Shown: positions 1 to 64,000 of the stretch, in pieces
Numbering within the stretch: position 1 is the first letter of the stretch
Layout of the letters: every line of letters begins with the position of its first letter
Assembly: GCF_900129815.1 (NCBI RefSeq)
Contig: NZ_FQWX01000013.1
Span: 1-64,000 of the forward strand
Length of the DNA stretch: 64,000 nucleotides
Direction: 5' to 3'
DNA from: Asaccharospora irregularis DSM 2635
Lineage (GTDB): Bacteria; Bacillota; Clostridia; Peptostreptococcales; Peptostreptococcaceae
Notes under the pieces: generated by a model
The model's database searches: none
Seen by the model: the letters and a program-made list of their open reading frames with translations, nothing else
What the model was told of the DNA's origin: nothing
Translations under genes and position numbers: made by a program

Positions 1-187
1 TTTGCTTAATTATTATAAAAATAATATGAATGGTAAAAGCAAAAAAGTTGGACTAGTTGCCATTATGCATAAGCTAATGAACTATATTTTTTCTGTGCTA
101 CGCAACCAAAAACCATATGAAGTACGTAACCCTAAATTGCACTGTAAGATGTATCTAGAAAACAAAAGTCTACCTAATATAGCCTAA
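1..187 (+). pseudogene. C-terminal end of an IS110-family transposase, cut by the window edge
   Basis: The frame is open from the left edge to a TAA at 185-187, so only the last 61 or so residues are visible. They contain a basic stretch followed by VALVAxMxKL-like residues (here VGLVAIMHKLMNYIF) and NQKPYEVR, which is the pattern I associate with the C-terminus of IS110/IS116/IS902 transposases. The TTG at position 2 is not a credible start. Whether the upstream part is intact cannot be seen. The element end would lie shortly downstream; IS110 elements often lack clear inverted repeats, so I do not place it. Confidence 0.65.
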
Positions 188-699
188 CGGCTAATATGAA
201 CTATTTTTCCATATAAGCCATCAAAAATTCGTGTATATTTGATGGTTTATTTGCTATACGAAAAAACATAATTATAAAATATTTTTAAAAACTGTTGACT
301 TTAACTAGCTGGTCTATTTTTCAATCTTAAGATATTATACAAAAATTATGTTCTATAATGTACAATTTTTATTAATTAAGCAATTGTATCAGTACACTTT
401 TATTTGAATAGTATTTACCATCATTACCGACAGCATCAGCATATTTACTCCAAATAATAAACATCTATTTCCTTGGAAATATATCAGAAAATACATATTT
501 TCTATAAATTATTATATTTATTTTATTAAATAAAGGGAAGTATACTATAATATATGTTAAATATACTTGTTAAAAATTTTCTATCTAGAAGCTTTAAAGG
601 ATAATCTTTGAAATAAATATAATTTTCTATATATAATAATAATCTTGTATGCATTATAAGAAAAACGATATTAATATAAAATATACAAAGGAGAGTTTT
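188..699. other. Long gap between the transposase end and rnz
   Basis: About 460 bases of very AT-rich DNA. It holds a short dyad at 218-245 (CCATCAAA pairing with TTTGATGG), which could be the terminator of the transposase or part of the insertion element, and a 30-codon minus-strand frame listed separately. Weak promoter-like TATAAT motifs are present (for example near 354 and 549), but no pair is convincing. No other gene is visible. Confidence 0.5.
372..464 (-). CDS. Possible 30-residue micro-protein or gene remnant
   Basis: A short minus-strand frame starts at ATG 464 and ends at TAA 372. It is preceded by AAGGA about five bases before the ATG. The predicted peptide begins MFIIWSKYADAVGNDGKYYS. 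Its composition is less AT-driven than random frames in this gap, and the GNDGKYYS run looks protein-like. I do not recognise it. It could equally be the surviving tail of a larger gene destroyed near the insertion element. Confidence 0.2.
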   Translation of the reverse strand: MFIIWSKYADAVGNDGKYYSNKSVLIQLLN

Positions 700-1617
700 A
701 TGTTAGATTTAGTTTTACTCGGGTGTGGAGGTAATATGCCAATGCCCAACAGATTTTTATCTTCCCTTTTTATAAACTACAAGGGTCAAAAAATTCTAAT
801 AGATTGCGGTGAAGGAACTCAAGTTTCCATGAAAAATAATAAGTGCGGATTTAAAGATGTCGCCCTGATACTGATAACTCACCTACATGGCGATCATACC
901 TTAGGACTTCCAGGGCTCCTATCTACTATAGGAAACAGCGGTAGGACAGAAGATTTAACTATAGTAGGTCCTATAGGAATAAGTGAATCCATCTCTGCTA
1001 TAAGGGTTTTAGTTGAATATTTGCCTTATAATATAAATATTATAGAAAATCCCCAAAAATCTTTTTCAGCAAATAGCAACCTTGGCGATTTGGATATTTC
1101 AACAATTCAGCTTGACCACTCTACAGAGTGCATTGGATACAGTTTGTATTTCAAAAGAAAACCTAAATTCGACCTAGATAAAGCAACCAAGAATAACGTT
1201 CCAAAGTTTTTGTGGCAAAAACTTCAACAATCTGATTTTGTATATCTAGAAAATCAAAAATATACATCTGATATGGTTTTGGGAGAAGAAAGAAATGGTA
1301 TCAAGATAAGTTATATCACTGATACTAGACCTATTTTTTCAATACCTGAATTTATAAAAAATAGTTCCTTATTTATTTGTGAAGCTATGTATGGTGATGA
1401 TATGGATATATCAAAAGCAGTTAAAAATAAGCATATGACCTTTAGAGAGGCTGCCAACCTAGCTAGGCTAGGCGATGTAGACAAACTTTTACTAACTCAT
1501 TTTAGCCCTTCAGTTGGTTCACCTCACGATTTCTTAAAGAATGCCACTGATGTTTTTAGCGATACAATAATAGGGGAGGATGGACTAAAAATAAGTCTTA
1601 AGTTTGAATCCAATTAA
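700..1617 (+). CDS. rnz: Ribonuclease Z (tRNA 3'-end processing endonuclease)
   Basis: A 305-residue metallo-beta-lactamase-fold protein that matures tRNA 3' ends in the cytoplasm. The Zn-binding signature HLHGDH sits at residues 61-66, and the N-terminal LGCGGNMPMPNRFLSS segment and late LLTHFSP are typical of the ElaC/RNase Z family, whose bacterial members are about 307 residues. An in-frame ATG at 649 would add 17 residues with no family equivalent. The ATG at 700 has AAAGGAGAG just before it and gives the canonical start. It stands alone, facing a tandem terminator downstream. Confidence 0.93.
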   Translation: MLDLVLLGCGGNMPMPNRFLSSLFINYKGQKILIDCGEGTQVSMKNNKCGFKDVALILITHLHGDHTLGLPGLLSTIGNSGRTEDLTIVGPIGISESISAIRVLVEYLPYNINIIENPQKSFSANSNLGDLDISTIQLDHSTECIGYSLYFKRKPKFDLDKATKNNVPKFLWQKLQQSDFVYLENQKYTSDMVLGEERNGIKISYITDTRPIFSIPEFIKNSSLFICEAMYGDDMDISKAVKNKHMTFREAANLARLGDVDKLLLTHFSPSVGSPHDFLKNATDVFSDTIIGEDGLKISLKFESN

Positions 1618-1647
1618 TACAAAATAATAGCGCTGATAGTAATTAGT

Positions 1648-1683
1648 CCATTTTTGTCTAACGACAATTATGGATTTTTTATT
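1648..1683 (+). terminator. rnz terminator, first copy
   Basis: Imperfect stem with CCAT/ATGG outer and TTGTC/GACAA inner pairs, a TAAC loop and a T-rich tail. An identical second copy follows at 1710-1745. Confidence 0.75.
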
Positions 1684-1709
1684 ACCATCAACGCTAAATA
1701 TTATACAGC

Positions 1710-1745
1710 CCATTTTTGTCTAACGACAATTATGGATTTTTTATT
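1710..1745 (+). terminator. rnz terminator, second copy
   Basis: Exact duplicate of the hairpin and T-tract at 1648-1683, produced by the 62-bp tandem duplication. Confidence 0.75.
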
Positions 1746-1770
1746 ACCATCAACGCTAAATATTATACAG

Positions 1771-1796
1771 CTATGTTATACAGCTATGTTATACAG
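1771..1796. repeat. Two 13-bp tandem repeats
   Basis: CTATGTTATACAG occurs twice in succession directly after the 62-bp duplication. The end of each 62-bp unit (TATTATACAG) resembles the same motif, so this looks like slippage-prone sequence. Confidence 0.7.
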
Positions 1797-1843
1797 CTAT
1801 TTTATTCTAATGTTATATTATTTATCTAGCTATCCAAAATTGC

Positions 1844-2212
1844 TTATCTAGCTGATTTTTTAGTAGGTTTTCCTTTTTTAGTAACACCTTCGTTTTGAAC
1901 TTTAGCCTTAGCCGGAGCTTGACCCGGGAATATTATCTTAGGGTTTTCTATATTTTTTTTGTATATAGTAAACTTAAATCCTATAGCCTGAACAAATTCC
2001 GCTCTCAAAGCTTGACATACTGCGTTTGCAGTTTCTTTTGCATCAAGCCCTGCATTTTCAAGTATAGTTACTTTTACTATTTCCCTAGCTCTTAGCATGT
2101 CATCTAGTTGCTCTAAAAAGCTTTCTGTAACTCCTTCTTTACCTATTTGAGTAGTAGGCTTTATAGTGTTGGCTATTGATCTTAAATATGCTCTTTGCTT
2201 TCCTTTTAACAT
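1844..2212 (-). CDS. yhbY: CRM-domain (YhbY-type) RNA-binding protein
   Basis: 122 residues. The N-terminal 95 or so match the CRS1/YhbY (CRM) fold: LKGKQRAYLRSIANTIKPTTQIGKEG, then VTILENA and TANAVCQALRAEFVQAIG. Family members bind RNA and associate with the large ribosomal subunit. A Lys/Ala-rich tail of about 25 residues follows the domain. The ATG at 2212 is preceded by AGAGGTG. It follows obg by 32 bases and is probably cotranscribed; a GTPase acting on 50S maturation next to a ribosome-associated protein makes sense. Confidence 0.88.
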   Translation of the reverse strand: MLKGKQRAYLRSIANTIKPTTQIGKEGVTESFLEQLDDMLRAREIVKVTILENAGLDAKETANAVCQALRAEFVQAIGFKFTIYKKNIENPKIIFPGQAPAKAKVQNEGVTKKGKPTKKSAR

Positions 2213-2244
2213 TCTTTCACCTCTTTATTCTGATATCATTTATA

Positions 2245-3528
2245 TTAATTGTAGAATTCAAATTCTAATTCATAAATTCTAACTGTATCTCCATCCTCAA
2301 TACCCATCTCTCTAAGTCTATCGAAAACGCCTTGACTTTCCATAGCCTTTTGGAAGTATTGGATAGATTCCATATCTTCAAAGTTTACAGAGTACATTAT
2401 TCTTCTAAGTGCCTTACCTTTTACAACATATACTCCATCTTCTTCTATTTCAATTTCTAGACCGTCACCTTCATTGTTTTGGTCTAATTCTGGTCTATAC
2501 ATTTCATCTTCACTTACTACTTCTACTTCTTCTACTTCATTTAGTAATTGAGCTACATAAGAAATTACCTCATCTATACCTTGACGAGTAGCCGCAGACA
2601 TACTAAATACTTTGTATCCTCTACCTTCTAGTTCTGTTTTAAACTCGTCGAATATACTTTGATCCTCTAGTATATCCATCTTGTTTGCAACTACTATTTG
2701 TGGCCTAGCTGATAGTTTTTCATTGTATAATTTTAGTTCATCATTTATTTTGTCAAAATCTTCTAAAGCAGTTCTACCCTCTAGTCCTGATATATCAACT
2801 ATATGTATAAGTACTTTAGTTCTCTCAACATGTCTTAAGAAATCATGGCCAAGGCCTATCCCCTCTGACGCCCCTTCTATAAGACCTGGTATATCTGCTA
2901 AAACGAAACTTTCCCCAAATTTTGTCTGAACAACACCTAAATTTGGTGTTAGAGTCGTAAAATGATAGTTAGCTATCTTAGGTTTTGCTTTAGTAACTAC
3001 AGATAAAAATGTAGATTTCCCAACATTAGGGAATCCTAAAAGACCTACATCCGCTATCATTTTCAGTTCTAATACAACCCATCTTTCTTCTCCATCTGTA
3101 CCAGATTTAGCAAACGCTGGTGCTTGTCTAACGGCATTGGCGAAATGTTGGTTTCCTTTTCCACCTCTTCCACCTCTTGCTATAACTGCTCTATCACCTT
3201 CATCTTTTAAATCTGCTAGTACAAGACCTGTGGCCTCGTCTCTAATTATCGTTCCTGCAGGCACTTTAAGTACTAAATCTTCTCCATTTTTACCGGCTCT
3301 TTTTCCTTTTGTACCATCTCCGCCAGCTGGTGCTACATATTTTCTTTGGTATTTGAAGTCCATTAGTGTTCTAAGACCTAAATCAACCTCAAATATTACA
3401 CTTGAGCCATGTCCACCGTCACCACCATCTGGACCTCCAGCTGGAACATATTTTTCTTTTCTAAATGCTACTGCTCCGTTTCCACCATTTCCGGCTTTTA
3501 CAAATATTCTAGCTTTATCTATAAACAA
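2245..3528 (-). CDS. obgE: Obg/CgtA GTPase, 50S assembly and stress control
   Basis: About 427 residues with the three classical parts. The glycine-rich Obg domain (GNGGNGAVAFRKEKYVPAGG) covers roughly 1-160. The G domain follows, with GFPNVGKS, DIPGLIEGAS and NKMD motifs (about 160-330). The C-terminal OCT domain covers about 350-427. The open frame extends to a GTG at 3537, but the GTG lies inside the ribosome-binding site AGTAGGTG. The TTG at 3528, six bases after that site, gives the canonical MFIDKARIFVKAG start, so I chose it. A terminator separates it from rpmA upstream, so it should have its own promoter. Confidence 0.95.
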   Translation of the reverse strand: MFIDKARIFVKAGNGGNGAVAFRKEKYVPAGGPDGGDGGHGSSVIFEVDLGLRTLMDFKYQRKYVAPAGGDGTKGKRAGKNGEDLVLKVPAGTIIRDEATGLVLADLKDEGDRAVIARGGRGGKGNQHFANAVRQAPAFAKSGTDGEERWVVLELKMIADVGLLGFPNVGKSTFLSVVTKAKPKIANYHFTTLTPNLGVVQTKFGESFVLADIPGLIEGASEGIGLGHDFLRHVERTKVLIHIVDISGLEGRTALEDFDKINDELKLYNEKLSARPQIVVANKMDILEDQSIFDEFKTELEGRGYKVFSMSAATRQGIDEVISYVAQLLNEVEEVEVVSEDEMYRPELDQNNEGDGLEIEIEEDGVYVVKGKALRRIMYSVNFEDMESIQYFQKAMESQGVFDRLREMGIEDGDTVRIYELEFEFYN

Positions 3529-3650
3529 ATTAATCACCTACTTGATTAAGACTTTTTTATTTTTAATGAATTTATATATTATTTTTTCCAAAAACAATAT
3601 ATAAATTCTCATCCGTGCACATTTCAAAGTTTAAATTTCCTATCTATTAG

Positions 3651-3678
3651 AAAAAGGAGTGTATCAACACTCCTTTTG
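3651..3678 (-). terminator. Terminator of the rplU-prp-rpmA operon
   Basis: AAAAGGAGTGT and ACACTCCTTTT form an 11-bp stem with an ATCA loop, followed by T residues on the minus strand. It lies directly behind the rpmA stop codon. Confidence 0.88.
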
Positions 3679-3683
3679 GTATA

Positions 3684-3974
3684 CTATTCAGATATTGCTA
3701 CTGGATATATACTTACTTTTTTTCTTTTCTTGTCTTTTCTTTCGAATTTAACAGTACCGTCTACTAATGCGAATAAAGTGTCATCGCCACCTTTACCTAC
3801 ATTAGTTCCTGGATGTATCTTAGTTCCTCTTTGTCTTACTATTATACTTCCAGCAGTAACTAATTGTCCATCATATCTCTTAACACCTAATCTTTTAGCA
3901 ACAGAATCTCTACCGTTTTTAGAAGATCCTACCCCTTTCTTAGATGCAAGTAATTGTAAGTTCATTTTTAACAT
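3684..3974 (-). CDS. rpmA: Large-subunit ribosomal protein bL27 with cleavable N-terminus
   Basis: 96 residues. [14 protein letters not shown] and [12 protein letters not shown] are bL27 hallmarks. The protein starts [14 protein letters not shown]. In Firmicutes the first nine or so residues are removed by the Prp protease at a motif of the LQFF-A type; here the motif reads LQLL-A. The Prp gene lies immediately upstream. The GGGGGTGA ribosome-binding site supports the ATG at 3974. Confidence 0.96.
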
Positions 3975-3987
3975 ATGGAGTCACCCC

Positions 3988-4305
3988 CTACTTTTTTAAG
4001 ATTTTTATATTTTGTGGGTATTCCCGTTTTATTTCTTCGATAAATAATTGAAAATGTTCTAGTAATAACTGCGCTTCCTTGATATATGTATCATTAACTA
4101 TACATTCTATATGAGCTTCTTCTGCTACTACTTTTTCAAATTCAACTTTTTGTAATCTGTCTAAAGAGTTTATAACTGCAACAGCGTTAGATGTAATCGC
4201 GGAACATACTATATCATAACCAGCTTCAGCATAGTCAGCATGTCCCTTTAAACAAAAACCTTTAAGCATAAAGTCGCTATTATAATAATAATTAACTTTT
4301 ATCAT
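3988..4305 (-). CDS. prp: Ribosomal-processing cysteine protease Prp
   Basis: 105 residues, between rplU and rpmA as in most Firmicutes. The family signature is visible: GHADYAEAGYDIVCSAIT, with the catalytic His and Cys in it. Prp removes the N-terminal extension of bL27 before it joins the ribosome. Its spacing to both neighbours is 13 bases, which indicates cotranscription. Confidence 0.93.
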   Translation of the reverse strand: MIKVNYYYNSDFMLKGFCLKGHADYAEAGYDIVCSAITSNAVAVINSLDRLQKVEFEKVVAEEAHIECIVNDTYIKEAQLLLEHFQLFIEEIKREYPQNIKILKK

Positions 4306-4318
4306 CTTACCCTACTTA

Positions 4319-4630
4319 CTAAGCGTTTATTTTTTCTATAACTATCTTAGTGTATGGTTGACGATGACCTTGCTTTCTTCTGTAGTCTTTCTTAGCTTTA
4401 TACTTGAATACTACAATTTTCTTAGCTTTACCTTGTTCAACAACTTTAGCTTGAACAGAAGCTCCTTCTACTACTGGAGATCCTAATACTAATTCTCCAT
4501 CTTTAGAGCAAGCTAATACTTCGTTTAAAGTTACAACATCTCCAGCATTAGCTTCTAACTTCTCAACGAATAATACATCACCTTCAGCAACTTTATATTG
4601 CTTTCCACCAGTTTTTACTATAGCGTACAT
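4319..4630 (-). CDS. rplU: Large-subunit ribosomal protein bL21
   Basis: 103 residues, starting [14 protein letters not shown] and ending in the typical [14 protein letters not shown] segment. The frame can be read back to a GTG at 4639, but that GTG is part of the AGGAGGTG ribosome-binding site, so the ATG at 4630 is the start. It is first in the rplU-prp-rpmA operon and probably controlled by the leader just upstream. Confidence 0.96.
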
Positions 4631-4635
4631 TAAAT

Positions 4636-4712
4636 ACACCTCCTCGGTCTCAAACTCGCCAATAGAAGGTACTTCAAAGAAGATTTAAACCTTTACTGTG
4701 CGGCATTACATT
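4636..4712 (-). promoter_or_regulatory. Probable L21 ribosomal-protein leader
   Basis: The roughly 80 bases before rplU read, on the minus strand, AATGCCGCACAGTAAAGG, then GGCGAGTTTGAGACCGAGG, then the ribosome-binding site. The GC-rich conserved blocks stand out from AT-rich surroundings and match my memory of the L21 leader found before rplU in low-GC Gram-positives, where it is thought to give autoregulation. A covariance search for that family would settle it. Confidence 0.6.
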
Positions 4713-4860
4713 TATTAATAATACTATCTTTAGCTCTATTTGTCAACTAAGTATTACAAAAAATTTTTCTATATAAAACCTTTAAAGAACAATTTTTTAT
4801 ATATTTAATGTGGATTATATTATTTTTTAAAACTTTAATTAATAATCTTATTTTGATGCT

Positions 4861-6264
4861 TTATTTGTTGTATATAATGTTTATCTTTTCATTGTCTATA
4901 CTATCACTTGGCTCCAAACTTATAATGACACTATACTTTTGTATAATCTTTTCTATTATTTCCATAAAATCTTCTTTTATAGTATTGTAGACAGTACTTC
5001 CTAATTGTATCCTTATATCATTGTAAGATGTGTGTGTTCTTATTCTCATTACTTCTTTTTCTATTTTATCTATTATGTAATTAACAGACTTTATGTTATT
5101 ATTTCCATTACAACACACACACTCAATATTGTAATATTTATCTATAGATTCTTTGTCTCTTCTTCTTGTGACTTCTACTAACCCTAATTTTGTCATACCC
5201 AGTACTTCTGTTTTTCTTTTGTCTTTTTCTAAATTTTCCTGAAGTGTTTTTATTACTTCGTATTGATACTTCTTTTTGTTCATATCAATAAAATCAATAA
5301 TTATTATTCCACCTATATCTCTAATTTTTAACTGCATTGCTATTTCTTTAGCTGCTTCTAAATTAGTCTTGTATACTGTCTCATCAAGCTTTCCATTTCC
5401 TATAAATTTTCCAGTGTTTACATCTATAACTGTAAGGGCTTCAGTTCTTTCTATTATTATATAGCCCCCACTCTTTAGCCACACCTTTTTATTCAATACT
5501 TTTTCTATTTGACTATCTACTTTATATAGGTTGAATATATCCTCATTTTCTTCTAAAAATAGTTTATCTATATAACTTTTGTTTATTGACTTAAGAACTC
5601 TTTTTAACTCTTCATATTTTGAGTTGCTATTTGTTATTATCTTTTCTACACTATCATTTACATTTTCTTTTACATACTTAGTAGAAAAGTCCGCCTCTTT
5701 ATATAGTAGTTTTGGCCCTATTCCTAGTTTATATTCTTTGAGTATAGTTTCGTATTTATGTTTTAAATTTTCTATATCTTGTTTTAGTTCTTCATGTTCG
5801 CATCCCTGGGCTTCCGTCCTTATTATTAAGCCTAGGTTTTCCTTGTTTACAGAGCTTATTACCTTTTTTAATCTAAATCGCTCTTTCTCATTAGTTATTT
5901 TATTGGACATAGTGACCCTGTCATTTGATGGTATATATACTAGATATCTTCCTGCAAGGCTTATTTCTAAATTTAATTTTGCCCCTTTTGTTCCTATTTC
6001 CTCTTTGTTTACCTGTACCAAAATATCTTGTCCTGCTTTTATCTCTTTATCCTTTGGAAGCCTAAGGTAAGCTAGTTTTTCAAATCCTATATCCACAAAG
6101 CATGCATCTAATCCCGGCAGAACCCTTTTTACAATGCCTCTATATATATTGGATACTATCTTGTTATTTAAATTATCTTCTATAAAAAGTTCTGTCAGCC
6201 TTCCGTCTTCAATGACTGCTGTTTTTTGAGATAATACCAAAGACTCTACTATTATCTTTTTCAT
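4861..6264 (-). CDS. rng: Ribonuclease E/G family endoribonuclease
   Basis: 467 residues from the ATG at 6264 (AGGAGTG ribosome-binding site); the in-frame codons back to 6303 lack a site and a family match. An S1-type RNA-binding region lies at about 35-115 (GIVKRVLPGLDACFVDIGF). The DNase-I-like catalytic domain carries the acidic residues of TVIDVNTG and IIDFIDM. A CVCC pair resembles the zinc-link of RNase E/G. The long C-terminal scaffold of enterobacterial RNase E is absent. It follows two radical-SAM-related genes with 40-base spacing. Confidence 0.92.
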   Translation of the reverse strand: MKKIIVESLVLSQKTAVIEDGRLTELFIEDNLNNKIVSNIYRGIVKRVLPGLDACFVDIGFEKLAYLRLPKDKEIKAGQDILVQVNKEEIGTKGAKLNLEISLAGRYLVYIPSNDRVTMSNKITNEKERFRLKKVISSVNKENLGLIIRTEAQGCEHEELKQDIENLKHKYETILKEYKLGIGPKLLYKEADFSTKYVKENVNDSVEKIITNSNSKYEELKRVLKSINKSYIDKLFLEENEDIFNLYKVDSQIEKVLNKKVWLKSGGYIIIERTEALTVIDVNTGKFIGNGKLDETVYKTNLEAAKEIAMQLKIRDIGGIIIIDFIDMNKKKYQYEVIKTLQENLEKDKRKTEVLGMTKLGLVEVTRRRDKESIDKYYNIECVCCNGNNNIKSVNYIIDKIEKEVMRIRTHTSYNDIRIQLGSTVYNTIKEDFMEIIEKIIQKYSVIISLEPSDSIDNEKINIIYNK

Positions 6265-6304
6265 AATATCACTCCTAATAATATACCCTGTATAAATAAC
6301 CAAC

Positions 6305-7003
6305 TTACATAGGAGTCACTAATTGTCCATCTTCTACTACATAAAGATCCCTTCTAAGTATATCCACATCTAAAGGATCTATATCTAGTTCTAACATTTC
6401 TAATATTTTAGGTATTAATATATTAGTGTTTAAATTAGCCTTAGATCCTGTAGCTATAGTAGCTATAAATGTAACATGATTATCATCTAAATTTAAAATA
6501 TCAAATGTTTTAATCATAGGTCTTATATCTACTTCTACAAGTTTTCCTTTTTTATTTTTCTTAGTGATTATTATCTCTTTATTTCCCATAAAGTCCATTA
6601 TTTTTTTCTTTATAAATTCTTTTGTTATAGGTTTTTCTAGCTCTATGTTAAATAAGTATTCTCCATATTCTATTGTAGATGATAGAGACGGTGTTTGCTT
6701 TGTTATCTCCTTCGCTAGAATAAACTCTATACCCTCTGGTAATTGTATTTGTATTTTTTCTAAAAACTCATCTATAGATAAATCATCTTCTATTTCTATG
6801 TCGACATACTCTCCTTGACTCTCTGTTCCTAAAGCTAATGCATTCCCATAACTCATTTTAGGGTGGGGGTTAAACCCTTGAGAATGTGACAAATTTATTT
6901 CAGCCCTTCTAAAAGCTCTTTGTAATAATCTTTGTAAGTCTAGATGTGATATGTATATCATATCTCCTTCTTTTTTGAACTTTACTCTTATTATCTTACT
7001 CAT
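6305..7003 (-). CDS. TIGR03936-type radical-SAM-associated protein (DUF2344)
   Basis: About 232 residues beginning MSKIIRVKFKKEGDMIYISHLDLQR. SHSQGFNPHPKMSYG and an ALGTESQGEYVDIE segment are characteristic of this family, which is usually adjacent to or fused with the large radical-SAM protein found just upstream here. Its biochemical role is not established. An ATG at 7012 overlaps the end of the upstream gene but lies only two bases from AAAGGGG; the ATG at 7003 fits the family start better. Both are possible. Confidence 0.85.
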   Translation of the reverse strand: MSKIIRVKFKKEGDMIYISHLDLQRLLQRAFRRAEINLSHSQGFNPHPKMSYGNALALGTESQGEYVDIEIEDDLSIDEFLEKIQIQLPEGIEFILAKEITKQTPSLSSTIEYGEYLFNIELEKPITKEFIKKKIMDFMGNKEIIITKKNKKGKLVEVDIRPMIKTFDILNLDDNHVTFIATIATGSKANLNTNILIPKILEMLELDIDPLDVDILRRDLYVVEDGQLVTPM

Positions 7004-7005
7004 AA

Positions 7006-8850
7006 CTAACATAACCCCTTTCCAATGTCATGTGCATTTATCCCACAACCATTGCACTTATTTCTACAATCTGGAGAAATTTTATTTTCTTTAGCTTTTT
7101 CATTCTCCTTGATTAGGAATTTTTTATTAACACCTACATCTATATGATCCCAAGGGAAAACTTCATCGTATTCTCTTTCTCTATTTGCGTAGAAATATAT
7201 ACTTAGATTATTTTTCTCCATAGCTTCTATCCATCTATCTAAACTGAAATGCTCAGACCATCCATCAAATTTAGCACCATCTCTAAATGCATCGTATATA
7301 ACTTTTCCTATTCTTCTATCTCCTCTAGCTATTACAGCTTCCATTAAACTAGTTTTGGAGTCGTGATAATTGTATTTTATATTGTTGTTCTTCAATTTTC
7401 TAACTAAGTGTCTTTGTTTATCTACAACAGACTCTGTAGTATCTTGGCCATGCCATTGGAATGGTGTAAAAGGCTTTGGTACAAAAGTAGAAGTACTCAC
7501 AGTAACTCCAAAACTCTTTCTCAACTTTCCTCCCTGTACATCCCTATATATATCTATAACATCATATGCAAGTTTAGCTATACCATCTAAATCGTCATAT
7601 GTCTCTGTTGGAAGTCCTATCATAAAGTATAACTTTACACTATTCCATCCCATTTCAAATGCTTTTCTTGTAGCACTTTCCAAATCTTCTTCTGTTACTC
7701 CTTTGTTTATAACATCTCTTAGTCTTTGAGTTCCTGCCTCTGGTGCAAAGGTAAGACCTGTTTTTCTTACCTGCTGTATTTTTTCTGCTATTTCCATAGA
7801 GAAATTATCAAGTCTTAGAGAAGGTAGAGATATACCTATATTTTTAGGTGTATATTCTTCTACTAAATAATCTGTAAGTTCAGACAACTGGCTATAATCA
7901 CTAGTACTTAGAGATGATAATGATATTTCATCATATCCAGTATTTTTAACCAACTTTTCTAATATTTCTTGAAGTCTTTTTACACTCTTTTCTCTTATTG
8001 GTCTATATATCATACCAGCTTGACAGAATCTACAACCTCTAGTGCATCCTCTAAATAACTCTAAAACTATTCTGTCATGTACTGTGTCTATGTACGGAAC
8101 CACTAATTTTTCTGGATACTCAACCGTCTCCATATCTCTTATTATTCTCTTATGTGGTTTGGTAGGTATTCCCTCTTTGTTTGGCTTAACTTCTTTGATA
8201 GTTTCATCTTCATTGTATGTAACATCATAAAAACTAGGTATGTAAACACCTTCTATTTTAGATATTGTATATAAGAAATCTTCTCTTGTCGTTTTATTTT
8301 TTTTCCATTTTTTGTACTCTCTAACAACCTCTAGGTTGACTTCTTCACCTTCTCCTAGTATTACAATGTCTACAAAGTCAGACAAAGGCTCAGAATTATA
8401 TGCACATGGTCCTCCAACCATTATAAAAGGATCTTCTAATTTTCTCTCTCCTTTTAATATAGGTATATTCGCTAAATCCAGTATATTTAAGATATTAGTA
8501 TAAGAAAGTTCATATTGAAGCGTAAATGTTACAAAATCAAAGTTTGTTATAGGTTCTCTTGATTCTAATGCAAACATTGGTATGTTTTTTTCTCTCATTA
8601 TGTTCTCCATATCAACTGCAGGAGAGTATACTCTTTCACAAAAAACATCTTCTTCTCTATTTATTACATCATAAAGTATGTGACTTCCTAAATGACTCAT
8701 TCCTACTTCATAAAGATCTGGGAAACAGTGGGCATATCTTATTAAATTATCGTTGCTCGTGTCCTTGTGTATAGAGTTTATCTCATTCCCAAGATATCTA
8801 GCAGGCTTTTCTACCTTCTTCAAAATTTTCTTCAAGTCTACTTTATTCAT
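7006..8850 (-). CDS. TIGR03960-type B12-binding radical SAM protein
   Basis: 614 residues. The N-terminal portion resembles a cobalamin-binding-like domain (LYEVGMSHLGSHILYDVIN). The radical SAM cluster motif is CTRGCRFC, inside LELFRGCTRGCRFCQAG. A Cys-rich end (CRNKCNGCG) could hold a further metal centre. This protein is the usual partner of the DUF2344 protein downstream. The pair often lies beside RNase G and rplU in clostridia, which suggests a role in RNA or ribosome modification, but no substrate is known. Confidence 0.88.
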   Translation of the reverse strand: MNKVDLKKILKKVEKPARYLGNEINSIHKDTSNDNLIRYAHCFPDLYEVGMSHLGSHILYDVINREEDVFCERVYSPAVDMENIMREKNIPMFALESREPITNFDFVTFTLQYELSYTNILNILDLANIPILKGERKLEDPFIMVGGPCAYNSEPLSDFVDIVILGEGEEVNLEVVREYKKWKKNKTTREDFLYTISKIEGVYIPSFYDVTYNEDETIKEVKPNKEGIPTKPHKRIIRDMETVEYPEKLVVPYIDTVHDRIVLELFRGCTRGCRFCQAGMIYRPIREKSVKRLQEILEKLVKNTGYDEISLSSLSTSDYSQLSELTDYLVEEYTPKNIGISLPSLRLDNFSMEIAEKIQQVRKTGLTFAPEAGTQRLRDVINKGVTEEDLESATRKAFEMGWNSVKLYFMIGLPTETYDDLDGIAKLAYDVIDIYRDVQGGKLRKSFGVTVSTSTFVPKPFTPFQWHGQDTTESVVDKQRHLVRKLKNNNIKYNYHDSKTSLMEAVIARGDRRIGKVIYDAFRDGAKFDGWSEHFSLDRWIEAMEKNNLSIYFYANREREYDEVFPWDHIDVGVNKKFLIKENEKAKENKISPDCRNKCNGCGINAHDIGKGLC

Positions 8851-9140
8851 CTATTATCAAAACCTCCAGTAAGTTTATTCTTTTTAACCATAAGTAATAT
8901 TATACACGATATGATATTATCTATCAAAATTATAAATATTTTTATAAACAATCTATCTAATATTTTTCCAACATATCCCGTTATTATACAAGTACAAGTT
9001 GTATACTTCAAAATTTAAAATATTTATCATTAATTAAAGTTTTTAGTGTTAATAGTTTTATGTTTTAGGGTATATACCTTAAAAACATACTTTTTCCTTA
9101 AATTTTTTTCTGCTATAATATTCAATTATACATCTTTTGC
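8851..9140. other. AT-rich gap between divergent genes
   Basis: Upstream region of both the radical-SAM operon (leftward) and the flavodiiron gene (rightward). Apart from the dyads and promoter listed separately between 9141 and 9256, I see no gene or strong structure here. Confidence 0.5.
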
Positions 9141-9180
9141 AATATAACATATTATATTGTATAAATAAATATGTTATATT
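9141..9180. repeat. 13-bp inverted repeat upstream of the flavodiiron gene
   Basis: AATATAACATATT at 9141-9153 and AATATGTTATATT at 9168-9180 are exact reverse complements. The shorter TTATATTGTAT also recurs as a direct repeat at 9152 and 9174, 22 bases apart (two helical turns). This is operator-like, though all of it is AT-rich. Confidence 0.5.
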
Positions 9181-9206
9181 GTATATAAATAGAATATAAT
9201 TCTAAA

Positions 9207-9249
9207 CCACATATACTATTATAATTTTGTTTTATTTTCTTTTATGTGG
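9207..9249. promoter_or_regulatory. Dyad overlapping the flavodiiron promoter
   Basis: CCACATA at 9207-9213 and TATGTGG at 9243-9249 form an inverted repeat. The right arm abuts the -10 hexamer of the promoter below. This could be a regulator site. Confidence 0.4.
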
Positions 9250-9256
9250 GTATAAT
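9227..9256 (+). promoter_or_regulatory. SigA-type promoter for the flavodiiron gene
   Basis: TTGTTT at 9227 and TATAAT at 9251 with an 18-base spacer. The start codon is 33 bases further on, after an AGGAGG site. Confidence 0.6.
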
Positions 9257-9288
9257 CTTTATATAATGTTAACTTAGGAGGATTTTTA

Positions 9289-10482
9289 ATGAGTAAGGTA
9301 TTTGAAATTAAAAAAGATATCTACTTCACGGGAGTTGTAGATAAAGACTTAAAAATATTTGATATAATAATGGAAACTGAATTTGGTACTACTTACAATT
9401 CTTATTTAATAAAAGATGAAAAAACTGTTTTATTTGATACTGTAAAGCCAAATTTTAAAGATGAGTTTATCGATAATCTTTCTCAAATCACTGATATTTC
9501 TGATATAGATTACGTAGTAATTCATCATACAGAGCCTGACCACGCTGGTAGCTTAAAATATATTTTAGATATAAACCCTGATATTGAAGTTTATTGTACA
9601 AATGCAGCTAGAATGTATTTAAGTGAGCAAATAAATAAACCATTTAAATGTCATGTAATAAAGGACGGAGAAACTTTAAATATAGGTAAGAGAACCTTAA
9701 AATTCATAACTACTCCATTCCTACACTGGGCTGATACAATGTTTACTTATATAGGAGAGGACAAGACATTATTAACTTGCGATGCATTCGGATGCCACTT
9801 CGCAAATGTTGATTCTGATGCAGTTGAGAGCGAAGACTATCTAAAGTCATCTAAGCAATACTACGATTGTATAGTTAAGCCTTTTGCTAAGCATGTATTA
9901 AACGCTATAAACAAGGTTGTAAGCCTAGATTTAGAATTTGATACTATACTTACATCACATGGACCTATGCTTACTAAAGATCCTATGGCGGCGGTAAAAA
10001 GATACTTAGACTGGTCTACTGAGGTAGTAAATACTACTAACCAAAAACAAGTTGCCATTTTCTATCTATCAGCTTATACTAATACCTTAGAAATGGGTAA
10101 AAAAATCAAAGAAGGCTTAGATTCTCAAGATGTAAAAGTAACACTATATGATTTAGAACAAATGAGTCTAAAAGAAATGCATGACACTGTTTTAATGTCA
10201 AAAGTTATTTTATTAGGTTCTCCAACAATAAATAAAACTATGGTTAAGCCTATGTGGGACTTATTCTCTGTAATAGATCCTATGGCTAATCAAGGTAAAA
10301 TAGGTGGAGTATTCGGATCATACGGATGGAGTGGCGAAGGAATAACTATGGCTGAGAATTTACTTAAAGCAATGTCTTTCAAGGTTCCAGTTCCTGCACT
10401 TAAAAAGAAATTCTCACCTAGTGAAGATACTTTAGATGAGTGCTTCAACTTTGGTACTGAATTTGCAAAATTACTTAAATAA
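9289..10482 (+). CDS. fprA: FprA-type flavodiiron protein (O2/NO reductase)
   Basis: 397 residues. The metallo-beta-lactamase-like domain (about 1-250) carries the di-iron ligand motif HTEPDH (residues 82-87) and later SHGPML. A flavodoxin-like domain follows (FYLSAYTNTLEMGKKI and FGSYGWSGEG loops for FMN). There is no rubredoxin extension, so electrons must come from a separate donor. Such enzymes reduce oxygen and/or nitric oxide and protect anaerobes. It is monocistronic, with its own promoter and a strong downstream hairpin. Confidence 0.93.
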   Translation: MSKVFEIKKDIYFTGVVDKDLKIFDIIMETEFGTTYNSYLIKDEKTVLFDTVKPNFKDEFIDNLSQITDISDIDYVVIHHTEPDHAGSLKYILDINPDIEVYCTNAARMYLSEQINKPFKCHVIKDGETLNIGKRTLKFITTPFLHWADTMFTYIGEDKTLLTCDAFGCHFANVDSDAVESEDYLKSSKQYYDCIVKPFAKHVLNAINKVVSLDLEFDTILTSHGPMLTKDPMAAVKRYLDWSTEVVNTTNQKQVAIFYLSAYTNTLEMGKKIKEGLDSQDVKVTLYDLEQMSLKEMHDTVLMSKVILLGSPTINKTMVKPMWDLFSVIDPMANQGKIGGVFGSYGWSGEGITMAENLLKAMSFKVPVPALKKKFSPSEDTLDECFNFGTEFAKLLK

Positions 10483-10576
10483 TAAATTTTTCCATTAGAC
10501 CTGACATTTAAAAGTTAGTTAAAATCTTATGTGTATTTGCTAACTAGGTTGTATGGATTATATACAAATACATCAA

Positions 10577-10627
10577 AATAGGTTATATCTAATCAGTATC
10601 CTAAGTTACTATTAGATATAACCTATT
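10577..10627. terminator. Bidirectional terminator between fprA and rodA
   Basis: A perfect 17-bp inverted repeat (AATAGGTTATATCTAAT at 10577 and its complement at 10611) with a 17-base loop, lying between convergent genes. It lacks a long T-tract. Confidence 0.65.
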
Positions 10628-10679
10628 ATTTCTATTTATAAAAAATTTTCTTTCTAAAACCTTTAAAAGATAACTTTTA

Positions 10680-11798
10680 TTAGAAGTTTATTTTCTTTCT
10701 TCTCATACAAACATTTAAAACAAGTCCTAAGTTTGCAAGTGATGTAAGAAGTGAACTTCCTCCATAACTTACAAATGGTAATGTTACCCCTGTTACAGGG
10801 ATTAGAGCGACCGTCATAGCTATATTCTGAATTATCTGGTATCCAAACATTCCCATTACCCCGATAACTATGAGAGTACCATAGAAGTCCTTTGCCTCTT
10901 GGGCTATCGCTATAATTCTAACTAGGAAAAATGCAAATAAAGCTATAAGTGTAACCATACCTACTACCCCTAGCTCTTCTCCTACAACTGCAAATATAAA
11001 GTCACTGTCTTGCACCGGCAGGAAATTCTCTTGGTTCTGACTTCCGTTGTATAATCCCTTACCTGTCACTCCTCCTGAGCCTATAGCAATCATAGACTGC
11101 ATAACTTGATAGTTACCCTTAAGGGTTACATCCTCAGGATGAAGGAATGCTTCTATTCTTATTTTTTGATGGGGAGCCATCATCAAATACATTATCGGCA
11201 TAGAAACAACCAATATCACTGCCGCTCTTTTTATTAGCTTTATATTGAGCCCGGCTGTAAAAATCATCGCTGCTATTATACAGAAAAATACTATCGCTGT
11301 ACCTAAATCTGGTTGAGCAAGAAGTAATAAAATAAAAGGCAATGCATATACTACTAAAGGTGCTATATCTTTTAATGTATCTAGCCTATCCCTTTTGGAT
11401 TCAACAATTTTAGCATAACTTAATATAAACGTAAGTTTAACTATCTCTGATGTTTGCAAATGTAGCGGACCTATATTTAACCAAGATCTGGCACCACCCA
11501 TTTCTTTTCCTAAACCAGGTACCAATACTATAGCCAGTAGTATTACACTTACTAGGTATAGTATCTTATAATATTTTCCTAGGAAATTATAGTCAACTAA
11601 TAATATTAAACCTATCATTATGCATCCTAATAAAAAAGCTAACCCTTGTTTATAAAGCTGATCATAAACACCTGTAGAGTTTACATGTGTAGCACTACTA
11701 AGTATCACAAGGCCAAATGCAAATATTATTAAAACCGTAGTTATAAGCTTCCAATCTAGTTGTTTTATTAATTTAACTGCTATTTTGTAATTAATCAA
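10680..11798 (-). CDS. rodA: RodA-type SEDS peptidoglycan polymerase
   Basis: 372 residues with about ten predicted membrane helices. SEDS features are visible: GGARSWLNIGPLHLQTSE, GVTGKGLYNGSQNQENFLP, DSDFIFAVVGEELG and a C-terminal LPFVSYGGSS. It polymerises glycan strands with a class B PBP, here encoded four genes upstream. The 100 bases between minE and rodA contain two hairpins (TATGCTA/TAGCATA at 11823-11840 and an AAGGG/CCCTT stem at about 11860-11893), which might attenuate transcription into rodA. Confidence 0.92.
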   Translation of the reverse strand: MINYKIAVKLIKQLDWKLITTVLIIFAFGLVILSSATHVNSTGVYDQLYKQGLAFLLGCIMIGLILLVDYNFLGKYYKILYLVSVILLAIVLVPGLGKEMGGARSWLNIGPLHLQTSEIVKLTFILSYAKIVESKRDRLDTLKDIAPLVVYALPFILLLLAQPDLGTAIVFFCIIAAMIFTAGLNIKLIKRAAVILVVSMPIMYLMMAPHQKIRIEAFLHPEDVTLKGNYQVMQSMIAIGSGGVTGKGLYNGSQNQENFLPVQDSDFIFAVVGEELGVVGMVTLIALFAFFLVRIIAIAQEAKDFYGTLIVIGVMGMFGYQIIQNIAMTVALIPVTGVTLPFVSYGGSSLLTSLANLGLVLNVCMRRKKINF

Positions 11799-11899
11799 AA
11801 AATCACCATCTTTCTAGCCAAATATGCTAAATCTAGCATAAAAGTGTCCAAACTTAAACAAGGGAGAATATATCCATAAGATATACCCCCCTTAAGCAC

Positions 11900-12184
11900 T
11901 TACATTCTTCTCTCTTTAATACTTTTTAATGGTATACTAGCAAGCAATGATGATACTGCTATATTATCATTCTCGCCTCTGGATTTAGACATTTTTATTT
12001 CAATTCCTTCATCTTCTATCTCAGCGTAGTTAGCTATAACTTTTAAAATATCTGTTTTTATCATGTCTAAAAGTTGAGGAGAGCAATCAACTCTGTCGTG
12101 TACCAAAACCAATTTTAATCTCTCTTTTGCTACTGACTTACTAGTTCTAGATTCACTCGAAAAATTTTTAAAGAAATCAAACAT
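11900..12184 (-). CDS. minE: MinE, topological specificity factor for cell division
   Basis: 94 residues starting MFDFFKNFSS at ATG 12184, with GGGGAGGGG nine bases upstream; the longer frame to 12220 runs into minD and lacks a family match. KERLKLVLVHDRVDCSPQLL is the MinD-interacting anti-MinCD part, and the C-terminal IEIKMSKSR region is the dimerisation domain. With minC and minD directly upstream this gives a full MinCDE system, as in C. difficile and unlike Bacillus, which uses DivIVA/MinJ. Confidence 0.93.
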   Translation of the reverse strand: MFDFFKNFSSESRTSKSVAKERLKLVLVHDRVDCSPQLLDMIKTDILKVIANYAEIEDEGIEIKMSKSRGENDNIAVSSLLASIPLKSIKERRM

Positions 12185-12203
12185 AGATACGTGCCCCTCC
12201 CCT

Positions 12204-13001
12204 CTATTTAGCCATACCAAACATCTTCTTTAGTTTCTTAAAGAATCCGTCCTCGGCATTAACTTCTAACATTTCTACTTCTTCTCCTAATATTCTCTTA
12301 GCTATATTCTTATACGCCTGACCTGCAAGCGACTTAGAATCAAGTATAGCTGGTTCTCCTCTATTGGTAGATACTATTATACTTTCATCATCTGGGACTA
12401 GACCTAGTAATTTTATCGCTAAAATTTCTACTATATCTTGTTTACCCATCATGTCTCCTCTTTTTACCATGTCGTGTCTAATTCTATTTATTATTAGTTG
12501 TATCTCAGCAACTTCATTAGCCTCTAATAATCCTATTATTCTATCTGCATCTCTAACTGCTGATACTTCAGGGTTGGTTACAACTATAGCTCTATCAGCT
12601 CCGGCTATAGCATTTTTGAATCCTTGTTCTATCCCAGCTGGGCAATCAATTATGATAAAGTCAAACGACTCTTTTAGTCGTTCACATAAATCTCTCATTT
12701 GCTCAACTGAAACAGCATTCTTGTCTCTTGTTTGGGCCGCAGGTAATAAGTATAAGTTTTCGAATCTTTTATCCTTTATTAATGCTTGTTTTAGTCTACA
12801 AGTACCTTCAACAACATCAACTATATCATAAACTATTCTATTTTCAAGACCCATTACTACATCTAAGTTTCTAAGACCGATATCTGCATCAACTATAACT
12901 GTCTTTTTATTTTCTAAGCTTAAAGCAGTTCCTAGGTTGGCAGCAGTAGTAGTCTTTCCTACGCCACCCTTACCAGATGTTATTACTATAACCTCACTCA
13001 T
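12204..13001 (-). CDS. minD: MinD, septum-site ATPase
   Basis: 265 residues. The deviant Walker A motif GKGGVGKTT is at residues 10-18, followed by DADIGLRNLD and DCPAGIEQGF. A C-terminal amphipathic segment ending FFKKLKKMFGMAK is the membrane-targeting helix. MinD recruits MinC to the membrane and is released by MinE. Confidence 0.96.
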   Translation of the reverse strand: MSEVIVITSGKGGVGKTTTAANLGTALSLENKKTVIVDADIGLRNLDVVMGLENRIVYDIVDVVEGTCRLKQALIKDKRFENLYLLPAAQTRDKNAVSVEQMRDLCERLKESFDFIIIDCPAGIEQGFKNAIAGADRAIVVTNPEVSAVRDADRIIGLLEANEVAEIQLIINRIRHDMVKRGDMMGKQDIVEILAIKLLGLVPDDESIIVSTNRGEPAILDSKSLAGQAYKNIAKRILGEEVEMLEVNAEDGFFKKLKKMFGMAK

Positions 13002-13046
13002 AATACTACCCCCATATATTTCTGTTATTAGATTTTTAATTTCAAC

Positions 13047-13736
13047 TTATAGATAACTCTCTATAACAATTCTTCCATCGTTTATGAAGGCTATTTCTGG
13101 ACCACTAAATTTTCTATCCTCACGTGTATCTTCCTCTTCTACACAAGTATCTTCCTCATCTGGAGCTTCAGCAATATTTCCTGCTATTTGTAATATTTTT
13201 GGATTAAGCTTTCTGGCTATCACATATGCTGCTTCATTTCCATTAGCACCTGCATGTACAAATCCTTCTATCTCACCCATTACAACTACATTTCCTCCTG
13301 ATACTACCCTAGCTCCCGGACTAATATTCCCTAGGACTACGGTATTTAACGTTGAGTTCACTTGGGATCCAGGCTTCATATCATTTAACACAACTACATC
13401 TCCCTCAAATCTAACATCTTCACCTGACCTTAAATTATTCACGTATTTTGTATTAAATTCTCTTATTTCTTCATTTTCGATATCCTCTATAAAACCAACA
13501 TCAAACTTAGATGTAATAGAATCTTTTATATCCAATATTTCTATATCGTCCAAGTAATCACAGTTGATCTTACAGATTTTAGCACCACTAAAAAAGCCAA
13601 CATAAGATTCTAATTTATCTATTATCACTTTTTTTATTTCCTCAAAGGGTGCTTCTCCTTTAATGTTCACTATTATACCGCTTTTATTACCCTTAAACTC
13701 TACGAGCCCCTGGGTATTAAGTTCTTTTAAAGACAT
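13047..13736 (-). CDS. minC: MinC, inhibitor of FtsZ assembly
   Basis: 229 residues. The N-terminal domain covers about 1-100. A beta-helical C-terminal domain follows, with DVVVLNDMKPGSQVNS, GNVVVMGEIEGFVHAGANG and ARKLNPKILQIAG. The acidic EEDTCVEEEDTRED insertion near residue 200 is unusual for the family. A GGAGG site precedes ATG 13736. Confidence 0.93.
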   Translation of the reverse strand: MSLKELNTQGLVEFKGNKSGIIVNIKGEAPFEEIKKVIIDKLESYVGFFSGAKICKINCDYLDDIEILDIKDSITSKFDVGFIEDIENEEIREFNTKYVNNLRSGEDVRFEGDVVVLNDMKPGSQVNSTLNTVVLGNISPGARVVSGGNVVVMGEIEGFVHAGANGNEAAYVIARKLNPKILQIAGNIAEAPDEEDTCVEEEDTREDRKFSGPEIAFINDGRIVIESYL

Positions 13737-13794
13737 AACAACCTCCAGAGTGATATATCATTTTATATATTCTTCAAAAAAACTTTAAATCCTC

Positions 13795-16788
13795 TTATTT
13801 TTTCATTTGAGAAGTAAAGTTTATGTTTCCTTCTTCTGATAATTTATTTTTGTCTATGTTTTTACTACTTTTATCTGTACTTTCAACACTTTTATCTTTA
13901 TCTAACAATCCAAAGTAAGATCCTAGTATTTCCCTCATTACTAAAAGAGGGTATGCACTACTTTTACCTTGAGGTATAACTGATACGACAGCAATTTCTG
14001 GATTATCAGCTGGTGCAAATGCAACTCCCCAACCAAATGATCCATAATCTGACTTATAACTATCTATTTTTTCATCAGTTATATCAGGGTTTAATTCATG
14101 GATAGCTTTTCTTAAGTAAGCAGCATTAACTTTATCAGAATTTTCAAGCTTTACTTTTACTCCTTCTTTAAGCTCAGACTCTAAGCTTTTTCTTTCATCC
14201 TCTTTGAGATCTTTTTTTTCTAACTTAGCTTTTATCTCAGCTTTTCTCTCTTTTGATAATTCTTTTTCTCTCGCCTTCTTCATGCTTTCAGCAAGTTTCT
14301 CTGCTTCCTTAGAATCCACACCGTATGATGACATATGTTTTAGCAGGTACTGATATTCTTCAACTGTAGGTATTTTACCACTTTTTTCTGCTGTACCAGT
14401 TTTTACTGCAACACTTTCTGGGAAGTTAGCAAATACTCCTTTACCTGTCCCCTTAGTACTAACTAGCTTCATACCCTTTATTATTTCTTTAAGGTTGTCA
14501 TCATTGTTAAACTTGATTTTTTGTTTTTTATTATCATCTATATCTACATCAGAATAGTCTGTAGATACAGATTTATCTACTACCGATAATTCTACTAGAT
14601 TTCCTCCATTGGCTATTGCTGCAATAGCTCTTGCCATCTGTGCTGGAGTATATGCATTTTCACCCTGGCCAATAGATAGGTTGAAAGTATCGGCTGTACT
14701 CCATTTTGCAAAGTTAAAATAACTAAATACTGCTAAATCTGCTACTTCTTCTACTTTGTCTTCCTTTACTTTTAACTTTGCTATACGATTCATAGCTTCT
14801 ACTCTTCCTGGAGTCTTTTCTTCATCCATCCAACTAACTATTTCATCTATTCTTTTCTCATATTCAACAGGGTCTTTGTCCTTTGTTATATCAGTAAAGT
14901 AATTTTTCATTTTTTTAGTTAGTGCTGATTTTAACGTTATTTTAGTGTTTTTTAATTTATCTCCTGGATTTGGAACCTTTCCTTCTGACTCTTGTATTTC
15001 TTTGTCAAGACCAGTAGATTCGTCTAATCCAAATAATTTAGCATATTCTAAAACATCACTAGCTCCAATTTTAGCTCCTGGATCTGGTTTGCCAGTCCAG
15101 TTTTTACCTGTAGCTATTGTGTAGAAATAAACGTTACAAGATTCTTGTATTGCCTTGTATAAATTAGTGTATCCATGATTTGATTTTGTTTTATGCCATG
15201 TATAGTCGGCAAAGTTTCTATTTCCTAGTCTTATAACACCTGGGTCGTTTATTGCATAGTTAGGGCTTAGACCATTGTCTAGTGCCGCCATAGCTGTTAT
15301 AAGTTTAAATGTTGAACCCGGCTGGAATGCCCCTTGGGTAACCAGGTTAGATAGAGGCCTAGCTGCTAACATATCATTTTCATTTTCTGATTGTAACTTT
15401 TTATAGTCCTCACTGCTTATCCCTGTCACAAATTTATTAGGATCAAAATCAGGGTAACTAGCACTAGCTAACACATCTCCAGTGTTAAGATCTATCGCTA
15501 TAACTGCTCCAGACTTAGCATTTGCCGATGTCTGTGAAACAGTCTTATTACCAAATTTACTTTTAAATACACCGCCAGTACGCGCAACAGTTACTGCTTG
15601 TTTTAGAGACTCTTCAGCCACTTCTTGTAAATCCTTATCCAAGCTTAGGTATACAGTATCTCCAGACTTAGGTTCTTTGACAGAAATTTCTTGGGTGATT
15701 TTCCCAAAAGCATCTACCTTTACCATTTTGTGCCCATCTGTACCTTTTAGAACTTTTTCATAGCTTTTTTCAACACCAGATAACCCAACTTTATCATCCT
15801 TCATATATCCTTTTTCTAGATATGATTTCTCTTGGTTTGACGGTATTTTACCTACATATCCCAAAACATGTGATGCCAAAGACTTATTAGGATAATCTCT
15901 TACTGGTTCTATTACAACTGAAACCCCTACTAATTCAATAGCATTTTCTTCTATCTGAGCTATTGTCTTTTCGTTTATATCTTGTGCAATTGTAACTGGG
16001 TTATATTGTGAATATCCTTGCGATTTTATAAGGTCCCTTACAACCAATATTTTTCTTGCGTCTTGGTCACTTAAGTTTTTGTCAATCTCGTATAGTTTGC
16101 TATTTCTCACTTCTTTGAATGCTTGTTTTGCATTTATATTTGTATTTTCTATTTTGTAGCTTTTTAGCCAGTCTACCTTATTTTTTTCTTCAGTAAACAT
16201 CCACTTGCTTACAAGTATCGGAGGATAGTATCCATTTTCATTCAACTTGCTTTGTAGTTTACCTGCTTCCAATCTTTTATCTTCTTTTGATAATGTTCCC
16301 TCAGCTATAAGCTTATCTACTAAATAATAAAAACTCTCTTTAGCATTTAAGTCTTTAGGAATATTATTTTGTTCCTTGTACTCTCTTATCTCTTTGTCAA
16401 AGGTATAAGAATACTTTCCATTTTTTATAACTATAGGAAACTCATCTACATACTCTTCATTATTCTTTTCTAACAATTTTATTGTTTTTAATGCTATATC
16501 ATTAGCCATTGACTTTCCATTTGAATCTGTCTTTTTAATATCGTCTCCAGAGATTTTAACAGTAAATAAATTTTTGTTTCCAGCCAATAATCTACCATAT
16601 CTATCTCTAATTTCTCCTCTAGGCGCATCTATTAAAAGCTTTTTGTATGTCTTATTTTCGGCTAATTCATTATAATGTTCATGTTTTATTGTTGTCATAT
16701 ATAATATTTTACATATTATAAATACAAACACTGTCAGTATTATTTTTTTTATTATACTAAACCTATCACTCTTTTTCTTTTCTTCCAT
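13795..16788 (-). CDS. mrdA: Class B penicillin-binding protein 2 with long charged insertions
   Basis: 997 residues, far above the 600-720 usual for PBP2. One N-terminal membrane helix, a PBP dimerisation region, then a transpeptidase domain with STFK near residue 492, SCN near 549 and KTG near 796. Two extra segments rich in Lys/Glu are inserted, one at about 600-680 and one just after KTG at about 815-885, the latter strongly helical or coiled-coil in composition. It crosslinks lateral-wall peptidoglycan with RodA. It lies between mreD and minC and is preceded by GGTGATTTC before the ATG. Confidence 0.93.
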   Translation of the reverse strand: MEEKKKSDRFSIIKKIILTVFVFIICKILYMTTIKHEHYNELAENKTYKKLLIDAPRGEIRDRYGRLLAGNKNLFTVKISGDDIKKTDSNGKSMANDIALKTIKLLEKNNEEYVDEFPIVIKNGKYSYTFDKEIREYKEQNNIPKDLNAKESFYYLVDKLIAEGTLSKEDKRLEAGKLQSKLNENGYYPPILVSKWMFTEEKNKVDWLKSYKIENTNINAKQAFKEVRNSKLYEIDKNLSDQDARKILVVRDLIKSQGYSQYNPVTIAQDINEKTIAQIEENAIELVGVSVVIEPVRDYPNKSLASHVLGYVGKIPSNQEKSYLEKGYMKDDKVGLSGVEKSYEKVLKGTDGHKMVKVDAFGKITQEISVKEPKSGDTVYLSLDKDLQEVAEESLKQAVTVARTGGVFKSKFGNKTVSQTSANAKSGAVIAIDLNTGDVLASASYPDFDPNKFVTGISSEDYKKLQSENENDMLAARPLSNLVTQGAFQPGSTFKLITAMAALDNGLSPNYAINDPGVIRLGNRNFADYTWHKTKSNHGYTNLYKAIQESCNVYFYTIATGKNWTGKPDPGAKIGASDVLEYAKLFGLDESTGLDKEIQESEGKVPNPGDKLKNTKITLKSALTKKMKNYFTDITKDKDPVEYEKRIDEIVSWMDEEKTPGRVEAMNRIAKLKVKEDKVEEVADLAVFSYFNFAKWSTADTFNLSIGQGENAYTPAQMARAIAAIANGGNLVELSVVDKSVSTDYSDVDIDDNKKQKIKFNNDDNLKEIIKGMKLVSTKGTGKGVFANFPESVAVKTGTAEKSGKIPTVEEYQYLLKHMSSYGVDSKEAEKLAESMKKAREKELSKERKAEIKAKLEKKDLKEDERKSLESELKEGVKVKLENSDKVNAAYLRKAIHELNPDITDEKIDSYKSDYGSFGWGVAFAPADNPEIAVVSVIPQGKSSAYPLLVMREILGSYFGLLDKDKSVESTDKSSKNIDKNKLSEEGNINFTSQMKK

Positions 16789-16799
16789 GAAATCACCAA

Positions 16800-17288
16800 C
16801 TAATCTTCTTTAAGTTTTAATATAGACTTTTTAAACAATCTATAAATCACCAAACTAGCTAAACTGTTTATTAATGGTATAAGCAATATTCCTCTAAGTC
16901 CTAAAACCAACACATTGTAGTTTTTATAAATCAAGCTAAAAGTAGCTATATTTATTACAGAATCAACTAGAGCAGATATAAGAACTAAAGCAAATATCGT
17001 TATATAACTTTCTTTATATAAATTCTTTTTTATATAACTTATTCCATATCCTATTATAAATAGAATAAGGGCATTTACACCGAATACGCCTCCAATCATT
17101 ATATCTTTTAAAATCCCTAATATAGCCCCTAAAATCCCTGCATCGAGTTCATCTAAATATAAGGCTACAATTGTCATATATATTAATGTGAGGTTTATAC
17201 TTATATTCAAAATATCTATATAATTCGTTATACTGTTTTCAGTAATTATACATAAAATACCCAAAAGACAAAGTAAAATTTTTTTCAT
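16800..17288 (-). CDS. mreD: MreD, rod-shape membrane protein
   Basis: 162 residues, nearly all in five or six membrane helices. Motif similarity is weak, as usual for MreD, but its position between mreC and pbp2 and the GILGAILGILKDIMIGGVFG segment support the call. It forms part of the elongasome with MreB, MreC, RodA and PBP2. Confidence 0.88.
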   Translation of the reverse strand: MKKILLCLLGILCIITENSITNYIDILNISINLTLIYMTIVALYLDELDAGILGAILGILKDIMIGGVFGVNALILFIIGYGISYIKKNLYKESYITIFALVLISALVDSVINIATFSLIYKNYNVLVLGLRGILLIPLINSLASLVIYRLFKKSILKLKED

Positions 17289-17302
17289 TTTAGTTATCCC
17301 CT

Positions 17303-18190
17303 TTATCCTATATTCCTTGGCTCTATAATCATGACATCATTAACGTTTTTGAAGTCAGCATAGGGTTTGACAACTACATACTTTAGAGATTTATTTTTGT
17401 CTTCTACTACTTTATGAACTTCTCCTATTGGTATTCCCTCTGGATATAGTCCCAAGCCTGATGTAACTATTATATCTCCTTGTATAACATCATAAGCTGA
17501 GTCAAACATATATCCTTGTAAGTAACCTTTTTCATTATAAGAGTCTTTGTCACTTATATTTGTATCATGGGTAATTACCCCTTTAGAATTATAATCTTTT
17601 AATAATTTGAAACTTACTGATGATTTTGAATCTAATATCGATATTGCCTTGCTATAATCATCTGATACGTCATATACTATACCAACTAAGCCTTTTCCAT
17701 TTAAAACTATACTTTCTTTTTTTACTCCTGATTTTTTACCTGCACCTATCGTAAAACTAGTGTACCAATTTCCATCGTTTTTACCAACAACACTAGTTGA
17801 TACACTTCTAGCTTTGTATCTTTCTTCGATAAAATTCAAACTCTTTTTTAAATCTTCTAAAGAGTCAGTTTTATAAAGTTTGTTGCTTAGATCAGTAACC
17901 TTAGCTGATAACTTCTCATTTTCCTTTTCTAACTCATCTATTTTTTTCGCGTTTTTTCTATAGTCCAATATTTCTTTAAAATTATCCTTTAAAAAAGTAA
18001 AGCCGCTGTTTATTCCCTCTCCTACGAAGGTTATTTTATCGGAAATTACACCTACATTTACTGGAATTTGCCCTGAATACTTGCCCACAGATATTCCCAC
18101 AATTCCAATTAAAGTGATAACAACAAGTCCTGTTGCTACCACTTTAACATTGATCCTCTTTTTTTCTTTTTTATTTTTATCGAATCTCAA
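17303..18190 (-). CDS. mreC: MreC, rod-shape scaffold protein
   Basis: About 295 residues: short basic N-terminus (MRFDKNKKEKKR), one membrane helix (VVATGLVVITLIGIVGI), a coiled coil at about 75-110 and the extracytoplasmic beta domain with GKGLVGIV and VTSGLGLYPEGIPIGEV. The frame opens at TTG 18202, but the TTG at 18190 has GGTGAT at a better distance and yields the usual basic start. GTG 18199 is a further option. Confidence 0.92.
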   Translation of the reverse strand: MRFDKNKKEKKRINVKVVATGLVVITLIGIVGISVGKYSGQIPVNVGVISDKITFVGEGINSGFTFLKDNFKEILDYRKNAKKIDELEKENEKLSAKVTDLSNKLYKTDSLEDLKKSLNFIEERYKARSVSTSVVGKNDGNWYTSFTIGAGKKSGVKKESIVLNGKGLVGIVYDVSDDYSKAISILDSKSSVSFKLLKDYNSKGVITHDTNISDKDSYNEKGYLQGYMFDSAYDVIQGDIIVTSGLGLYPEGIPIGEVHKVVEDKNKSLKYVVVKPYADFKNVNDVMIIEPRNIG

Positions 18191-18205
18191 AGTTATCACC
18201 AACTT

Positions 18206-19273
18206 CTATTTTCTAGAATTCATCATTAAAACTTTTTCAAAAATTTCTTGGTCTTCAACTGATTTTCCAGTTCCTAGTGCTACACAGTCTAGTGGGTTTT
18301 CTGCTATTTGTACTGACATTCCCGTTTCTTGAGTTACTAACTTACCAAGACCTCTAAGTAAAGCTCCTCCTCCAGTTAACATTATTCCATTCTCCATTAT
18401 ATCTGATGCTAACTCTGGTGGAGTTTTTTCTAATGTAGACTTTATAGCATCTACTATAGAACTTATAGGCTCTTTTAAAGCTTCTCTAACCTCTGTAGAA
18501 GATATTTCCATAGTCTTAGGTAATCCTGATATTAAATCTCTACCTCTTATTTCCATGTTAGTTTCTTGATCTTCTTTGAAAGTAGAACCTATGCTTATTT
18601 TAACATTTTCTGCAGTTCTCTCACCTATCATTAAGTTATACTCTTTTTTAACGTAACTTACTATAGCCTCATCAAACTCATCTCCACCAATTCTGATAGA
18701 TTTAGCCGTTACTATTCCGCCTAATGATATTACAGCTATTTCTGTAGTACCTCCACCGATATCCACTACCATATTACCTTCTGGTTCTTCAACTTTTAAA
18801 TTTGCTCCTATAGCAGCAGCCATAGGCTCCTCTATAAGATAAGCATCTCTAGCTCCAGCTTGTCTAGCTGCCTCTTCTATTGCTCTTTTTTCAACTTCTG
18901 TTACACCAAACGGAACACAGATAGCTATTCTTGGACTTACAACACCTTTTTTAGCCGCAGCTTTTTGTATGAAGTAACTAAGCATAGCTTGTGTAATATC
19001 AAAATCAGCTATAACTCCATCCTTCATAGGTCTTATCGCTACTATATTTCCAGGAGTTCTACCTATCATTTTTTTAGCTTCTTCTCCCACAGCTAAAACT
19101 TCCTTGCTATCATCTCTTATAGCAACAACAGATGGTTCTCTAACCACTATACCTTGTCCTTTTATATAAACTAATGTATTTGCTGTACCTAAATCTATAC
19201 CCATGTCCTTTGTCATTTTCTTAAATCCAAAAAAACTCTTTTTCTCTTTCTTTTCCTTCTTTTCCTTAGCCAT
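18206..19273 (-). CDS. mreB: MreB, actin-like cell-shape protein
   Basis: 355 residues. Actin-fold motifs are clear: [13 protein letters not shown] (phosphate 1), [14 protein letters not shown] (phosphate 2), and the adenosine motif region [13 protein letters not shown] Lys/Glu-rich N-terminal extension of about 20 residues precedes the core. AAGGAG supports ATG 19273. It directs elongasome movement. Confidence 0.97.
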
Positions 19274-19407
19274 AATTTATACTCCTTCCTACCTTATAAA
19301 AGTCAACTCTCTATCATCTAATTTATCGACTTCTTTAAAACATATATACAGAAATTATACTTATTAATAAGAATTAAGTAAATACAATTTCCTGAATATT
19401 ATAAAAA

Positions 19408-20121
19408 TCAAATTATCATATTCTCTTTAAAACTAAAATACACTCCATCACCTATTATTATGTGGTCAATTATATCGATCCCGACTATCTTTCCACACTC
19501 TATTAGCCTAGATGTTATATTTTTATCTTCCCTTGATGGTTCTACACTACCAGATGGATGGTTATGCATTAAAATTATTTTATTTGCACTTCTTTTTATT
19601 GCTTCTCTAAAAACTTCTCTTGGATGAACCAATGATGAATTTAGAGTTCCTATAGATATATCTATATCAGAAATTATTTCATTTTTTGTGTTTAAAAGGA
19701 CTATCTTGAAAACTTCTTTTTTTAAGTACCTTAGACCTTCCATATAATATTTGTATATATCCCAAGGATTAGTCACTTTAAATTTCATAGGTTTATAACT
19801 AGCTATTCTAACTCCTAGTTCTAGTGCTGCTTTTATTTGTGTTGCCTTTGATACACCTACTCCATCTATGGTACATAACTCCTCAACTGTCATCTCCTGA
19901 AGATGCCTTATCCCTTGAATATCTCTATTTATTATATGACTAGCCAATTCAATAGCATTTTTATTTTTAGTACCTGTTCTTAATATTATTGCTAATAGTT
20001 CTGAGTTTGATAAACTCTTTTCACCTTTTACAATCATTTTTTCTCTAGGTCTTTCATTTAATGCCATGTCTTTTACTGTCTTATTTGTGTTTAAAGACTC
20101 CCTCAGCCAAATCGCCTCCAT
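19408..20121 (-). CDS. radC: RadC/JAB-domain protein
   Basis: Up to 237 residues. Helix-hairpin-helix-like N-terminal part (LCTIDGVGVSKATQIKAALELG) and a JAB/MPN metalloprotease-like domain with HNHPSGSVEPSREDKN, the JAMM motif. Function remains uncertain despite the historical DNA-repair label. The start is unclear: ATG 20121 overlaps maf and lacks a good ribosome-binding site, and ATG 20067 (MALNERPREKM) fits the family but also lacks one. Confidence 0.9.
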   Translation of the reverse strand: MEAIWLRESLNTNKTVKDMALNERPREKMIVKGEKSLSNSELLAIILRTGTKNKNAIELASHIINRDIQGIRHLQEMTVEELCTIDGVGVSKATQIKAALELGVRIASYKPMKFKVTNPWDIYKYYMEGLRYLKKEVFKIVLLNTKNEIISDIDISIGTLNSSLVHPREVFREAIKRSANKIILMHNHPSGSVEPSREDKNITSRLIECGKIVGIDIIDHIIIGDGVYFSFKENMII

Positions 20122-20695
20122 AAAAAAGATTTATACTAAAATGCTTTTTTAATAAATCGCTAAGTTTAGATATAGGAAGACCCACTATATTAAAGTAATC
20201 TCCTTCTATCTTTTCAACTAACATTGCACCGTACCCTTGTATTCCATAGGCTCCAGCTTTATCTAGTGATTCATTAGTGTGTATGTAATCTTTTATGTCC
20301 TCATCTGACAATTCTTTAAACTTAACAGTACTAACTACATAATCAATTATCTTTTTGCTTAAACCTAAGTTTACTAGGCTGATTCCAGTTATAACCTCGT
20401 GTGTTCTACCTGATAAACTCCTAATCATATTGTATGCTTCCTCTTTGTCCTTAGGTTTTCCTAGTATGTTTTCATCTAAAACAACTACAGTATCTGCTGC
20501 TATTATTAGGTCATCTTCGTTTTTAGATGCTATATCCATACTTTTTTCAAAAGCTAATCTCATAACTGCTTGTATAGGTGCCTCTTTTTCCAATATAATC
20601 TCATCTATATCACTTTTTATTATATCAAATTTTAATTTAGTATTCTCCAATATTTCTTTTCTTCTTGGAGAAGCTGATGCTAGGATTATATTCAT
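20081..20695 (-). CDS. maf: Maf-type nucleoside triphosphate pyrophosphatase
   Basis: 204 residues. ILASASPRRKEIL at the N-terminus, IIAADTVVVLD and KPKDKEEAYNMIRSLSGRTHEVITG are hallmark Maf segments. Members hydrolyse non-canonical nucleotides (dTTP/UTP class). First gene of the maf-radC-mreBCD-pbp2-minCDE-rodA unit; overlaps radC by 41 bases if the long radC start is used. Confidence 0.94.
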   Translation of the reverse strand: MNIILASASPRRKEILENTKLKFDIIKSDIDEIILEKEAPIQAVMRLAFEKSMDIASKNEDDLIIAADTVVVLDENILGKPKDKEEAYNMIRSLSGRTHEVITGISLVNLGLSKKIIDYVVSTVKFKELSDEDIKDYIHTNESLDKAGAYGIQGYGAMLVEKIEGDYFNIVGLPISKLSDLLKKHFSINLFYGGDLAEGVFKHK

Positions 20696-20901
20696 AGTTT
20701 CACCTCATCTGTACTTAGAATTTGTACCTATTAAGTCTATCACTATATTGTAAAAATTTCAACACAATTGTCGAACCTTTTTGATTACACTATTGTTATA
20801 TTTAAATTAATCAAAGCCTTTGTTTTGTTGGGTTTGATTTATAATTAGTGATATTTTTAAAGACATTTTATAATCAAAAATCTTTTTAGTTTTTTTACAT
20901 A

Positions 20902-20937
20902 AAAATAAAGGTATGAGAACCCTCATACCTTTATTTT
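20902..20937 (-). terminator. Terminator of the rnf operon
   Basis: AAAGGTATGAG and CTCATACCTTT form a stem of at least 11 bp (extended by A/T pairs) with a four-base loop, followed by T-rich sequence on the minus strand. It lies immediately behind rnfB. Confidence 0.9.
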
Positions 20938-20944
20938 ATCCACA

Positions 20945-21916
20945 TTATATAATTTTAATAGCTTTCTTAGGACATTTTTCCACACATAAGTGACATCCTA
21001 CACATTTGTCTTGGTCTACCTTATGTTTTTGTTTCAATTCTCCTTCTATAGCATCAAACTTACATTGTTTTGAGCATATAGTACATCCTATACAAAGATC
21101 TTCATCTATAGTAACTTTCTTTCTATTAGACAAATCACCTTTTATTACTTTAGTAGGACATTTCTCTACACAAATCATACACCCTACACATTTATCGTAA
21201 TTTATTTTTGCCAATTTGTTTTCAAATTCTATAGCTCCAAAAGGACATGCTTTTGCACATATTCCGCATCCTATGCATCCTACGCTACATTTTTCTTTGA
21301 CAGTTTTACCAAAGTCCTTGCTGTTACATTCAACAACTACCTCTTGTTTCGCTGGTTTTCTAGTTATTAATCCTTTTGGGCAAACCTCTATACATTTTCC
21401 ACAAAGAACACATTTATCTTCATCTACAACTGCTACTCCATCTACTATAGAAAGAGCATCAAAGTTACAAACACTCACACATGTTCCAAGTCCTAAACAT
21501 CCGTATTTACAAGATTTAGCTCCTGAGTTTAGAGCAGCCGCTGCTCTACAATCGCTAATTCCTTGATATTCATATTTATTTTTAGAGCTTTCACAGTTTC
21601 CTTTACAAATAACTTTAGCTACTTGTTTTTCTCCTGCTTCAGCAGTTACGCCCATTATTTCTCCTATTTTTTCAGCAGTGGCAGCTCCTCCTACTGGACA
21701 TCCGTTTATAGCAGCTTTTCCTTCTACTATTGCATTTGCAAGACCACCACAACCTGGATATCCACATCCACCACAGTTAGCTCCTGGAAGTGCTCCAAGT
21801 ATTGCTTCTACTCTTTCATCTGTTTCTACGGCAAATTTCTTAGATGCATAAGCAAGTACTGCTCCAAACACTAAGCCCATAGCTCCTAACACTAATATAG
21901 AATTAAGTAAAGACAC
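20945..21916 (-). CDS. rnfB: RnfB, iron-sulfur subunit with extra C-terminal ferredoxin domain
   Basis: 323 residues. N-terminal membrane anchor, then the GANCGGCGYPGCGG cluster, a CKYGCLGLGTCVSVC region, CVLCGKCIEVC and CIGCGICAKAC. Two more 4Fe-4S motifs follow near the end (CIGCTICSKQC and CVGCHLCVEKC) beyond the CVGCMICVEKC motif, giving a chain of about seven cluster motifs. It accepts electrons from reduced ferredoxin. The start is GTG. Confidence 0.95.
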   Translation of the reverse strand: MSLLNSILVLGAMGLVFGAVLAYASKKFAVETDERVEAILGALPGANCGGCGYPGCGGLANAIVEGKAAINGCPVGGAATAEKIGEIMGVTAEAGEKQVAKVICKGNCESSKNKYEYQGISDCRAAAALNSGAKSCKYGCLGLGTCVSVCNFDALSIVDGVAVVDEDKCVLCGKCIEVCPKGLITRKPAKQEVVVECNSKDFGKTVKEKCSVGCIGCGICAKACPFGAIEFENKLAKINYDKCVGCMICVEKCPTKVIKGDLSNRKKVTIDEDLCIGCTICSKQCKFDAIEGELKQKHKVDQDKCVGCHLCVEKCPKKAIKII

Positions 21917-21935
21917 TTATTTTCACCCCCTATTT

Positions 21936-22511
21936 TTATAGCTTTATAAGTCCTGTGAAACCTAAGAAAGCTATCGACATTAAACTTGCTGATATAAGTG
22001 TTATAGGGAAACCTTTGAAAGTTTCTGGTATATCAGCTAATTCTAGTCTTTCTCTTATACCTGCAAATAGAACTATAGCTAAAGTAAAACCTATTCCAGC
22101 TCCAAAACCATTTACTATAGTTTCTACTAAATTGTATTTGTTTTGAACATTCACTAATGCTATACCAAGCACCGCACAGTTTGTAGTTATAAGAGGTAAA
22201 AATACTCCTAATGCCTGATATAAAGATGGACTCATTTTTTGAATTACCATCTCAACAAACTGAACTATAGATGCAATAACTAATATAAATGCTATTGTTT
22301 GTAAAAATTCATTTCCTGTTGTTACTAATAATTTTTGTACAAAATATGTTATAAATGAAGCTAGAGTTAAAACAAATGTAACTGCAGCTCCCATACCAAC
22401 TGCTGTATCAACTTTTTTAGATACTCCTAAGAATGGGCATATCCCCATAAATTGAGATGTTATAACATTATTAACTAGAACAACACTTAAAAATAAAAGT
22501 ATTAAATTCAT
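21936..22511 (-). CDS. rnfA: RnfA, membrane subunit of the Rnf complex
   Basis: 191 residues, six predicted helices. Conserved QFMGICPFLGVS and LGIALVNVQNKYN segments. Pairs with RnfE in the membrane core and holds an iron-sulfur centre between the two. Confidence 0.95.
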   Translation of the reverse strand: MNLILLFLSVVLVNNVITSQFMGICPFLGVSKKVDTAVGMGAAVTFVLTLASFITYFVQKLLVTTGNEFLQTIAFILVIASIVQFVEMVIQKMSPSLYQALGVFLPLITTNCAVLGIALVNVQNKYNLVETIVNGFGAGIGFTLAIVLFAGIRERLELADIPETFKGFPITLISASLMSIAFLGFTGLIKL

Positions 22512-22525
22512 TCATTACACCCCCA

Positions 22526-23119
22526 TTACGCTTTCTTACTTCTTATTTTATTAAATCCTGCTAGTAAAAATCCTAATGTTAGGAACGCACCTGGAGGTAA
22601 TATAAATAGTAAGATTGGTTGGTAAGATGCACCAAGTATTGACCATCCAAAGAAACTACCGCTTCCAAGTATCTCTCTTATTGCACCTAATATTGTAAGC
22701 GCTAAACTAAATCCAAGACCCATTCCAAGTCCATCAACTGCCGAAGCTACTGGTCCGTTTTTAGATGCAAAACTTTCGGCACGAGCTAATATTATACAGT
22801 TAACAACTATTAATGGTATAAATAATCCAAGTGCACTATCAAGCACTGGTATATAAGCTTTTAAAAGCATTCCTACGATTGTAACAAATGTAGCTATAAC
22901 AACTACGAAAGCAGGTATTCTTATTTTATCAGGTACGATTTTTCTCATAAGTGATATAACTAAGTTCGAGCAAATTAAAACCGCTGTAGTTGAAAGCCCC
23001 ATACCTAGTCCATTTATAGCCGATGTTGTAACAGCCAGAGTTGGACACATACCTATAACTTGTACAAACGTTGGGTTTTCATCTATTAGCCCGTTTTTAA
23101 AGACTTTAGCTAAATTCAT
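22526..23119 (-). CDS. rnfE: RnfE, membrane subunit of the Rnf complex
   Basis: 197 residues, six predicted helices, with VQVIGMCPTLAVT near the N-terminus and VVNCIILARAESFASKNG centrally. Homologous to RnfA in inverted topology. Spacing to rnfA is 14 bases. Confidence 0.95.
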   Translation of the reverse strand: MNLAKVFKNGLIDENPTFVQVIGMCPTLAVTTSAINGLGMGLSTTAVLICSNLVISLMRKIVPDKIRIPAFVVVIATFVTIVGMLLKAYIPVLDSALGLFIPLIVVNCIILARAESFASKNGPVASAVDGLGMGLGFSLALTILGAIREILGSGSFFGWSILGASYQPILLFILPPGAFLTLGFLLAGFNKIRSKKA

Positions 23120-23134
23120 AAATTAACCCTCCTA

Positions 23135-23713
23135 TTATTTATTAAGCGAACTATTAAACACTTCTATAGCAGCATTTACGCCTTTAGTAACTGCTGTAGA
23201 TGTAATAGTTGCTCCTGATATTGCTTGTATTTGATCTTCTCCTGAAGCACTTCCCTTTACTAATGTAAGTTCTGATGCAGGCTTGTCATTGAATTGATCT
23301 TTAAATGCTGGCTCTGCAGCTTTAGATCCAAGTCCAGGAGTTTCTGACATATTTCCTATATTAATTCCTGTTACTTTACCATCTTTTGATACACCGACAA
23401 TAAGTTCTATTTGTCCACCATATCCCTTTGGAAGAGTTTTTATTGTGTATCCAACTGTTTCAGAACCATTAGTTCCTTCGTATACTTCAGCTATTAAACC
23501 TTCTTCTAAAGAAGTAACTTTTTTGAAAACTTTATCATCCATTTGTTTAAATTCTTTTGCTTCTGGTAAGACATTTTGTCTTGATTCATTGTTTGCTTGT
23601 ATATTTCTTTCTTCTATGATAGGTGCTGTCATCTGATTTGTTGCACCAAGTGCTAATGCGGCTATAGCACATATAGCAAATAAAATAACGCCTAATTTAG
23701 CCATATCTTTCAT
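23135..23713 (-). CDS. rnfG: RnfG, covalent FMN subunit
   Basis: 192 residues with one N-terminal helix and a periplasm-type FMN-binding domain. The flavinylation motif SGATITSTAV is at about residues 166-175, with its Thr as the expected FMN attachment site. GLGSKAAEPAFKDQF is another family mark. It overlaps rnfD by one base. Confidence 0.95.
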   Translation of the reverse strand: MKDMAKLGVILFAICAIAALALGATNQMTAPIIEERNIQANNESRQNVLPEAKEFKQMDDKVFKKVTSLEEGLIAEVYEGTNGSETVGYTIKTLPKGYGGQIELIVGVSKDGKVTGINIGNMSETPGLGSKAAEPAFKDQFNDKPASELTLVKGSASGEDQIQAISGATITSTAVTKGVNAAIEVFNSSLNK

Positions 23714-24696
23714 TACTTAGCCACCTCCCCAAATACTCTATCTTTAACGTATTTGTCTATAAGCGGAGTCATAACATTTACTAATAATATTGAGTAAGAT
23801 ACACCTTCTGGATATCCTCCAAACAATCTTATAACAGTAGTTAAAATTCCGGCTAAAACAGCATATATTATTTGTCCTTTTGTTGTCATAGGTGATGTAG
23901 TGTAATCTGTAAGCATGAAGAATCCACCTAACATAAGTCCGCCTGCAAATAATTCATATAAAGCGAAGTTAAAGTTAAATCCACCTAATATTAAAGTTAA
24001 TATAAATACTGTTGCTATATAATAAGTTGGTATAACATAATTTATTATGCCTTTATACATTAGGTATACTCCACCTAATATCAATAGTATTGCTGATGTT
24101 TCACCTATACATCCACCTATGTTACCTATCATCATATCTGAAAGGCTTATTCCATTCTTAGCTAATTCACCCAATCCTGGTGCTCCCGCTTTTAGGAAAC
24201 TTAAAGGTGTTGCTGTACTTACTGCATCTATGTTTTTACCTATCCAGTTCGTTGCACCTGGTTTAGTCCAAGCTGTCATTGCAACTGGGAAAGATGCAAG
24301 TAAAAATGCTCTTGCTGCAAGTGCTGGGTTGACAAAGTTGCATCCAATTCCACCAAACAACATTTTTACAACTAATATAGCAAATATTCCACCTAGTAAA
24401 CACATCCACCAAGGAAGTGATGCAGGAACGTTAAATGCTAATAATAATCCTGTTACAACTGCTGAGAAATCTCCTATAGTACTTTCTTGTTTTGTAAGTT
24501 TTTGATATAAAAATTCTGATCCTACTGAACCAAGTATACAGAAAAATATCGCACTAAGAGCACTTAATCTGAAAAAGTACACTCCTGCTATTGCAGCTGG
24601 AAGAAGTGCTATTGTAACTTGTTTCATTATATATGATGTATCTTCACCACTTCTCACGTGAGGAGAAGACGATACTATCAATTTATTTTCCATCAT
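23713..24696 (-). CDS. rnfD: RnfD, flavin-binding membrane subunit
   Basis: 327 residues, about nine helices. SPHVRSGEDTSYIMKQV at the N-terminus and the STATPLSFLK motif, whose Thr is the usual covalent FMN site. Forms the ion-translocating core with RnfA, RnfE and RnfG. Confidence 0.95.
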   Translation of the reverse strand: MMENKLIVSSSPHVRSGEDTSYIMKQVTIALLPAAIAGVYFFRLSALSAIFFCILGSVGSEFLYQKLTKQESTIGDFSAVVTGLLLAFNVPASLPWWMCLLGGIFAILVVKMLFGGIGCNFVNPALAARAFLLASFPVAMTAWTKPGATNWIGKNIDAVSTATPLSFLKAGAPGLGELAKNGISLSDMMIGNIGGCIGETSAILLILGGVYLMYKGIINYVIPTYYIATVFILTLILGGFNFNFALYELFAGGLMLGGFFMLTDYTTSPMTTKGQIIYAVLAGILTTVIRLFGGYPEGVSYSILLVNVMTPLIDKYVKDRVFGEVAK

Positions 24697-24713
24697 TGTT
24701 CCCCCTAACTATA

Positions 24714-26051
24714 TTATTTCTTAGCTGCTTCTTTTCTTCTTTTTGCTCCTATTTCTCTTTTTGCATTTCTTATACTTTCAAGCAGCGGTCTTCTTGCTGG
24801 ACATATAAATGAACAAGAACCACACTCTATACAATCCATAGCGTTAAACTTTTCTGCACTTTCAAAATCATTTTTTAATGAATGTGCACTTATATATAAT
24901 GGCTGTAAAAATGCTGGACAGACAGTTAAACACTTACCGCATCTTATACAACTTTGTGGTTTTGGTAAACGTGATTCTTCATCATCTAAACACAGTATAC
25001 CTGAAGAACCTTTGTTAGTTACAATATCTGTAGTATATTGAGCCATACCCATCATAGGTCCACCCATTATAACTTTACCAACTTTTTTGTCTTCTTTAAA
25101 ACCACCACATTGTTCTATTATTTCTGAAACTACCGTACCAACTTTAGTTACTAAGTTTTTAGGTTCTTTTATACAACTTCCTGTTACAGTAGTTATTCTC
25201 TCTACTAAAGGCATTCCTGTCTTTATAGATTTTGCTATTTGAGCTGCTGTTCCAACGTTGTCAACAACTGCCCCTGCTGCTATTGGAAGACCACCTGAAG
25301 GCACTTCTTTTCCTGTGCATGCGTATATAAGTTGTTTTTCTGCTCCTTGAGGATACTTAACTTCAAGACTAACAACTTCTATATCACTGTATTCTTTTGC
25401 TACATTTTTTATTGCCTCTATTGCGTCTGGCTTGTTTACTTCAATTCCTATAAATCCTTTTTTTACATCTAGAGCTTTCATTAATGCTCTTAAGCCAAAA
25501 ACAACATCCTCTGGATTTTCTATCATTAATCTATGGTCTGCTGTTAGATACGGTTCACATTCCGCTCCATTTAGTATTACCACTTCTGCTTTACTGTTTG
25601 GCGGAGGTGATACTTTGACATGATTTGGGAATGTTGCTCCACCCATACCAACTATCCCTGCTTCTTTTATTATTTCTACTATTTGTTCTTTAGTTAGTTC
25701 TTCTAGTTCGCCCTTTGGCTTAACGCTCTCATGTAACTCTTCTTTAAAGTCATTTTCAATAACTACACATTGAGCTGATCCACCAGGAATCTCGTGTTCT
25801 TTTATTGCTATAACTTTACCTGATACAGATGAATGAACGTTACAAGACACAAAACCTTGTAATTCTCCTATTTTTTGCCCTAGTTTTACTTCTTCTCCAA
25901 CTTCAACAATAGGTTTTGCTGGTGCACCTATATGCTGTTGAAGAGGTATGTAAACTATCTTAGGAGCTTGAGCTTTTTCAATCGCCTTACTGCTAGAGTA
26001 CTCTTTTCTATATGGAGGATGTATTCCTCCTTTGAAAGTTAAGAGTTTCAT
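24714..26051 (-). CDS. rnfC: RnfC, NADH-dehydrogenase-like subunit
   Basis: 445 residues. GMGGATFPNHVKVSPPP (NADH/FMN-binding region) and AECEPYLTADHRLM match the Nqo1-like fold. Two 4Fe-4S motifs lie near the C-terminus (CIRCGKCLTVC and CIECGSCSFIC). First gene of rnfCDGEAB, which couples ferredoxin oxidation and NAD+ reduction to export of Na+ or H+. The gene order is that of clostridial Rnf operons. Confidence 0.96.
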   Translation of the reverse strand: MKLLTFKGGIHPPYRKEYSSSKAIEKAQAPKIVYIPLQQHIGAPAKPIVEVGEEVKLGQKIGELQGFVSCNVHSSVSGKVIAIKEHEIPGGSAQCVVIENDFKEELHESVKPKGELEELTKEQIVEIIKEAGIVGMGGATFPNHVKVSPPPNSKAEVVILNGAECEPYLTADHRLMIENPEDVVFGLRALMKALDVKKGFIGIEVNKPDAIEAIKNVAKEYSDIEVVSLEVKYPQGAEKQLIYACTGKEVPSGGLPIAAGAVVDNVGTAAQIAKSIKTGMPLVERITTVTGSCIKEPKNLVTKVGTVVSEIIEQCGGFKEDKKVGKVIMGGPMMGMAQYTTDIVTNKGSSGILCLDDEESRLPKPQSCIRCGKCLTVCPAFLQPLYISAHSLKNDFESAEKFNAMDCIECGSCSFICPARRPLLESIRNAKREIGAKRRKEAAKK

Positions 26052-26103
26052 TTTCTTACCCCCTTATACACAAATCAAACATTTTTTTCAGTCTATATTA
26101 AGT

Positions 26104-26139
26104 ATACTATATATACAAGAAAAGCTTAACAATTGTTAA
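26104..26139 (-). promoter_or_regulatory. rnf promoter with palindrome over the -35 element
   Basis: On the minus strand TTGTTA (26127-26132), a 17-base spacer and TAGTAT (26104-26109) form a promoter about 50 bases before rnfC. The 14-bp perfect palindrome TTAACAATTGTTAA (26126-26139) covers the -35 element, so a regulator bound there would block or alter initiation. Confidence 0.45.
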
Positions 26140-26194
26140 AAAAATATCTGCATTTTCTAATATCTCTGACACTTTTTACCACAGATAAAAGCAG

Positions 26195-26221
26195 AAAAAG
26201 TTGTTTTAAAAACAACTTTTT
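26195..26221 (-). terminator. Terminator of the SPOR-like gene
   Basis: AAAAAGTTGTTTT and its complement form a stem directly after the stop codon of the gene at 26221, with T-rich sequence beyond on the minus strand. Confidence 0.8.
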
Positions 26222-27165
26222 TATACTGCCTTAATTGAATTTACAAACAATAAATATCCCTGGATACAAGATAAAAATAAACTTTCACTTTCGTTGTATT
26301 TACCTTCATTGGCAGCTTTTGACGAAACTTGGATTTTTTCGTCTAATTCCTTAGTATATGTCAATAAATTTTCTTTAAAACTATTCATTTCTTTGTAATC
26401 AATCTTACTCGCATTTTTTTGTATTTTCTGCAAGATTTCTTTTCTTTTTGTTAAAATCATGTTATATTTCGACATATCCATATTTTCCCTACCATTTGCC
26501 CATAATTGTGACTCTTCTTTGAAATTTGCTACTAAATTATTTAAATCCTTAGATACTGATTCTACATATGCATATTTTTCTGTATACTCTAAAGAAATTG
26601 TAGGAATCTCTATTTTAGTTATAAACGCATCTGGAAATACTTTTTTAGTTTGTTCTAGATGATTTCTTGTAATATTCTCATCAAAATAAGAATATGTTTG
26701 TACTTTTTTTGCCCCGTCTTTTTCCAACATAGAAAAAGGAATTTTATTTGTGTCTAACTTTTCCCTTACCTTTTCTATTTCTACAGGGTTATCTATTGAT
26801 GCAACTTGTATTGTATAAACATTCCAACCATTTATTACTCCTAGTTTAACTTCATTGGAAACTTCTTTGTCATTTTCTTTACCTTCATCAATTTCTTCTA
26901 ATTCTTTGGATATATCCTCATAAGTAATACTATTATTTTTTTCCTTTTCTTTAAATTTATTTATAATTGGTATTTTATCCATAAGATTTATGCTACTAAT
27001 AGCGGATACTTTATTGCTTAGGGTCTCTACTATACTACTATTCTTTATCTTGTTATATGTATAGCCCCCTATTATGCAAGTACAAATACCAACCACAATA
27101 AACCTATTTATTTTCACTCTACGTCTCTTATTGAATCCTTTGTATATTTTTCTTCTTCTATTCAT
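26221..27165 (-). CDS. Membrane-anchored protein with a SPOR-like segment
   Basis: 314 residues. A basic N-terminus (MNRRRKIYKGFNKRRRVK) precedes one membrane helix at about 20-40. A long hydrophilic linker leads to WNVYTIQVASIDNPVEIEKV at about 115, followed by a pattern of short strands and helices to about 195 that resembles the SPOR fold (peptidoglycan binding at division sites). The remaining 120 residues are helical. I do not know a named function. Its own terminator follows; it stands between rnf and a wall hydrolase. Confidence 0.6.
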   Translation of the reverse strand: MNRRRKIYKGFNKRRRVKINRFIVVGICTCIIGGYTYNKIKNSSIVETLSNKVSAISSINLMDKIPIINKFKEKEKNNSITYEDISKELEEIDEGKENDKEVSNEVKLGVINGWNVYTIQVASIDNPVEIEKVREKLDTNKIPFSMLEKDGAKKVQTYSYFDENITRNHLEQTKKVFPDAFITKIEIPTISLEYTEKYAYVESVSKDLNNLVANFKEESQLWANGRENMDMSKYNMILTKRKEILQKIQKNASKIDYKEMNSFKENLLTYTKELDEKIQVSSKAANEGKYNESESLFLSCIQGYLLFVNSIKAV

Positions 27166-27257
27166 TAGTTTCCCCCCAAAAAATTTATATTATTAATAAT
27201 ATTTATTCATATAAGGGTACCTTTATGATAAAAACGAAAATACTTTTCATAAAAAAT

Positions 27258-27295
27258 AAAAGGCAAGACTACAATTAAGTAGAATCTTGCCTTTT
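27258..27295 (-). terminator. Terminator of the SH3b/NlpC hydrolase gene
   Basis: AAAAGGCAAGA and TCTTGCCTTTT pair around a 16-base loop, with further T residues, just behind the stop at 27300. Confidence 0.85.
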
Positions 27296-27299
27296 TTAT

Positions 27300-28523
27300 C
27301 TAAAATCTTCTAGCTCCTAAAACAGCTTTAGACCAATATGCTGACGATAAACTAGTTATTTTTACTTTATCCGGTCTTGATATAGTTCCGCTACAATGTA
27401 TAAATTCATTGCCTCCTATATATATACCAACGTGATTTACTGCTCCATCACCATTTGTATCAAAATATAGTAAATCTCCTGCCTTATAGTTTCCTCTATC
27501 AACCAACTGGCCAGCTCTAGCTTGTTCTCTAGATACCCTCGGTATACTTTTATTTGCAGCATTTCTATATACATACTGTGTAAACCCTGAGCAATCAAAT
27601 ATATCAGGTCCAGATGCCCCCCACTTATATGGTTTACCCATCAGTGTGTAAGCATAACTAACAATTTCAGATCCATTTACAGACCCCGTTGGATTGTTGT
27701 TACTGTTATTATTAGTGTTATTTTGATCTACAACTGGGTTTTTAGAAGGAGTACTTTCTTGGCTACTTTGGTTTTTTGATGTCAATGGCTCTGTAGTTTC
27801 AGATATATATCTTCCAGTAGCCCATCCTGATAACCCATTTGATAGTTTAACCTTATACCATGAGTTGCTCTTTTCCTTAAGCTCAACCACACTTCCTGGT
27901 GATATACTACATTGAACAGGATAGTTAATACCTGGCCCACTTCTTACATTCAATCTTGAATTAGATATGACCTTACCTCTCTTATCTTGGAAAGTTTCCG
28001 TTTGCTGACTTTCAGTATTATCTGTTGATTGTTTGTCTACCTTTACTATGTATTTTCCACTGGCCCATCCTGTTATTCCATTTTTTAATTTAACTTTATA
28101 CCAACCATTGCTTTCTTCTAGCAAACTAACTGTTTCTCCATTTAGAGCTTTGCCTACTATAGCGTGAGAAATTCCAGCACCTAATCTTATATTTAATGCA
28201 CTCGCCTTTATCTTAGCATTACCTGTAGAGACACAAGTAGAATTGTTCTCATTACTTGAACCAATATTTATATACTCTGAACTTCCCCATCCTACTAATC
28301 CATTGGATGCCTTTACTTTATACCAGCCTTGAGATTTTTCTAAAATTTCTACAGTCTGACCCTTGTATACTTTGCCTAGTTTACTATTTTTGATACTCGG
28401 ACCACTTCTTATATTTAGTGCACTTGCTGATATTGTTCCTTTTTCCATTGCATTAGCTTCTGCCGCATTTAATGACACTGCTAAAGCACCAATCCCTATG
28501 GCTACCATAGTTTTCTTATTCAT
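27300..28523 (-). CDS. Secreted cell-wall hydrolase: three SH3b domains plus NlpC/P60
   Basis: 407 residues. Signal peptide with the AANA-type end near residue 25. Three bacterial SH3 repeats (ALNIRSGPS, ALNIRLGAG and RLNVRSGPG starts; GLVGW/GITGW/GLSGW ends) cover about 28-245. An Asn/Ser-rich linker follows, then an NlpC/P60 endopeptidase with catalytic Cys in DCSGFTQYVY (about residue 310) and His in NHVGIYIG. It should cleave gamma-D-Glu-diamino-acid bonds in peptidoglycan stem peptides. Confidence 0.92.
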   Translation of the reverse strand: MNKKTMVAIGIGALAVSLNAAEANAMEKGTISASALNIRSGPSIKNSKLGKVYKGQTVEILEKSQGWYKVKASNGLVGWGSSEYINIGSSNENNSTCVSTGNAKIKASALNIRLGAGISHAIVGKALNGETVSLLEESNGWYKVKLKNGITGWASGKYIVKVDKQSTDNTESQQTETFQDKRGKVISNSRLNVRSGPGINYPVQCSISPGSVVELKEKSNSWYKVKLSNGLSGWATGRYISETTEPLTSKNQSSQESTPSKNPVVDQNNTNNNSNNNPTGSVNGSEIVSYAYTLMGKPYKWGASGPDIFDCSGFTQYVYRNAANKSIPRVSREQARAGQLVDRGNYKAGDLLYFDTNGDGAVNHVGIYIGGNEFIHCSGTISRPDKVKITSLSSAYWSKAVLGARRF

Positions 28524-28723
28524 AGCCCTAATCCCCCAATCTTATCTTTTGTAAAAATAGCTGTCTTTTTCGTATATACTTTATTAAATAATTCCATTTT
28601 AAATTTAATCCACTAATGTAATTAATCTTGTTAAAAATCGGATTAATCTAAATTAATTCCATTTATTTACAATTAATATTATTTAATTTAATCATATATC
28701 ATTTTCCTACTAATTGTAAAGTT

Positions 28724-29101
28724 CTATTTGACTAATTGTTTTGGCAATATTTCAATCCAGTAATTATCTGGATCAGCTATAAAATAAATTCCCATAGATT
28801 TATTTTCAAAACATATACAACCTTGTTCTTTGTGAAGCTTGTGTGCCTCATCAAAGTCATCTACTTCTAATGCTAAGTGAAACTCGTTGTCCCCTAAATT
28901 ATACTGTCTATCCCAATCTTTAAGCCATGTCAATTCCAGAGTGTGAGAAGTTATTCCATCTCCTAGATATACTAGTATAAAACTACCATCATCAGCAACC
29001 TTACGTTCCACTTCTTTAAGTCCTAAGGATTCTCTGTAAAACTCTAAACTCTTATCTAAGTTAGTTACATTAAAGTTATTGTGCACAAAATTAAATTTCA
29101 T
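28724..29101 (-). CDS. VOC-family (glyoxalase-like) protein
   Basis: 125 residues with two beta-alpha-beta-beta-beta repeats. NLDKSLEFYRESLGLKEVER, LELTW, FHLALEVDDFDEAHKL and YFIADPDNYWIEILP match the glyoxalase I subfamily, with candidate metal ligands His7, Glu54, His74 and Glu118. Close to lactoylglutathione lyase in length, but low-thiol clostridia may use another substrate. It has its own AGGAGG-type site and lies 35 bases from the EEP gene upstream, so they may be cotranscribed. Confidence 0.8.
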   Translation of the reverse strand: MKFNFVHNNFNVTNLDKSLEFYRESLGLKEVERKVADDGSFILVYLGDGITSHTLELTWLKDWDRQYNLGDNEFHLALEVDDFDEAHKLHKEQGCICFENKSMGIYFIADPDNYWIEILPKQLVK

Positions 29102-29136
29102 TTTTAATACCTCCTGATTATCTTTTTATATCTATT

Positions 29137-29892
29137 TTATATTTTTAATTTTGCTATTATAGGATAATGATCCGACATATTTTTTATTAATACCTCATAA
29201 TCTAGAACTTCTATATTCGGAGATACAAAAATATAGTCTATCCTATCTAGCCCCGTTGCGAATGTAAGTATGTTTGATTTATCTAACTCCTTAGCAACAT
29301 CTTTTAAAATTTTTTTATTAATATCTATATCTCCTTCATTAAAGTCTCCAACTACTATATACGGCTCTTTTCCTAATAACTTGATAATAGATATTAATTC
29401 TTCGACCTGCACCTTTCTCTCTTCTTCCCCAAGCCCTAAATGGACATTTATTATATTTAAGTTTCGACCCTCGATATTTACCACTGTGTGTAGTATTCCT
29501 CTTTGTTCTCTATCGCTACTTAAATATATGTGTTTTTCACTTTTTATGGGGTACTTAGAATATGTAACAAGTCCATAGTTTAAACCCAAATCTACAACAT
29601 TAGCTCCAAAGTGAGAATACATTCCTAGTTCCTCTTTCAAACTACTAACTTGAAATCCAACTTTTGCAGATTCATTTACCTCTTGCAAACATATTATATC
29701 TGCTTTTGATACCCTTAGAAAATCAATTATATCAAAAAGTGTCGGAAACATATCCTTATTTACACCACTATGTATATTATAACTAATTATTTTAACTTCT
29801 TTTTTTTTGAAAAGAAAATTATTCTCTATAAGAAATGCTAATGCAATTATGATTATCGATAAAAATACTATAAATATTTTTCTAGCATTTAT
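29137..29892 (-). CDS. Endonuclease/exonuclease/phosphatase-family protein, start codon unusual
   Basis: The first ATG (29751) gives 204 residues with ADIICLQEV, VVGDFNEG and SDHYPI motifs of the EEP fold. The same frame stays open 48 codons further upstream and encodes a membrane helix, then KKKEVKIISYNIHSG, the missing first strand with the catalytic Asn motif. A TGA at 29896-29898 closes the frame and no ATG, GTG or TTG exists between. The AAGGAG upstream points to an ATA at 29892, ten bases on. Either a rare start or a frameshift at the very beginning is implied. The protein would be a membrane-anchored EEP hydrolase. Confidence 0.7.
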   Translation of the reverse strand: MNARKIFIVFLSIIIIALAFLIENNFLFKKKEVKIISYNIHSGVNKDMFPTLFDIIDFLRVSKADIICLQEVNESAKVGFQVSSLKEELGMYSHFGANVVDLGLNYGLVTYSKYPIKSEKHIYLSSDREQRGILHTVVNIEGRNLNIINVHLGLGEEERKVQVEELISIIKLLGKEPYIVVGDFNEGDIDINKKILKDVAKELDKSNILTFATGLDRIDYIFVSPNIEVLDYEVLIKNMSDHYPIIAKLKI

Positions 29893-29995
29893 AAATCATC
29901 ATCTCCTTATACAATTTCTTTTATAGTATATGCTAGTTTATATAAATACATATACGAAAATTAAAGACGCCATTAAATAAGCGTCTCAAAATTTA

Positions 29996-30604
29996 CTATT
30001 TACCTTTTTTTGTAATCTTTTCTTTTATTATATGATTTATTACCTTCTTTCGGATCTCCTCTGCTGTATATTCATCATCAACCTTGATATCCAGTAGTTT
30101 GGCTATCGATTTCATATCATCTCTAGTCTTAGACTTATAACTTTCAACTAGTTGCTCCTTTATTTTTTCAGGTTCTAAAATATACTCAGATTCCCCTCTT
30201 TTATATTTAAAATACTTTTTAGAATATAAAGATCTATTTAAATATATATGATTAGATATCTTTCTTAATACTTGATTATAAGAACTTCTTCCATTTAGTT
30301 TTATTCCTAAATATCTTGCAAACTTAATCAATTCATTTTTTGATTTAAATAATTCTTCTTTTTTTATAATCCTACCTATTGAAGATATATTTTCCTGATA
30401 TGATCCTCTTTTTAGGACACTTGAGTATACCCTAGATGTATCTATACCTTGATTTACTTTTTTTATATTTTCACTTATTATCTTATCAACATTTCCTTCA
30501 AAGTATTTTTGTGCGCCTTTTTTGGATACATAATTTTCAAGTTCTTTGTAGGCCATATCAAGTATCATTTCTCTTAAATCTTCTTTATACCCTCTAGATT
30601 CCAT
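29996..30604 (-). CDS. Uncharacterised protein with two SAP/Rho_N-like motifs
   Basis: 202 residues, basic and hydrophilic, no membrane segments. Two similar helix-turn-helix stretches are seen: ELIKFARYLGIKLNGRSSYN at about 90 and DDMKSIAKLLDIKVDDEYTA at about 165, each followed by a helix ending in ISNHI or VINHI. This two-helix pattern resembles SAP or Rho N-terminal motifs, which bind nucleic acid. The function is not known to me. A good GGGGGGAG-type site precedes ATG 30604. Confidence 0.6.
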   Translation of the reverse strand: MESRGYKEDLREMILDMAYKELENYVSKKGAQKYFEGNVDKIISENIKKVNQGIDTSRVYSSVLKRGSYQENISSIGRIIKKEELFKSKNELIKFARYLGIKLNGRSSYNQVLRKISNHIYLNRSLYSKKYFKYKRGESEYILEPEKIKEQLVESYKSKTRDDMKSIAKLLDIKVDDEYTAEEIRKKVINHIIKEKITKKGK

Positions 30605-30689
30605 GATACTCCCCCCTTAGATACTATATTATATTCAAAATTTTTTCATAATGTGAGTTCACTTCTTGGACTATTTTCATAATATAATC

Positions 30690-30798
30690 TATATACATTA
30701 AATATTTTTATAAATTATAGGAAATTATACTCTTTTTTATTTTATCTATATAATTTCCTATAATTTATAATCAAATTTATTTTCATTTTAATGTATAT
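30690..30798. repeat. Large inverted repeat with 20-bp perfect core
   Basis: ATAAATTATAGGAAATTATA at 30710-30729 and its exact complement at 30749-30768 surround a 19-base loop. Outer arms ATATACATTAA (30690) and TTAATGTATAT (30788) pair as well, so the whole 109 bases can fold into one long hairpin. Confidence 0.75.
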
Positions 30799-30799
30799 A

Positions 30800-30895
30800 T
30801 TTGGTTGAGCGTGGACATACTATTAATGTAAAATCAAACATACTCAATCTCCCCCATTTAGACTTCTATTATTCCCCCAATAGAAGTCTTTTTTT
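30800..30895 (+). ncRNA. Candidate small RNA with C-rich unpaired motifs
   Basis: A textbook plus-strand terminator (GACTTCTATT, loop ATTCCCCC, AATAGAAGTC, then eight T) stands at 30861-30896 with no plus-strand gene for more than 10 kb upstream apart from fprA. CCCCC occurs both in the loop (30874-30878) and in the single-stranded region before it (30851-30855). Such C-rich motifs in Firmicute small RNAs pair with G-rich ribosome-binding sites, and many genes here have AGGGGG sites. The 5' end is not determined. Confidence 0.4.
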
Positions 30896-30896
30896 A
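30861..30896 (+). terminator. Intrinsic terminator with CCCCC in its loop
   Basis: Ten-base stem GACTTCTATT/AATAGAAGTC followed by a run of T. On the minus strand no matching T-run follows, so it acts on plus-strand transcripts. Confidence 0.85.
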
Positions 30897-30933
30897 TATC
30901 TTAAGTAAGAATATAATTTCCTATGAATCATAA

Positions 30934-30976
30934 AAAAAGTACCGAAAATAATTATTAATTATTTTCGGTACTTTTT
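30934..30976 (-). terminator. Terminator of the metallochaperone gene
   Basis: A perfect 20-bp stem (AAAAAGTACCGAAAATAATT and complement) with a three-base loop, ten bases after the stop codon at 30986. Confidence 0.9.
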
Positions 30977-30985
30977 GTTTATCTT

Positions 30986-31198
30986 CTATTCTATTCCTTT
31001 TAATTCAAACCCTAAATCTTCAATAACTTCTTTTATTGCAATGTCTGATATACCGTCTTGAATATCTACAATTGCAAAATTCCCTTCTAAGCTAACCTCT
31101 AATACCTCTACACCTTCAATATCCTCTGTAAATGCTGTTTTTAAGTGATTTACACAATGAGAACAACTCATACCATCTATTAATAACTTCTTTTTCAT
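30986..31198 (-). CDS. Heavy-metal-associated (CopZ-like) metallochaperone
   Basis: 70 residues forming one HMA domain. The metal-binding loop GMSCSHC (residues 9-15) is intact. The beta-alpha-beta-beta-alpha-beta pattern ends FELKGIE. Such proteins carry Cu(I) to a P-type ATPase or repressor; neither is nearby, so the metal is inferred only. An AGGAGG-type site precedes ATG 31198. Confidence 0.88.
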   Translation of the reverse strand: MKKKLLIDGMSCSHCVNHLKTAFTEDIEGVEVLEVSLEGNFAIVDIQDGISDIAIKEVIEDLGFELKGIE

Positions 31199-31230
31199 AT
31201 AAAGACCTCCTTATAAACAATACCTAATAT

Positions 31231-32940
31231 TTAATTTGTATTATACTCTTTTATACTTATATTTGAAATACCTTCATATACATCAAAACTATTAGGAGAT
31301 AACTCCCCTTCTATACGTCTATTGTTAACAATATATTCGTCTCTAATACCTAAGCTTATAAATGCCACATTATCTACAACGTGTTTTTGTAAGGCCTTAT
31401 AAACAGACTTAGTCTGTTCCTGAGATGTTGAATTTAGTAGCGATGAAATATAATTATTTAGTTTTTCATCACTATATCCACTAGATTGTATTATTTCAAC
31501 AGGATCAGGAGTAATAGATAATTCCCAACCTAATAAGGCTAAATCATAGTCATTTCCTGCAAGTGCTGATTGAATTTCCTCAGGAGTTAACTGTTCAATA
31601 GTAGATTTAATTCCTATAGCCTTTAAATTATCGCTTATTATATTGGCAGTTTTTACCCTCTCTCCATTGTCCTTGTTTACTATTATTTTTAAATTCAAAT
31701 CTTTTATTTCTTTTTTTGTCTGTAATTTACTATCAGCTTCACGTTTTAAATTAGGATCATTTTTCTTTAATGACTTCTTATTATTTTGATCTTTATTCTT
31801 AGTGTTTTCGGTATTCTTGGTATTCTTTATATTTTTTGTATTCTTAGTTTTAGTATTTTCATTTTGAATCTTTACATTATCTGCTAAATCAACCTTTTCT
31901 AAATAACTAATAGCTTTTTCCTTGTCATAGGCTAATGATTTTATGTCCTTATTGTAGTACTTAGACTTTGAGTTTAGTGGGAAATTAACCAATGTTGCAT
32001 CGCCCATATATCCCTCTTGTATTATGTTTTCCCTATTTATAGCATGGGCTATAGCCTTTCTAAAGTCCAAGTTATTAAAAAACTTGTTGTTGTAATTCAA
32101 CATGATATATTCAAAATCTCGACCTTCGTAGTTAGTTATATTAAATTCTTTTTCTTGGAATTTACTTAAGTCCCCTAAAGATATATTAGTCATATCACTG
32201 TCTAGTGACATAACCATAGAAATTTGCGCATCATAGTCAGGAACTATACTTACCTTTATATTTCTTATATCCTCTGGCAATTCATCATAGTATTCTTTAT
32301 TTGCAACTAACGTTATTCCTTCTCTTTCCTGATACTTTTCTACTTTATAAGGTCCATTTCCAATTAAATTATTATTGTTATTATCAATGTCTTTCTTGTC
32401 TGATTTTCCTATTTTATCTTGTGATACTATTGGAAATATTAATTTTTCTATAGAAAACGCATAAGCATTTTTAAAGTTTATAGTGAGTTCATCTGATGAA
32501 GTTGTATCAACAGACGCTATATTCTCTACAAGCTTATTATAAGGGCTGTCCCCTGTTTTCTTTATAAAATCAACAGTAAACCTTACATCATCAGAAGTAA
32601 CCTTACCTTCATCATGCCATTTAGCATCTTTTAATTTTATTCTAATACCTCTTCCACCTTGCAAAAGAGTATACTGATCTACAAGTTGAGGAACTACATT
32701 GTAGTTCTCATCTATTGTAAACAATCCATCATATATTAAATTTGTTATATACGATACTGATTTATCCTTATTTGTTATAGGATTTATAGTCTTCGGTTTT
32801 ACCATAGTTAGGTTTATGTATTCCGAATTAATAGCACTTTTACTTTCTTTATTTGAGGTATCTTTACCTCCATTTGGATTACAACCTACTACCATAATAG
32901 CTATAGTTAAAATTATGCTTAAAACTTTTATCCTTTTCAT
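31231..32940 (-). CDS. Peptide ABC transporter substrate-binding lipoprotein
   Basis: 569 residues. Lipoprotein signal ending VVGC at about residue 20. SBP_bac_5 (OppA/DppA-like) features: VKPKTINPITNKDKSVSYI, AKWHDEGKVTSDDVRFTVDF, NGPYKVEKYQE and DFRKAIAHAINRENI. An insertion at about 357-402 is composed mostly of repeated Lys-Asn-Thr units, not present in typical members. No permease or ATPase genes are adjacent, so it may serve an unlinked transporter. It ends four bases before the window's metallochaperone region begins and follows the transglycosylase by four bases. Confidence 0.88.
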   Translation of the reverse strand: MKRIKVLSIILTIAIMVVGCNPNGGKDTSNKESKSAINSEYINLTMVKPKTINPITNKDKSVSYITNLIYDGLFTIDENYNVVPQLVDQYTLLQGGRGIRIKLKDAKWHDEGKVTSDDVRFTVDFIKKTGDSPYNKLVENIASVDTTSSDELTINFKNAYAFSIEKLIFPIVSQDKIGKSDKKDIDNNNNNLIGNGPYKVEKYQEREGITLVANKEYYDELPEDIRNIKVSIVPDYDAQISMVMSLDSDMTNISLGDLSKFQEKEFNITNYEGRDFEYIMLNYNNKFFNNLDFRKAIAHAINRENIIQEGYMGDATLVNFPLNSKSKYYNKDIKSLAYDKEKAISYLEKVDLADNVKIQNENTKTKNTKNIKNTKNTENTKNKDQNNKKSLKKNDPNLKREADSKLQTKKEIKDLNLKIIVNKDNGERVKTANIISDNLKAIGIKSTIEQLTPEEIQSALAGNDYDLALLGWELSITPDPVEIIQSSGYSDEKLNNYISSLLNSTSQEQTKSVYKALQKHVVDNVAFISLGIRDEYIVNNRRIEGELSPNSFDVYEGISNISIKEYNTN

Positions 32941-32944
32941 TTGT

Positions 32945-33493
32945 TTATTCCTTCCCTACATATATCTCTTTATAATTTTTGTAATTATTTTTCACCTTTT
33001 CCAAGTAAGTCGATGTTTCCTGGAAAGGTATATTATGTAGTTTTTCCCCGTCCTCGCTATAGTCGTTGTTTTCAAGCCATTTTCTAACATTACCTGAGCC
33101 CCCGTTATACGCCGCTATAACTAGGTCTAGCTTTCCAAACTCTTTATACAATTTATTTAAATACCAACAACCAATCTTTATATTGGTTTCCGGATCAAAA
33201 ATATCTACTTCCTCTAATTCAAGCTCTTCAATTGCCCAATCTCTGGTAATATCACTAACCTGCATTAATCCTTTTGCACCCTTATGAGATATTGCTTTTT
33301 CATTAAATTTGCTCTCTGCTTTTATAACGCTATATACTAAATTCTCATCTAAATCGAATTCTTCAGCATACTTTTCTACATATTCAGAGTATTGTTTTGG
33401 GTAAATAAGTTTATGTATAGTTTTACTTTCCATCAATGAAGCCCCAATTAAAATCGCAAGAATAGATAAAATTAACACTATTTTCTTACCCAC
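32945..33493 (-). CDS. Slt-type lytic transglycosylase
   Basis: 182 residues with an N-terminal membrane anchor or signal. Catalytic Glu in IKAESKFNEKAIS (about residue 64), then GLMQVSD and AAYNGGSGNVRKWL, the classical SLT motifs. It cleaves the glycan strand between MurNAc and GlcNAc. The start is a GTG inside the end of coaE (8-base overlap), with GGAG seven bases before it, which indicates translational coupling. Confidence 0.93.
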   Translation of the reverse strand: MGKKIVLILSILAILIGASLMESKTIHKLIYPKQYSEYVEKYAEEFDLDENLVYSVIKAESKFNEKAISHKGAKGLMQVSDITRDWAIEELELEEVDIFDPETNIKIGCWYLNKLYKEFGKLDLVIAAYNGGSGNVRKWLENNDYSEDGEKLHNIPFQETSTYLEKVKNNYKNYKEIYVGKE

Positions 33494-34088
33494 ACCAGTT
33501 CTCCTTCATATAATCTATAAATTTTAATACTATTTTGGTCAACTCGTCTATTGTTCCAGAATTATCTATTATATAATCCGCATATCTGGACTTTTCATCT
33601 TGAGGCATTTGTGATCTAATTTTTCGAATTGCCTCATCTATAGTACAGTTATCCCTATGTTGTATTCTCTTGATTTGTACCTCTTGTTTACATGTAACCA
33701 CCAATAACTTATCTACTATTTCCAGATAGCCACCCTCCACCAGCAAGGCGGCATCTATTACTGCAACTTTCTTTTTTTTCTTTTTTATTTCATCTATCTT
33801 GCATAGTATTTTTTCCTTTATTTTTGGGTGCGTCAAATTATTTAGTTCTAAAAGTTTATTATTATCATTAAAAACTATCTTTCCTAAAGCTTTTCTATTT
33901 AATGTTTGGTCATCATTTTTTACACTTGGACCAAAGTGTTCGAATACTTTTTCCAACAAACACTGATCTTCAAATATCTCTCTAGATATTATATCAGCAT
34001 CTATTATATCTATATTATTTTTCTTGAATATAGATGATATGCTGGTTTTCCCGCACCCTATATTTCCTGTAAGACCTAATATTAACAC
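33486..34088 (-). CDS. coaE: Dephospho-CoA kinase
   Basis: 200 residues; last step of coenzyme A synthesis. P-loop GLTGNIGCGKTS at residues 4-15, DADIISREIF, and the LVEGGYLEIVD lid region. GTG start with AGGTG five bases upstream. Lies eight bases behind polA, a common Firmicute arrangement. Confidence 0.95.
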   Translation of the reverse strand: MLILGLTGNIGCGKTSISSIFKKNNIDIIDADIISREIFEDQCLLEKVFEHFGPSVKNDDQTLNRKALGKIVFNDNNKLLELNNLTHPKIKEKILCKIDEIKKKKKKVAVIDAALLVEGGYLEIVDKLLVVTCKQEVQIKRIQHRDNCTIDEAIRKIRSQMPQDEKSRYADYIIDNSGTIDELTKIVLKFIDYMKENWCG

Positions 34089-34096
34089 TAAATCAC

Positions 34097-36745
34097 CTAC
34101 TTTGTTTCATACCAAGAATTGCCTGTGTTTAAATCCACATCTAAATTTATATCCATTTTAACTGCATTTTCCATTTCATCTTTTACTATTTGCTTAACTT
34201 CTTCTAGTTCATCCTCAAAAGCTTCAACTATAAGCTCATCGTGTACCTGGAGTATAAGTTTAGATTTTAAATTTTTCTCTTCTAATTTTTTGTAAACATT
34301 GACCATGGCTATTTTTATAATGTCAGCTGCACTACCTTGTATAGGTGCATTCATGGCAAATCTTTTTCCTCTATTTCTTTCCATAAAATTGCTAGATTTT
34401 ATCTCTGGTATATATCTTCTTCTGTTTAGTATAGTAGTCACATATCCATTTTCTGTAGCTTTTTCTATAGTCTCATCCATAAAACCTTTTATTTTACTGT
34501 ACTTTGCAAAGTAACTTTCTATATATTCCTTAGCCTTTTTAAGAGGTATATTTAAATCATCCGCTAATCCAAAATCACTCTTACCATATATTATTCCAAA
34601 GTTTACAGCCTTTGCCGCAGCTCTAAGTTGACTAGTTACCTCTTCCATATTTACATTAAATACTTGTGAGGCTGTTTTTGTATGGATATCTTCATTGTGT
34701 TTAAATGCCTCTATCATATTTTCATCTTGGCTCATTTGTGCAAGAACCCTAAGTTCTACTTGTGAGTAATCTGCATCAACTAACTTACATTTATTATCAG
34801 AAATAAATACCTTTCTTATTTTTCTACCTATCTCCATTTTTACAGGTATATTTTGAAGGTTAGGTTCTGTAGAAGATATTCTTCCTGTAGTAGTTATCGT
34901 TTGATTAAATGAAGAGTGTATCCTATTGCTTATAGGGTTTATTATATTTAAAAGCCCTTCTACATATGTTGAGTTTAATTTTACAATTTGTCTGTACTCA
35001 GTTATTTTGTCTATAATAGGATGACTGTCTTTTAACTTTTCCAATACATCCGCATTAGTTGAATACCCAGTTTTAGTCTTCTTTATAACAGGCAGTTCTA
35101 ATTTTTCAAACAAAATAACACCTAGTTGTTTTGGAGAATTTATATTAAATGTTTCTCCTGACAATTCGTATATTTCACTTTCTAAACTAGATATGATTTT
35201 TCTAAACTCAATGCCTAGTTCATTTAATTTATCTTTATCTACCTTTATACCCCTATACTCCATAGATCCTAACACTTCAACCAAAGGCATTTCAACACTG
35301 TGAAATAATTCATCCATGTTCATATCAGTTAGAGTTTCTTCCATAATAGGCATAACATTTTTGACGGTGTTGATTATTTGTCCAATATGATCTTTTAATT
35401 GCGCTGAATCTAGGTTCTCATATTTTTTAGCTTTTACACCCTTGCCTAATAACTCTTCTTCTGATTTGACTTTTTTTGTTAAGTACTTCATAGCAATAGC
35501 ACTGCACTCATAAGACGTTGAAGAAGTTGAGTCTATTAAGTATTCAGCTATAACTATATCAAACTGCATATTTTCTAATTTTATATCGTATGGTCTTAAG
35601 GCTAAGTAATCATCCTTTAAATTATAACCATATTTTTTAATATCATTACTTGAAAATATATCTTTAAACTTTTCTATTGCATCCTCATTTATACAGTATA
35701 TGTTCTCTCCATCCAAGCTCATAAATATATTTATTATATTTTTCTCAAGTATATTCCCTTGCTTTCTAACTGTTTTTAATATCAGTTCTTTTTTGTTGTT
35801 TATTTCATTTTTAAATTCTTCTATATTTTCTAAGTCTAATATATTTATATTTATTTCTTCCTCTTCACTCTCAAACCCTCCATCTAATTCTAAAACTCTA
35901 GATAGTAAGCTGTTAAACCCAAAGTATCTAAATATATCTAACACATCAGACTTATTGTAGTCTCCAAATTCTAAATCATCTAAGTTTATCTCAATAGGAA
36001 CATCTCTTATGATTGTTGCCAGTCTTTTGCTCATTATAGCTAGTTCTTTATTTTCTTCGATCTTCTTTTTTACACTTCCTTTAAGCTGATCCACATTCTC
36101 AACTAAGTTTTCTATGCTTGAAAACTCCTTTATAAGCTTTATCCCAGTCTTTTCTCCTACTCCTGGAACTCCTGGTATATTATCTGACTTATCTCCCATA
36201 AGGCCCTTTAAATCTATGAATTGAGTAGGTGTCATCTCATATTTTTCCATTACAGAATCAAAGTTATATTCCTCTACTTCTCCTATGCCCTTTTTAGTAA
36301 TTAAAGTAGTAGTTTTATCAGATGCAAGTTGTATAGCATCCTTATCTCCCGTTACTATATAAACTTTATATCCGTTCTCCTCACCCTTCTTTGAAACCGT
36401 ACCTATTATATCATCAGCTTCATATCCGTCTATCTCTAATCTATTTATATTGAACTTATCTAATAACTCTTTTAATGGTTCAAACTGTACCCTAAGTTCA
36501 TCTGGCATCTTCTTTCTTCCCGCTTTATATTCTTCATACTCTAAGTGCCTAAAAGTAGGTGCCTTTCTATCAAACGCAACACTTATATGTGTAGGCTTAT
36601 ATGTATCTATTATTTTAAATAGCATTGTTGTAAATCCATAAATAGCATTAGTTTTTAAACCCTCTTTGTTGTTCATTTCCGGCAAAGCATAAAAGGCTCT
36701 ATTTATTATCGAGTTTCCATCTATTATTACTAATTTTTTATCCAA
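34097..36745 (-). CDS. polA: DNA polymerase I without proofreading activity
   Basis: About 882 residues. 5'-3' exonuclease domain (about 1-290) with GYEADDIIGT and GLMGDKSDNIPGVPGVG. The 3'-5' exonuclease-like region (about 300-465) lacks the DxE catalytic pair, so it is structural only. Polymerase domain has DADYSQVELRVLAQ (motif A), RAAAKAVNFGIIYG (motif B) and LQVHDELIVEA (motif C). The frame opens at GTG 36754, which overlaps the AGGAG site; TTG 36745, eight bases from that site, gives the usual MDKKLVIIDGNS start. Confidence 0.95.
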   Translation of the reverse strand: MDKKLVIIDGNSIINRAFYALPEMNNKEGLKTNAIYGFTTMLFKIIDTYKPTHISVAFDRKAPTFRHLEYEEYKAGRKKMPDELRVQFEPLKELLDKFNINRLEIDGYEADDIIGTVSKKGEENGYKVYIVTGDKDAIQLASDKTTTLITKKGIGEVEEYNFDSVMEKYEMTPTQFIDLKGLMGDKSDNIPGVPGVGEKTGIKLIKEFSSIENLVENVDQLKGSVKKKIEENKELAIMSKRLATIIRDVPIEINLDDLEFGDYNKSDVLDIFRYFGFNSLLSRVLELDGGFESEEEEININILDLENIEEFKNEINNKKELILKTVRKQGNILEKNIINIFMSLDGENIYCINEDAIEKFKDIFSSNDIKKYGYNLKDDYLALRPYDIKLENMQFDIVIAEYLIDSTSSTSYECSAIAMKYLTKKVKSEEELLGKGVKAKKYENLDSAQLKDHIGQIINTVKNVMPIMEETLTDMNMDELFHSVEMPLVEVLGSMEYRGIKVDKDKLNELGIEFRKIISSLESEIYELSGETFNINSPKQLGVILFEKLELPVIKKTKTGYSTNADVLEKLKDSHPIIDKITEYRQIVKLNSTYVEGLLNIINPISNRIHSSFNQTITTTGRISSTEPNLQNIPVKMEIGRKIRKVFISDNKCKLVDADYSQVELRVLAQMSQDENMIEAFKHNEDIHTKTASQVFNVNMEEVTSQLRAAAKAVNFGIIYGKSDFGLADDLNIPLKKAKEYIESYFAKYSKIKGFMDETIEKATENGYVTTILNRRRYIPEIKSSNFMERNRGKRFAMNAPIQGSAADIIKIAMVNVYKKLEEKNLKSKLILQVHDELIVEAFEDELEEVKQIVKDEMENAVKMDINLDVDLNTGNSWYETK

Positions 36746-36941
36746 ATTTATCACTCCTAAAGTTTCTGTATTTCATATAACGCAACTGTTATTATATACA
36801 AATATGTTATTATTTAATATTACCATAATATTGATAGGATATTAAGGTTAAATAAATTCAAATAATTATATTTCTAATGTTTTAATTTGATTATACTGGA
36901 GATATTAACTATATTTTTTCTTATTAAGGTAATTTAAATTC

Positions 36942-36970
36942 TTGCAATCTATAAAATTATTTGCTATAAT
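36942..36970 (+). promoter_or_regulatory. Promoter of tRNA-Leu
   Basis: TTGCAA at 36942 and TATAAT at 36965 with a 17-base spacer, 35 bases before the tRNA. The -10 is perfect. Confidence 0.8.
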
Positions 36971-37005
36971 TAACAGGTGAGTTAGTTTTGTACAACTTCA
37001 TATAA

Positions 37006-37091
37006 GCCGGCGTGTCGGAATGGCAGACGATGCGGATTCAAAATCCGTTGGTGGAAACGCCGTGTGGGTTCGAGTCCCACCGCCGGCACCA
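37006..37091 (+). tRNA. tRNA-Leu(CAA)
   Basis: 86 bases with the CCA end encoded. Acceptor arms GCCGGCG and CGCCGGC pair fully. The anticodon stem GCGGA/TCCGT encloses TTCAAAA, giving anticodon CAA for TTG codons. A long variable arm (TGGTGGAAACGCCGT region) and GGTTCGAGTCC T-arm confirm class II Leu. It is solitary. Confidence 0.96.
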
Positions 37092-37105
37092 ACCAAAAAG
37101 ATTAC

Positions 37106-37135
37106 AAAAGTTCTAATATTTAATTAGAACTTTTT
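37106..37135. terminator. Terminator after tRNA-Leu, shared with the MATE gene
   Basis: AAAAGTTCTAAT and ATTAGAACTTTT pair over a five-base loop. A-rich and T-rich flanks on both sides suit both the tRNA and the convergent gene ending at 37161. Confidence 0.8.
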
Positions 37136-37160
37136 ATTTTGCAAAAATATATAGATTTAT

Positions 37161-38465
37161 TTAAACTTTTACTTCCTTTATATACTTTAAGTAAAATAAG
37201 ATATAATTAAGCACATAACTTAATCCAACAAACATGTAAACACTATGCAAACTCTTACCTACAAACAAAATAATGATAAGAGTAAGTATATTTGTTATAA
37301 ATGTGACCTTCAATGCCCAAGTTTGGTAGTTTATAGCTTGAATACTGGATTTGTAGACAGACATTAGGTAATTAGGAAGCTGTATCAAAATACCAACTGG
37401 TATATACTTTTTTGCTGATTCTATAAGTTCCTTATCAGATGTTATAATGCTAGGTATATGATTTTTAAAAACAAATATAGCAACAAACATGATAAAGTAC
37501 AATAACACTAAATTTATAGACGAATACTTGCTTATATTTAATGAGTTTTTCATATCTTCTCTAGCATAACTCTCACTGACTAAGGATAAATTTGCCATTG
37601 AGTATCCAAACATTGGCATTAATACAACATTTATTATTTGAAGAATAAGCGTATATGTAGATAATTCCAAAACTCCCATTCTAGATATAATTGCATTGAT
37701 TCCTATTACAAAAACTATATCCTCCATAAATTCCTGACCTATAAAAGATATTGAAAAGTTTAGTATTTCCTTTATTTTTATAGCTAAATTAGATATATCA
37801 AACTTTATCTTAACTAAATCACGCGATATATACACATATATTGCTAAATTTAAAGTCAATGCTATTATGGTTCCTATAGCAGCTCCTATAGATCCCATTT
37901 TAGGGCATCCAAACTTTCCAAATATAAGCGAATAATCTAATATAACATTTATTATATTTGCAATAATAGTTACCATAAGAATATTCTCAGTTTTTCTAAA
38001 TATTTTAAATACAGTCGAATAGATGAAAATTATAAGATTTAAAAGTATTGATATGCTATAAATTCTAATAAAATTAATTGCTTCTTTTAGAATTTGTCCA
38101 TTTAACCCAAACAAAGTTTGTAAGATTGTTTTACAAAATATATTTATAAGAATAGATAAAACCGCACCAATAAATACACTTAAAATAATATATATAGTAA
38201 ACTTATCGTTTAATTCTTCCCTATTGTCCTTGCCAATACATTGTGAACCCAATATATTAAATGCTATTGACATAGCTCCTAAGACCCCTACCAAACTATT
38301 TATACTTGAGGTAACCAACCCAACCCCTGCATATGCATATATAGAAATCCGACCTACAAATGCTTGATCAATAATACCCATAATAATTCCAGATATAGAA
38401 CTTAATATAAGTGGTATAGCTATATAATTTAAGTTAGAAATTATTCCTTTGCACTCTTTTGTCAT
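37161..38465 (-). CDS. MATE-family efflux transporter
   Basis: 434 residues, twelve predicted helices in two related halves. N-terminal IPLILSSISGIIMGIIDQAF and QCIGKDNREELN (loop) fit the MATE/NorM-DinF superfamily. The substrate cannot be read from sequence. ATG 38465 has only a weak GGTAAAAAG site, and a 22-bp perfect dyad stands 13 bases upstream. It could be the exporter for the neighbouring peptide gene, but that is conjecture. Confidence 0.88.
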   Translation of the reverse strand: MTKECKGIISNLNYIAIPLILSSISGIIMGIIDQAFVGRISIYAYAGVGLVTSSINSLVGVLGAMSIAFNILGSQCIGKDNREELNDKFTIYIILSVFIGAVLSILINIFCKTILQTLFGLNGQILKEAINFIRIYSISILLNLIIFIYSTVFKIFRKTENILMVTIIANIINVILDYSLIFGKFGCPKMGSIGAAIGTIIALTLNLAIYVYISRDLVKIKFDISNLAIKIKEILNFSISFIGQEFMEDIVFVIGINAIISRMGVLELSTYTLILQIINVVLMPMFGYSMANLSLVSESYAREDMKNSLNISKYSSINLVLLYFIMFVAIFVFKNHIPSIITSDKELIESAKKYIPVGILIQLPNYLMSVYKSSIQAINYQTWALKVTFITNILTLIIILFVGKSLHSVYMFVGLSYVLNYILFYLKYIKEVKV

Positions 38466-38478
38466 CTTTTTACCGTAT

Positions 38479-38531
38479 TATATAGGTCATCTCATTATAA
38501 ATTTAAAACTTATAATGAGATGACCTATATA
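38479..38531 (-). promoter_or_regulatory. 22-bp perfect inverted repeat just before the MATE gene
   Basis: TATATAGGTCATCTCATTAT at 38479 with two more bases pairs exactly with 38510-38531 over a nine-base loop. On the minus strand it ends 13 bases before the MATE ATG with no T-tract after it, so it is better explained as an operator or 5'-UTR structure than as a terminator. Confidence 0.55.
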
Positions 38532-38612
38532 TCTCCCTTTTTATTATTAACTAAAACTAATTATCCTAATTAGACTACTATTTAAATATCTAAGTAATTT
38601 ATTATAATAATA

Positions 38613-38635
38613 AAGCACCCTCCTCGAGAGTGCCT
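38613..38635 (-). terminator. Terminator of the SPASM-protein/peptide unit
   Basis: On the minus strand GCACTCTC, loop GAG, GAGGGTGC (one T-G wobble), then TTTATTATT. Its GC-rich stem stands out in this AT-rich gap. Confidence 0.82.
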
Positions 38636-38663
38636 ATTAATACAATATAAATACTTTTATATA

Positions 38664-38786
38664 CTATTTGTTATTTATATTTTCTTTATTTATATTAATA
38701 GAAACTTCTCTAAACAACCAAATGAGTGAAAATAATACAGGTTTAAATAATAAATCATATAAAAATATATTTAATAACTCTAACAA
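38664..38786 (-). CDS. 40-residue peptide next to a SPASM-domain protein
   Basis: TTG start at 38786 with GAGGTGG five bases upstream, stop TAG at 38664. The peptide begins MLELLNIFLYDLLFKPVLFS, continues through a Trp-containing hydrophobic helix, then has a polar Asn/Lys/Ile-rich tail. It starts 33 bases after the stop of the SPASM-like gene and is followed by a strong terminator, so the two should be one transcript. It could be a small membrane peptide or a substrate of its neighbour; Cys is absent, so a thioether peptide is unlikely. Confidence 0.55.
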   Translation of the reverse strand: MLELLNIFLYDLLFKPVLFSLIWLFREVSININKENINNK

Positions 38787-38818
38787 AGTAACCACCTCAT
38801 TAGAATTATTGACCAAAT

Positions 38819-39946
38819 CTATATCATAAATTCGCCTATCTTCTTAATATATTTTTCTATATTATTACTTAAAGCCCATTCACAATAGCTGTCACTTTTA
38901 ATATTAAACCATATCGAATCAATATAAGTCACACAACTAGATACATTTTCACAATCTTTACATATATCTTTATTTGCACTTTTTATTTTCATCAATAACC
39001 TTATTAGTTCTTCTCTACACCTAAGTATACTCTCCATAGGTTCCCTTAAAATATTGCCTAATAAAAAATCATAGTTTGGCAATTTTACTAGTTTTACTCT
39101 ACCATCAGATTTAATATACATCTCAGTCAACATTAAATCTTTCTGATTGCATGATATACCAGTTTTTCTATTTATAACTTCCCCCATACTTACGATTTTT
39201 TCACCACTATGTTCAACAACCTCATACCCTTTTTTTAGTAAATCTATCTTGTTAATTTCCTTTTTTAGCCTTAAAAATTTATTTTCATCATATGTATTCA
39301 ACCCAAAGATAACCTTTTCCCTATTAGCTTGTATGAGGTTCATTATACTTCTACTTGCAATAAAGTCGTTCATCTTAATAAAAACTAAATCATAGTATTT
39401 AAAAATATAGCTGAGTATTTCCTTAGAGCTTTTATCACTTAAAATACCATCTCCTAAAATCTCTATAAATCTGCACCCATGTTCATACATACTCTTTAGT
39501 ATGCTTAATAACTTATCCAGCCTGATAACAGTGTCATCTAAATTTATTTCTAGTATGTAATATATAGGTATAAAAAATCCCTTGCTACCAGTTATTTCAA
39601 AAACACTAACTATGTTTTGTTTTTGCTCTTCAAATACAAAGTATTTGTCCTGGTATAATCTAAAGAACTCCATAACTTTTAATCTTATTTTAGGGACATT
39701 TATGTACATACCACACAATTTTTCTAATATTTCCTCGCTCGTATTGCGTCCATCACATTCAGCTAGCATTATTAATTCTTCCGTATCTAAAAAACTTATA
39801 CTTCTCTTTATCTCGTCCGAATTATAGTCTGTGCTTATTATAATATTTTTTTCTGGCCAAATATGTACCCTTACTCCTTCTCTGAGCTTTGGATATTTGT
39901 CTTTTATTAACTCATAAAAATGATTATAAGCCTCTAACTCTGTCAC
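38819..39946 (-). CDS. SPASM-type protein with PqqD-like domain, radical-SAM cysteines missing
   Basis: 375 residues from GTG 39946 (GGAGG seven bases before). N-terminal part (about 50-85: FLDTEELIMLAECDGRNTSE) resembles PqqD-like peptide-recognition domains. The middle follows the radical-SAM barrel pattern (LKSMYEHGCRFIEILGDGIL) but IPIYYILEINLDD stands where CxxxCxxC should be. The end keeps SPASM features: SCNQKDLMLTEMYIKSDG, LLGNILREPMESIL and CKDCENVSSC plus a last Cys. It thus looks like a catalytically inactive or repurposed relative of peptide-maturing radical SAM enzymes. Confidence 0.6.
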   Translation of the reverse strand: MTELEAYNHFYELIKDKYPKLREGVRVHIWPEKNIIISTDYNSDEIKRSISFLDTEELIMLAECDGRNTSEEILEKLCGMYINVPKIRLKVMEFFRLYQDKYFVFEEQKQNIVSVFEITGSKGFFIPIYYILEINLDDTVIRLDKLLSILKSMYEHGCRFIEILGDGILSDKSSKEILSYIFKYYDLVFIKMNDFIASRSIMNLIQANREKVIFGLNTYDENKFLRLKKEINKIDLLKKGYEVVEHSGEKIVSMGEVINRKTGISCNQKDLMLTEMYIKSDGRVKLVKLPNYDFLLGNILREPMESILRCREELIRLLMKIKSANKDICKDCENVSSCVTYIDSIWFNIKSDSYCEWALSNNIEKYIKKIGEFMI

Positions 39947-40035
39947 GCCCATACCTCCATTTTTCAATTTATAAAAATCAAGTCTGCGATCCCTTAGTAG
40001 TATTATTTTCATATGGAAATTTATTAATATATACA

Positions 40036-40076
40036 AGGAAATTATACCGATTAAAAATAGGTATAATTCCTTTTTA
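40036..40076. terminator. Hairpin between the export cassette and the SPASM unit
   Basis: GGTATAATTCC and its near complement (one bulged A) pair over an eleven-base loop, with TTTTT on the plus side and T-rich sequence on the minus side. Probably terminates the minus-strand MMPL cassette. Confidence 0.45.
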
Positions 40077-40192
40077 GTGTATATATTACATAATTTGTCA
40101 TGTTTTTTAAATACCTTATGACTAGAGTATCATTTAGCAAGGCTTATTTCAAGAAAATTATATAGCTAGATAATGTTTATATATATTTATGC

Positions 40193-42139
40193 CTATTTTA
40201 CTAAATTCTTAATCCAGTCTATTATTCCCTTATCTTCTTCAACTTTTTCTACTTTCTTTTTAGTTTCTTCTTTTTCTTCATGTTTTGTTCTCATTATAAA
40301 TTTTACATTTCCTTGCATTTCTTCACTTATACCAGAGAAGTTGTTGTAGTCTTTAGAAGCTTCGATTATTTTGTCTTTAGCCTCTAATGCTCCCTCTATT
40401 TCTGATATATTTTTACTTCCAAGCATCTTATTTAGAACTTCATTTTCCATCTTTTTAGTTCCCTCATAAAGCTTATTAGATCCTTCTTTTAGTTGTTCTG
40501 TAGCTGATAGTATTTTATCTGAGTTTGAACTAAGTTCTGAACTCCCAGATTTTAAAGTTTTTCCTCCTTTTAGGAGTTCTTGACTTCCAGCTTCCAATTG
40601 TTTATTTCCATTTGCTAAATCCTTACTTCCTGTATAAATTGTATCTGTTGCAGATTTTAATTTACTTGAACTGTCTGCCAAAGTTGTTCCTGCCTCATTA
40701 AACTTTTTAAAGTTTTCATAGAATGAACTTGAACCTTGGTCTAATTTCGCCAAACCGTCATTTAATGATGATACGCCAGCCTTAGCACTACCTAATCCAG
40801 ACTTTACGCTTTCTAATCCTGCCCTTTGTTGTGATGATATAGAATTTAAGTTTCCACTTAACCCTTTTAGTTTGGCTGCTAATTCTGGATTTTCTGCTGC
40901 AACCTGACTAGATATTTCATCAAGTCCACCAGCTACTTGACTTACATTATCAGTAGATTTTATTAATCTATCTAATCCTTCTGTCCCTTGATTAAATCCA
41001 TCTTTTAATTGAGCTGAACCGGCAGCTGCACTTTCTATTCCTTTATCTATTCCTTCATATGCTCCATATAATTTTTTTGCACTTCCTATATATTGTGCTA
41101 CTCCAGCAGTGAATTTATCTTGAGATGTACTTAATTGATTTAATCCATTGCTTAAATCGCTAGCTCCCTTGCTTAAAAGTGGTGCACTGCTTCCTAGTTT
41201 GTCTATGCCTTGGCTTAATTGACCAACTCCTGAATCTAGTGTTTTTACTCCATTATTGAATAACTTATATTTTTCATTTAATTCTGAAGTACCTTTGCTT
41301 AGTTTTTCTGTCCCGTCTAATAGAGCATCTGCTCCCTTTTGTAGATCATCTATTGATTTTTTCAAATCCCCAAAAGAACTATCTTTATCTAATTTATCTA
41401 TTTCCCCTACTTCTGGGCTTGCAGCTACCATTATATTTGGCATTTTAAAATTAGTTGCTTTTCCTTCTATAACTAATGTGTCCTTTAAGTTAAGAATATC
41501 TATTAAGTCACTTCCTATATTTAAAGATTCCTTAAGTCCTGGTAAAGATGCAAATGTTATACTGGAGTTTTTACCATCATCTAATATTTTACCTTCATTA
41601 GATTTTATGTTTTTAAAGTTTTCTCTTGGCATAACTACTTCTGTAGCAGTTAAAAATGGTACATAAATAGTTCTGTACTCTCCGTTTATATCTACAGCTC
41701 TACTTTCGTTGTTATTTAATTTTATAGTTATTTTTACATCTCCAGATTTACCTTCTATTTCTTCTGGGTTTACAATTTTACCATCTAGTTCGTATTTTAT
41801 ATCTACACTTATAGGTAATTGTTTGTTTGTTTCTCCTCTATAGTATAAATCTTCTTTGTCTACATCCCAAGTAATCTTATTTCCATCTATAACAGGCTTT
41901 TCATCTCCCTTTAAGTTTTTTATATTTGTTAGGCTACTTGTATCTGAAAACTTTCCAAGTTTAGAATCAGATTTTATCCAAGTAGAAACTATATTCTTGT
42001 TTACCTTCCCATTACTATCTAGTATTGTATAAACAGTTTCATCCTTTTCAATATCATTGGCAAATACAAATGTTCCATTGCTTGCTATTATCATAGCTGT
42101 AAATAATGCAGCTGATCTATTTTTAATTTTTTTATCCAT
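40193..42139 (-). CDS. Secreted LxxG-heptad repeat protein (YhgE-like) of an export cassette
   Basis: 648 residues. Signal peptide near the N-terminus. Residues about 250-580 consist of coiled-coil heptads of the form LxxGxxxL (LSQGIDKLGSSAPLLSKGAS), typical of YhgE/Pip-like and similar proteins that accompany MMPL transporters. The end is charged (KKKVEKVEEDKG). No membrane helices flank the repeats, so it probably lies outside the membrane as a periplasm-like partner of the MMPL protein encoded 30 bases upstream. Confidence 0.8.
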   Translation of the reverse strand: MDKKIKNRSAALFTAMIIASNGTFVFANDIEKDETVYTILDSNGKVNKNIVSTWIKSDSKLGKFSDTSSLTNIKNLKGDEKPVIDGNKITWDVDKEDLYYRGETNKQLPISVDIKYELDGKIVNPEEIEGKSGDVKITIKLNNNESRAVDINGEYRTIYVPFLTATEVVMPRENFKNIKSNEGKILDDGKNSSITFASLPGLKESLNIGSDLIDILNLKDTLVIEGKATNFKMPNIMVAASPEVGEIDKLDKDSSFGDLKKSIDDLQKGADALLDGTEKLSKGTSELNEKYKLFNNGVKTLDSGVGQLSQGIDKLGSSAPLLSKGASDLSNGLNQLSTSQDKFTAGVAQYIGSAKKLYGAYEGIDKGIESAAAGSAQLKDGFNQGTEGLDRLIKSTDNVSQVAGGLDEISSQVAAENPELAAKLKGLSGNLNSISSQQRAGLESVKSGLGSAKAGVSSLNDGLAKLDQGSSSFYENFKKFNEAGTTLADSSSKLKSATDTIYTGSKDLANGNKQLEAGSQELLKGGKTLKSGSSELSSNSDKILSATEQLKEGSNKLYEGTKKMENEVLNKMLGSKNISEIEGALEAKDKIIEASKDYNNFSGISEEMQGNVKFIMRTKHEEKEETKKKVEKVEEDKGIIDWIKNLVK

Positions 42140-42169
42140 TTTAATAACCTCCTCTAATTACAACCATTT

Positions 42170-44251
42170 TTATGCTTCAATAGTGGGCTTACTTCCTCCA
42201 AAATCTTTGCTTGTTTTGACTATAACCCCTTCAAATACTAGCAATATAGCTGGTAGCATAAATAAAATTATAAACATACTGATTATTGCCCCTCTAGCCA
42301 TTAAACTACATAAGGCTCCTATCATTTCTAGTTTAGATATAATTCCTACCCCTATAGTTGACCCAAAGAATGATAATCCACTTGTAACTATAGATCTAGA
42401 GCAATTCTTTATTGATATTTCCATAGCTGTAAATTTATCATATCCTTTGTTTAACTCTTCTTTAAATCTAGACGTTAAAAGTATTGCATAGTCAACAGTT
42501 GCTCCAAGCTGTATAGTTCCAAGAACTATTGACGCTATAAAAGGTTCAACTGTACCTGTATAGTATGGTATACCTAGATTTGTGAATATAGCAGCTTCAA
42601 TAGCTAACACCAATATAATAGGTAGAGAAACTGACTTAAATATAATAGCTATTATTACAAATATGGCTAATATAGATGCTATACTCACGTTTCTAAAGTC
42701 CTTATCAGCTATTTTTATTAAATCATCTGTAAGAGGTGCTTCTCCTCCTATAAGTCCTTCTTTATCATATTTTTTTACTATTTGATTCATTTTTTCAAGT
42801 TGTACTCCACACTCATCACTAGCTGCTTTGTACTCTGAATTTACCATTATTTGTTCATACCCACCGGATTTTAGTTTTCCTAATAAATCATCTGGAACTA
42901 TATCCTGTATAAACCCAGGTCCTAGGTATTTTTCTATAGCTATTACTGAATTTATTCCTTCTAAATTTTCAAGTTCTTCAACCATTTGGTCTACCTTGTA
43001 TGCATCTATTGAATCTCTAATTAGAATTATATTTGTACTATTCATATCGTAATCATTTTTTAATTTATTAGTAGCAACAATTGATGGCAAATCTTTAGGC
43101 AAAGTTTCATCTAAGTTGTAGTAAACTTTTGCTTTTTGACTCCCTATAAATGCTGGTATAAATAAAATAACAAATGCCACAGCTATTTTTTTATAATTTC
43201 TAACTATCCACTTAGATGTACCTTCAAAAGTAGGAAGTAAAATTTTGTGTTTGTATTTATGAATTTGCTTATCAAACATGAGAATAAATGACGGAAGTAC
43301 TGTAACTGTACTTATAACCCCTATAAGAACACCTTTCGCCATTACTAAACCTATATCTTTACCTAATCCTAACTGCATTACGCAAAGAGCTAAAAATCCC
43401 GCTACTGTAGTTGTTGAACTACCAAATACTGCTGTGATTGTATTTGATATCGCCTCAGTCATCGCACTTATTCTATCATCTGTATATTCTAATTCCTCAT
43501 CATATCTATGGAGTAAAAATATTGAATAGTCCATTGTTACTCCAAGTTGAAGCACTGCACAAAGTGCTTTTGTAATATAGGATATCTCTCCAAATATTAT
43601 ATTTGTACCAAAGTTGTATAGTATTGACATTGCTATACTAGTTAAAAATATTATTGGAACAGCAGTATCCTCTATTGTCAACGATAAAATTATAATAGTT
43701 AAAATTCCTGCAATTAAAACATAAAGTGGTGTTTCCTTATCTGCAACATCTTTAGTATCTTTTACTATTCCTGACATCCCACTTAAAAATGCTTGCTTGC
43801 CACATAAGTCTCTTATGTCTCCAACAGCATTTTGAGTTTTTATATCAGCTGTACCTTTTTCCAACTTGACGATCATCATAGTTGAATTTTCTCTATAAAG
43901 TAACTTACTAATATCCGCTGGTAGTACTTCTTTGGGCACAGATAAATCTGCTATGTCATCTACCCACATAACATCTTTTACCCCATCTACCTTTGCTACT
44001 TTTTCTTTTAATTTTACTACATCCTTATCTTCCATATTCTCTACTATAAGCATTGCTAAAGATCCACAATCAAAATCTTTTTTTAGAATTGCTTCTGCCT
44101 TAGTTGTAGAGATATCGTCCGGTAAATAACTTAGCAAATCATAGTTTATATCTGTTTTTATGAATCCATAAACAGATGGAAGCAATAATATAAGTGATAT
44201 CATCAATATAAGTTTGCTATGATTTGCTATACTCCTAGCTAATTTCTTCAT
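42170..44251 (-). CDS. MMPL/RND-family transporter
   Basis: 693 residues from ATG 44251 (GGAGGG six bases before); the frame to 44284 overlaps the operator. Twelve predicted helices in two sterol-sensing-like bundles, each after a large external loop. Repeated motifs LQLGVTMDYSIFLLHR and IQLGATVDYAILLTSR carry the Asp-Tyr pair used in proton relay. Exports lipids or amphiphiles in related systems. First gene of the two-gene unit under TetR-type control. Confidence 0.92.
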   Translation of the reverse strand: MKKLARSIANHSKLILMISLILLLPSVYGFIKTDINYDLLSYLPDDISTTKAEAILKKDFDCGSLAMLIVENMEDKDVVKLKEKVAKVDGVKDVMWVDDIADLSVPKEVLPADISKLLYRENSTMMIVKLEKGTADIKTQNAVGDIRDLCGKQAFLSGMSGIVKDTKDVADKETPLYVLIAGILTIIILSLTIEDTAVPIIFLTSIAMSILYNFGTNIIFGEISYITKALCAVLQLGVTMDYSIFLLHRYDEELEYTDDRISAMTEAISNTITAVFGSSTTTVAGFLALCVMQLGLGKDIGLVMAKGVLIGVISTVTVLPSFILMFDKQIHKYKHKILLPTFEGTSKWIVRNYKKIAVAFVILFIPAFIGSQKAKVYYNLDETLPKDLPSIVATNKLKNDYDMNSTNIILIRDSIDAYKVDQMVEELENLEGINSVIAIEKYLGPGFIQDIVPDDLLGKLKSGGYEQIMVNSEYKAASDECGVQLEKMNQIVKKYDKEGLIGGEAPLTDDLIKIADKDFRNVSIASILAIFVIIAIIFKSVSLPIILVLAIEAAIFTNLGIPYYTGTVEPFIASIVLGTIQLGATVDYAILLTSRFKEELNKGYDKFTAMEISIKNCSRSIVTSGLSFFGSTIGVGIISKLEMIGALCSLMARGAIISMFIILFMLPAILLVFEGVIVKTSKDFGGSKPTIEA

Positions 44252-44273
44252 AATTATCCCTCCAATATAATTA

Positions 44274-44316
44274 GGCGTGCCCAATTAAAATTATAGATAT
44301 ATTGTAGGGCACGCCC
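44274..44316. promoter_or_regulatory. Probable TetR operator
   Basis: GGCGTGCCC at 44274-44282 and GGGCACGCC at 44307-44315 are exact complements and very GC-rich for this genome. One half-site fills the promoter spacer and the other lies just before the ribosome-binding site. Confidence 0.75.
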
Positions 44317-44329
44317 AAGATTATGTCAA
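44301..44329 (-). promoter_or_regulatory. SigA promoter of the MMPL cassette
   Basis: Minus strand TTGACA (44324-44329), a 17-base spacer and TACAAT (44301-44306). The consensus -35 and exact spacing predict strong activity when the repressor is absent. Confidence 0.85.
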
Positions 44330-44352
44330 TAACATTTTTGTAACTTTTACAT

Positions 44353-44382
44353 AAAAAAAGGAGCTTATAACTTCTCCTTTTA
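44353..44382 (-). terminator. Terminator of the TetR gene
   Basis: AAAAGGAG and CTCCTTTT pair around a ten-base loop, followed by T residues on the minus strand. The stem overlaps the stop codon, so the TetR transcript ends before the MMPL promoter. Confidence 0.8.
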
Positions 44383-45042
44383 AAAATGTAGTATACCAAG
44401 CATTGATATTAACTCTTCGGTATTTAAACTATTTGATATTCTAATAGCCTCTTTTGTAATACTTTCAACTTTGCTTGATTCTATATTTAATAATAATAAT
44501 CTAGTTTTAATTGTACTCTCGACTATACTTGTTAAATCTAGTTCGTCTTCTCCATTATAGTATCTATTTAAAAGCTCACTTTCTCCTGAACATCCTATAG
44601 TTGTACTTAAATATATGTCTTTTTTGTTAAAACTATAATCCGTTCCTTCTAATTTTTCATTAAATAAATCTATTAGTATATTTATATATTCTTTTCTAAC
44701 AACATCTATGCTTGAACCCTCTATATACATCCTAAATAGCTCTTTGGAACTGGCTATTATATGAGTATATACACACTGACTTATTGCATAATTTACTAAT
44801 GGCTCACTTCCATGATTGTAACTCTCGCTTATTAGTTTATATATTCTTTCCAGGAGATCTTTGTATAGATATAACAAAATATCTTCTTTCTTCCTGAAAT
44901 AATAGTATAGGTGACCTCTCCCTACTCCAGAAACATTTGCTATTTCTCTTATAGTGGTTTTGTTATAGCCCTGATATATAAATAATTTTGAAGCTTCCTT
45001 TATTATTTTCCGTCTAATATCTGCCAACTTTTCTATTTTCAT
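44380..45042 (-). CDS. TetR-family transcriptional regulator
   Basis: 220 residues. The N-terminal helix-turn-helix is classical: IIKEASKLFIYQGYNKTTIREIANVSGVGRGHLYYYFRKKEDIL split over residues 13-56. The ligand-binding domain is divergent. It should repress the MMPL/LxxG cassette downstream, whose promoter holds the GC-rich dyad. Confidence 0.92.
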   Translation of the reverse strand: MKIEKLADIRRKIIKEASKLFIYQGYNKTTIREIANVSGVGRGHLYYYFRKKEDILLYLYKDLLERIYKLISESYNHGSEPLVNYAISQCVYTHIIASSKELFRMYIEGSSIDVVRKEYINILIDLFNEKLEGTDYSFNKKDIYLSTTIGCSGESELLNRYYNGEDELDLTSIVESTIKTRLLLLNIESSKVESITKEAIRISNSLNTEELISMLGILHF

Positions 45043-45156
45043 AAATATATCCCCTTTAAACTTTTATTGTTGATAATACTAAATCTATTTTGTTATCATA
45101 AAAATTATATTCTTTTTGATTTTGTAAGTAAATAGGCACCTTGATAATTTAGTATC

Positions 45157-45193
45157 AAAAAGGGATGATTGTCAAGTACTAATCACCCCTTTA
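45157..45193 (-). terminator. Terminator of the 60-residue gene
   Basis: AAAGGGATGATT and AATCACCCCTTT pair (one mismatch) over a ten-base loop, just behind the stop at 45203. Confidence 0.8.
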
Positions 45194-45202
45194 AATATTT
45201 TT

Positions 45203-45385
45203 TTAATCTTCTTTTTTTACTTTATTGTATAGTTTCTCACTTTTAGTTTTATTAGTACCAGAATCTCTTGCTCCTACTTTTTGTCCGTGTTCTACACCTA
45301 ATTCAGAACCGTGTTCAGAGTACATTTTTCTCATTTCCGCTTTTGATTTTGGTCTATCCTTAAGTCTATTTTTGTTGTTATTCAT
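45203..45385 (-). CDS. Small hydrophilic protein of unknown function
   Basis: 60 residues starting MNNNKNRLKDRPKSKAEMRK at ATG 45385, which has TTGGAGGCG six bases upstream; the frame to 45400 begins inside that site. No Cys, no membrane segment, strongly charged and Gly-containing (SEHGSELGVEHGQKVGARDS). The composition recalls small acid-soluble or other spore-core proteins, but I cannot name it. Monocistronic with its own terminator. Confidence 0.65.
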   Translation of the reverse strand: MNNNKNRLKDRPKSKAEMRKMYSEHGSELGVEHGQKVGARDSGTNKTKSEKLYNKVKKED

Positions 45386-45459
45386 TACAGTCGCCTCCAA
45401 GATATATAATTTTTTATATCTTTAATTTATCCAAAAAGGCTTTTTGTATTCTTATTTTA

Positions 45460-47160
45460 TTATTCACGATGTAACTTACTGTAGATTCCACCTCTATTTA
45501 GTAACTCATCATGAGTACCTCTCTCCTCAATTCCATTATCAGTCAATACTATTATTTCGTCTGCATTTTTTATAGTAGACAATCTATGAGCAACAATTAA
45601 ATTGGTTCTATCTTTACTTAGTTCCTCTAAAGATAACTGTATCTCCTTTTCTGTTACATTATCTAGTGCAGATGTTGCTTCGTCAAGAATTATTATTGGT
45701 GGGTTTTTCAAGAATATTCTAGAGATTGATATTCTTTGTTTTTGTCCTCCAGATAATTTAACTCCTCTTTCACCTATATAAGTGTCATACCCCTTAGGTA
45801 GTGTTTGTATAAAGTCGTGTATTCTAGCCTTTTTAGCCGCATCTATTAATTCTTCTTCATTAGCATCTGGGTTACCACAAAGAATATTGTCTCTTATCGT
45901 CCCTGTAAATAAAAACACGTCTTGCTGTACCACACCTATATTTTGTCTCAATGATTTTAAACTAACTTCTCTTATACTTTTTCCATCTATTTTTATATCG
46001 CCTTTTTCAAAATCATAGAATCTAGGTATTAAATTACACAAAGTAGTTTTTCCTCCACCTGAAGGTCCTACTAATGCTATAGTTTTACCTGCTTCAATTG
46101 ATAAACTTAAATCATCTAAAACCTGTGTTTCATCCTCATATTTAAATGAAACATTCTCTATTTCTAGATTTCCTTTTACATTTTTTAGTTCAATAGGATT
46201 TTTAGGTTCTTTTTCTTGTTCTTGTTTCATTATCTCTGTAAATCTTTCAAATCCAGTCATACCATTTTGATATTGTTCTGTAAAGTTTATAAGTTTTTTA
46301 ATAGGCTGAACAAACATTTTTACATATAGTATGTATGCTGCAAAATCACCCAAGCTTATTTTGCCTAGATACGTAAAGTATCCTCCTGCTCCAAGAGCTA
46401 TAAGTTCTAAAATATCCATATATAAATTCATACCTGCAGAGTATTCTGCCATAACTTTATAAGCACCTTCTCTTGCATGCCTAAATATATTATTGCTTTT
46501 AGAGAACTTTTCAAATTCTTCTTTTTCAGTACAAAATGACTTTGTAATTTTCATTCCTGCAATACTATTCTCTAAAGTTGCATTTACACTTCCTGTCTCT
46601 ACTCTAGTTTCCATAAAAGCCTTATTCATTTTTTTTCTTTGGTATGCTGCAAACCAAACCACAAAAGGTATTACCATAAATACCATAAGAGTAAGTGTTA
46701 CATTTATGTCTAAAAGTATAAAAAATGAGCCTATAAGCATCACTATAGATATAAATAAATCCTCTGGACCATGATGTGCTAACTCAGATATATCCATCAA
46801 ATCATTTATTATTCTAGACATAATTACACCTGTTTTATTGTTATCAAAATAACTATTAGGTAATTTTTGCAGATGAGTAAAAACTTTCTCTCTCATATCA
46901 GCCTGCATTCTAACACCTACAACATGTCCCCAATACTGCATAAAGTAATTAAGGGCAGATTTTGATATAAATATAAATAAAAGGGCAACTACAAATACAA
47001 TTAGCATCCTCATGTCCTTGTTTGGAACAACATCATCCATTATATTTCTAGCTATCATAGGATAAGCCAAATCACATAGTGCAAATAAAAATGCAGCTAA
47101 AAGATCTAATATAAATAATTTTTTGTATGGTTTATAATACTTAACAAATTCTTTTATCAT
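45460..47160 (-). CDS. ABC exporter, fused permease and ATPase
   Basis: 566 residues. Six-helix exporter domain (about 1-310), then the ATPase with Walker A GPSGGGKTT, Q-loop VVQQDVFLF, signature LSGGQKQR, Walker B IIILDEATSALD and H-loop VAHRLST. A single half-transporter that probably works as a homodimer. The family includes multidrug and lipid exporters; substrate unknown. Confidence 0.92.
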   Translation of the reverse strand: MIKEFVKYYKPYKKLFILDLLAAFLFALCDLAYPMIARNIMDDVVPNKDMRMLIVFVVALLFIFISKSALNYFMQYWGHVVGVRMQADMREKVFTHLQKLPNSYFDNNKTGVIMSRIINDLMDISELAHHGPEDLFISIVMLIGSFFILLDINVTLTLMVFMVIPFVVWFAAYQRKKMNKAFMETRVETGSVNATLENSIAGMKITKSFCTEKEEFEKFSKSNNIFRHAREGAYKVMAEYSAGMNLYMDILELIALGAGGYFTYLGKISLGDFAAYILYVKMFVQPIKKLINFTEQYQNGMTGFERFTEIMKQEQEKEPKNPIELKNVKGNLEIENVSFKYEDETQVLDDLSLSIEAGKTIALVGPSGGGKTTLCNLIPRFYDFEKGDIKIDGKSIREVSLKSLRQNIGVVQQDVFLFTGTIRDNILCGNPDANEEELIDAAKKARIHDFIQTLPKGYDTYIGERGVKLSGGQKQRISISRIFLKNPPIIILDEATSALDNVTEKEIQLSLEELSKDRTNLIVAHRLSTIKNADEIIVLTDNGIEERGTHDELLNRGGIYSKLHRE

Positions 47161-47334
47161 TTTATTTTCCCCTACCTATCTATTTTAATATTTTATTTTT
47201 TATATACTATAAAGTCAGTATTTTAATATAAAAAAATATTTTATCATTTATTCATAATTATTTTAATATCCAATTTTAGACGATATTAATCACTAAATTC
47301 TAAATAGTATAATCTTGTTTACCTTTTTCGTAAA

Positions 47335-47366
47335 AAGGCAAAAGTATATTTTTTATACTTTTGCCT
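47335..47366 (-). terminator. Terminator of the lipoprotein gene
   Basis: AAGGCAAAAGTATA pairs exactly with TATACTTTTGCCTT over a four-base T-rich loop, downstream of the stop at 47402. Confidence 0.85.
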
Positions 47367-47401
47367 TATATGTTACTTATTATATTTTTTAGTATAACCT
47401 T

Positions 47402-48130
47402 CTAGTCTCTTATTATAGATCCCAGTATACTATTTACAGAACTTTTTTTATCTATTATTTTAATATTTTTTATATTTTTGCCTTCTTTAGATATCACTAA
47501 AGCTTTTTTTATTTCGCCGCTATCTTCCTTTAACAGATATCCTATAACATTTTCTTTTCTACTTTTATCAAATATCTTAAAATCATAACTATTATCGCCT
47601 AACAAACTCTCAAAATCTTTTATATTTACGCCCATATATTTTTTAAAATCTAAACCTTCTATGTCCTTTGATAATAGTTTTGCCTCTTCTCTTCGTTTTT
47701 CTATAATAATATATGAATCATCAGTAGAGACTTCCTCTGATCCTTCTAACAACCCGCGAGTCTCAACATCTATAACCTTGTTATCCTCAAGTGATATATA
47801 TAACGCACTCTTTTCTATATTACTATCTTCCGTATTTTTAGGATAAGTTAGAACTTTAAACGTCTTCTCATCTATAAGTTCCTCTACTGTTTTTGACTTT
47901 TCTACATCGCTAAGATTTATATAATAAAATATACTACGAGGTATACCCATATTTTTTATAACATAGTCATAGTCCTTATCTATTATCTCACTTGCATCAT
48001 TTTGTACCTTTGTCATAGTTTTTTGTTTGGTAACACTATCCGCTACATAATTATCTTCTTTATTATTAATGCTACATCCAGCAACAAGTATACTCATTAT
48101 AGTGATAAGCAATGATATTTTAATTTTCAT
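47402..48130 (-). CDS. Lipoprotein of unknown function
   Basis: 242 residues. The signal ends LVAGC at about residue 19, so the mature protein is lipid-anchored. The rest is soluble with alternating strands and charged helices; NMGIPRSIFYYINLSD and KYMGVNIKDFESLLGD look like two copies of a small repeat that resembles SmpA/OmlA-type folds (weak impression). I do not recognise a family. A perfect 30-bp palindrome lies 26 bases before its ATG. Confidence 0.65.
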   Translation of the reverse strand: MKIKISLLITIMSILVAGCSINNKEDNYVADSVTKQKTMTKVQNDASEIIDKDYDYVIKNMGIPRSIFYYINLSDVEKSKTVEELIDEKTFKVLTYPKNTEDSNIEKSALYISLEDNKVIDVETRGLLEGSEEVSTDDSYIIIEKRREEAKLLSKDIEGLDFKKYMGVNIKDFESLLGDNSYDFKIFDKSRKENVIGYLLKEDSGEIKKALVISKEGKNIKNIKIIDKKSSVNSILGSIIRD

Positions 48131-48155
48131 AAATCAATCCTCCTTTTTATGAACT

Positions 48156-48185
48156 AATATAATTTATCTATAGATAAATTATATT
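48156..48185. promoter_or_regulatory. Perfect 30-bp palindrome upstream of the lipoprotein gene
   Basis: AATATAATTTATCTA followed directly by its reverse complement. No loop and no T-tract on either strand, so an operator or cruciform is likelier than a terminator. Confidence 0.5.
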
Positions 48186-48488
48186 TAATTGTTTTTACAT
48201 ATAACTATATTCATTTATTAAAAGTAATTATATAATACTTTTTAAATTTTAGTAACAACTATAGTAATTTTGTAATTTTTTTGAAATATTTTATCGTTTC
48301 GATTGATTTTAGATAATATAAAATTAAAAGATTTAAAGTAAACATTCTTATCTATTATAGCAAATTATTCCACAATACGCAAAGAAGTTGAAAATACTAC
48401 ACTTATTTATAACTTTTAACATACGACTTTACTATTAATTTAACATTTATGCTATAATGTAATTAGATGATTTAAGGGGGATTTATTA
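48186..48488. other. Gap between divergent lipoprotein and LysR genes
   Basis: AT-rich. The only clear element is an extended -10 (TGC then TATAAT at 48453-48458) about 30 bases before the LysR ATG, with no good -35. An AAGGGGG site precedes the ATG. Confidence 0.5.
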
Positions 48489-49394
48489 ATGGATTTTAAA
48501 CAACTTGAAGTATTTGTTGCTGTCGTAAAACACCAAAGTTTCTCAAAAGCTGCAAGAGAACTTTTTTTGACTCAACCAACAGTTAGCGCACATATTCAAA
48601 ATTTAGAAAGAGAATTGGATACTGTTCTCGTCAATAGAAGCAACAAAATTATTACACTAACAAAATCCGGTAAAATTCTTTATGAGCATGCTATATACAT
48701 ATTAAATAATTGTAAAAGAGCTGTATACGACATAAAAGAATACTCCGGTAAAATAGAAGGTATTATCGATATGGCATGTAGTTCTATACCTGAAACCTAT
48801 ATACTACCTGATTTTCTAAAGAATTTTTCATCTAAATATCCAGATGTGAAATTCAGCATCAGCCATTATGATTCTCAGTACGCTATATCAGAAATCTTAA
48901 ACGAAAGAATAAGTTTTGGTCTTGTAGGTTCCAAAATCAATAACCCACAAATAGAGTATATAGACTTGGTGGATGATGAACTAGTTCTTATAACTCCATC
49001 AAATTTTAAAATAGAAAATACTAACGGCTATATAGATGTTAGTGAACTTTATAACTTCAATTTTATTATGAGAAAAGAAGGTTCTGGTACTAGAAATTTA
49101 ATATTAAGTACTTTAGATCAAAAGGATTTTCCTGTTAATAAATTAAATACTGTAGCCCATGTTGAATCAAACGAAGCAATAAAAGAAATGGTTAGAATTG
49201 GTCTTGGAGTTTCTTTTATATCATATATATCAGCTATTGATTATATTAATTCAGGCAAAATAAATTTTTACAGGGTAAAAGATTTCGACTTCACTAGAAA
49301 ATTTTACTTTATTTATTCTAAAAAGAAAACCTTTACTCCTTTAGAAGATAAATTTTTAGACAAGCTATCAGACTATTTTGAACTAAAAAGATAG
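48489..49394 (+). CDS. LysR-family transcriptional regulator
   Basis: 301 residues. Winged helix at 1-60 (FKQLEVFVAVVKHQSFSKAA, then TQPTVSAHIQNLERELD), followed by a two-lobed ligand domain (SSIPETYILPDFLKNF, ISFGLVGSKI, MVRIGLGVSFIS). The N-terminus and SSIPETYILP segment resemble the clostridial LysR group linked to selenium metabolism, but no such genes are nearby, so I leave the target open. Confidence 0.88.
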   Translation: MDFKQLEVFVAVVKHQSFSKAARELFLTQPTVSAHIQNLERELDTVLVNRSNKIITLTKSGKILYEHAIYILNNCKRAVYDIKEYSGKIEGIIDMACSSIPETYILPDFLKNFSSKYPDVKFSISHYDSQYAISEILNERISFGLVGSKINNPQIEYIDLVDDELVLITPSNFKIENTNGYIDVSELYNFNFIMRKEGSGTRNLILSTLDQKDFPVNKLNTVAHVESNEAIKEMVRIGLGVSFISYISAIDYINSGKINFYRVKDFDFTRKFYFIYSKKKTFTPLEDKFLDKLSDYFELKR

Positions 49395-49427
49395 GAGCTA
49401 TTTTTAAAATAGCCCCTATCTTTTTTT
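49388..49427 (+). terminator. Terminator of the LysR gene
   Basis: AGATAGGAGCTATTTT and AAAATAGCCCCTATCT pair with one mismatch, followed by seven T. Confidence 0.9.
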
Positions 49428-49479
49428 ACAGTTTTCTTTTTTTACATGTTTCTTTTTATTATGTAAATTTATCTTTTTC

Positions 49480-50874
49480 TTATAAATTTACACTAAGAAA
49501 TGCCTTGTAGCCTTTGTACATTTCATATAAATCAGCTTTAGATACTATTTCATATGGTGCGTGCATATTAAGAACAGATACACCACAGTCTATAACTTCA
49601 GCTCCATAATTTGCTAATATGTAGGCTATCGTTCCACCACCACCTTGGTCTACTTTACCAAGTTCTGCAGTTTGCCAAATTACATTTTCTTTGTTGAATA
49701 TTCTTCTTACCTCAGCCATAAATTCTGCGTTTGCATCATTACATCCAGCTTTACCTTTAACTCCAGTATACTTGTTTAAAACTAATCCTCTACCCATATA
49801 TGCTGAATTTCTCTTTTCATAAGCATCAGCAAAGTTAGGATCATAACCAGCTGAAACATCTGCTGATAATACCTTAGAGTTTGCCATTGATCTTCTTACC
49901 TTTAATTCAGAGTAATTTCCTTCTAATTCTATAAGTTCAGCTAAAGTATTTTCAAAGAATCTAGATTGCATTCCAGTGTTACCTTGAGAACCAACTTCCT
50001 CTTTGTCTACGCATAGAACTACTGATGTATAATCGCTAGCATCTATATCTAATATAGATTTAACTGCTGCATAAGAGCATACTCTATCATCATGTCCATA
50101 ACCTAATATCATAGATCTATCAAACCCTAAATCTCTAGCCTTTCCAGCAGGAACCATTTGTATTTCTGCACTTAAAAAGTCTTCTTCTGTCATTTCATAC
50201 TTTTCATTTAGTAATTTTAATATATTAGCTTCTATAGCTTCTTTCTCTTCACCTTCTAATGGCATATGTCCTATTAATATATTTAAACTCTCTCCACTTA
50301 TTCCTTCTCCAAGTTTCTTTTGCATTTGATCTGCTGATAAGTGAACTAATAAATCTGTTATAGAGAATACTGGATCTGAATCATCTTCTCCTATACAGAT
50401 ATCTACTCTTTTACCATCTTTTAATATAACTACACCATGCATAGCAAGTGGTATAGTTGTCCATTGATATTTTTTGATTCCACCATAGTAATGTGTCTTT
50501 AAAAATCCTAAGTTAGCTTCTTCATATAATGGGTTAGCCTTTATATCTATTCTAGGGGAATCTATATGCCCTCCTACAATTTTTAAACCTTTTTCTAGTT
50601 CATTTTTACCAATTAAAAACAGTGCTATTGCTTTATCTTTATTTATAGCGTATATTTTATCACCAAATTTTATGTTTCCTTTTTCCATAGCTTCTTCTAA
50701 AGAAATGTATCCTTTTTCTGTTGCTAATCTTTGTATTTCTTTTATTGATAATCTTTCTGTTTTCCCCTTATCCAAGAAGTCCATATATGACTTAGAGTAT
50801 TCTAAAACTTCTTGCATATTTCCATTTTTTGATATTTCTTCCCATACATTTTTAAACTCATGTTTTAATTCCAT
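49480..50874 (-). CDS. M18-family aminopeptidase
   Basis: 464 residues. GGHIDSPRIDIKANPLYEE, CVDKEEVGSQGNTGMQSRF and the GAEVIDCGVSVLNMHAPYEI end carry the metal-binding His, Asp and Glu residues of the M18 (aspartyl aminopeptidase-like) family, which forms cytoplasmic dodecamers. Length and motifs fit. A GTAAATTTAT/ATAAATTTAC hairpin overlaps the stop. Start ATG 50874 follows GGAGG. Confidence 0.9.
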   Translation of the reverse strand: MELKHEFKNVWEEISKNGNMQEVLEYSKSYMDFLDKGKTERLSIKEIQRLATEKGYISLEEAMEKGNIKFGDKIYAINKDKAIALFLIGKNELEKGLKIVGGHIDSPRIDIKANPLYEEANLGFLKTHYYGGIKKYQWTTIPLAMHGVVILKDGKRVDICIGEDDSDPVFSITDLLVHLSADQMQKKLGEGISGESLNILIGHMPLEGEEKEAIEANILKLLNEKYEMTEEDFLSAEIQMVPAGKARDLGFDRSMILGYGHDDRVCSYAAVKSILDIDASDYTSVVLCVDKEEVGSQGNTGMQSRFFENTLAELIELEGNYSELKVRRSMANSKVLSADVSAGYDPNFADAYEKRNSAYMGRGLVLNKYTGVKGKAGCNDANAEFMAEVRRIFNKENVIWQTAELGKVDQGGGGTIAYILANYGAEVIDCGVSVLNMHAPYEIVSKADLYEMYKGYKAFLSVNL

Positions 50875-51246
50875 ATCTACCCTCCAAATTATTTTTTATT
50901 TTATTTTAATTAACTATTTTATACTTTGACAATAGGTTATCGTTTTCATAAAGCTTATTATTAGTCTTATAAATTTAATTATACTCTAGATATTGTTACT
51001 AAATAAACAATCGAGCTTATTAATACCCCTCTGGAAAATAAAAATATAAATAGTTATATTTCTAAATTATTAAGTAAAACAGTGTGTATGCAGTATTTAA
51101 TTAATATTTTTTCACATTTTTCCTTAACTAATATCTATTATCGCATTATTAAAATAGTTAATCAATTTGAATGTTAGCATAATTTTTATTGTCGCGCAAT
51201 ATATAATTTAAACGTAAATTTACTATTTTTAAAATATCCCTAATGT
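50875..51246. other. AT-rich gap, no gene seen
   Basis: Upstream region of the aminopeptidase gene. No reading frame with a ribosome-binding site and no clear stem-loop until 51247. Confidence 0.5.
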
Positions 51247-51295
51247 GAAATGAGGGTCAATCTTGACTAATTGCCAGGTTAGATGACCCCATTTC
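51247..51295. other. Stem-loop structure without T-tract
   Basis: GAAATGAGGGTCA and TGACCCCATTTC pair with one bulge around a 24-base loop that holds a second CTAA/TTAG stem. It is GC-richer than its surroundings and lies 38 bases beyond the DUF896 gene. No T-run follows on either strand, so terminator function is doubtful. Confidence 0.45.
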
Positions 51296-51333
51296 AAAGT
51301 TAGCAGTCTAATTTAATATTTATATTAATTAGT

Positions 51334-51543
51334 TTAATTTTTATTATTTTTTATATAATCTTCATATTCCTCAGGCGAAACAACCTTAACACAGTCTAAT
51401 CTTGATCTAAAGTGAGCTCTAAAATTTTCTAAATACTCTTTTCTTAGAACTTCTCTTTCCTTTAATTCTTCTTCTGTTAATCCTTCTGCCTTATTTTTTT
51501 TAGCTAACTCATTGATTCTATCTAATTTTTTTTGATCAAACAT
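51334..51543 (-). CDS. DUF896 (YnzC/UPF0291) small protein
   Basis: 69 residues. LDRINELAKKNKAEGLTEEE, LRKEYLENFRAHFRSRLDCV and VVSPE are the family's conserved two-helix hairpin. Known members are cytoplasmic and of unknown or SOS-related role. It follows the MocR-type gene by 23 bases. Confidence 0.9.
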   Translation of the reverse strand: MFDQKKLDRINELAKKNKAEGLTEEELKEREVLRKEYLENFRAHFRSRLDCVKVVSPEEYEDYIKNNKN

Positions 51544-51566
51544 TTTGTCCTCCTAAACTTATAAAT

Positions 51567-52988
51567 CTAATAGAATAATCTATTACTTCTTAAATTTATT
51601 TTGTTTTTATATTCTTTTAGGAACTCATCTAAATTTTCACTTATTATAGATATTCCCTTTTCTAACTCTTGTATACTTGCCCTTGCTATATTTATCCTAA
51701 AGTATCTATCATCTACTAAATTATCAAAGAAATAAGTCCCTGGAAGCATTGATACCCCTTTTTTTCGCATAAACTCAGTAAAATCTCTGGATAAATAACC
51801 TCTTGGAAGTTCTAAGAAGAAGTTTATACCTCCATTAGAATTTCTAACGTTTAATTTAGAGGATAACTTTTCTTTTATTAGACTTTGTGCAAAATTATAC
51901 TTTTGAGTATATATATTTTCTATGTTCTTTAAATACTCGTCCCAGTCAAAATTTTCCATATAGTAGTACATAGATCTTTGTATAAGACCCGGTGTTGAGA
52001 TATCCGATGAATACTTCGCCCATAATACCTTTTGAAGTAATTCATTCGGTATTTCTACTACACCTATTCTAAGCCCTGGCATAAGTATTTTTGAGAAGCT
52101 CTTTATATATATTACCCTATTTTTATCATCATAACTTTTAAGTGGATTATTATCCAACGAATTAAATGCAAAATCACTTATAAAGTCGTCCTCTATTATA
52201 TAAAACCCATACTCTTCTGCCAATTCTATCAACTTTTTCTTTTTATAAGTAGAATATGATATTCCCGTAGGATTTTGAAAATTAGGCATAGTATATATTA
52301 ATTTTGGCTTTATTTTTTCGAGTTTTAACTTTAATATACCTATATCAATCCCATCATCTAACATAGGTATTGATATTATTTTTGCACCTCTACTCTTAAA
52401 TACTTCTATTGCACCATTATAAGTAGGTTCTTCTACAAATACTACATCTGAGTAATTTATTAGTCCCTTACATACAATATCTATACCTTGCTGAGCTCCA
52501 GATATTATTTGAATATTTTCCTTTTCAGTATCTATATTTCTAGTCTTCAAATACTCAACTATCTTCCCTCTTAGATCTTCTGATCCCAGTCCCTCATCAT
52601 ACTCGAATATAGAGCTTCCATCATGAGTTAAAGCCATATTAACGGCACTTTTGAAGTCCTCTATAGGAAATATACCCGTAGAAGGATTTCCATTATCAAG
52701 ATGTATAATATCTTCTCCTTCAGTTACAGTATTTGGTTTTTCGTTGCTTAAGCTCGATGCAAATGTCCCACTTCCAACAGTCTTGTATACATATCCTTCT
52801 TTTTCTAAAAGCTCATATGATTTTACTACTGTCGTATTGTTTACACCCATATACTTAGCTAATTTTCTTATCGGTGGTAGTTTTTCATTTGCCTGTATTT
52901 CTTTTTTTAATATTAAATCCATTATATGGTTATATATTTGCAAGTACTTGCTCTTATCTTTTTTTAATTCAAAATTATATTTTCGCAT
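51567..52988 (-). CDS. MocR-type regulator: GntR helix-turn-helix fused to aminotransferase
   Basis: 473 residues from ATG 52988 (GGTGAT site). Winged helix at about 10-75 (KLPPIRKLAKYMGVNNTTVV). Fold-type I PLP domain follows, with SGAQQGIDIV, MPNFQNPTGIS and the PLP Lys in YIKSFSKILMPGLRIG. MocR proteins usually regulate vitamin B6 or amino-acid genes; the neighbouring PHP gene runs divergently and could be a target. Confidence 0.9.
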   Translation of the reverse strand: MRKYNFELKKDKSKYLQIYNHIMDLILKKEIQANEKLPPIRKLAKYMGVNNTTVVKSYELLEKEGYVYKTVGSGTFASSLSNEKPNTVTEGEDIIHLDNGNPSTGIFPIEDFKSAVNMALTHDGSSIFEYDEGLGSEDLRGKIVEYLKTRNIDTEKENIQIISGAQQGIDIVCKGLINYSDVVFVEEPTYNGAIEVFKSRGAKIISIPMLDDGIDIGILKLKLEKIKPKLIYTMPNFQNPTGISYSTYKKKKLIELAEEYGFYIIEDDFISDFAFNSLDNNPLKSYDDKNRVIYIKSFSKILMPGLRIGVVEIPNELLQKVLWAKYSSDISTPGLIQRSMYYYMENFDWDEYLKNIENIYTQKYNFAQSLIKEKLSSKLNVRNSNGGINFFLELPRGYLSRDFTEFMRKKGVSMLPGTYFFDNLVDDRYFRINIARASIQELEKGISIISENLDEFLKEYKNKINLRSNRLFY

Positions 52989-53098
52989 AATTATCACCAC
53001 TTATACTTTTCATACTTTGTTGATGCTTTTCTTTATATTTGATATTATTTAGTATGTATATATAATACCAAAATTTTTTATAAAAAGGGGAAATATTT

Positions 53099-53893
53099 AT
53101 GTTTTATGATTATCATATGCACTCAAGCTTCTCTGCTGATAGTAAAACAGACATGGAAGACATGGTTAAAAATTCAATAGAGTTGGGTCTAAAGGAGATA
53201 TGTTTTACAGATCATGTAGACTATGACTTAGAAACCGATATTTGTTTTGGAATTAATTATAATGACTACTTTGAAAAACTTGAGTTTCTTAAAAATAAAT
53301 ATAAAAATGAAATATCAATAAAAAAGGGATTAGAATTTGGCCTTCAAACTCAAATAGTTGATAAATGTAGTATTGAAGCAAACCAGTATCCTTTTGATTT
53401 TATAATTTGTTCTGTTCATGCTATAAATAAACTTGACTTGTATTTTGACTCTTACTTTAAAGATAAAACTCAGCATCAAGCTTATGAAGAGTATTATATG
53501 CAGGTATATAATGTTATAAAAAATTATAAGGACTATTCTGTATTAGGACATTTAGATTTAATTAAAAGATATGGAAATTATGACAAACTATTAGATGATA
53601 AGCTATTCTCAGATATAATTGAAGCCATATTAAAACAGGCTATACAAGATGGCAAGGGTATAGAAATAAATACTTCTTGTTACAGATACAATCTACCTGA
53701 TTTAACTCCATCTAGATACATACTTCAGATGTATAAGGATTTAGGCGGTGAAATTATTACTACAGGATCCGATTCTCACGCTACACATCAAATAGCTACT
53801 AAATTTGATTATATCTATTCACTATTAAAACAAATGGGCTTTAATTATGTTACTAGATTTGATAGCATGAAGCCAGAATTTATAAAAATATAA
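53099..53893 (+). CDS. PHP-domain phosphatase, histidinol-phosphatase type
   Basis: 264 residues. DYHMHSSFSADSKTD (first metal motif), FTDHVDY, CSVHAI, LGHLDLIKRYG and TGSDSHATHQI give the complete set of PHP metal ligands. The HisJ/HisK-like size suggests histidinol-phosphate hydrolysis, but no his genes are near and many paralogs act on other phosphates. Confidence 0.87.
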   Translation: MFYDYHMHSSFSADSKTDMEDMVKNSIELGLKEICFTDHVDYDLETDICFGINYNDYFEKLEFLKNKYKNEISIKKGLEFGLQTQIVDKCSIEANQYPFDFIICSVHAINKLDLYFDSYFKDKTQHQAYEEYYMQVYNVIKNYKDYSVLGHLDLIKRYGNYDKLLDDKLFSDIIEAILKQAIQDGKGIEINTSCYRYNLPDLTPSRYILQMYKDLGGEIITTGSDSHATHQIATKFDYIYSLLKQMGFNYVTRFDSMKPEFIKI

Positions 53894-53900
53894 TTATTTT

Positions 53901-53946
53901 ATCACCCTCTTATGAATATATTTAAGCATAAGGGGGTGATTTTTTT
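53901..53946 (+). terminator. Terminator-like hairpin that contains the next gene's ribosome-binding site
   Basis: ATCACCCTCTTATG and CATAAGGGGGTGAT pair over 14 bp (one wobble) with a 12-base loop, followed by six T. The AGGGGGTGA within the right arm is the ribosome-binding site of the TTG start at 53945, which itself lies in the T-tract. Confidence 0.8.
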
Positions 53947-55270
53947 GAGACTACCTAACCTCGTATTATCAACTATTATTCTGTTTGTATCCAATTTTAT
54001 AGCTCGTATACTTGGTTTTTTATATAAAGTATTATTATCAACATATCTGGGTGAAACCTATTTGGGTATGTATCATATAGTATTTAATTTTTTGATGATA
54101 TGCTTAGCTTTCACTACAACTGGTATACCAACTGCCCTAAGTTGTTTGGTTGCAAAAAGAAAAGCTATAAAAGATAACCACTATTCTAATGTTCTTTTTA
54201 TATCAACTTTATATATAGCCTTTTTTATATCAATGACTATGTCTTTGGTGGTTTCACTAAATAGCAAATTTATATCATCTAAAATACTACATAACTCTGA
54301 CTTTAGTTTGCTTATATTAGCTATTTGCCCAGCTATTGTTATTGTTACAATATCAAATGTTATTAGAGGATATTACTATGGCATAAAAAAAGTAAAGATT
54401 CCAGCCATCAGCCAAATTATAGAACAAGTTAGCAGAATAATACTAGTACTTTCAATTATCCTATATATAAATGATCGATTTTTGAATTGTTATGTTGCTC
54501 TTTTGGGAGTATCGCTAGGGGAAATAGCAAGTATCCTGTATATGCTCATATTTCTATACAAGAAACCATACTTTAGTAATAAGTACACTATAAATATAAA
54601 GGAATTTTATAACTCATCTTTGGAGACATTAAAAATATCTTTCCCCATAACCTGTAACCGTATGTCAAATATATTTCTACATTCAATTAGCTCTATTATA
54701 GTTCCTTCTAGATTGGTTTTGGCTGGGTTTACGTATTATAAAGCACTTAGTATATATGGAATTATAAGTGGGATGGTAATGCCCTTTATTTACCTTCCAT
54801 TTACAGTTGGCTCTGCATTAGTAGTAAACTTAATTCCTAGTATATCTCAGGAGATGGCACTTAATAATTATAATAATATAACAAAAAAAATAAATTACTC
54901 TATACTACTTACTTTGTTCGTAGGAATAATATCAAGCACATTTTTTTACTTTTATGGAAATGATTTATGCCTAAGTATTTTTAAGAATCAATTGGCTGGT
55001 TATTATCTAAAATCCATGTGTTTAATCCCTTTATTCTTATCACTAAACCAGACTTTATCAAGTATACTTCACGCTATCAATAAAGAGTTTATAGCAAGTG
55101 TAAATACAGTAGTTGGGATGGTTATCCAATTGGTCTGTCTATATTACTTATTACCAATACCCAAACTAAATATATATGCATATATTTATACTGCTACAGC
55201 AGTTTCAATGCTTACATGCTTATTACATGCCCTAGTTTTGGTAAAGGCAACAAAAAATTTCAAACATTAG
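53945..55270 (+). CDS. SpoVB-like flippase of the MVF/MOP superfamily
   Basis: About 441 residues with some twelve to fourteen helices. The N-terminus LRLPNLVLSTIILFVSNFIA and RILGFLYKVLLSTYLGETYL are typical of SpoVB/MurJ-type polysaccharide or lipid II flippases used in spore cortex or wall synthesis. The frame to ATG 53912 starts within the hairpin; TTG 53945 has AGGGGGTGA five bases before it. Whether expression depends on opening the overlapping hairpin is open. Confidence 0.87.
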   Translation: MRLPNLVLSTIILFVSNFIARILGFLYKVLLSTYLGETYLGMYHIVFNFLMICLAFTTTGIPTALSCLVAKRKAIKDNHYSNVLFISTLYIAFFISMTMSLVVSLNSKFISSKILHNSDFSLLILAICPAIVIVTISNVIRGYYYGIKKVKIPAISQIIEQVSRIILVLSIILYINDRFLNCYVALLGVSLGEIASILYMLIFLYKKPYFSNKYTINIKEFYNSSLETLKISFPITCNRMSNIFLHSISSIIVPSRLVLAGFTYYKALSIYGIISGMVMPFIYLPFTVGSALVVNLIPSISQEMALNNYNNITKKINYSILLTLFVGIISSTFFYFYGNDLCLSIFKNQLAGYYLKSMCLIPLFLSLNQTLSSILHAINKEFIASVNTVVGMVIQLVCLYYLLPIPKLNIYAYIYTATAVSMLTCLLHALVLVKATKNFKH

Positions 55271-55279
55271 GAGGTAAAA

Positions 55280-55936
55280 ATGAATCTTAATAATAAAGAT
55301 CTAAAGCCATTTTATATATATACAGATAAAAATTGTCTTTACATAAAAAATATAAATGAACATACAGAAAAATTAGCAAATAACATACATTCATATTGTG
55401 CAAATATAGATAATAAAAAGAGGATTCACATCTGTTGTATAGATTTCAATGGAAAACTCATACATATTATGAGTCATAAAAATTACTGGAGAAAAAAAGT
55501 TGTGTGTAAGGTTTCTAACTCTGTTAAAAATATAAAGAATATGAGGGTTTTTATAATAAATAACTTTTTAAATATATTTGTAGTTCAACAATACCCTATA
55601 GCAGAAGATATATATAGGGTTTCTCACTTAAACTTCAATTACAAAAACTATAGTGTATCTAGACACAATATAAATAGCATCTACAAATACGATGAATCTA
55701 TCTATAAATTAGAAATAGATAGTTTATCTAACATTATTTTTGAATATAACTCTTTAGATTACTCTACTAAAGATTTAAATAACCACCTCATAGTATTTAA
55801 TAGTGAATCTAGATCATGGATTAAACCTAATAGACTATTTAGAACAAGTGAAATATCAGATATACCGTGCTCCGACAAACCTAATATAAAGCACGATTTA
55901 TTTGAATATTGTTATAGTTTGAGTTATAAATTATAG
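55280..55936 (+). CDS. Uncharacterised protein, probably beta-rich
   Basis: 218 residues, no signal or helix-rich region, many Asn, Tyr, Ile and Ser. Alternating strand-like stretches (RIHICCIDFNGKLIHIMSH, SIYKLEIDSLSNIIFEYN) suggest a partial beta-propeller, similar in style to the protein at 57428. It follows the flippase gene by nine bases with an AGGAGG site, so they form one operon. No family recognised; a spore role is inferred from context. Confidence 0.6.
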   Translation: MNLNNKDLKPFYIYTDKNCLYIKNINEHTEKLANNIHSYCANIDNKKRIHICCIDFNGKLIHIMSHKNYWRKKVVCKVSNSVKNIKNMRVFIINNFLNIFVVQQYPIAEDIYRVSHLNFNYKNYSVSRHNINSIYKYDESIYKLEIDSLSNIIFEYNSLDYSTKDLNNHLIVFNSESRSWIKPNRLFRTSEISDIPCSDKPNIKHDLFEYCYSLSYKL

Positions 55937-55957
55937 TTGCCTATTTTATAGTTTAAA

Positions 55958-55993
55958 TTAAAATGGTGTATTCATATGAATACACCATTTTGT
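55958..55993. terminator. Bidirectional terminator before cdeC
   Basis: A perfect palindrome of 32 bases, AAAATGGTGTATTCAT and its complement, between convergent genes. Confidence 0.75.
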
Positions 55994-56025
55994 ATATAAA
56001 TTCTATATTTATAGATTACTTAAAT

Positions 56026-57255
56026 TTAGCAATCACAATGTTTGTCTCTACAATTTTTTCTTTCTCTTCCTTCTTCTCTACTATTAGGTCCACATATTGG
56101 GAAATCACATATTTGAGAGAAAGTATCTACTACTCTTGGTTCAATTGGGTTTGCAGCTCCTAGAACAACTATTTGTTCACTTATAAGTGTACTAACAACT
56201 TCCTGTACACAAAGCACTACGTCTATATCATTTGGTATACATAGTTCGTATTCACAATCACAATTGCAACTTAAGAATGCCTTACCTATACAATCTACTG
56301 TTAGGTTAGTTTTGTACTCTTGTCTTAAAACTACTGATCTTCCATCAGAAGGTAAGCATATTGGTGCTGATAATGTATTGAATGTAAATTCAACATCATC
56401 AACTCTACATTTACAGCATCCATGTGATCTTTCCTTAACTGCTGGGTATGCTAATGCAACAAATTTTGTACATCCACATTTACCTCTTAATTCTAATACT
56501 AAATCTTCTACTGTTATTGTCAATCCTTTTTGTTTGTAAGAAACTGAAGTTCCTTTTCCTCTTCTGCAGCATTCGCTGTTTCTTTCTCCACATACATCAT
56601 ATTCAAATACAGTTTCACAGTTTCCTCCAACCATTGGTGTTGATGGATCTATATCAAAATCTTCTAAACTTGTTACCCCTGTATTTATTATTGTACCTGT
56701 ACTATTTACACATACTTTTTCTATAGTTACATTAACTTGACCTGATTTTGGAACAGGTCCATTAACTTCTACTACTTCTATATCAAAAGTTAATGGCTCT
56801 CCATTTGGAGCTGTTGCATCAGTAAATACTTGGAATGCCATAGTGTCAAAAACTCTGTTTGTCTCGATTGCATATGGTATGCTATTAGATGTTGATAGCT
56901 TTTGAGGAGTTATAGGGCTACAACATTCTGGACCACACTTATTATCAAAACAATTCTCTGCTGATTCTACTCCACATGGTTCACAGTCATCATGTTTAGG
57001 TTTGCAGTTGCATATTGTACATTCATAAACTTGGCAATCACTATGCCCATGATCACAACCACAATTATCATGGTGATGATGATGTTCATGATTGCATTCA
57101 CAACTATCTCCATGGTGATGTTTGGATTTATTTACTCCTCTTGACATATCTTCTTCTAATACTTCTTCTAATACTTCTTCAGTACTAACACTATCTTCAA
57201 CTGGTTCAACTTGTTTGTTCATAACTTTTCTTCTATTTTTTTTAAGATCTTGCAT
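56026..57255 (-). CDS. cdeC: CdeC-like cysteine-rich exosporium protein
   Basis: 409 residues. It opens MQDLKKNRRKVMNK, has a His-rich block (EHHHHHDNCGCDHG) near residue 60 and very many Cys, often paired (CCRRG, CCKC, CDC). C. difficile CdeC is about 405 residues with a KKNKRR-type start, a His-rich segment and about nine percent Cys, and organises the exosporium; the match is close. The N-terminal 130 residues are variable, then a repeated beta-sandwich-like part follows. Probably transcribed in the mother cell late in sporulation. GGGGAGG precedes the ATG. Confidence 0.8.
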   Translation of the reverse strand: MQDLKKNRRKVMNKQVEPVEDSVSTEEVLEEVLEEDMSRGVNKSKHHHGDSCECNHEHHHHHDNCGCDHGHSDCQVYECTICNCKPKHDDCEPCGVESAENCFDNKCGPECCSPITPQKLSTSNSIPYAIETNRVFDTMAFQVFTDATAPNGEPLTFDIEVVEVNGPVPKSGQVNVTIEKVCVNSTGTIINTGVTSLEDFDIDPSTPMVGGNCETVFEYDVCGERNSECCRRGKGTSVSYKQKGLTITVEDLVLELRGKCGCTKFVALAYPAVKERSHGCCKCRVDDVEFTFNTLSAPICLPSDGRSVVLRQEYKTNLTVDCIGKAFLSCNCDCEYELCIPNDIDVVLCVQEVVSTLISEQIVVLGAANPIEPRVVDTFSQICDFPICGPNSREEGRERKNCRDKHCDC

Positions 57256-57427
57256 TTTATATTGTCCTCCCCTTAAACGAATTATTAACTATCTGGCTTT
57301 TTCTTGCCTAATTAATAATATGCGTTTTTCTTTATATTTGTTACTTACCTGCAATTACTTAAAAATAGAATAAATATTTTTTACTTAAATATACATATAA
57401 TGTAAATACTTAGTAAGGGGGACCTAT

Positions 57428-58441
57428 ATGAGTTTTTTTAATAATTGCTCAACTATTATAAGACGTTCAAACAAAGATATGTTTTTCATAAGATTAGAAG
57501 ATGGCATAACGTTTGATTATTTTAACTGTGAAAATGAGTTGGTATCATCCCAAAAAATTTTTCCAAAGACAAATATTGATTTTACAAATTTTTACATATC
57601 ATTAGATAAAGATGATAATATATACGGTATATATAACGATGAATCTCTTTTTATGATTGAAATTCCTAAAGATTCTACTAAGGTTTCTAGTAAGGAAATT
57701 TTGAGTTATGACAATGAAAAGTTCGATATATCATTTCCTTATATAAAGTGTCTAGATGACTCTACACATATACTCTATTATGTTTATGATACCAATTACT
57801 CTAATGCCTGCGCACTATTTCATCACTACAAACAAAGAGATTGCTGGATAGAAAACAAAATAGACTTTATAGACAACATACTATTAGATGATTTTTCTGT
57901 TATATCTAATCAAAATTCTTTGGTAGTATTTTATTTTAAATTAGTAGACTATCATGAAGAGTTATTTTTTTCTCAGTTTAATTCTAGTAATTTAACATGG
58001 TCAAAGCCTATACAGATTACAAATTCAGGAAATAATAAGGTTTATCTCTCTATCCTGAAAGACAGTATGAATTTCTATCATATAAGCTTCTGTGAAAAAA
58101 TAGACTCTGGATATGTAGTTAGATACATAAACGGCTATTTAAATGAAGGTAGCTTCGATATAGAGATTTCTAATTCCCTAACAAAACCGTCTACCTGTAT
58201 GTATCCTAGTTTATTAAAAAAAGGTTCTATAACTTATGTAATGTGGGTTGATTTTGGAAGGCTTAATACTAGTATATCCTACGATTTAGGAAAAACATGG
58301 TCAAACCAAAAAACAGATGAATTCAGCGTAGAAGATGACTTCGTAAGAGCTAGATTTATATCAAATTACAAAGATGATCTTCCATATAATGCAAGCTGTA
58401 TATTTACTACATCATCAGCTGTTGAAATACTAGGTTTTTAA
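57428..58441 (+). CDS. Beta-propeller-like protein with an Asp-box
   Basis: 337 residues without signal peptide. The motif SYDLGKTWS at about 293-301 is a BNR/Asp-box of the sialidase type, and TWSKPIQITNSG is a second, weaker copy. Repeated strand patterns fit a six-bladed propeller. Catalytic residues of sialidases are not evident, so a structural or binding role is more likely. It is divergent from cdeC, sharing a 170-base upstream region, which suggests joint sporulation control. Confidence 0.65.
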   Translation: MSFFNNCSTIIRRSNKDMFFIRLEDGITFDYFNCENELVSSQKIFPKTNIDFTNFYISLDKDDNIYGIYNDESLFMIEIPKDSTKVSSKEILSYDNEKFDISFPYIKCLDDSTHILYYVYDTNYSNACALFHHYKQRDCWIENKIDFIDNILLDDFSVISNQNSLVVFYFKLVDYHEELFFSQFNSSNLTWSKPIQITNSGNNKVYLSILKDSMNFYHISFCEKIDSGYVVRYINGYLNEGSFDIEISNSLTKPSTCMYPSLLKKGSITYVMWVDFGRLNTSISYDLGKTWSNQKTDEFSVEDDFVRARFISNYKDDLPYNASCIFTTSSAVEILGF

Positions 58442-58470
58442 AGGTAAACTCTAAAACTATATATAAACTA

Positions 58471-58520
58471 AAAAACTCCTCTAGCTGTCGCAATATAAAC
58501 GACATATAGAGGAGTTTTTA
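58471..58520. terminator. Bidirectional terminator shared by the propeller gene and 6S RNA
   Basis: AAAAACTCCTCTA and TAGAGGAGTTTTT form a 13-bp stem with an inner GTCG/CGAC pair. T-tracts exist on both strands, so it ends the plus-strand gene and the minus-strand RNA. Confidence 0.85.
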
Positions 58521-58523
58521 TCA

Positions 58524-58708
58524 AAAATATCCCGAAACACCGTTGAGCTGTATAAATTCATACCCGAGATACTCCCAGGTGGGTGATCTGTTAGTAGTTT
58601 TTAACGTCCTAACAAAGTAGGCATGTTATAATCCACTAAACACAATCTCCCGTATAACATTTGTCGGTTGAATTTAAACAAGCTTCATCGCATGCTTCAG
58701 GATTTCAT
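58524..58708 (-). ncRNA. ssrS: 6S RNA
   Basis: About 185 bases with no frame, GC-richer than its surroundings. The ends ATCCTGAAGC and GTTTCGGGAT form the closing stem, and AGCTTGT/ACAGCT plus AAATTCA/TGAATTT form the next stem. Near the 3' end ATACAGC, a short gap and CGGTGTTTCGGGA line up with TTACAGC and CGGCATCTCGGAGA of E. coli 6S RNA, and GTTAAAAACT and CACC blocks occur in the same order. A promoter precedes it and a terminator follows. 6S RNA binds the SigA polymerase in stationary phase. Confidence 0.7.
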
Positions 58709-58714
58709 ATATTT

Positions 58715-58743
58715 ATTATATAATAAATCCTGTATTTTTTAAA
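58715..58743 (-). promoter_or_regulatory. Promoter of 6S RNA
   Basis: Minus strand TTTAAA, a 17-base spacer and TATAAT at 58715-58720. Transcription would start near 58708, just before the closing stem. Confidence 0.6.
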
Positions 58744-58861
58744 GTGGTTTTATATAGCAATTCATGTAATATTATATTTTGAAGCTATTAAATTCCACAT
58801 AGTTTATCATTATTTTATACACTTATTATTAACTTTTTTCGTCTTAGTATGTAAATTTTTT

Positions 58862-59716
58862 TTAATTTTCTTTGGAATTATCTTCCTCATCATCTTCATA
58901 ATCCTCGTATTCTATATATTCATACTCGTATTCATATTCAACATCTTCACCTTCGCCGTCATCTTCATCATTATACTCCTCATCTTCGTATTCACCATAG
59001 TATTCATATTCATCATCTTCATAATCCTCATAAGTATCCTCTCCTCTTAGGAGACTTCCTAATAATTTAAGGTTATTTGCACTTCCTAAGTTATTTATAC
59101 TAGCTAGTGAACTTAAACTAAATCCTCCCTCTCCAAAATCATCTGGTAAAAATAGTTCTGCGAATAATTCAATTTTCTTTTTCATATCAATAGCCTTTTC
59201 AATTGATTCTTTTCTTTTTTCAGGGAATACTTCTAATATTTCTTTTATCATCATATTTTTTTTATCTTCTTCATCCATACTCCTAAAGAAATTACTTTCC
59301 TCATAATCTATTGTATCAATATTACTAAGCTTTTTGATCCCCTTTACCAAATCCAATAGGCTTTCTACTTTTATCAATATCTTTTTTTCATCAGGAGACA
59401 TATATTTTTTGGTCCTTACTATTATATCCATACCGCGCTCCAAATCATCATCGCTTAAATCCATCAATTTAATACCTCTATTTATATCGTTCATATTAAA
59501 TTTAATCATATTATCACTATCCCCTTTTAAATCCTTACTTTTTCGTTTTGATTTCTTATTGATTTTCTTGGGATTTGAACTGCTTTTCTCACTCTGATTA
59601 CCTTTAGGTTTTTTCTTTTTTACTTTCTTAGGTACAGATTTATTTTTATTATCAAATAATGATATATTTCCATTACTTAACGCAATCATTCCGATTATCA
59701 ACAATAGGTTATTCAA
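58862..59716 (-). CDS. Charge-segregated protein: basic N-terminal part, Asp/Glu/Tyr-rich tail
   Basis: 284 residues. Hydrophobic first 20 residues (signal or anchor), then a Lys-rich block at about 25-65, a helical middle (MDLSDDDLERGMDIIVRTKK) and a final 60 residues made almost only of Asp, Glu and Tyr. I know no family. Such tails bind cations or coat components; the location between cdeC and ccpA suggests a spore-coat or cortex protein, as inference only. Confidence 0.6.
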   Translation of the reverse strand: MNNLLLIIGMIALSNGNISLFDNKNKSVPKKVKKKKPKGNQSEKSSSNPKKINKKSKRKSKDLKGDSDNMIKFNMNDINRGIKLMDLSDDDLERGMDIIVRTKKYMSPDEKKILIKVESLLDLVKGIKKLSNIDTIDYEESNFFRSMDEEDKKNMMIKEILEVFPEKRKESIEKAIDMKKKIELFAELFLPDDFGEGGFSLSSLASINNLGSANNLKLLGSLLRGEDTYEDYEDDEYEYYGEYEDEEYNDEDDGEGEDVEYEYEYEYIEYEDYEDDEEDNSKEN

Positions 59717-59924
59717 TAAAAGTCACCCCTTAAAATATATACTACTACCTTATATATAAAATATGTTTTCTATTCAATTAACGTTACTTTTTTTTAATTC
59801 AACTGCATATACATTACCTATAAGAAATTTTATTTACTGTTTATCAATCACAATTATAGGTTTATATCTATATATAAATACTATGACTTAAACCCACTAT
59901 ATATTATAGAAAGGAGTATTTTTT

Positions 59925-60242
59925 ATGAAAAAAATAGATACCGATTCTTTAGAAAAAATGGCCAAACAAAAAAATATAGATAAAGATAAAATTGAGAAAA
60001 TAGCTGATAACTATAAGGGTAAATCTGAAAGTGAATTGATGGATGAACTAATTAAAATAGGTAAAAATTTGGAAGGACGCGAGGAAGTCGTTTCAAAATT
60101 TAAAGCATTTTTAGATGAAGATCAAAAGAAAAAGTTGGATTTTATTATGAATAAAATTTCAAATGCAGAGGTAGAAAGCAAGATAAAAGAAAAAAAATCT
60201 GGTAAAAAAGTTAAAAAGGTCGTTAAAAAGGTAAAAAAATAA
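59925..60242 (+). CDS. Small helical protein with poly-basic tail
   Basis: 105 residues, helical throughout. SLEKMAKQKNIDKDKIEKIA and a SESELMDELIKIGKNL helix precede FLDEDQKKKLDFIMNKI, which resembles the middle of the neighbouring charge-segregated protein. The end is a run of Lys/Val repeats (KKVVKKVKK). No named family. AAAGGAG lies before the ATG, and a strong palindrome ends the transcript. Confidence 0.65.
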   Translation: MKKIDTDSLEKMAKQKNIDKDKIEKIADNYKGKSESELMDELIKIGKNLEGREEVVSKFKAFLDEDQKKKLDFIMNKISNAEVESKIKEKKSGKKVKKVVKKVKK

Positions 60243-60264
60243 GGAGTCATATGACTCCTTATTT
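60237..60264. terminator. Bidirectional terminator between the small helical gene and ccpA
   Basis: Perfect palindrome centred on 60250/60251 (AAGGAGTCAT and complement) with A-rich and T-rich flanks. It overlaps the stops of both convergent genes. Confidence 0.85.
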
Positions 60265-61272
60265 TCTTTCTATAACACTTTCTCTGTCTATAATCTTATA
60301 TGGCAATTCCACTTTTTTATTATCTAATATTTCCTTATTTATTAATTTTATTACCATTCTTATAGCTACAGCTCCCATATCATATAGAGGTTGATGAACA
60401 GTAGTTAATTTAGGCTTATACATTTTTGCAATCTTAACATCATTGAATCCTGCTACTGATATATCTTCTGGAACCCTATATCCTGCATCACATATAGCAT
60501 TAATTGCACCTATAGCAGCCTCATCACCTGTAACAAATGCAGCATGAGGTATTATTCCTTCATCTAATAATTCCTTCATACTTTGGTAACCATTTTCATA
60601 TTCTGTTCCACCATATTTAATAAGATTTTTATCTAGTTTTATATTATTTTGTTCAAGTGCTTCTTCATAACCTGCTAGTCTTTCCATTTCTAAGATAGTA
60701 TCATCTTTGCTTGTCATTATAAAAGCTATTTTTTCGTGGCCCTTATCTATTAGATACTTTGTCATATCAAAAGTTGCCTTTTTGTTGCTAGTACTAACCG
60801 TATATATATCATAATCCCTAGCCGTTTTACTTATATATGTAGCAGGTATACCGCAGTTTTGCATATAGTTTATATGCTCTTGTTCTACTATCCAAGATAT
60901 CATGACTATTCCTTCTACTTGTTTTGCTCTAAGTAGATTTATACTTTTTAACTCTTGTTCTTTATCAGAGTATGTATTTGCTAAAAGTATATCATAGTCA
61001 TACATCTTAGCAACTTCCTCTATACCATTTAAAATTTCGTTTACAAATGAATCCGACACCTCTGGCACTATAACTCCTATTAACTGGCTTTTCTTAGTTA
61101 CTAAGCTTCTAGCAAGTGGATTTGGTATGTATCCCGTTTCCTTTATAACATCTAAAACCTTTTGTTTTACTTCGTCCGTTACTGGTTTTGAGTCATTTAT
61201 AACTCTTGATACAGTAGATATAGAAACTCCTGCTTGTTTTGCAACATCTTTTATTGTTATGTTATTTTTCAA
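60259..61272 (-). CDS. ccpA: CcpA-like LacI-family regulator
   Basis: 337 residues. LacI helix-turn-helix ITIKDVAKQAGVSISTVSRV and hinge GYIPNPLARSL, then a periplasmic-binding-like domain (LIGVIVPEVSDSFVNEILNG, GFNDVKIAKMYKPKLTTVHQ). The hinge and the GFNDV and TTVHQP segments are as in CcpA, and ccpA lies near cdeC in C. difficile. The frame to TTG 61278 leaves three bases to AGGAGG; TTG 61272 leaves nine and gives MKNNITIKDVA. It should mediate catabolite repression with HPr. Confidence 0.82.
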   Translation of the reverse strand: MKNNITIKDVAKQAGVSISTVSRVINDSKPVTDEVKQKVLDVIKETGYIPNPLARSLVTKKSQLIGVIVPEVSDSFVNEILNGIEEVAKMYDYDILLANTYSDKEQELKSINLLRAKQVEGIVMISWIVEQEHINYMQNCGIPATYISKTARDYDIYTVSTSNKKATFDMTKYLIDKGHEKIAFIMTSKDDTILEMERLAGYEEALEQNNIKLDKNLIKYGGTEYENGYQSMKELLDEGIIPHAAFVTGDEAAIGAINAICDAGYRVPEDISVAGFNDVKIAKMYKPKLTTVHQPLYDMGAVAIRMVIKLINKEILDNKKVELPYKIIDRESVIERK

Positions 61273-61278
61273 GTACAA

Positions 61279-61511
61279 TTTCCTCCTTCTATTAATTCCT
61301 ATTTGTATTTTAACTTTTATCTATTTAATATAAAACTAGTTATCTGTTAAGTAAAATTATATTTTACCATAAATTTATATTCATATAAATACTATATAGA
61401 TTATATTCTTTATTTTTTATAGAAATATACGTTTATCCTCTTCTTAATTATATCCTTTATATTAATTTGTAAACTTTTTATATTAATTTATATATATCAC
61501 AAAAAACAATA
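61279..61511. other. Gap upstream of ccpA and the small-protein cluster
   Basis: AT-rich shared upstream region of ccpA (leftward) and the first small membrane protein gene (rightward). No gene seen. Promoter-like motif for the latter listed separately. Confidence 0.5.
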
Positions 61512-61538
61512 ACAATTTTTTATCTACTGCATACTATA
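61512..61538 (+). promoter_or_regulatory. Candidate mother-cell (SigK-like) promoter
   Basis: AC at 61512, 16 bases, then CATACTATA at 61530, matching the usual AC-N16-CATANNNTA form of SigK promoters. The ATG is 69 bases further on. Confidence 0.45.
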
Positions 61539-61606
61539 TTATGGGAATATTACACGACAACTTTGTACTTACATAAATAATTCATTATTAAAGGGGGATT
61601 TTTTTT

Positions 61607-61828
61607 ATGAATAATAAGTTTGGAAGGGTTTTTGACTGTTTCGGTAACAGTGGTTGGTGGATTATAGTTTTATTCTTTTTATTCTTGGCATTTCAAGAAT
61701 GCTGGAATGAAATATGTATAACTGATTGGATTCCTTTTTTAATACTACTATTAATAGTGTGTTCATGTTCTAGTGGATTTGACGGAAGCTGCGGATGTTT
61801 TGATAACAATTATGATTGCGGTTGCTAG
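61607..61828 (+). CDS. Small two-helix membrane protein with Cys-rich tail, member A
   Basis: 73 residues. Short N-terminus with FGRVFDCFG, Trp pair, helix one (IIVLFFLFLAF), acidic turn (ECWNEICITDW), helix two (IPFLILLLIVCSC) and a tail with Cys and Asp (DGSCGCFDNNYDCGC). Same design as four neighbours. AAAGGGGGA precedes ATG 61607. No named family that I am sure of; the location beside ccpA/cdeC suggests a spore-coat or exosporium protein. Confidence 0.75.
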   Translation: MNNKFGRVFDCFGNSGWWIIVLFFLFLAFQECWNEICITDWIPFLILLLIVCSCSSGFDGSCGCFDNNYDCGC

Positions 61829-61893
61829 TATAAAAATCACTAAAAAAATTTTCATAACAGGTACGAAAGTATTATCAAAATTCACTTAACTAG

Positions 61894-61902
61894 CATAGTA
61901 TA
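61894..61902 (+). promoter_or_regulatory. CATAGTATA motif before member B
   Basis: Matches the SigK -10 pattern CATANNNTA, 52 bases before ATG 61954. A good -35 AC at the right distance is not seen. Confidence 0.3.
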
Positions 61903-61953
61903 TCTTAAGAGCGAAAGCTCAATAAATTAAATATCAACAGGAGGTAACGTACT

Positions 61954-62133
61954 ATGCTAGATAGATTTTTCGGTGATGATGGATTTTTTGGAGCAGGAGC
62001 ATGGTGGATAATAGTATTATTCTTCTTATTCCTAGCTTTTGGTGAGAGTTGGGTAGACATAGACATAATGGCTTGGATACCTTTCTTGATAATATTATTA
62101 ATACTTTGTAGCTGTGGTGGATGTTTAGATTAG
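61954..62133 (+). CDS. Small two-helix membrane protein with Cys-rich tail, member B (59 residues)
   Basis: ATG 61954 follows AGGAGG at 61939; stop TAG 62131-62133. The protein starts MLDRFFGDDGFFGAGAWW, has two membrane helices with an ESWVDIDIMAW turn, and ends CSCGGCLD. It is almost identical to member C over its first 50 residues, also at the DNA level, so the two arose by a recent duplication. Its 59 codons put it below common gene-length cutoffs. Confidence 0.85.
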   Translation: MLDRFFGDDGFFGAGAWWIIVLFFLFLAFGESWVDIDIMAWIPFLIILLILCSCGGCLD

Positions 62134-62250
62134 GGTAACAAAATATATATAATCTCATATAATATAACATACTAAAAGTATTTTAACTAATCATCAGTTA
62201 AGGGTTAGAACTATAATTTAAATCAATTTTATTAAGGGGAGGACTTAATT

Positions 62251-62451
62251 ATGCTAAGTAGATTTTTTGGTGAAGATGGATTCTTCGGAGCAGGAGCATG
62301 GTGGATAATAGTATTATTCTTCTTATTCCTAGCTTTCGGTGAAAGTTGGGTAGACATAGATATAATGGCTTGGATACCTTTCTTAATATTATTATTAATA
62401 ACTTGTTCATGCGCTGGATTCTTTGAAGATGACGGATGTGGATGCTGCTAA
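62251..62451 (+). CDS. Small two-helix membrane protein with Cys-rich tail, member C
   Basis: 66 residues, starting MLSRFFGEDGFFGAGAWW. Helices, turn and sequence as in member B, but the tail is longer and more Cys/Asp-rich (FFEDDGCGCC). The difference is confined to the C-terminus, so tail variation after duplication is likely. AAGGGGAGG precedes the ATG. Confidence 0.82.
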   Translation: MLSRFFGEDGFFGAGAWWIIVLFFLFLAFGESWVDIDIMAWIPFLILLLITCSCAGFFEDDGCGCC

Positions 62452-62483
62452 TATATAAATATATCTAAGATTAGTAGATATTC

Positions 62484-62521
62484 AAAAGGTGTTGGTTATA
62501 TTCCAACACCTTTTGTTTTTT
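62484..62521 (+). terminator. Terminator after member C
   Basis: AAAAGGTGTTGG and CCAACACCTTTT pair with a seven-base loop, then a T-run. Confidence 0.9.
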
Positions 62522-62527
62522 TATATA

Positions 62528-62590
62528 ATAATGGAACTAAAGAATAGGCAATTAAAAATCTTTGCCTATCCCCTAGTTCCATTATTTTTT
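62528..62590. terminator. Long hairpin after member D
   Basis: ATGGAACTA...AATAGGCAA pairs with TTGCCTAT...TAGTTCCAT over an interrupted stem. The T-run follows on the plus strand; on the minus strand it sits behind the stop at 62614 and probably ends that gene too. Confidence 0.6.
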
Positions 62591-62613
62591 AACTAATTGT
62601 TTATATACTATAA

Positions 62614-62829
62614 TTAGCAACAACAACCATCATCAAAGCTAGTTAAAAGAAGTATTATTAGTACTATCCATATTAATGCCATGTCATCACAAAATAGCCA
62701 CTGTATTATATCTTCTCCTAGTGCAAGAATTGCCACTATTATAATTAGCACTATGAACCCAGGCCCAAATAGATCTTTGTTGCATGGTCCACATCCAAAA
62801 AATCTTGACAGTTTATTCTCATTTGACAT
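62614..62829 (-). CDS. Small two-helix membrane protein with Cys-rich tail, member D
   Basis: 71 residues. KLSRFFGCGPCNKDLFGPG replaces the usual start and carries two extra Cys. Helix one (FIVLIIIVAILAL), acidic turn with Trp (GEDIIQWLFCDD), helix two and the tail DDGCCC. It runs opposite to A-C and diverges from them, but the SRFFG and DDGCCC ends identify it as family. GGGGGC precedes the ATG. Confidence 0.78.
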   Translation of the reverse strand: MSNENKLSRFFGCGPCNKDLFGPGFIVLIIIVAILALGEDIIQWLFCDDMALIWIVLIILLLTSFDDGCCC

Positions 62830-62972
62830 ATTTTTAGCCCCCTTATTTATTTTTTAGGTGTTTATTCTCCTATTTACTACATATTATGTAAATATAGTAA
62901 AAATGTTCCTGGATTTGTCCACATTTGACTTCTATAAATAAAGTTTATTCTTCTAAACTAATCTATTAACTC

Positions 62973-63006
62973 AAAAAAAAAGAAACCCCACAGGTCTCTT
63001 TTTTTG
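62973..63006 (-). terminator. Terminator of member E
   Basis: On the minus strand AAAAAAAGAGACC, TGTGG, GGTTTCTTTTTTTTT. Short stem with long A/T arms. Confidence 0.75.
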
Positions 63007-63036
63007 GATTAAGTTTTTATTATATAGATAGATCTA

Positions 63037-63240
63037 CTAGCAACAACAATCATCGAAATTAAATAATAATAATATCACTAATATAACCCATACCCAGGCG
63101 TTTTCATCTTCCAAGAAAACTTCTAAAATATCTGTACATAATAGCAAGAATACTATGACTATTACTACCAACATCTTATTACCAAAAAGGCCATCATCTC
63201 CCCCCAAGAAACGTGATAAAGTATCTTCTAGTTTTGCCAT
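63037..63240 (-). CDS. Small two-helix membrane protein with Cys-rich tail, member E
   Basis: 67 residues. TLSRFLGGDDGLFG at the start, helix one, acidic turn (TDILEVFLEDENAW), helix two, and the tail FNFDDCCC. The overall plan equals member D. GGGGGGAAGG precedes the ATG at 63240. Confidence 0.78.
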   Translation of the reverse strand: MAKLEDTLSRFLGGDDGLFGNKMLVVIVIVFLLLCTDILEVFLEDENAWVWVILVILLLFNFDDCCC

Positions 63241-63284
63241 GACCTTCCCCCCTCAAATCTTATTTAGTCAAAATTTATCCTTAA

Positions 63285-63767
63285 CTAAATATATGCTTTA
63301 TTAAATAAATAAGTTACCTCTAACCCCTTAGCTTGTTGTGTACGAACTTGCCTATTAGATGGTCTGGATAGAATAGAAACAAATTTTTTATTTATTAATC
63401 CCTCTAATTCATCATCACCTAATTTACTATATAGATTAAAGTCATTTAAATATTTATCTTCATTCTTAGATATAGTCTTTATCAAACTATCTATAGATTT
63501 AATTTTGTATTCCTTATAATCACATACTAAAAATGATGTTTTACTACTTTTTATACCATCCTTAATTTTAACCAATCTATCTACATACTCTTTTTTATTT
63601 TTATCTATTTCTGAACTATTTTTTATTACCTCTTCTGAGATTATATTAATTTCCATAACATAATCCTCCATCTTTTGCATATCCAAAGTTATTGAGTTAT
63701 AATAAAAATTCACCAGCACTACTAAAGTAACACATATAGATGATACTAATAGTCCTACATACTTCAT
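63285..63767 (-). CDS. Membrane-anchored protein of unknown function
   Basis: 160 residues from ATG 63767 (AGGAGG six bases before); the frame to 63842 lacks a site. One N-terminal helix (MKYVGLLVSSICVTLVVLVN), then a charged helical, probably coiled-coil exterior part with Lys/Glu/Ile, ending with a Thr/Gln/Arg stretch. No family recognised. Confidence 0.65.
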   Translation of the reverse strand: MKYVGLLVSSICVTLVVLVNFYYNSITLDMQKMEDYVMEINIISEEVIKNSSEIDKNKKEYVDRLVKIKDGIKSSKTSFLVCDYKEYKIKSIDSLIKTISKNEDKYLNDFNLYSKLGDDELEGLINKKFVSILSRPSNRQVRTQQAKGLEVTYLFNKAYI

Positions 63768-63915
63768 AACATTCCTCCTAAGTTTATTTATTAATATATT
63801 AAATTTATATTCATTTCTTAAAAAAATATTACTTTTTACCAATTGGATATTGAAAATTATTTAATATTATATTAAACTACAATTAAAATTACTTAACTGC
63901 TTTAGGAGGATTAAT

Positions 63916-64000
63916 ATGTTTGAAAGAATCAAAGAAATAATAGCAGAACAATTAGGATTAGACAATTTAGATGAGATAACTTTAGAAACATCTCTAATAG
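63916..64000 (+). CDS. acpP: Acyl carrier protein, cut by the window edge
   Basis: The first 28 residues begin MFERIKEIIAEQLGLDNLDE and continue ITLETSLI, the classical ACP N-terminus before the phosphopantetheine Ser (DSLD), which lies outside the window. AGGAGG is eight bases before ATG 63916. Confidence 0.85.
   Translation, partial: MFERIKEIIAEQLGLDNLDEITLETSLI

Follow-up and report, generated by a model that had tools for sequence, protein, structure and literature searches.

The window, by which we mean the whole 64,000-nucleotide stretch of Asaccharospora irregularis DNA that was analysed, holds near its end a cluster of five small genes, here called A to E. A first-pass annotation of the sequence had described five small two-helix ORFs with Cys-rich ends, and all are present, with A, B and C on the forward strand and D and E on the reverse strand. 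In each product, an acidic turn with Trp separates two hydrophobic stretches, and the end is rich in Cys. An RFFG-type start, described as shared, is of the (S/D)RFFG kind common to the cluster, with A deviating (NNKFGRVF). The Cys/Asp cluster ascribed to all five C-termini holds with respect to the Cys-rich ends; the tail of B carries Cys but a single Asp. B and C, reported as nearly identical up to the tail, do have the same hairpin core of 30 residues, without a single difference (96% identity in the DNA), followed by diverging tails. The coordinates of the cluster, its putative promoters and its neighbours are collected in Table 1.

Table 1. Features of the hairpin gene cluster and its surroundings. 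Positions refer to the window unless a contig is named.
Feature	Position	Strand	Description
A	61607-61828	+	73-aa Cys-tailed hairpin protein, type 1, long tail ...GFDGSCGCFDNNYDCGC
B	61954-62133	+	59 aa, type 1, short tail CSCGGCLD; counterpart of C. difficile CD1063.2
C	62251-62451	+	66 aa, type 1, tail CSCAGFFEDDGCGCC; counterpart of C. difficile CD1063.3
D	62614-62829	-	71 aa, type 2, tail SFDDGCCC; not in the C. difficile cluster
E	63037-63240	-	67 aa, type 2, tail NFDDCCC; counterpart of C. difficile CD1063.1
Terminator-like element after C	62483-62515	+	perfect 13-bp inverted repeat, then T run
Sigma-K-type promoter of A	61512-61537	+	AC-N16-CATACTAT, pattern match
-10-like element of B	61894-61901	+	CATAGTAT, no AC at the right distance
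Sigma-K-type promoter of C	62138-62163	+	AC-N16-CATATAAT
Sigma-K-type promoter of D	62881-62906	-	AC-N16-CATAATAT
Sigma-K-type promoter of E	63288-63314	-	AC-N17-CATATATT
LacI/CcpA-type regulator	60259-61278	-	CD1064 position; consistently next to the cluster
CotL homologue (C. difficile CD1065, lysine-rich morphogenetic coat protein)	59925-60242	+	84.5% identity over 84 aa to the gene in the corresponding place in C. difficile
CD1066-position protein	58862-59716	-	acidic C-terminus, AC-N17-CATA promoter
CdeC, Cys-rich exosporium morphogenetic protein	56026-57255	-	NCBIfam NF052417, 551.8 bits; AC-N17-CATATTAT promoter
Sixth member	contig C27 64178-64393 (L079:1679-1894)		71 aa, tail DDGCCC, divergent type 2
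Solo copy in the same genome	C29:28273		other contig, beside DUF1846-type gene

A profile built from the five proteins finds each of them again in their own genome, with E values of 1e-18 to 1e-33. They fall into two related types: type 1 (A, B and C), with the pattern WW-II-LFFLFLAF...WIPFLI-LLI-CSC, and type 2 (D and E), in which the first helix is longer and the end is FDDGCCC-like. The profiles of the two types match each other with 96.9% probability (E = 1.6e-10), a match to be read with caution, as both are hydrophobic. No model in Pfam or NCBIfam covers this family, to which we refer as the hairpin family, and the PDB holds no credible solved-structure relative. Weak Pfam matches to DUF3093, DUF2933, CLN6 and LMP2 were inconsistent and mostly below the cut-off, and were set aside as low-complexity hydrophobic matches. 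YjcZ-type, SpoVM and holin families in Pfam were likewise unmatched, with only scattered sub-threshold or isolated unrelated hits, and the NCBIfam model of CdeC did not match A to E. The profile search revealed two more members in the same genome, both outside the window. One lies less than 0.2 kb beyond the window end, past a gene starting at 63916 that we take to encode an acyl carrier protein; the other is a solo copy beside a gene that, again by our own reading of the sequence, is of the DUF1846 type. The latter neighbourhood is conserved as another site of the family, with a solo copy in the present genome as well as in the C. difficile-like G016 (L080:6274-6471, L081:5258-5449).

The Cys-rich exosporium protein that the annotation placed nearby is CdeC, which lies 4.4 kb from the cluster. 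The LacI/CcpA-like regulator is 76-91% identical across genera and is devoid of a sigma-K-type promoter. A 6S RNA (RF00013, 87.5 bits) is found at 58525-58706 on the reverse strand, between the CD1066-position gene and an ORF at 57428-58441. This ORF, divergent to cdeC, codes for a 337-residue protein with no family match; a homologue occupies the same place in three further loci (L042, L043 and L068) and was not seen there in the C. difficile locus (L038).

The genes of L038, the C. difficile locus, are, in order, a 141-codon gene, E, B, C, lacI, a 146-codon gene, a 305-codon gene and cdeC, with the 146 codons counted from an internal ATG of a listed 194-codon ORF. Since the 146-residue product fits CD1065 (CotL) as described (PMC6232153), and from the order, number and lengths of the genes, by which the CD tags were assigned, the E-B-C cluster of L038 corresponds to CD1063.1-CD1063.2-CD1063.3. 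E, B and C of the window, matched in order and 69-81% identical to these proteins, are thus their counterparts. Both sets lie between a CD1063-type gene and lacI and have the same promoter type, but the C. difficile cluster is without A and D and its genes are all co-directional, in contrast with the inverted A-B-C block of the window. CD1063.1 to CD1063.3 (alias CD1063A-C) figure in the literature found as "conserved hypothetical proteins"; we found no functional study of them in the open-access literature and no name, family model or mutant for the hairpin family in the literature searched. CD1063.1 is a membrane protein by BUSCA prediction, and its expression increases about 4-fold upon overexpression of WalR D54E, not of wild-type WalR, in C. 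difficile (PMC9210968).

Promoters were sought in the 150 bases before each gene with the pattern AC-N14-18-CATANNNT, modelled on the published C. difficile sigma-K elements, AC and CATATAAT. In the window, the full pattern precedes A, C, D, E, cdeC and the CD1066-position gene, and upstream of both B and its C. difficile counterpart CD1063.2 a similar -10 element is present, with the AC missing at the right spacing. Over all loci, the pattern was found upstream of 116 of 167 family genes as compared to 43 of 450 long ORFs taken from those loci, counts that come from related sequences and are thus not independent; a Markov-generated control gave 8.0 matches (s.d. 2.8), with no more than 16 in any of 200 trials. 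Among the AC-CATA spacings, 15-17 stand out as a sharp peak, with 32, 34 and 59 counts where most other spacings have 2-17, and no comparable peak at these distances was seen with the sigma-E-type ATA.

The sigma-K regulon of C. difficile includes CD1063.1, CD1063.2-CD1063.3, CD1065 and CD1067 (CdeC); in sigK mutants CD1063.1, CD1063.2 and CD1063.3 are at 0.21, 0.04 and 0.04 of the wild type, respectively, and CD1063.1 and CD1063.2-CD1063.3 are also down in sigE mutants (PMC3789822). The spore proteome includes CD1063.1 and CD1067, whereas CD1063.2 and CD1063.3 were not reported there (PMC3789822). B and C have a single tryptic site (R4) and A has two near its start, the remainder being a hydrophobic peptide of 55-66 residues; tryptic peptides of 7 and 12 residues arise from E and CD1063.1. 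Judging from the sequences, E (CD1063.1) should be within reach of standard tryptic proteomics, which A, B and C should escape. As no usable tryptic peptide would be available, the absence of CD1063.2 and CD1063.3 from the spore proteome should not count against a spore location, and the view of the first-pass annotation that absence from spores would refute a spore role is, for the same reason, unsafe when applied to proteomics of A, B and C. This also suggests why the family may have been overlooked.

The annotation had further proposed a search for copies in relatives. We searched 61 genomes (that of the present strain and 60 relatives) and found relatives of the hairpin proteins in 29 other genomes of the Peptostreptococcaceae. 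Within this family of bacteria, the proteins occur in 30 of 30 spoIVA+ genomes, with best E values of at most 4e-13, and in none of 7 spoIVA- genomes (Fisher p = 1e-7, uncorrected for kinship). In the same search they were absent from other families of the order, even from spoIVA+ genomes. Across 290 other genomes of the class there were just four matches, fragmentary and, near 1e-3, at chance level. Among the genomes searched, the hairpin family was thus found only in the Peptostreptococcaceae, the named genera with matches being Clostridioides, Romboutsia, Paraclostridium, Intestinibacter, Terrisporobacter and Metaclostridioides and their relatives. The hairpin core is under purifying selection, with a dN/dS of 0-0.16 for C against its relatives, which together with the presence of relatives in 29 other genomes places the family far beyond chance. 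It is a real, conserved and overlooked family, of which the C. difficile members are known but uncharacterised. Its assignment to the spore is well supported by the sigma-K regulon data, the promoters and the co-occurrence with spoIVA; these, along with the detection of CD1063.1 in the spore proteome, support the spore part of the interpretation put forward from the sequence alone, and we regard a role of the family in the spore as very probable.

How might these proteins act? Lys and Arg are nearly confined to the N-terminus, and the turn and the tail are acidic: in 123 type-1 proteins, the loops have 426 acidic and 6 basic residues, and the tails 282 acidic and 5 basic residues with 247 Cys. 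Under the positive-inside rule, the two termini would lie towards the mother-cell cytoplasm, the compartment of coat assembly; hydropathy and charge are in keeping with two membrane-spanning helices. AlphaFold models, of low confidence (pLDDT 65, pTM 0.36-0.40), place helices at residues 17-28 and 38-55 of C and at 22-34, 36-43 and 48-65 of E; the first helix of C, of only about 12-14 residues, is short for a full membrane span. From genus to genus the tails remain true to type, CSCGGCLE-like in B and TCSCGGFFDDGCGC-like in C, and the cores of B and C can be nearly identical within one genome while their tails differ. The terminal Cys cluster is missing from a few members, among them the D-like ones of L048, L052 and L053.

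The reading that we favour, with a probability of roughly 0.45, is that of a sporulation family of the Peptostreptococcaceae that anchors the coat to a membrane, the predicted hairpins lying in the outer forespore membrane or at the base of the coat with their Cys tails facing the coat. The mother cell would make the A-E-type proteins under sigma-K, late in sporulation, as part of the spore-surface locus of CotL, joined in a derived clade by CdeC. Each protein would insert into the outer forespore membrane as a helical hairpin, with both termini on the mother-cell side, the acidic turn on the far side and the Cys/Asp tail pointing at the assembling coat. During late maturation the tails may be joined to coat or exosporium proteins by disulfides, or by metal; either form of crosslinking, already suggested by the first-pass annotation, is a plausible candidate use of the tails. 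That the paralogues share nearly one hairpin and differ in their tails suggests a single membrane anchor with several partner-specific ends.

The short first helix of C makes a peripheral or coat-embedded location a serious rival. The proteins could be structural parts of the coat or exosporium rather than of a membrane, a hydrophobic, Cys-tailed and disulfide-linked filler that co-assembles with coat proteins as other small spore-coat peptides do. The spore association of CD1063.1 and the sigma-K timing fit this alternative equally well, and the Cys tails and the CdeC/CotL neighbourhood are in line with it. It has more difficulty with the two strongly hydrophobic segments and the membrane-like charge asymmetry of nearly all members, and we consider it possible, if rather unlikely.

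A narrower form of anchoring, in which the Cys tails serve a CdeC-bearing exosporium layer through CdeC-specific crosslinking, was implied by the annotation. CdeC is truly a neighbour and is co-regulated, and strong D/E-type members (E<1e-15) are found in 25 of 25 CdeC+ genomes and in none of the 5 CdeC- spoIVA+ genomes. However, in a SpoIVA tree rooted with one distant outgroup, these five spore formers without a recognisable CdeC occupy the two deepest branches, and all have type-1 members next to lacI, with CotL and CD1066-position homologues 8-23 kb from them. The link of the hairpin proteins to CotL thus predates a recognisable CdeC, or at least does not depend on one. The association of the D/E type with CdeC is moreover confounded by phylogeny, and a perfect tie between the two is weakened by a divergent D/E-like member in two of the five CdeC-less genomes. 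Anchors dedicated to CdeC are therefore improbable. The weakest alternative, late mother-cell membrane effectors, for example holin-like proteins that lyse the mother cell or small proteins that regulate a membrane enzyme, would suit small two-helix proteins present in several copies with sigma-K timing, but the detection of CD1063.1 in the spore proteome, the maintenance of paralogue-specific Cys/Asp tails and the lack of a match to holin or toxin families make it very unlikely.

Type-1 tails are longer and richer in Cys in the derived clade, with 10.5 residues and 2.1 Cys against 5.9 and 1.4 in the basal genomes. More speculatively, and doubtful as a whole, the proteins could form a lineage-specific coat-anchoring kit, in which one hairpin was duplicated and kept alike by gene conversion while different Cys tails recruit different partners; the kit would have existed with CotL before CdeC, and the CdeC exosporium would have been built onto it later. 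In the window, L021 and L041, B resembles the C of the same genome more closely than it does the B of any other, which is not so in most genomes. Strict conversion between B and C, suggestive in these three cases only, was rejected as a rule and is kept as a possibility.

CotL, a morphogenetic coat protein proposed to lie between the basement layer and the exosporium (PMC9542656), shares locus and sporulation timing with the hairpin family but is lysine-rich and unrelated in sequence. CdeC and CdeM are, like the hairpin proteins, Cys-rich, sigma-K controlled and at the spore surface, with CdeC in the same locus; they are larger, however, have no hydrophobic hairpin and no sequence relation to the family, and CdeC was not found in the basal hairpin-bearing genomes. 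The YjcZ family and SpoVM of Bacillus, the latter a single amphipathic helix, are also very small, membrane-associated proteins made in sporulation, but their sequences differ from those of the hairpin family. The solutions of Bacillus for tying coat and exosporium to the spore membrane are only partly conserved in C. difficile-type spores; SpoVM is reported to be largely dispensable there (PMC5607322). The hairpin family is present in every spoIVA+ Peptostreptococcaceae genome tested, is strongly sigma-K dependent in C. difficile and lies in the CotL-CdeC locus.

Lastly, the A-B-C block (61280-62610) lies in the opposite orientation to that expected from lacI, D and E, and the genes are co-directional in the other loci that show both lacI and the cluster. 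No clear inverted repeats flank the block, only AT-rich imperfect ones, and an invertible switch was rejected for want of convincing repeats. The orientation could reflect a fixed inversion or a matter of assembly.
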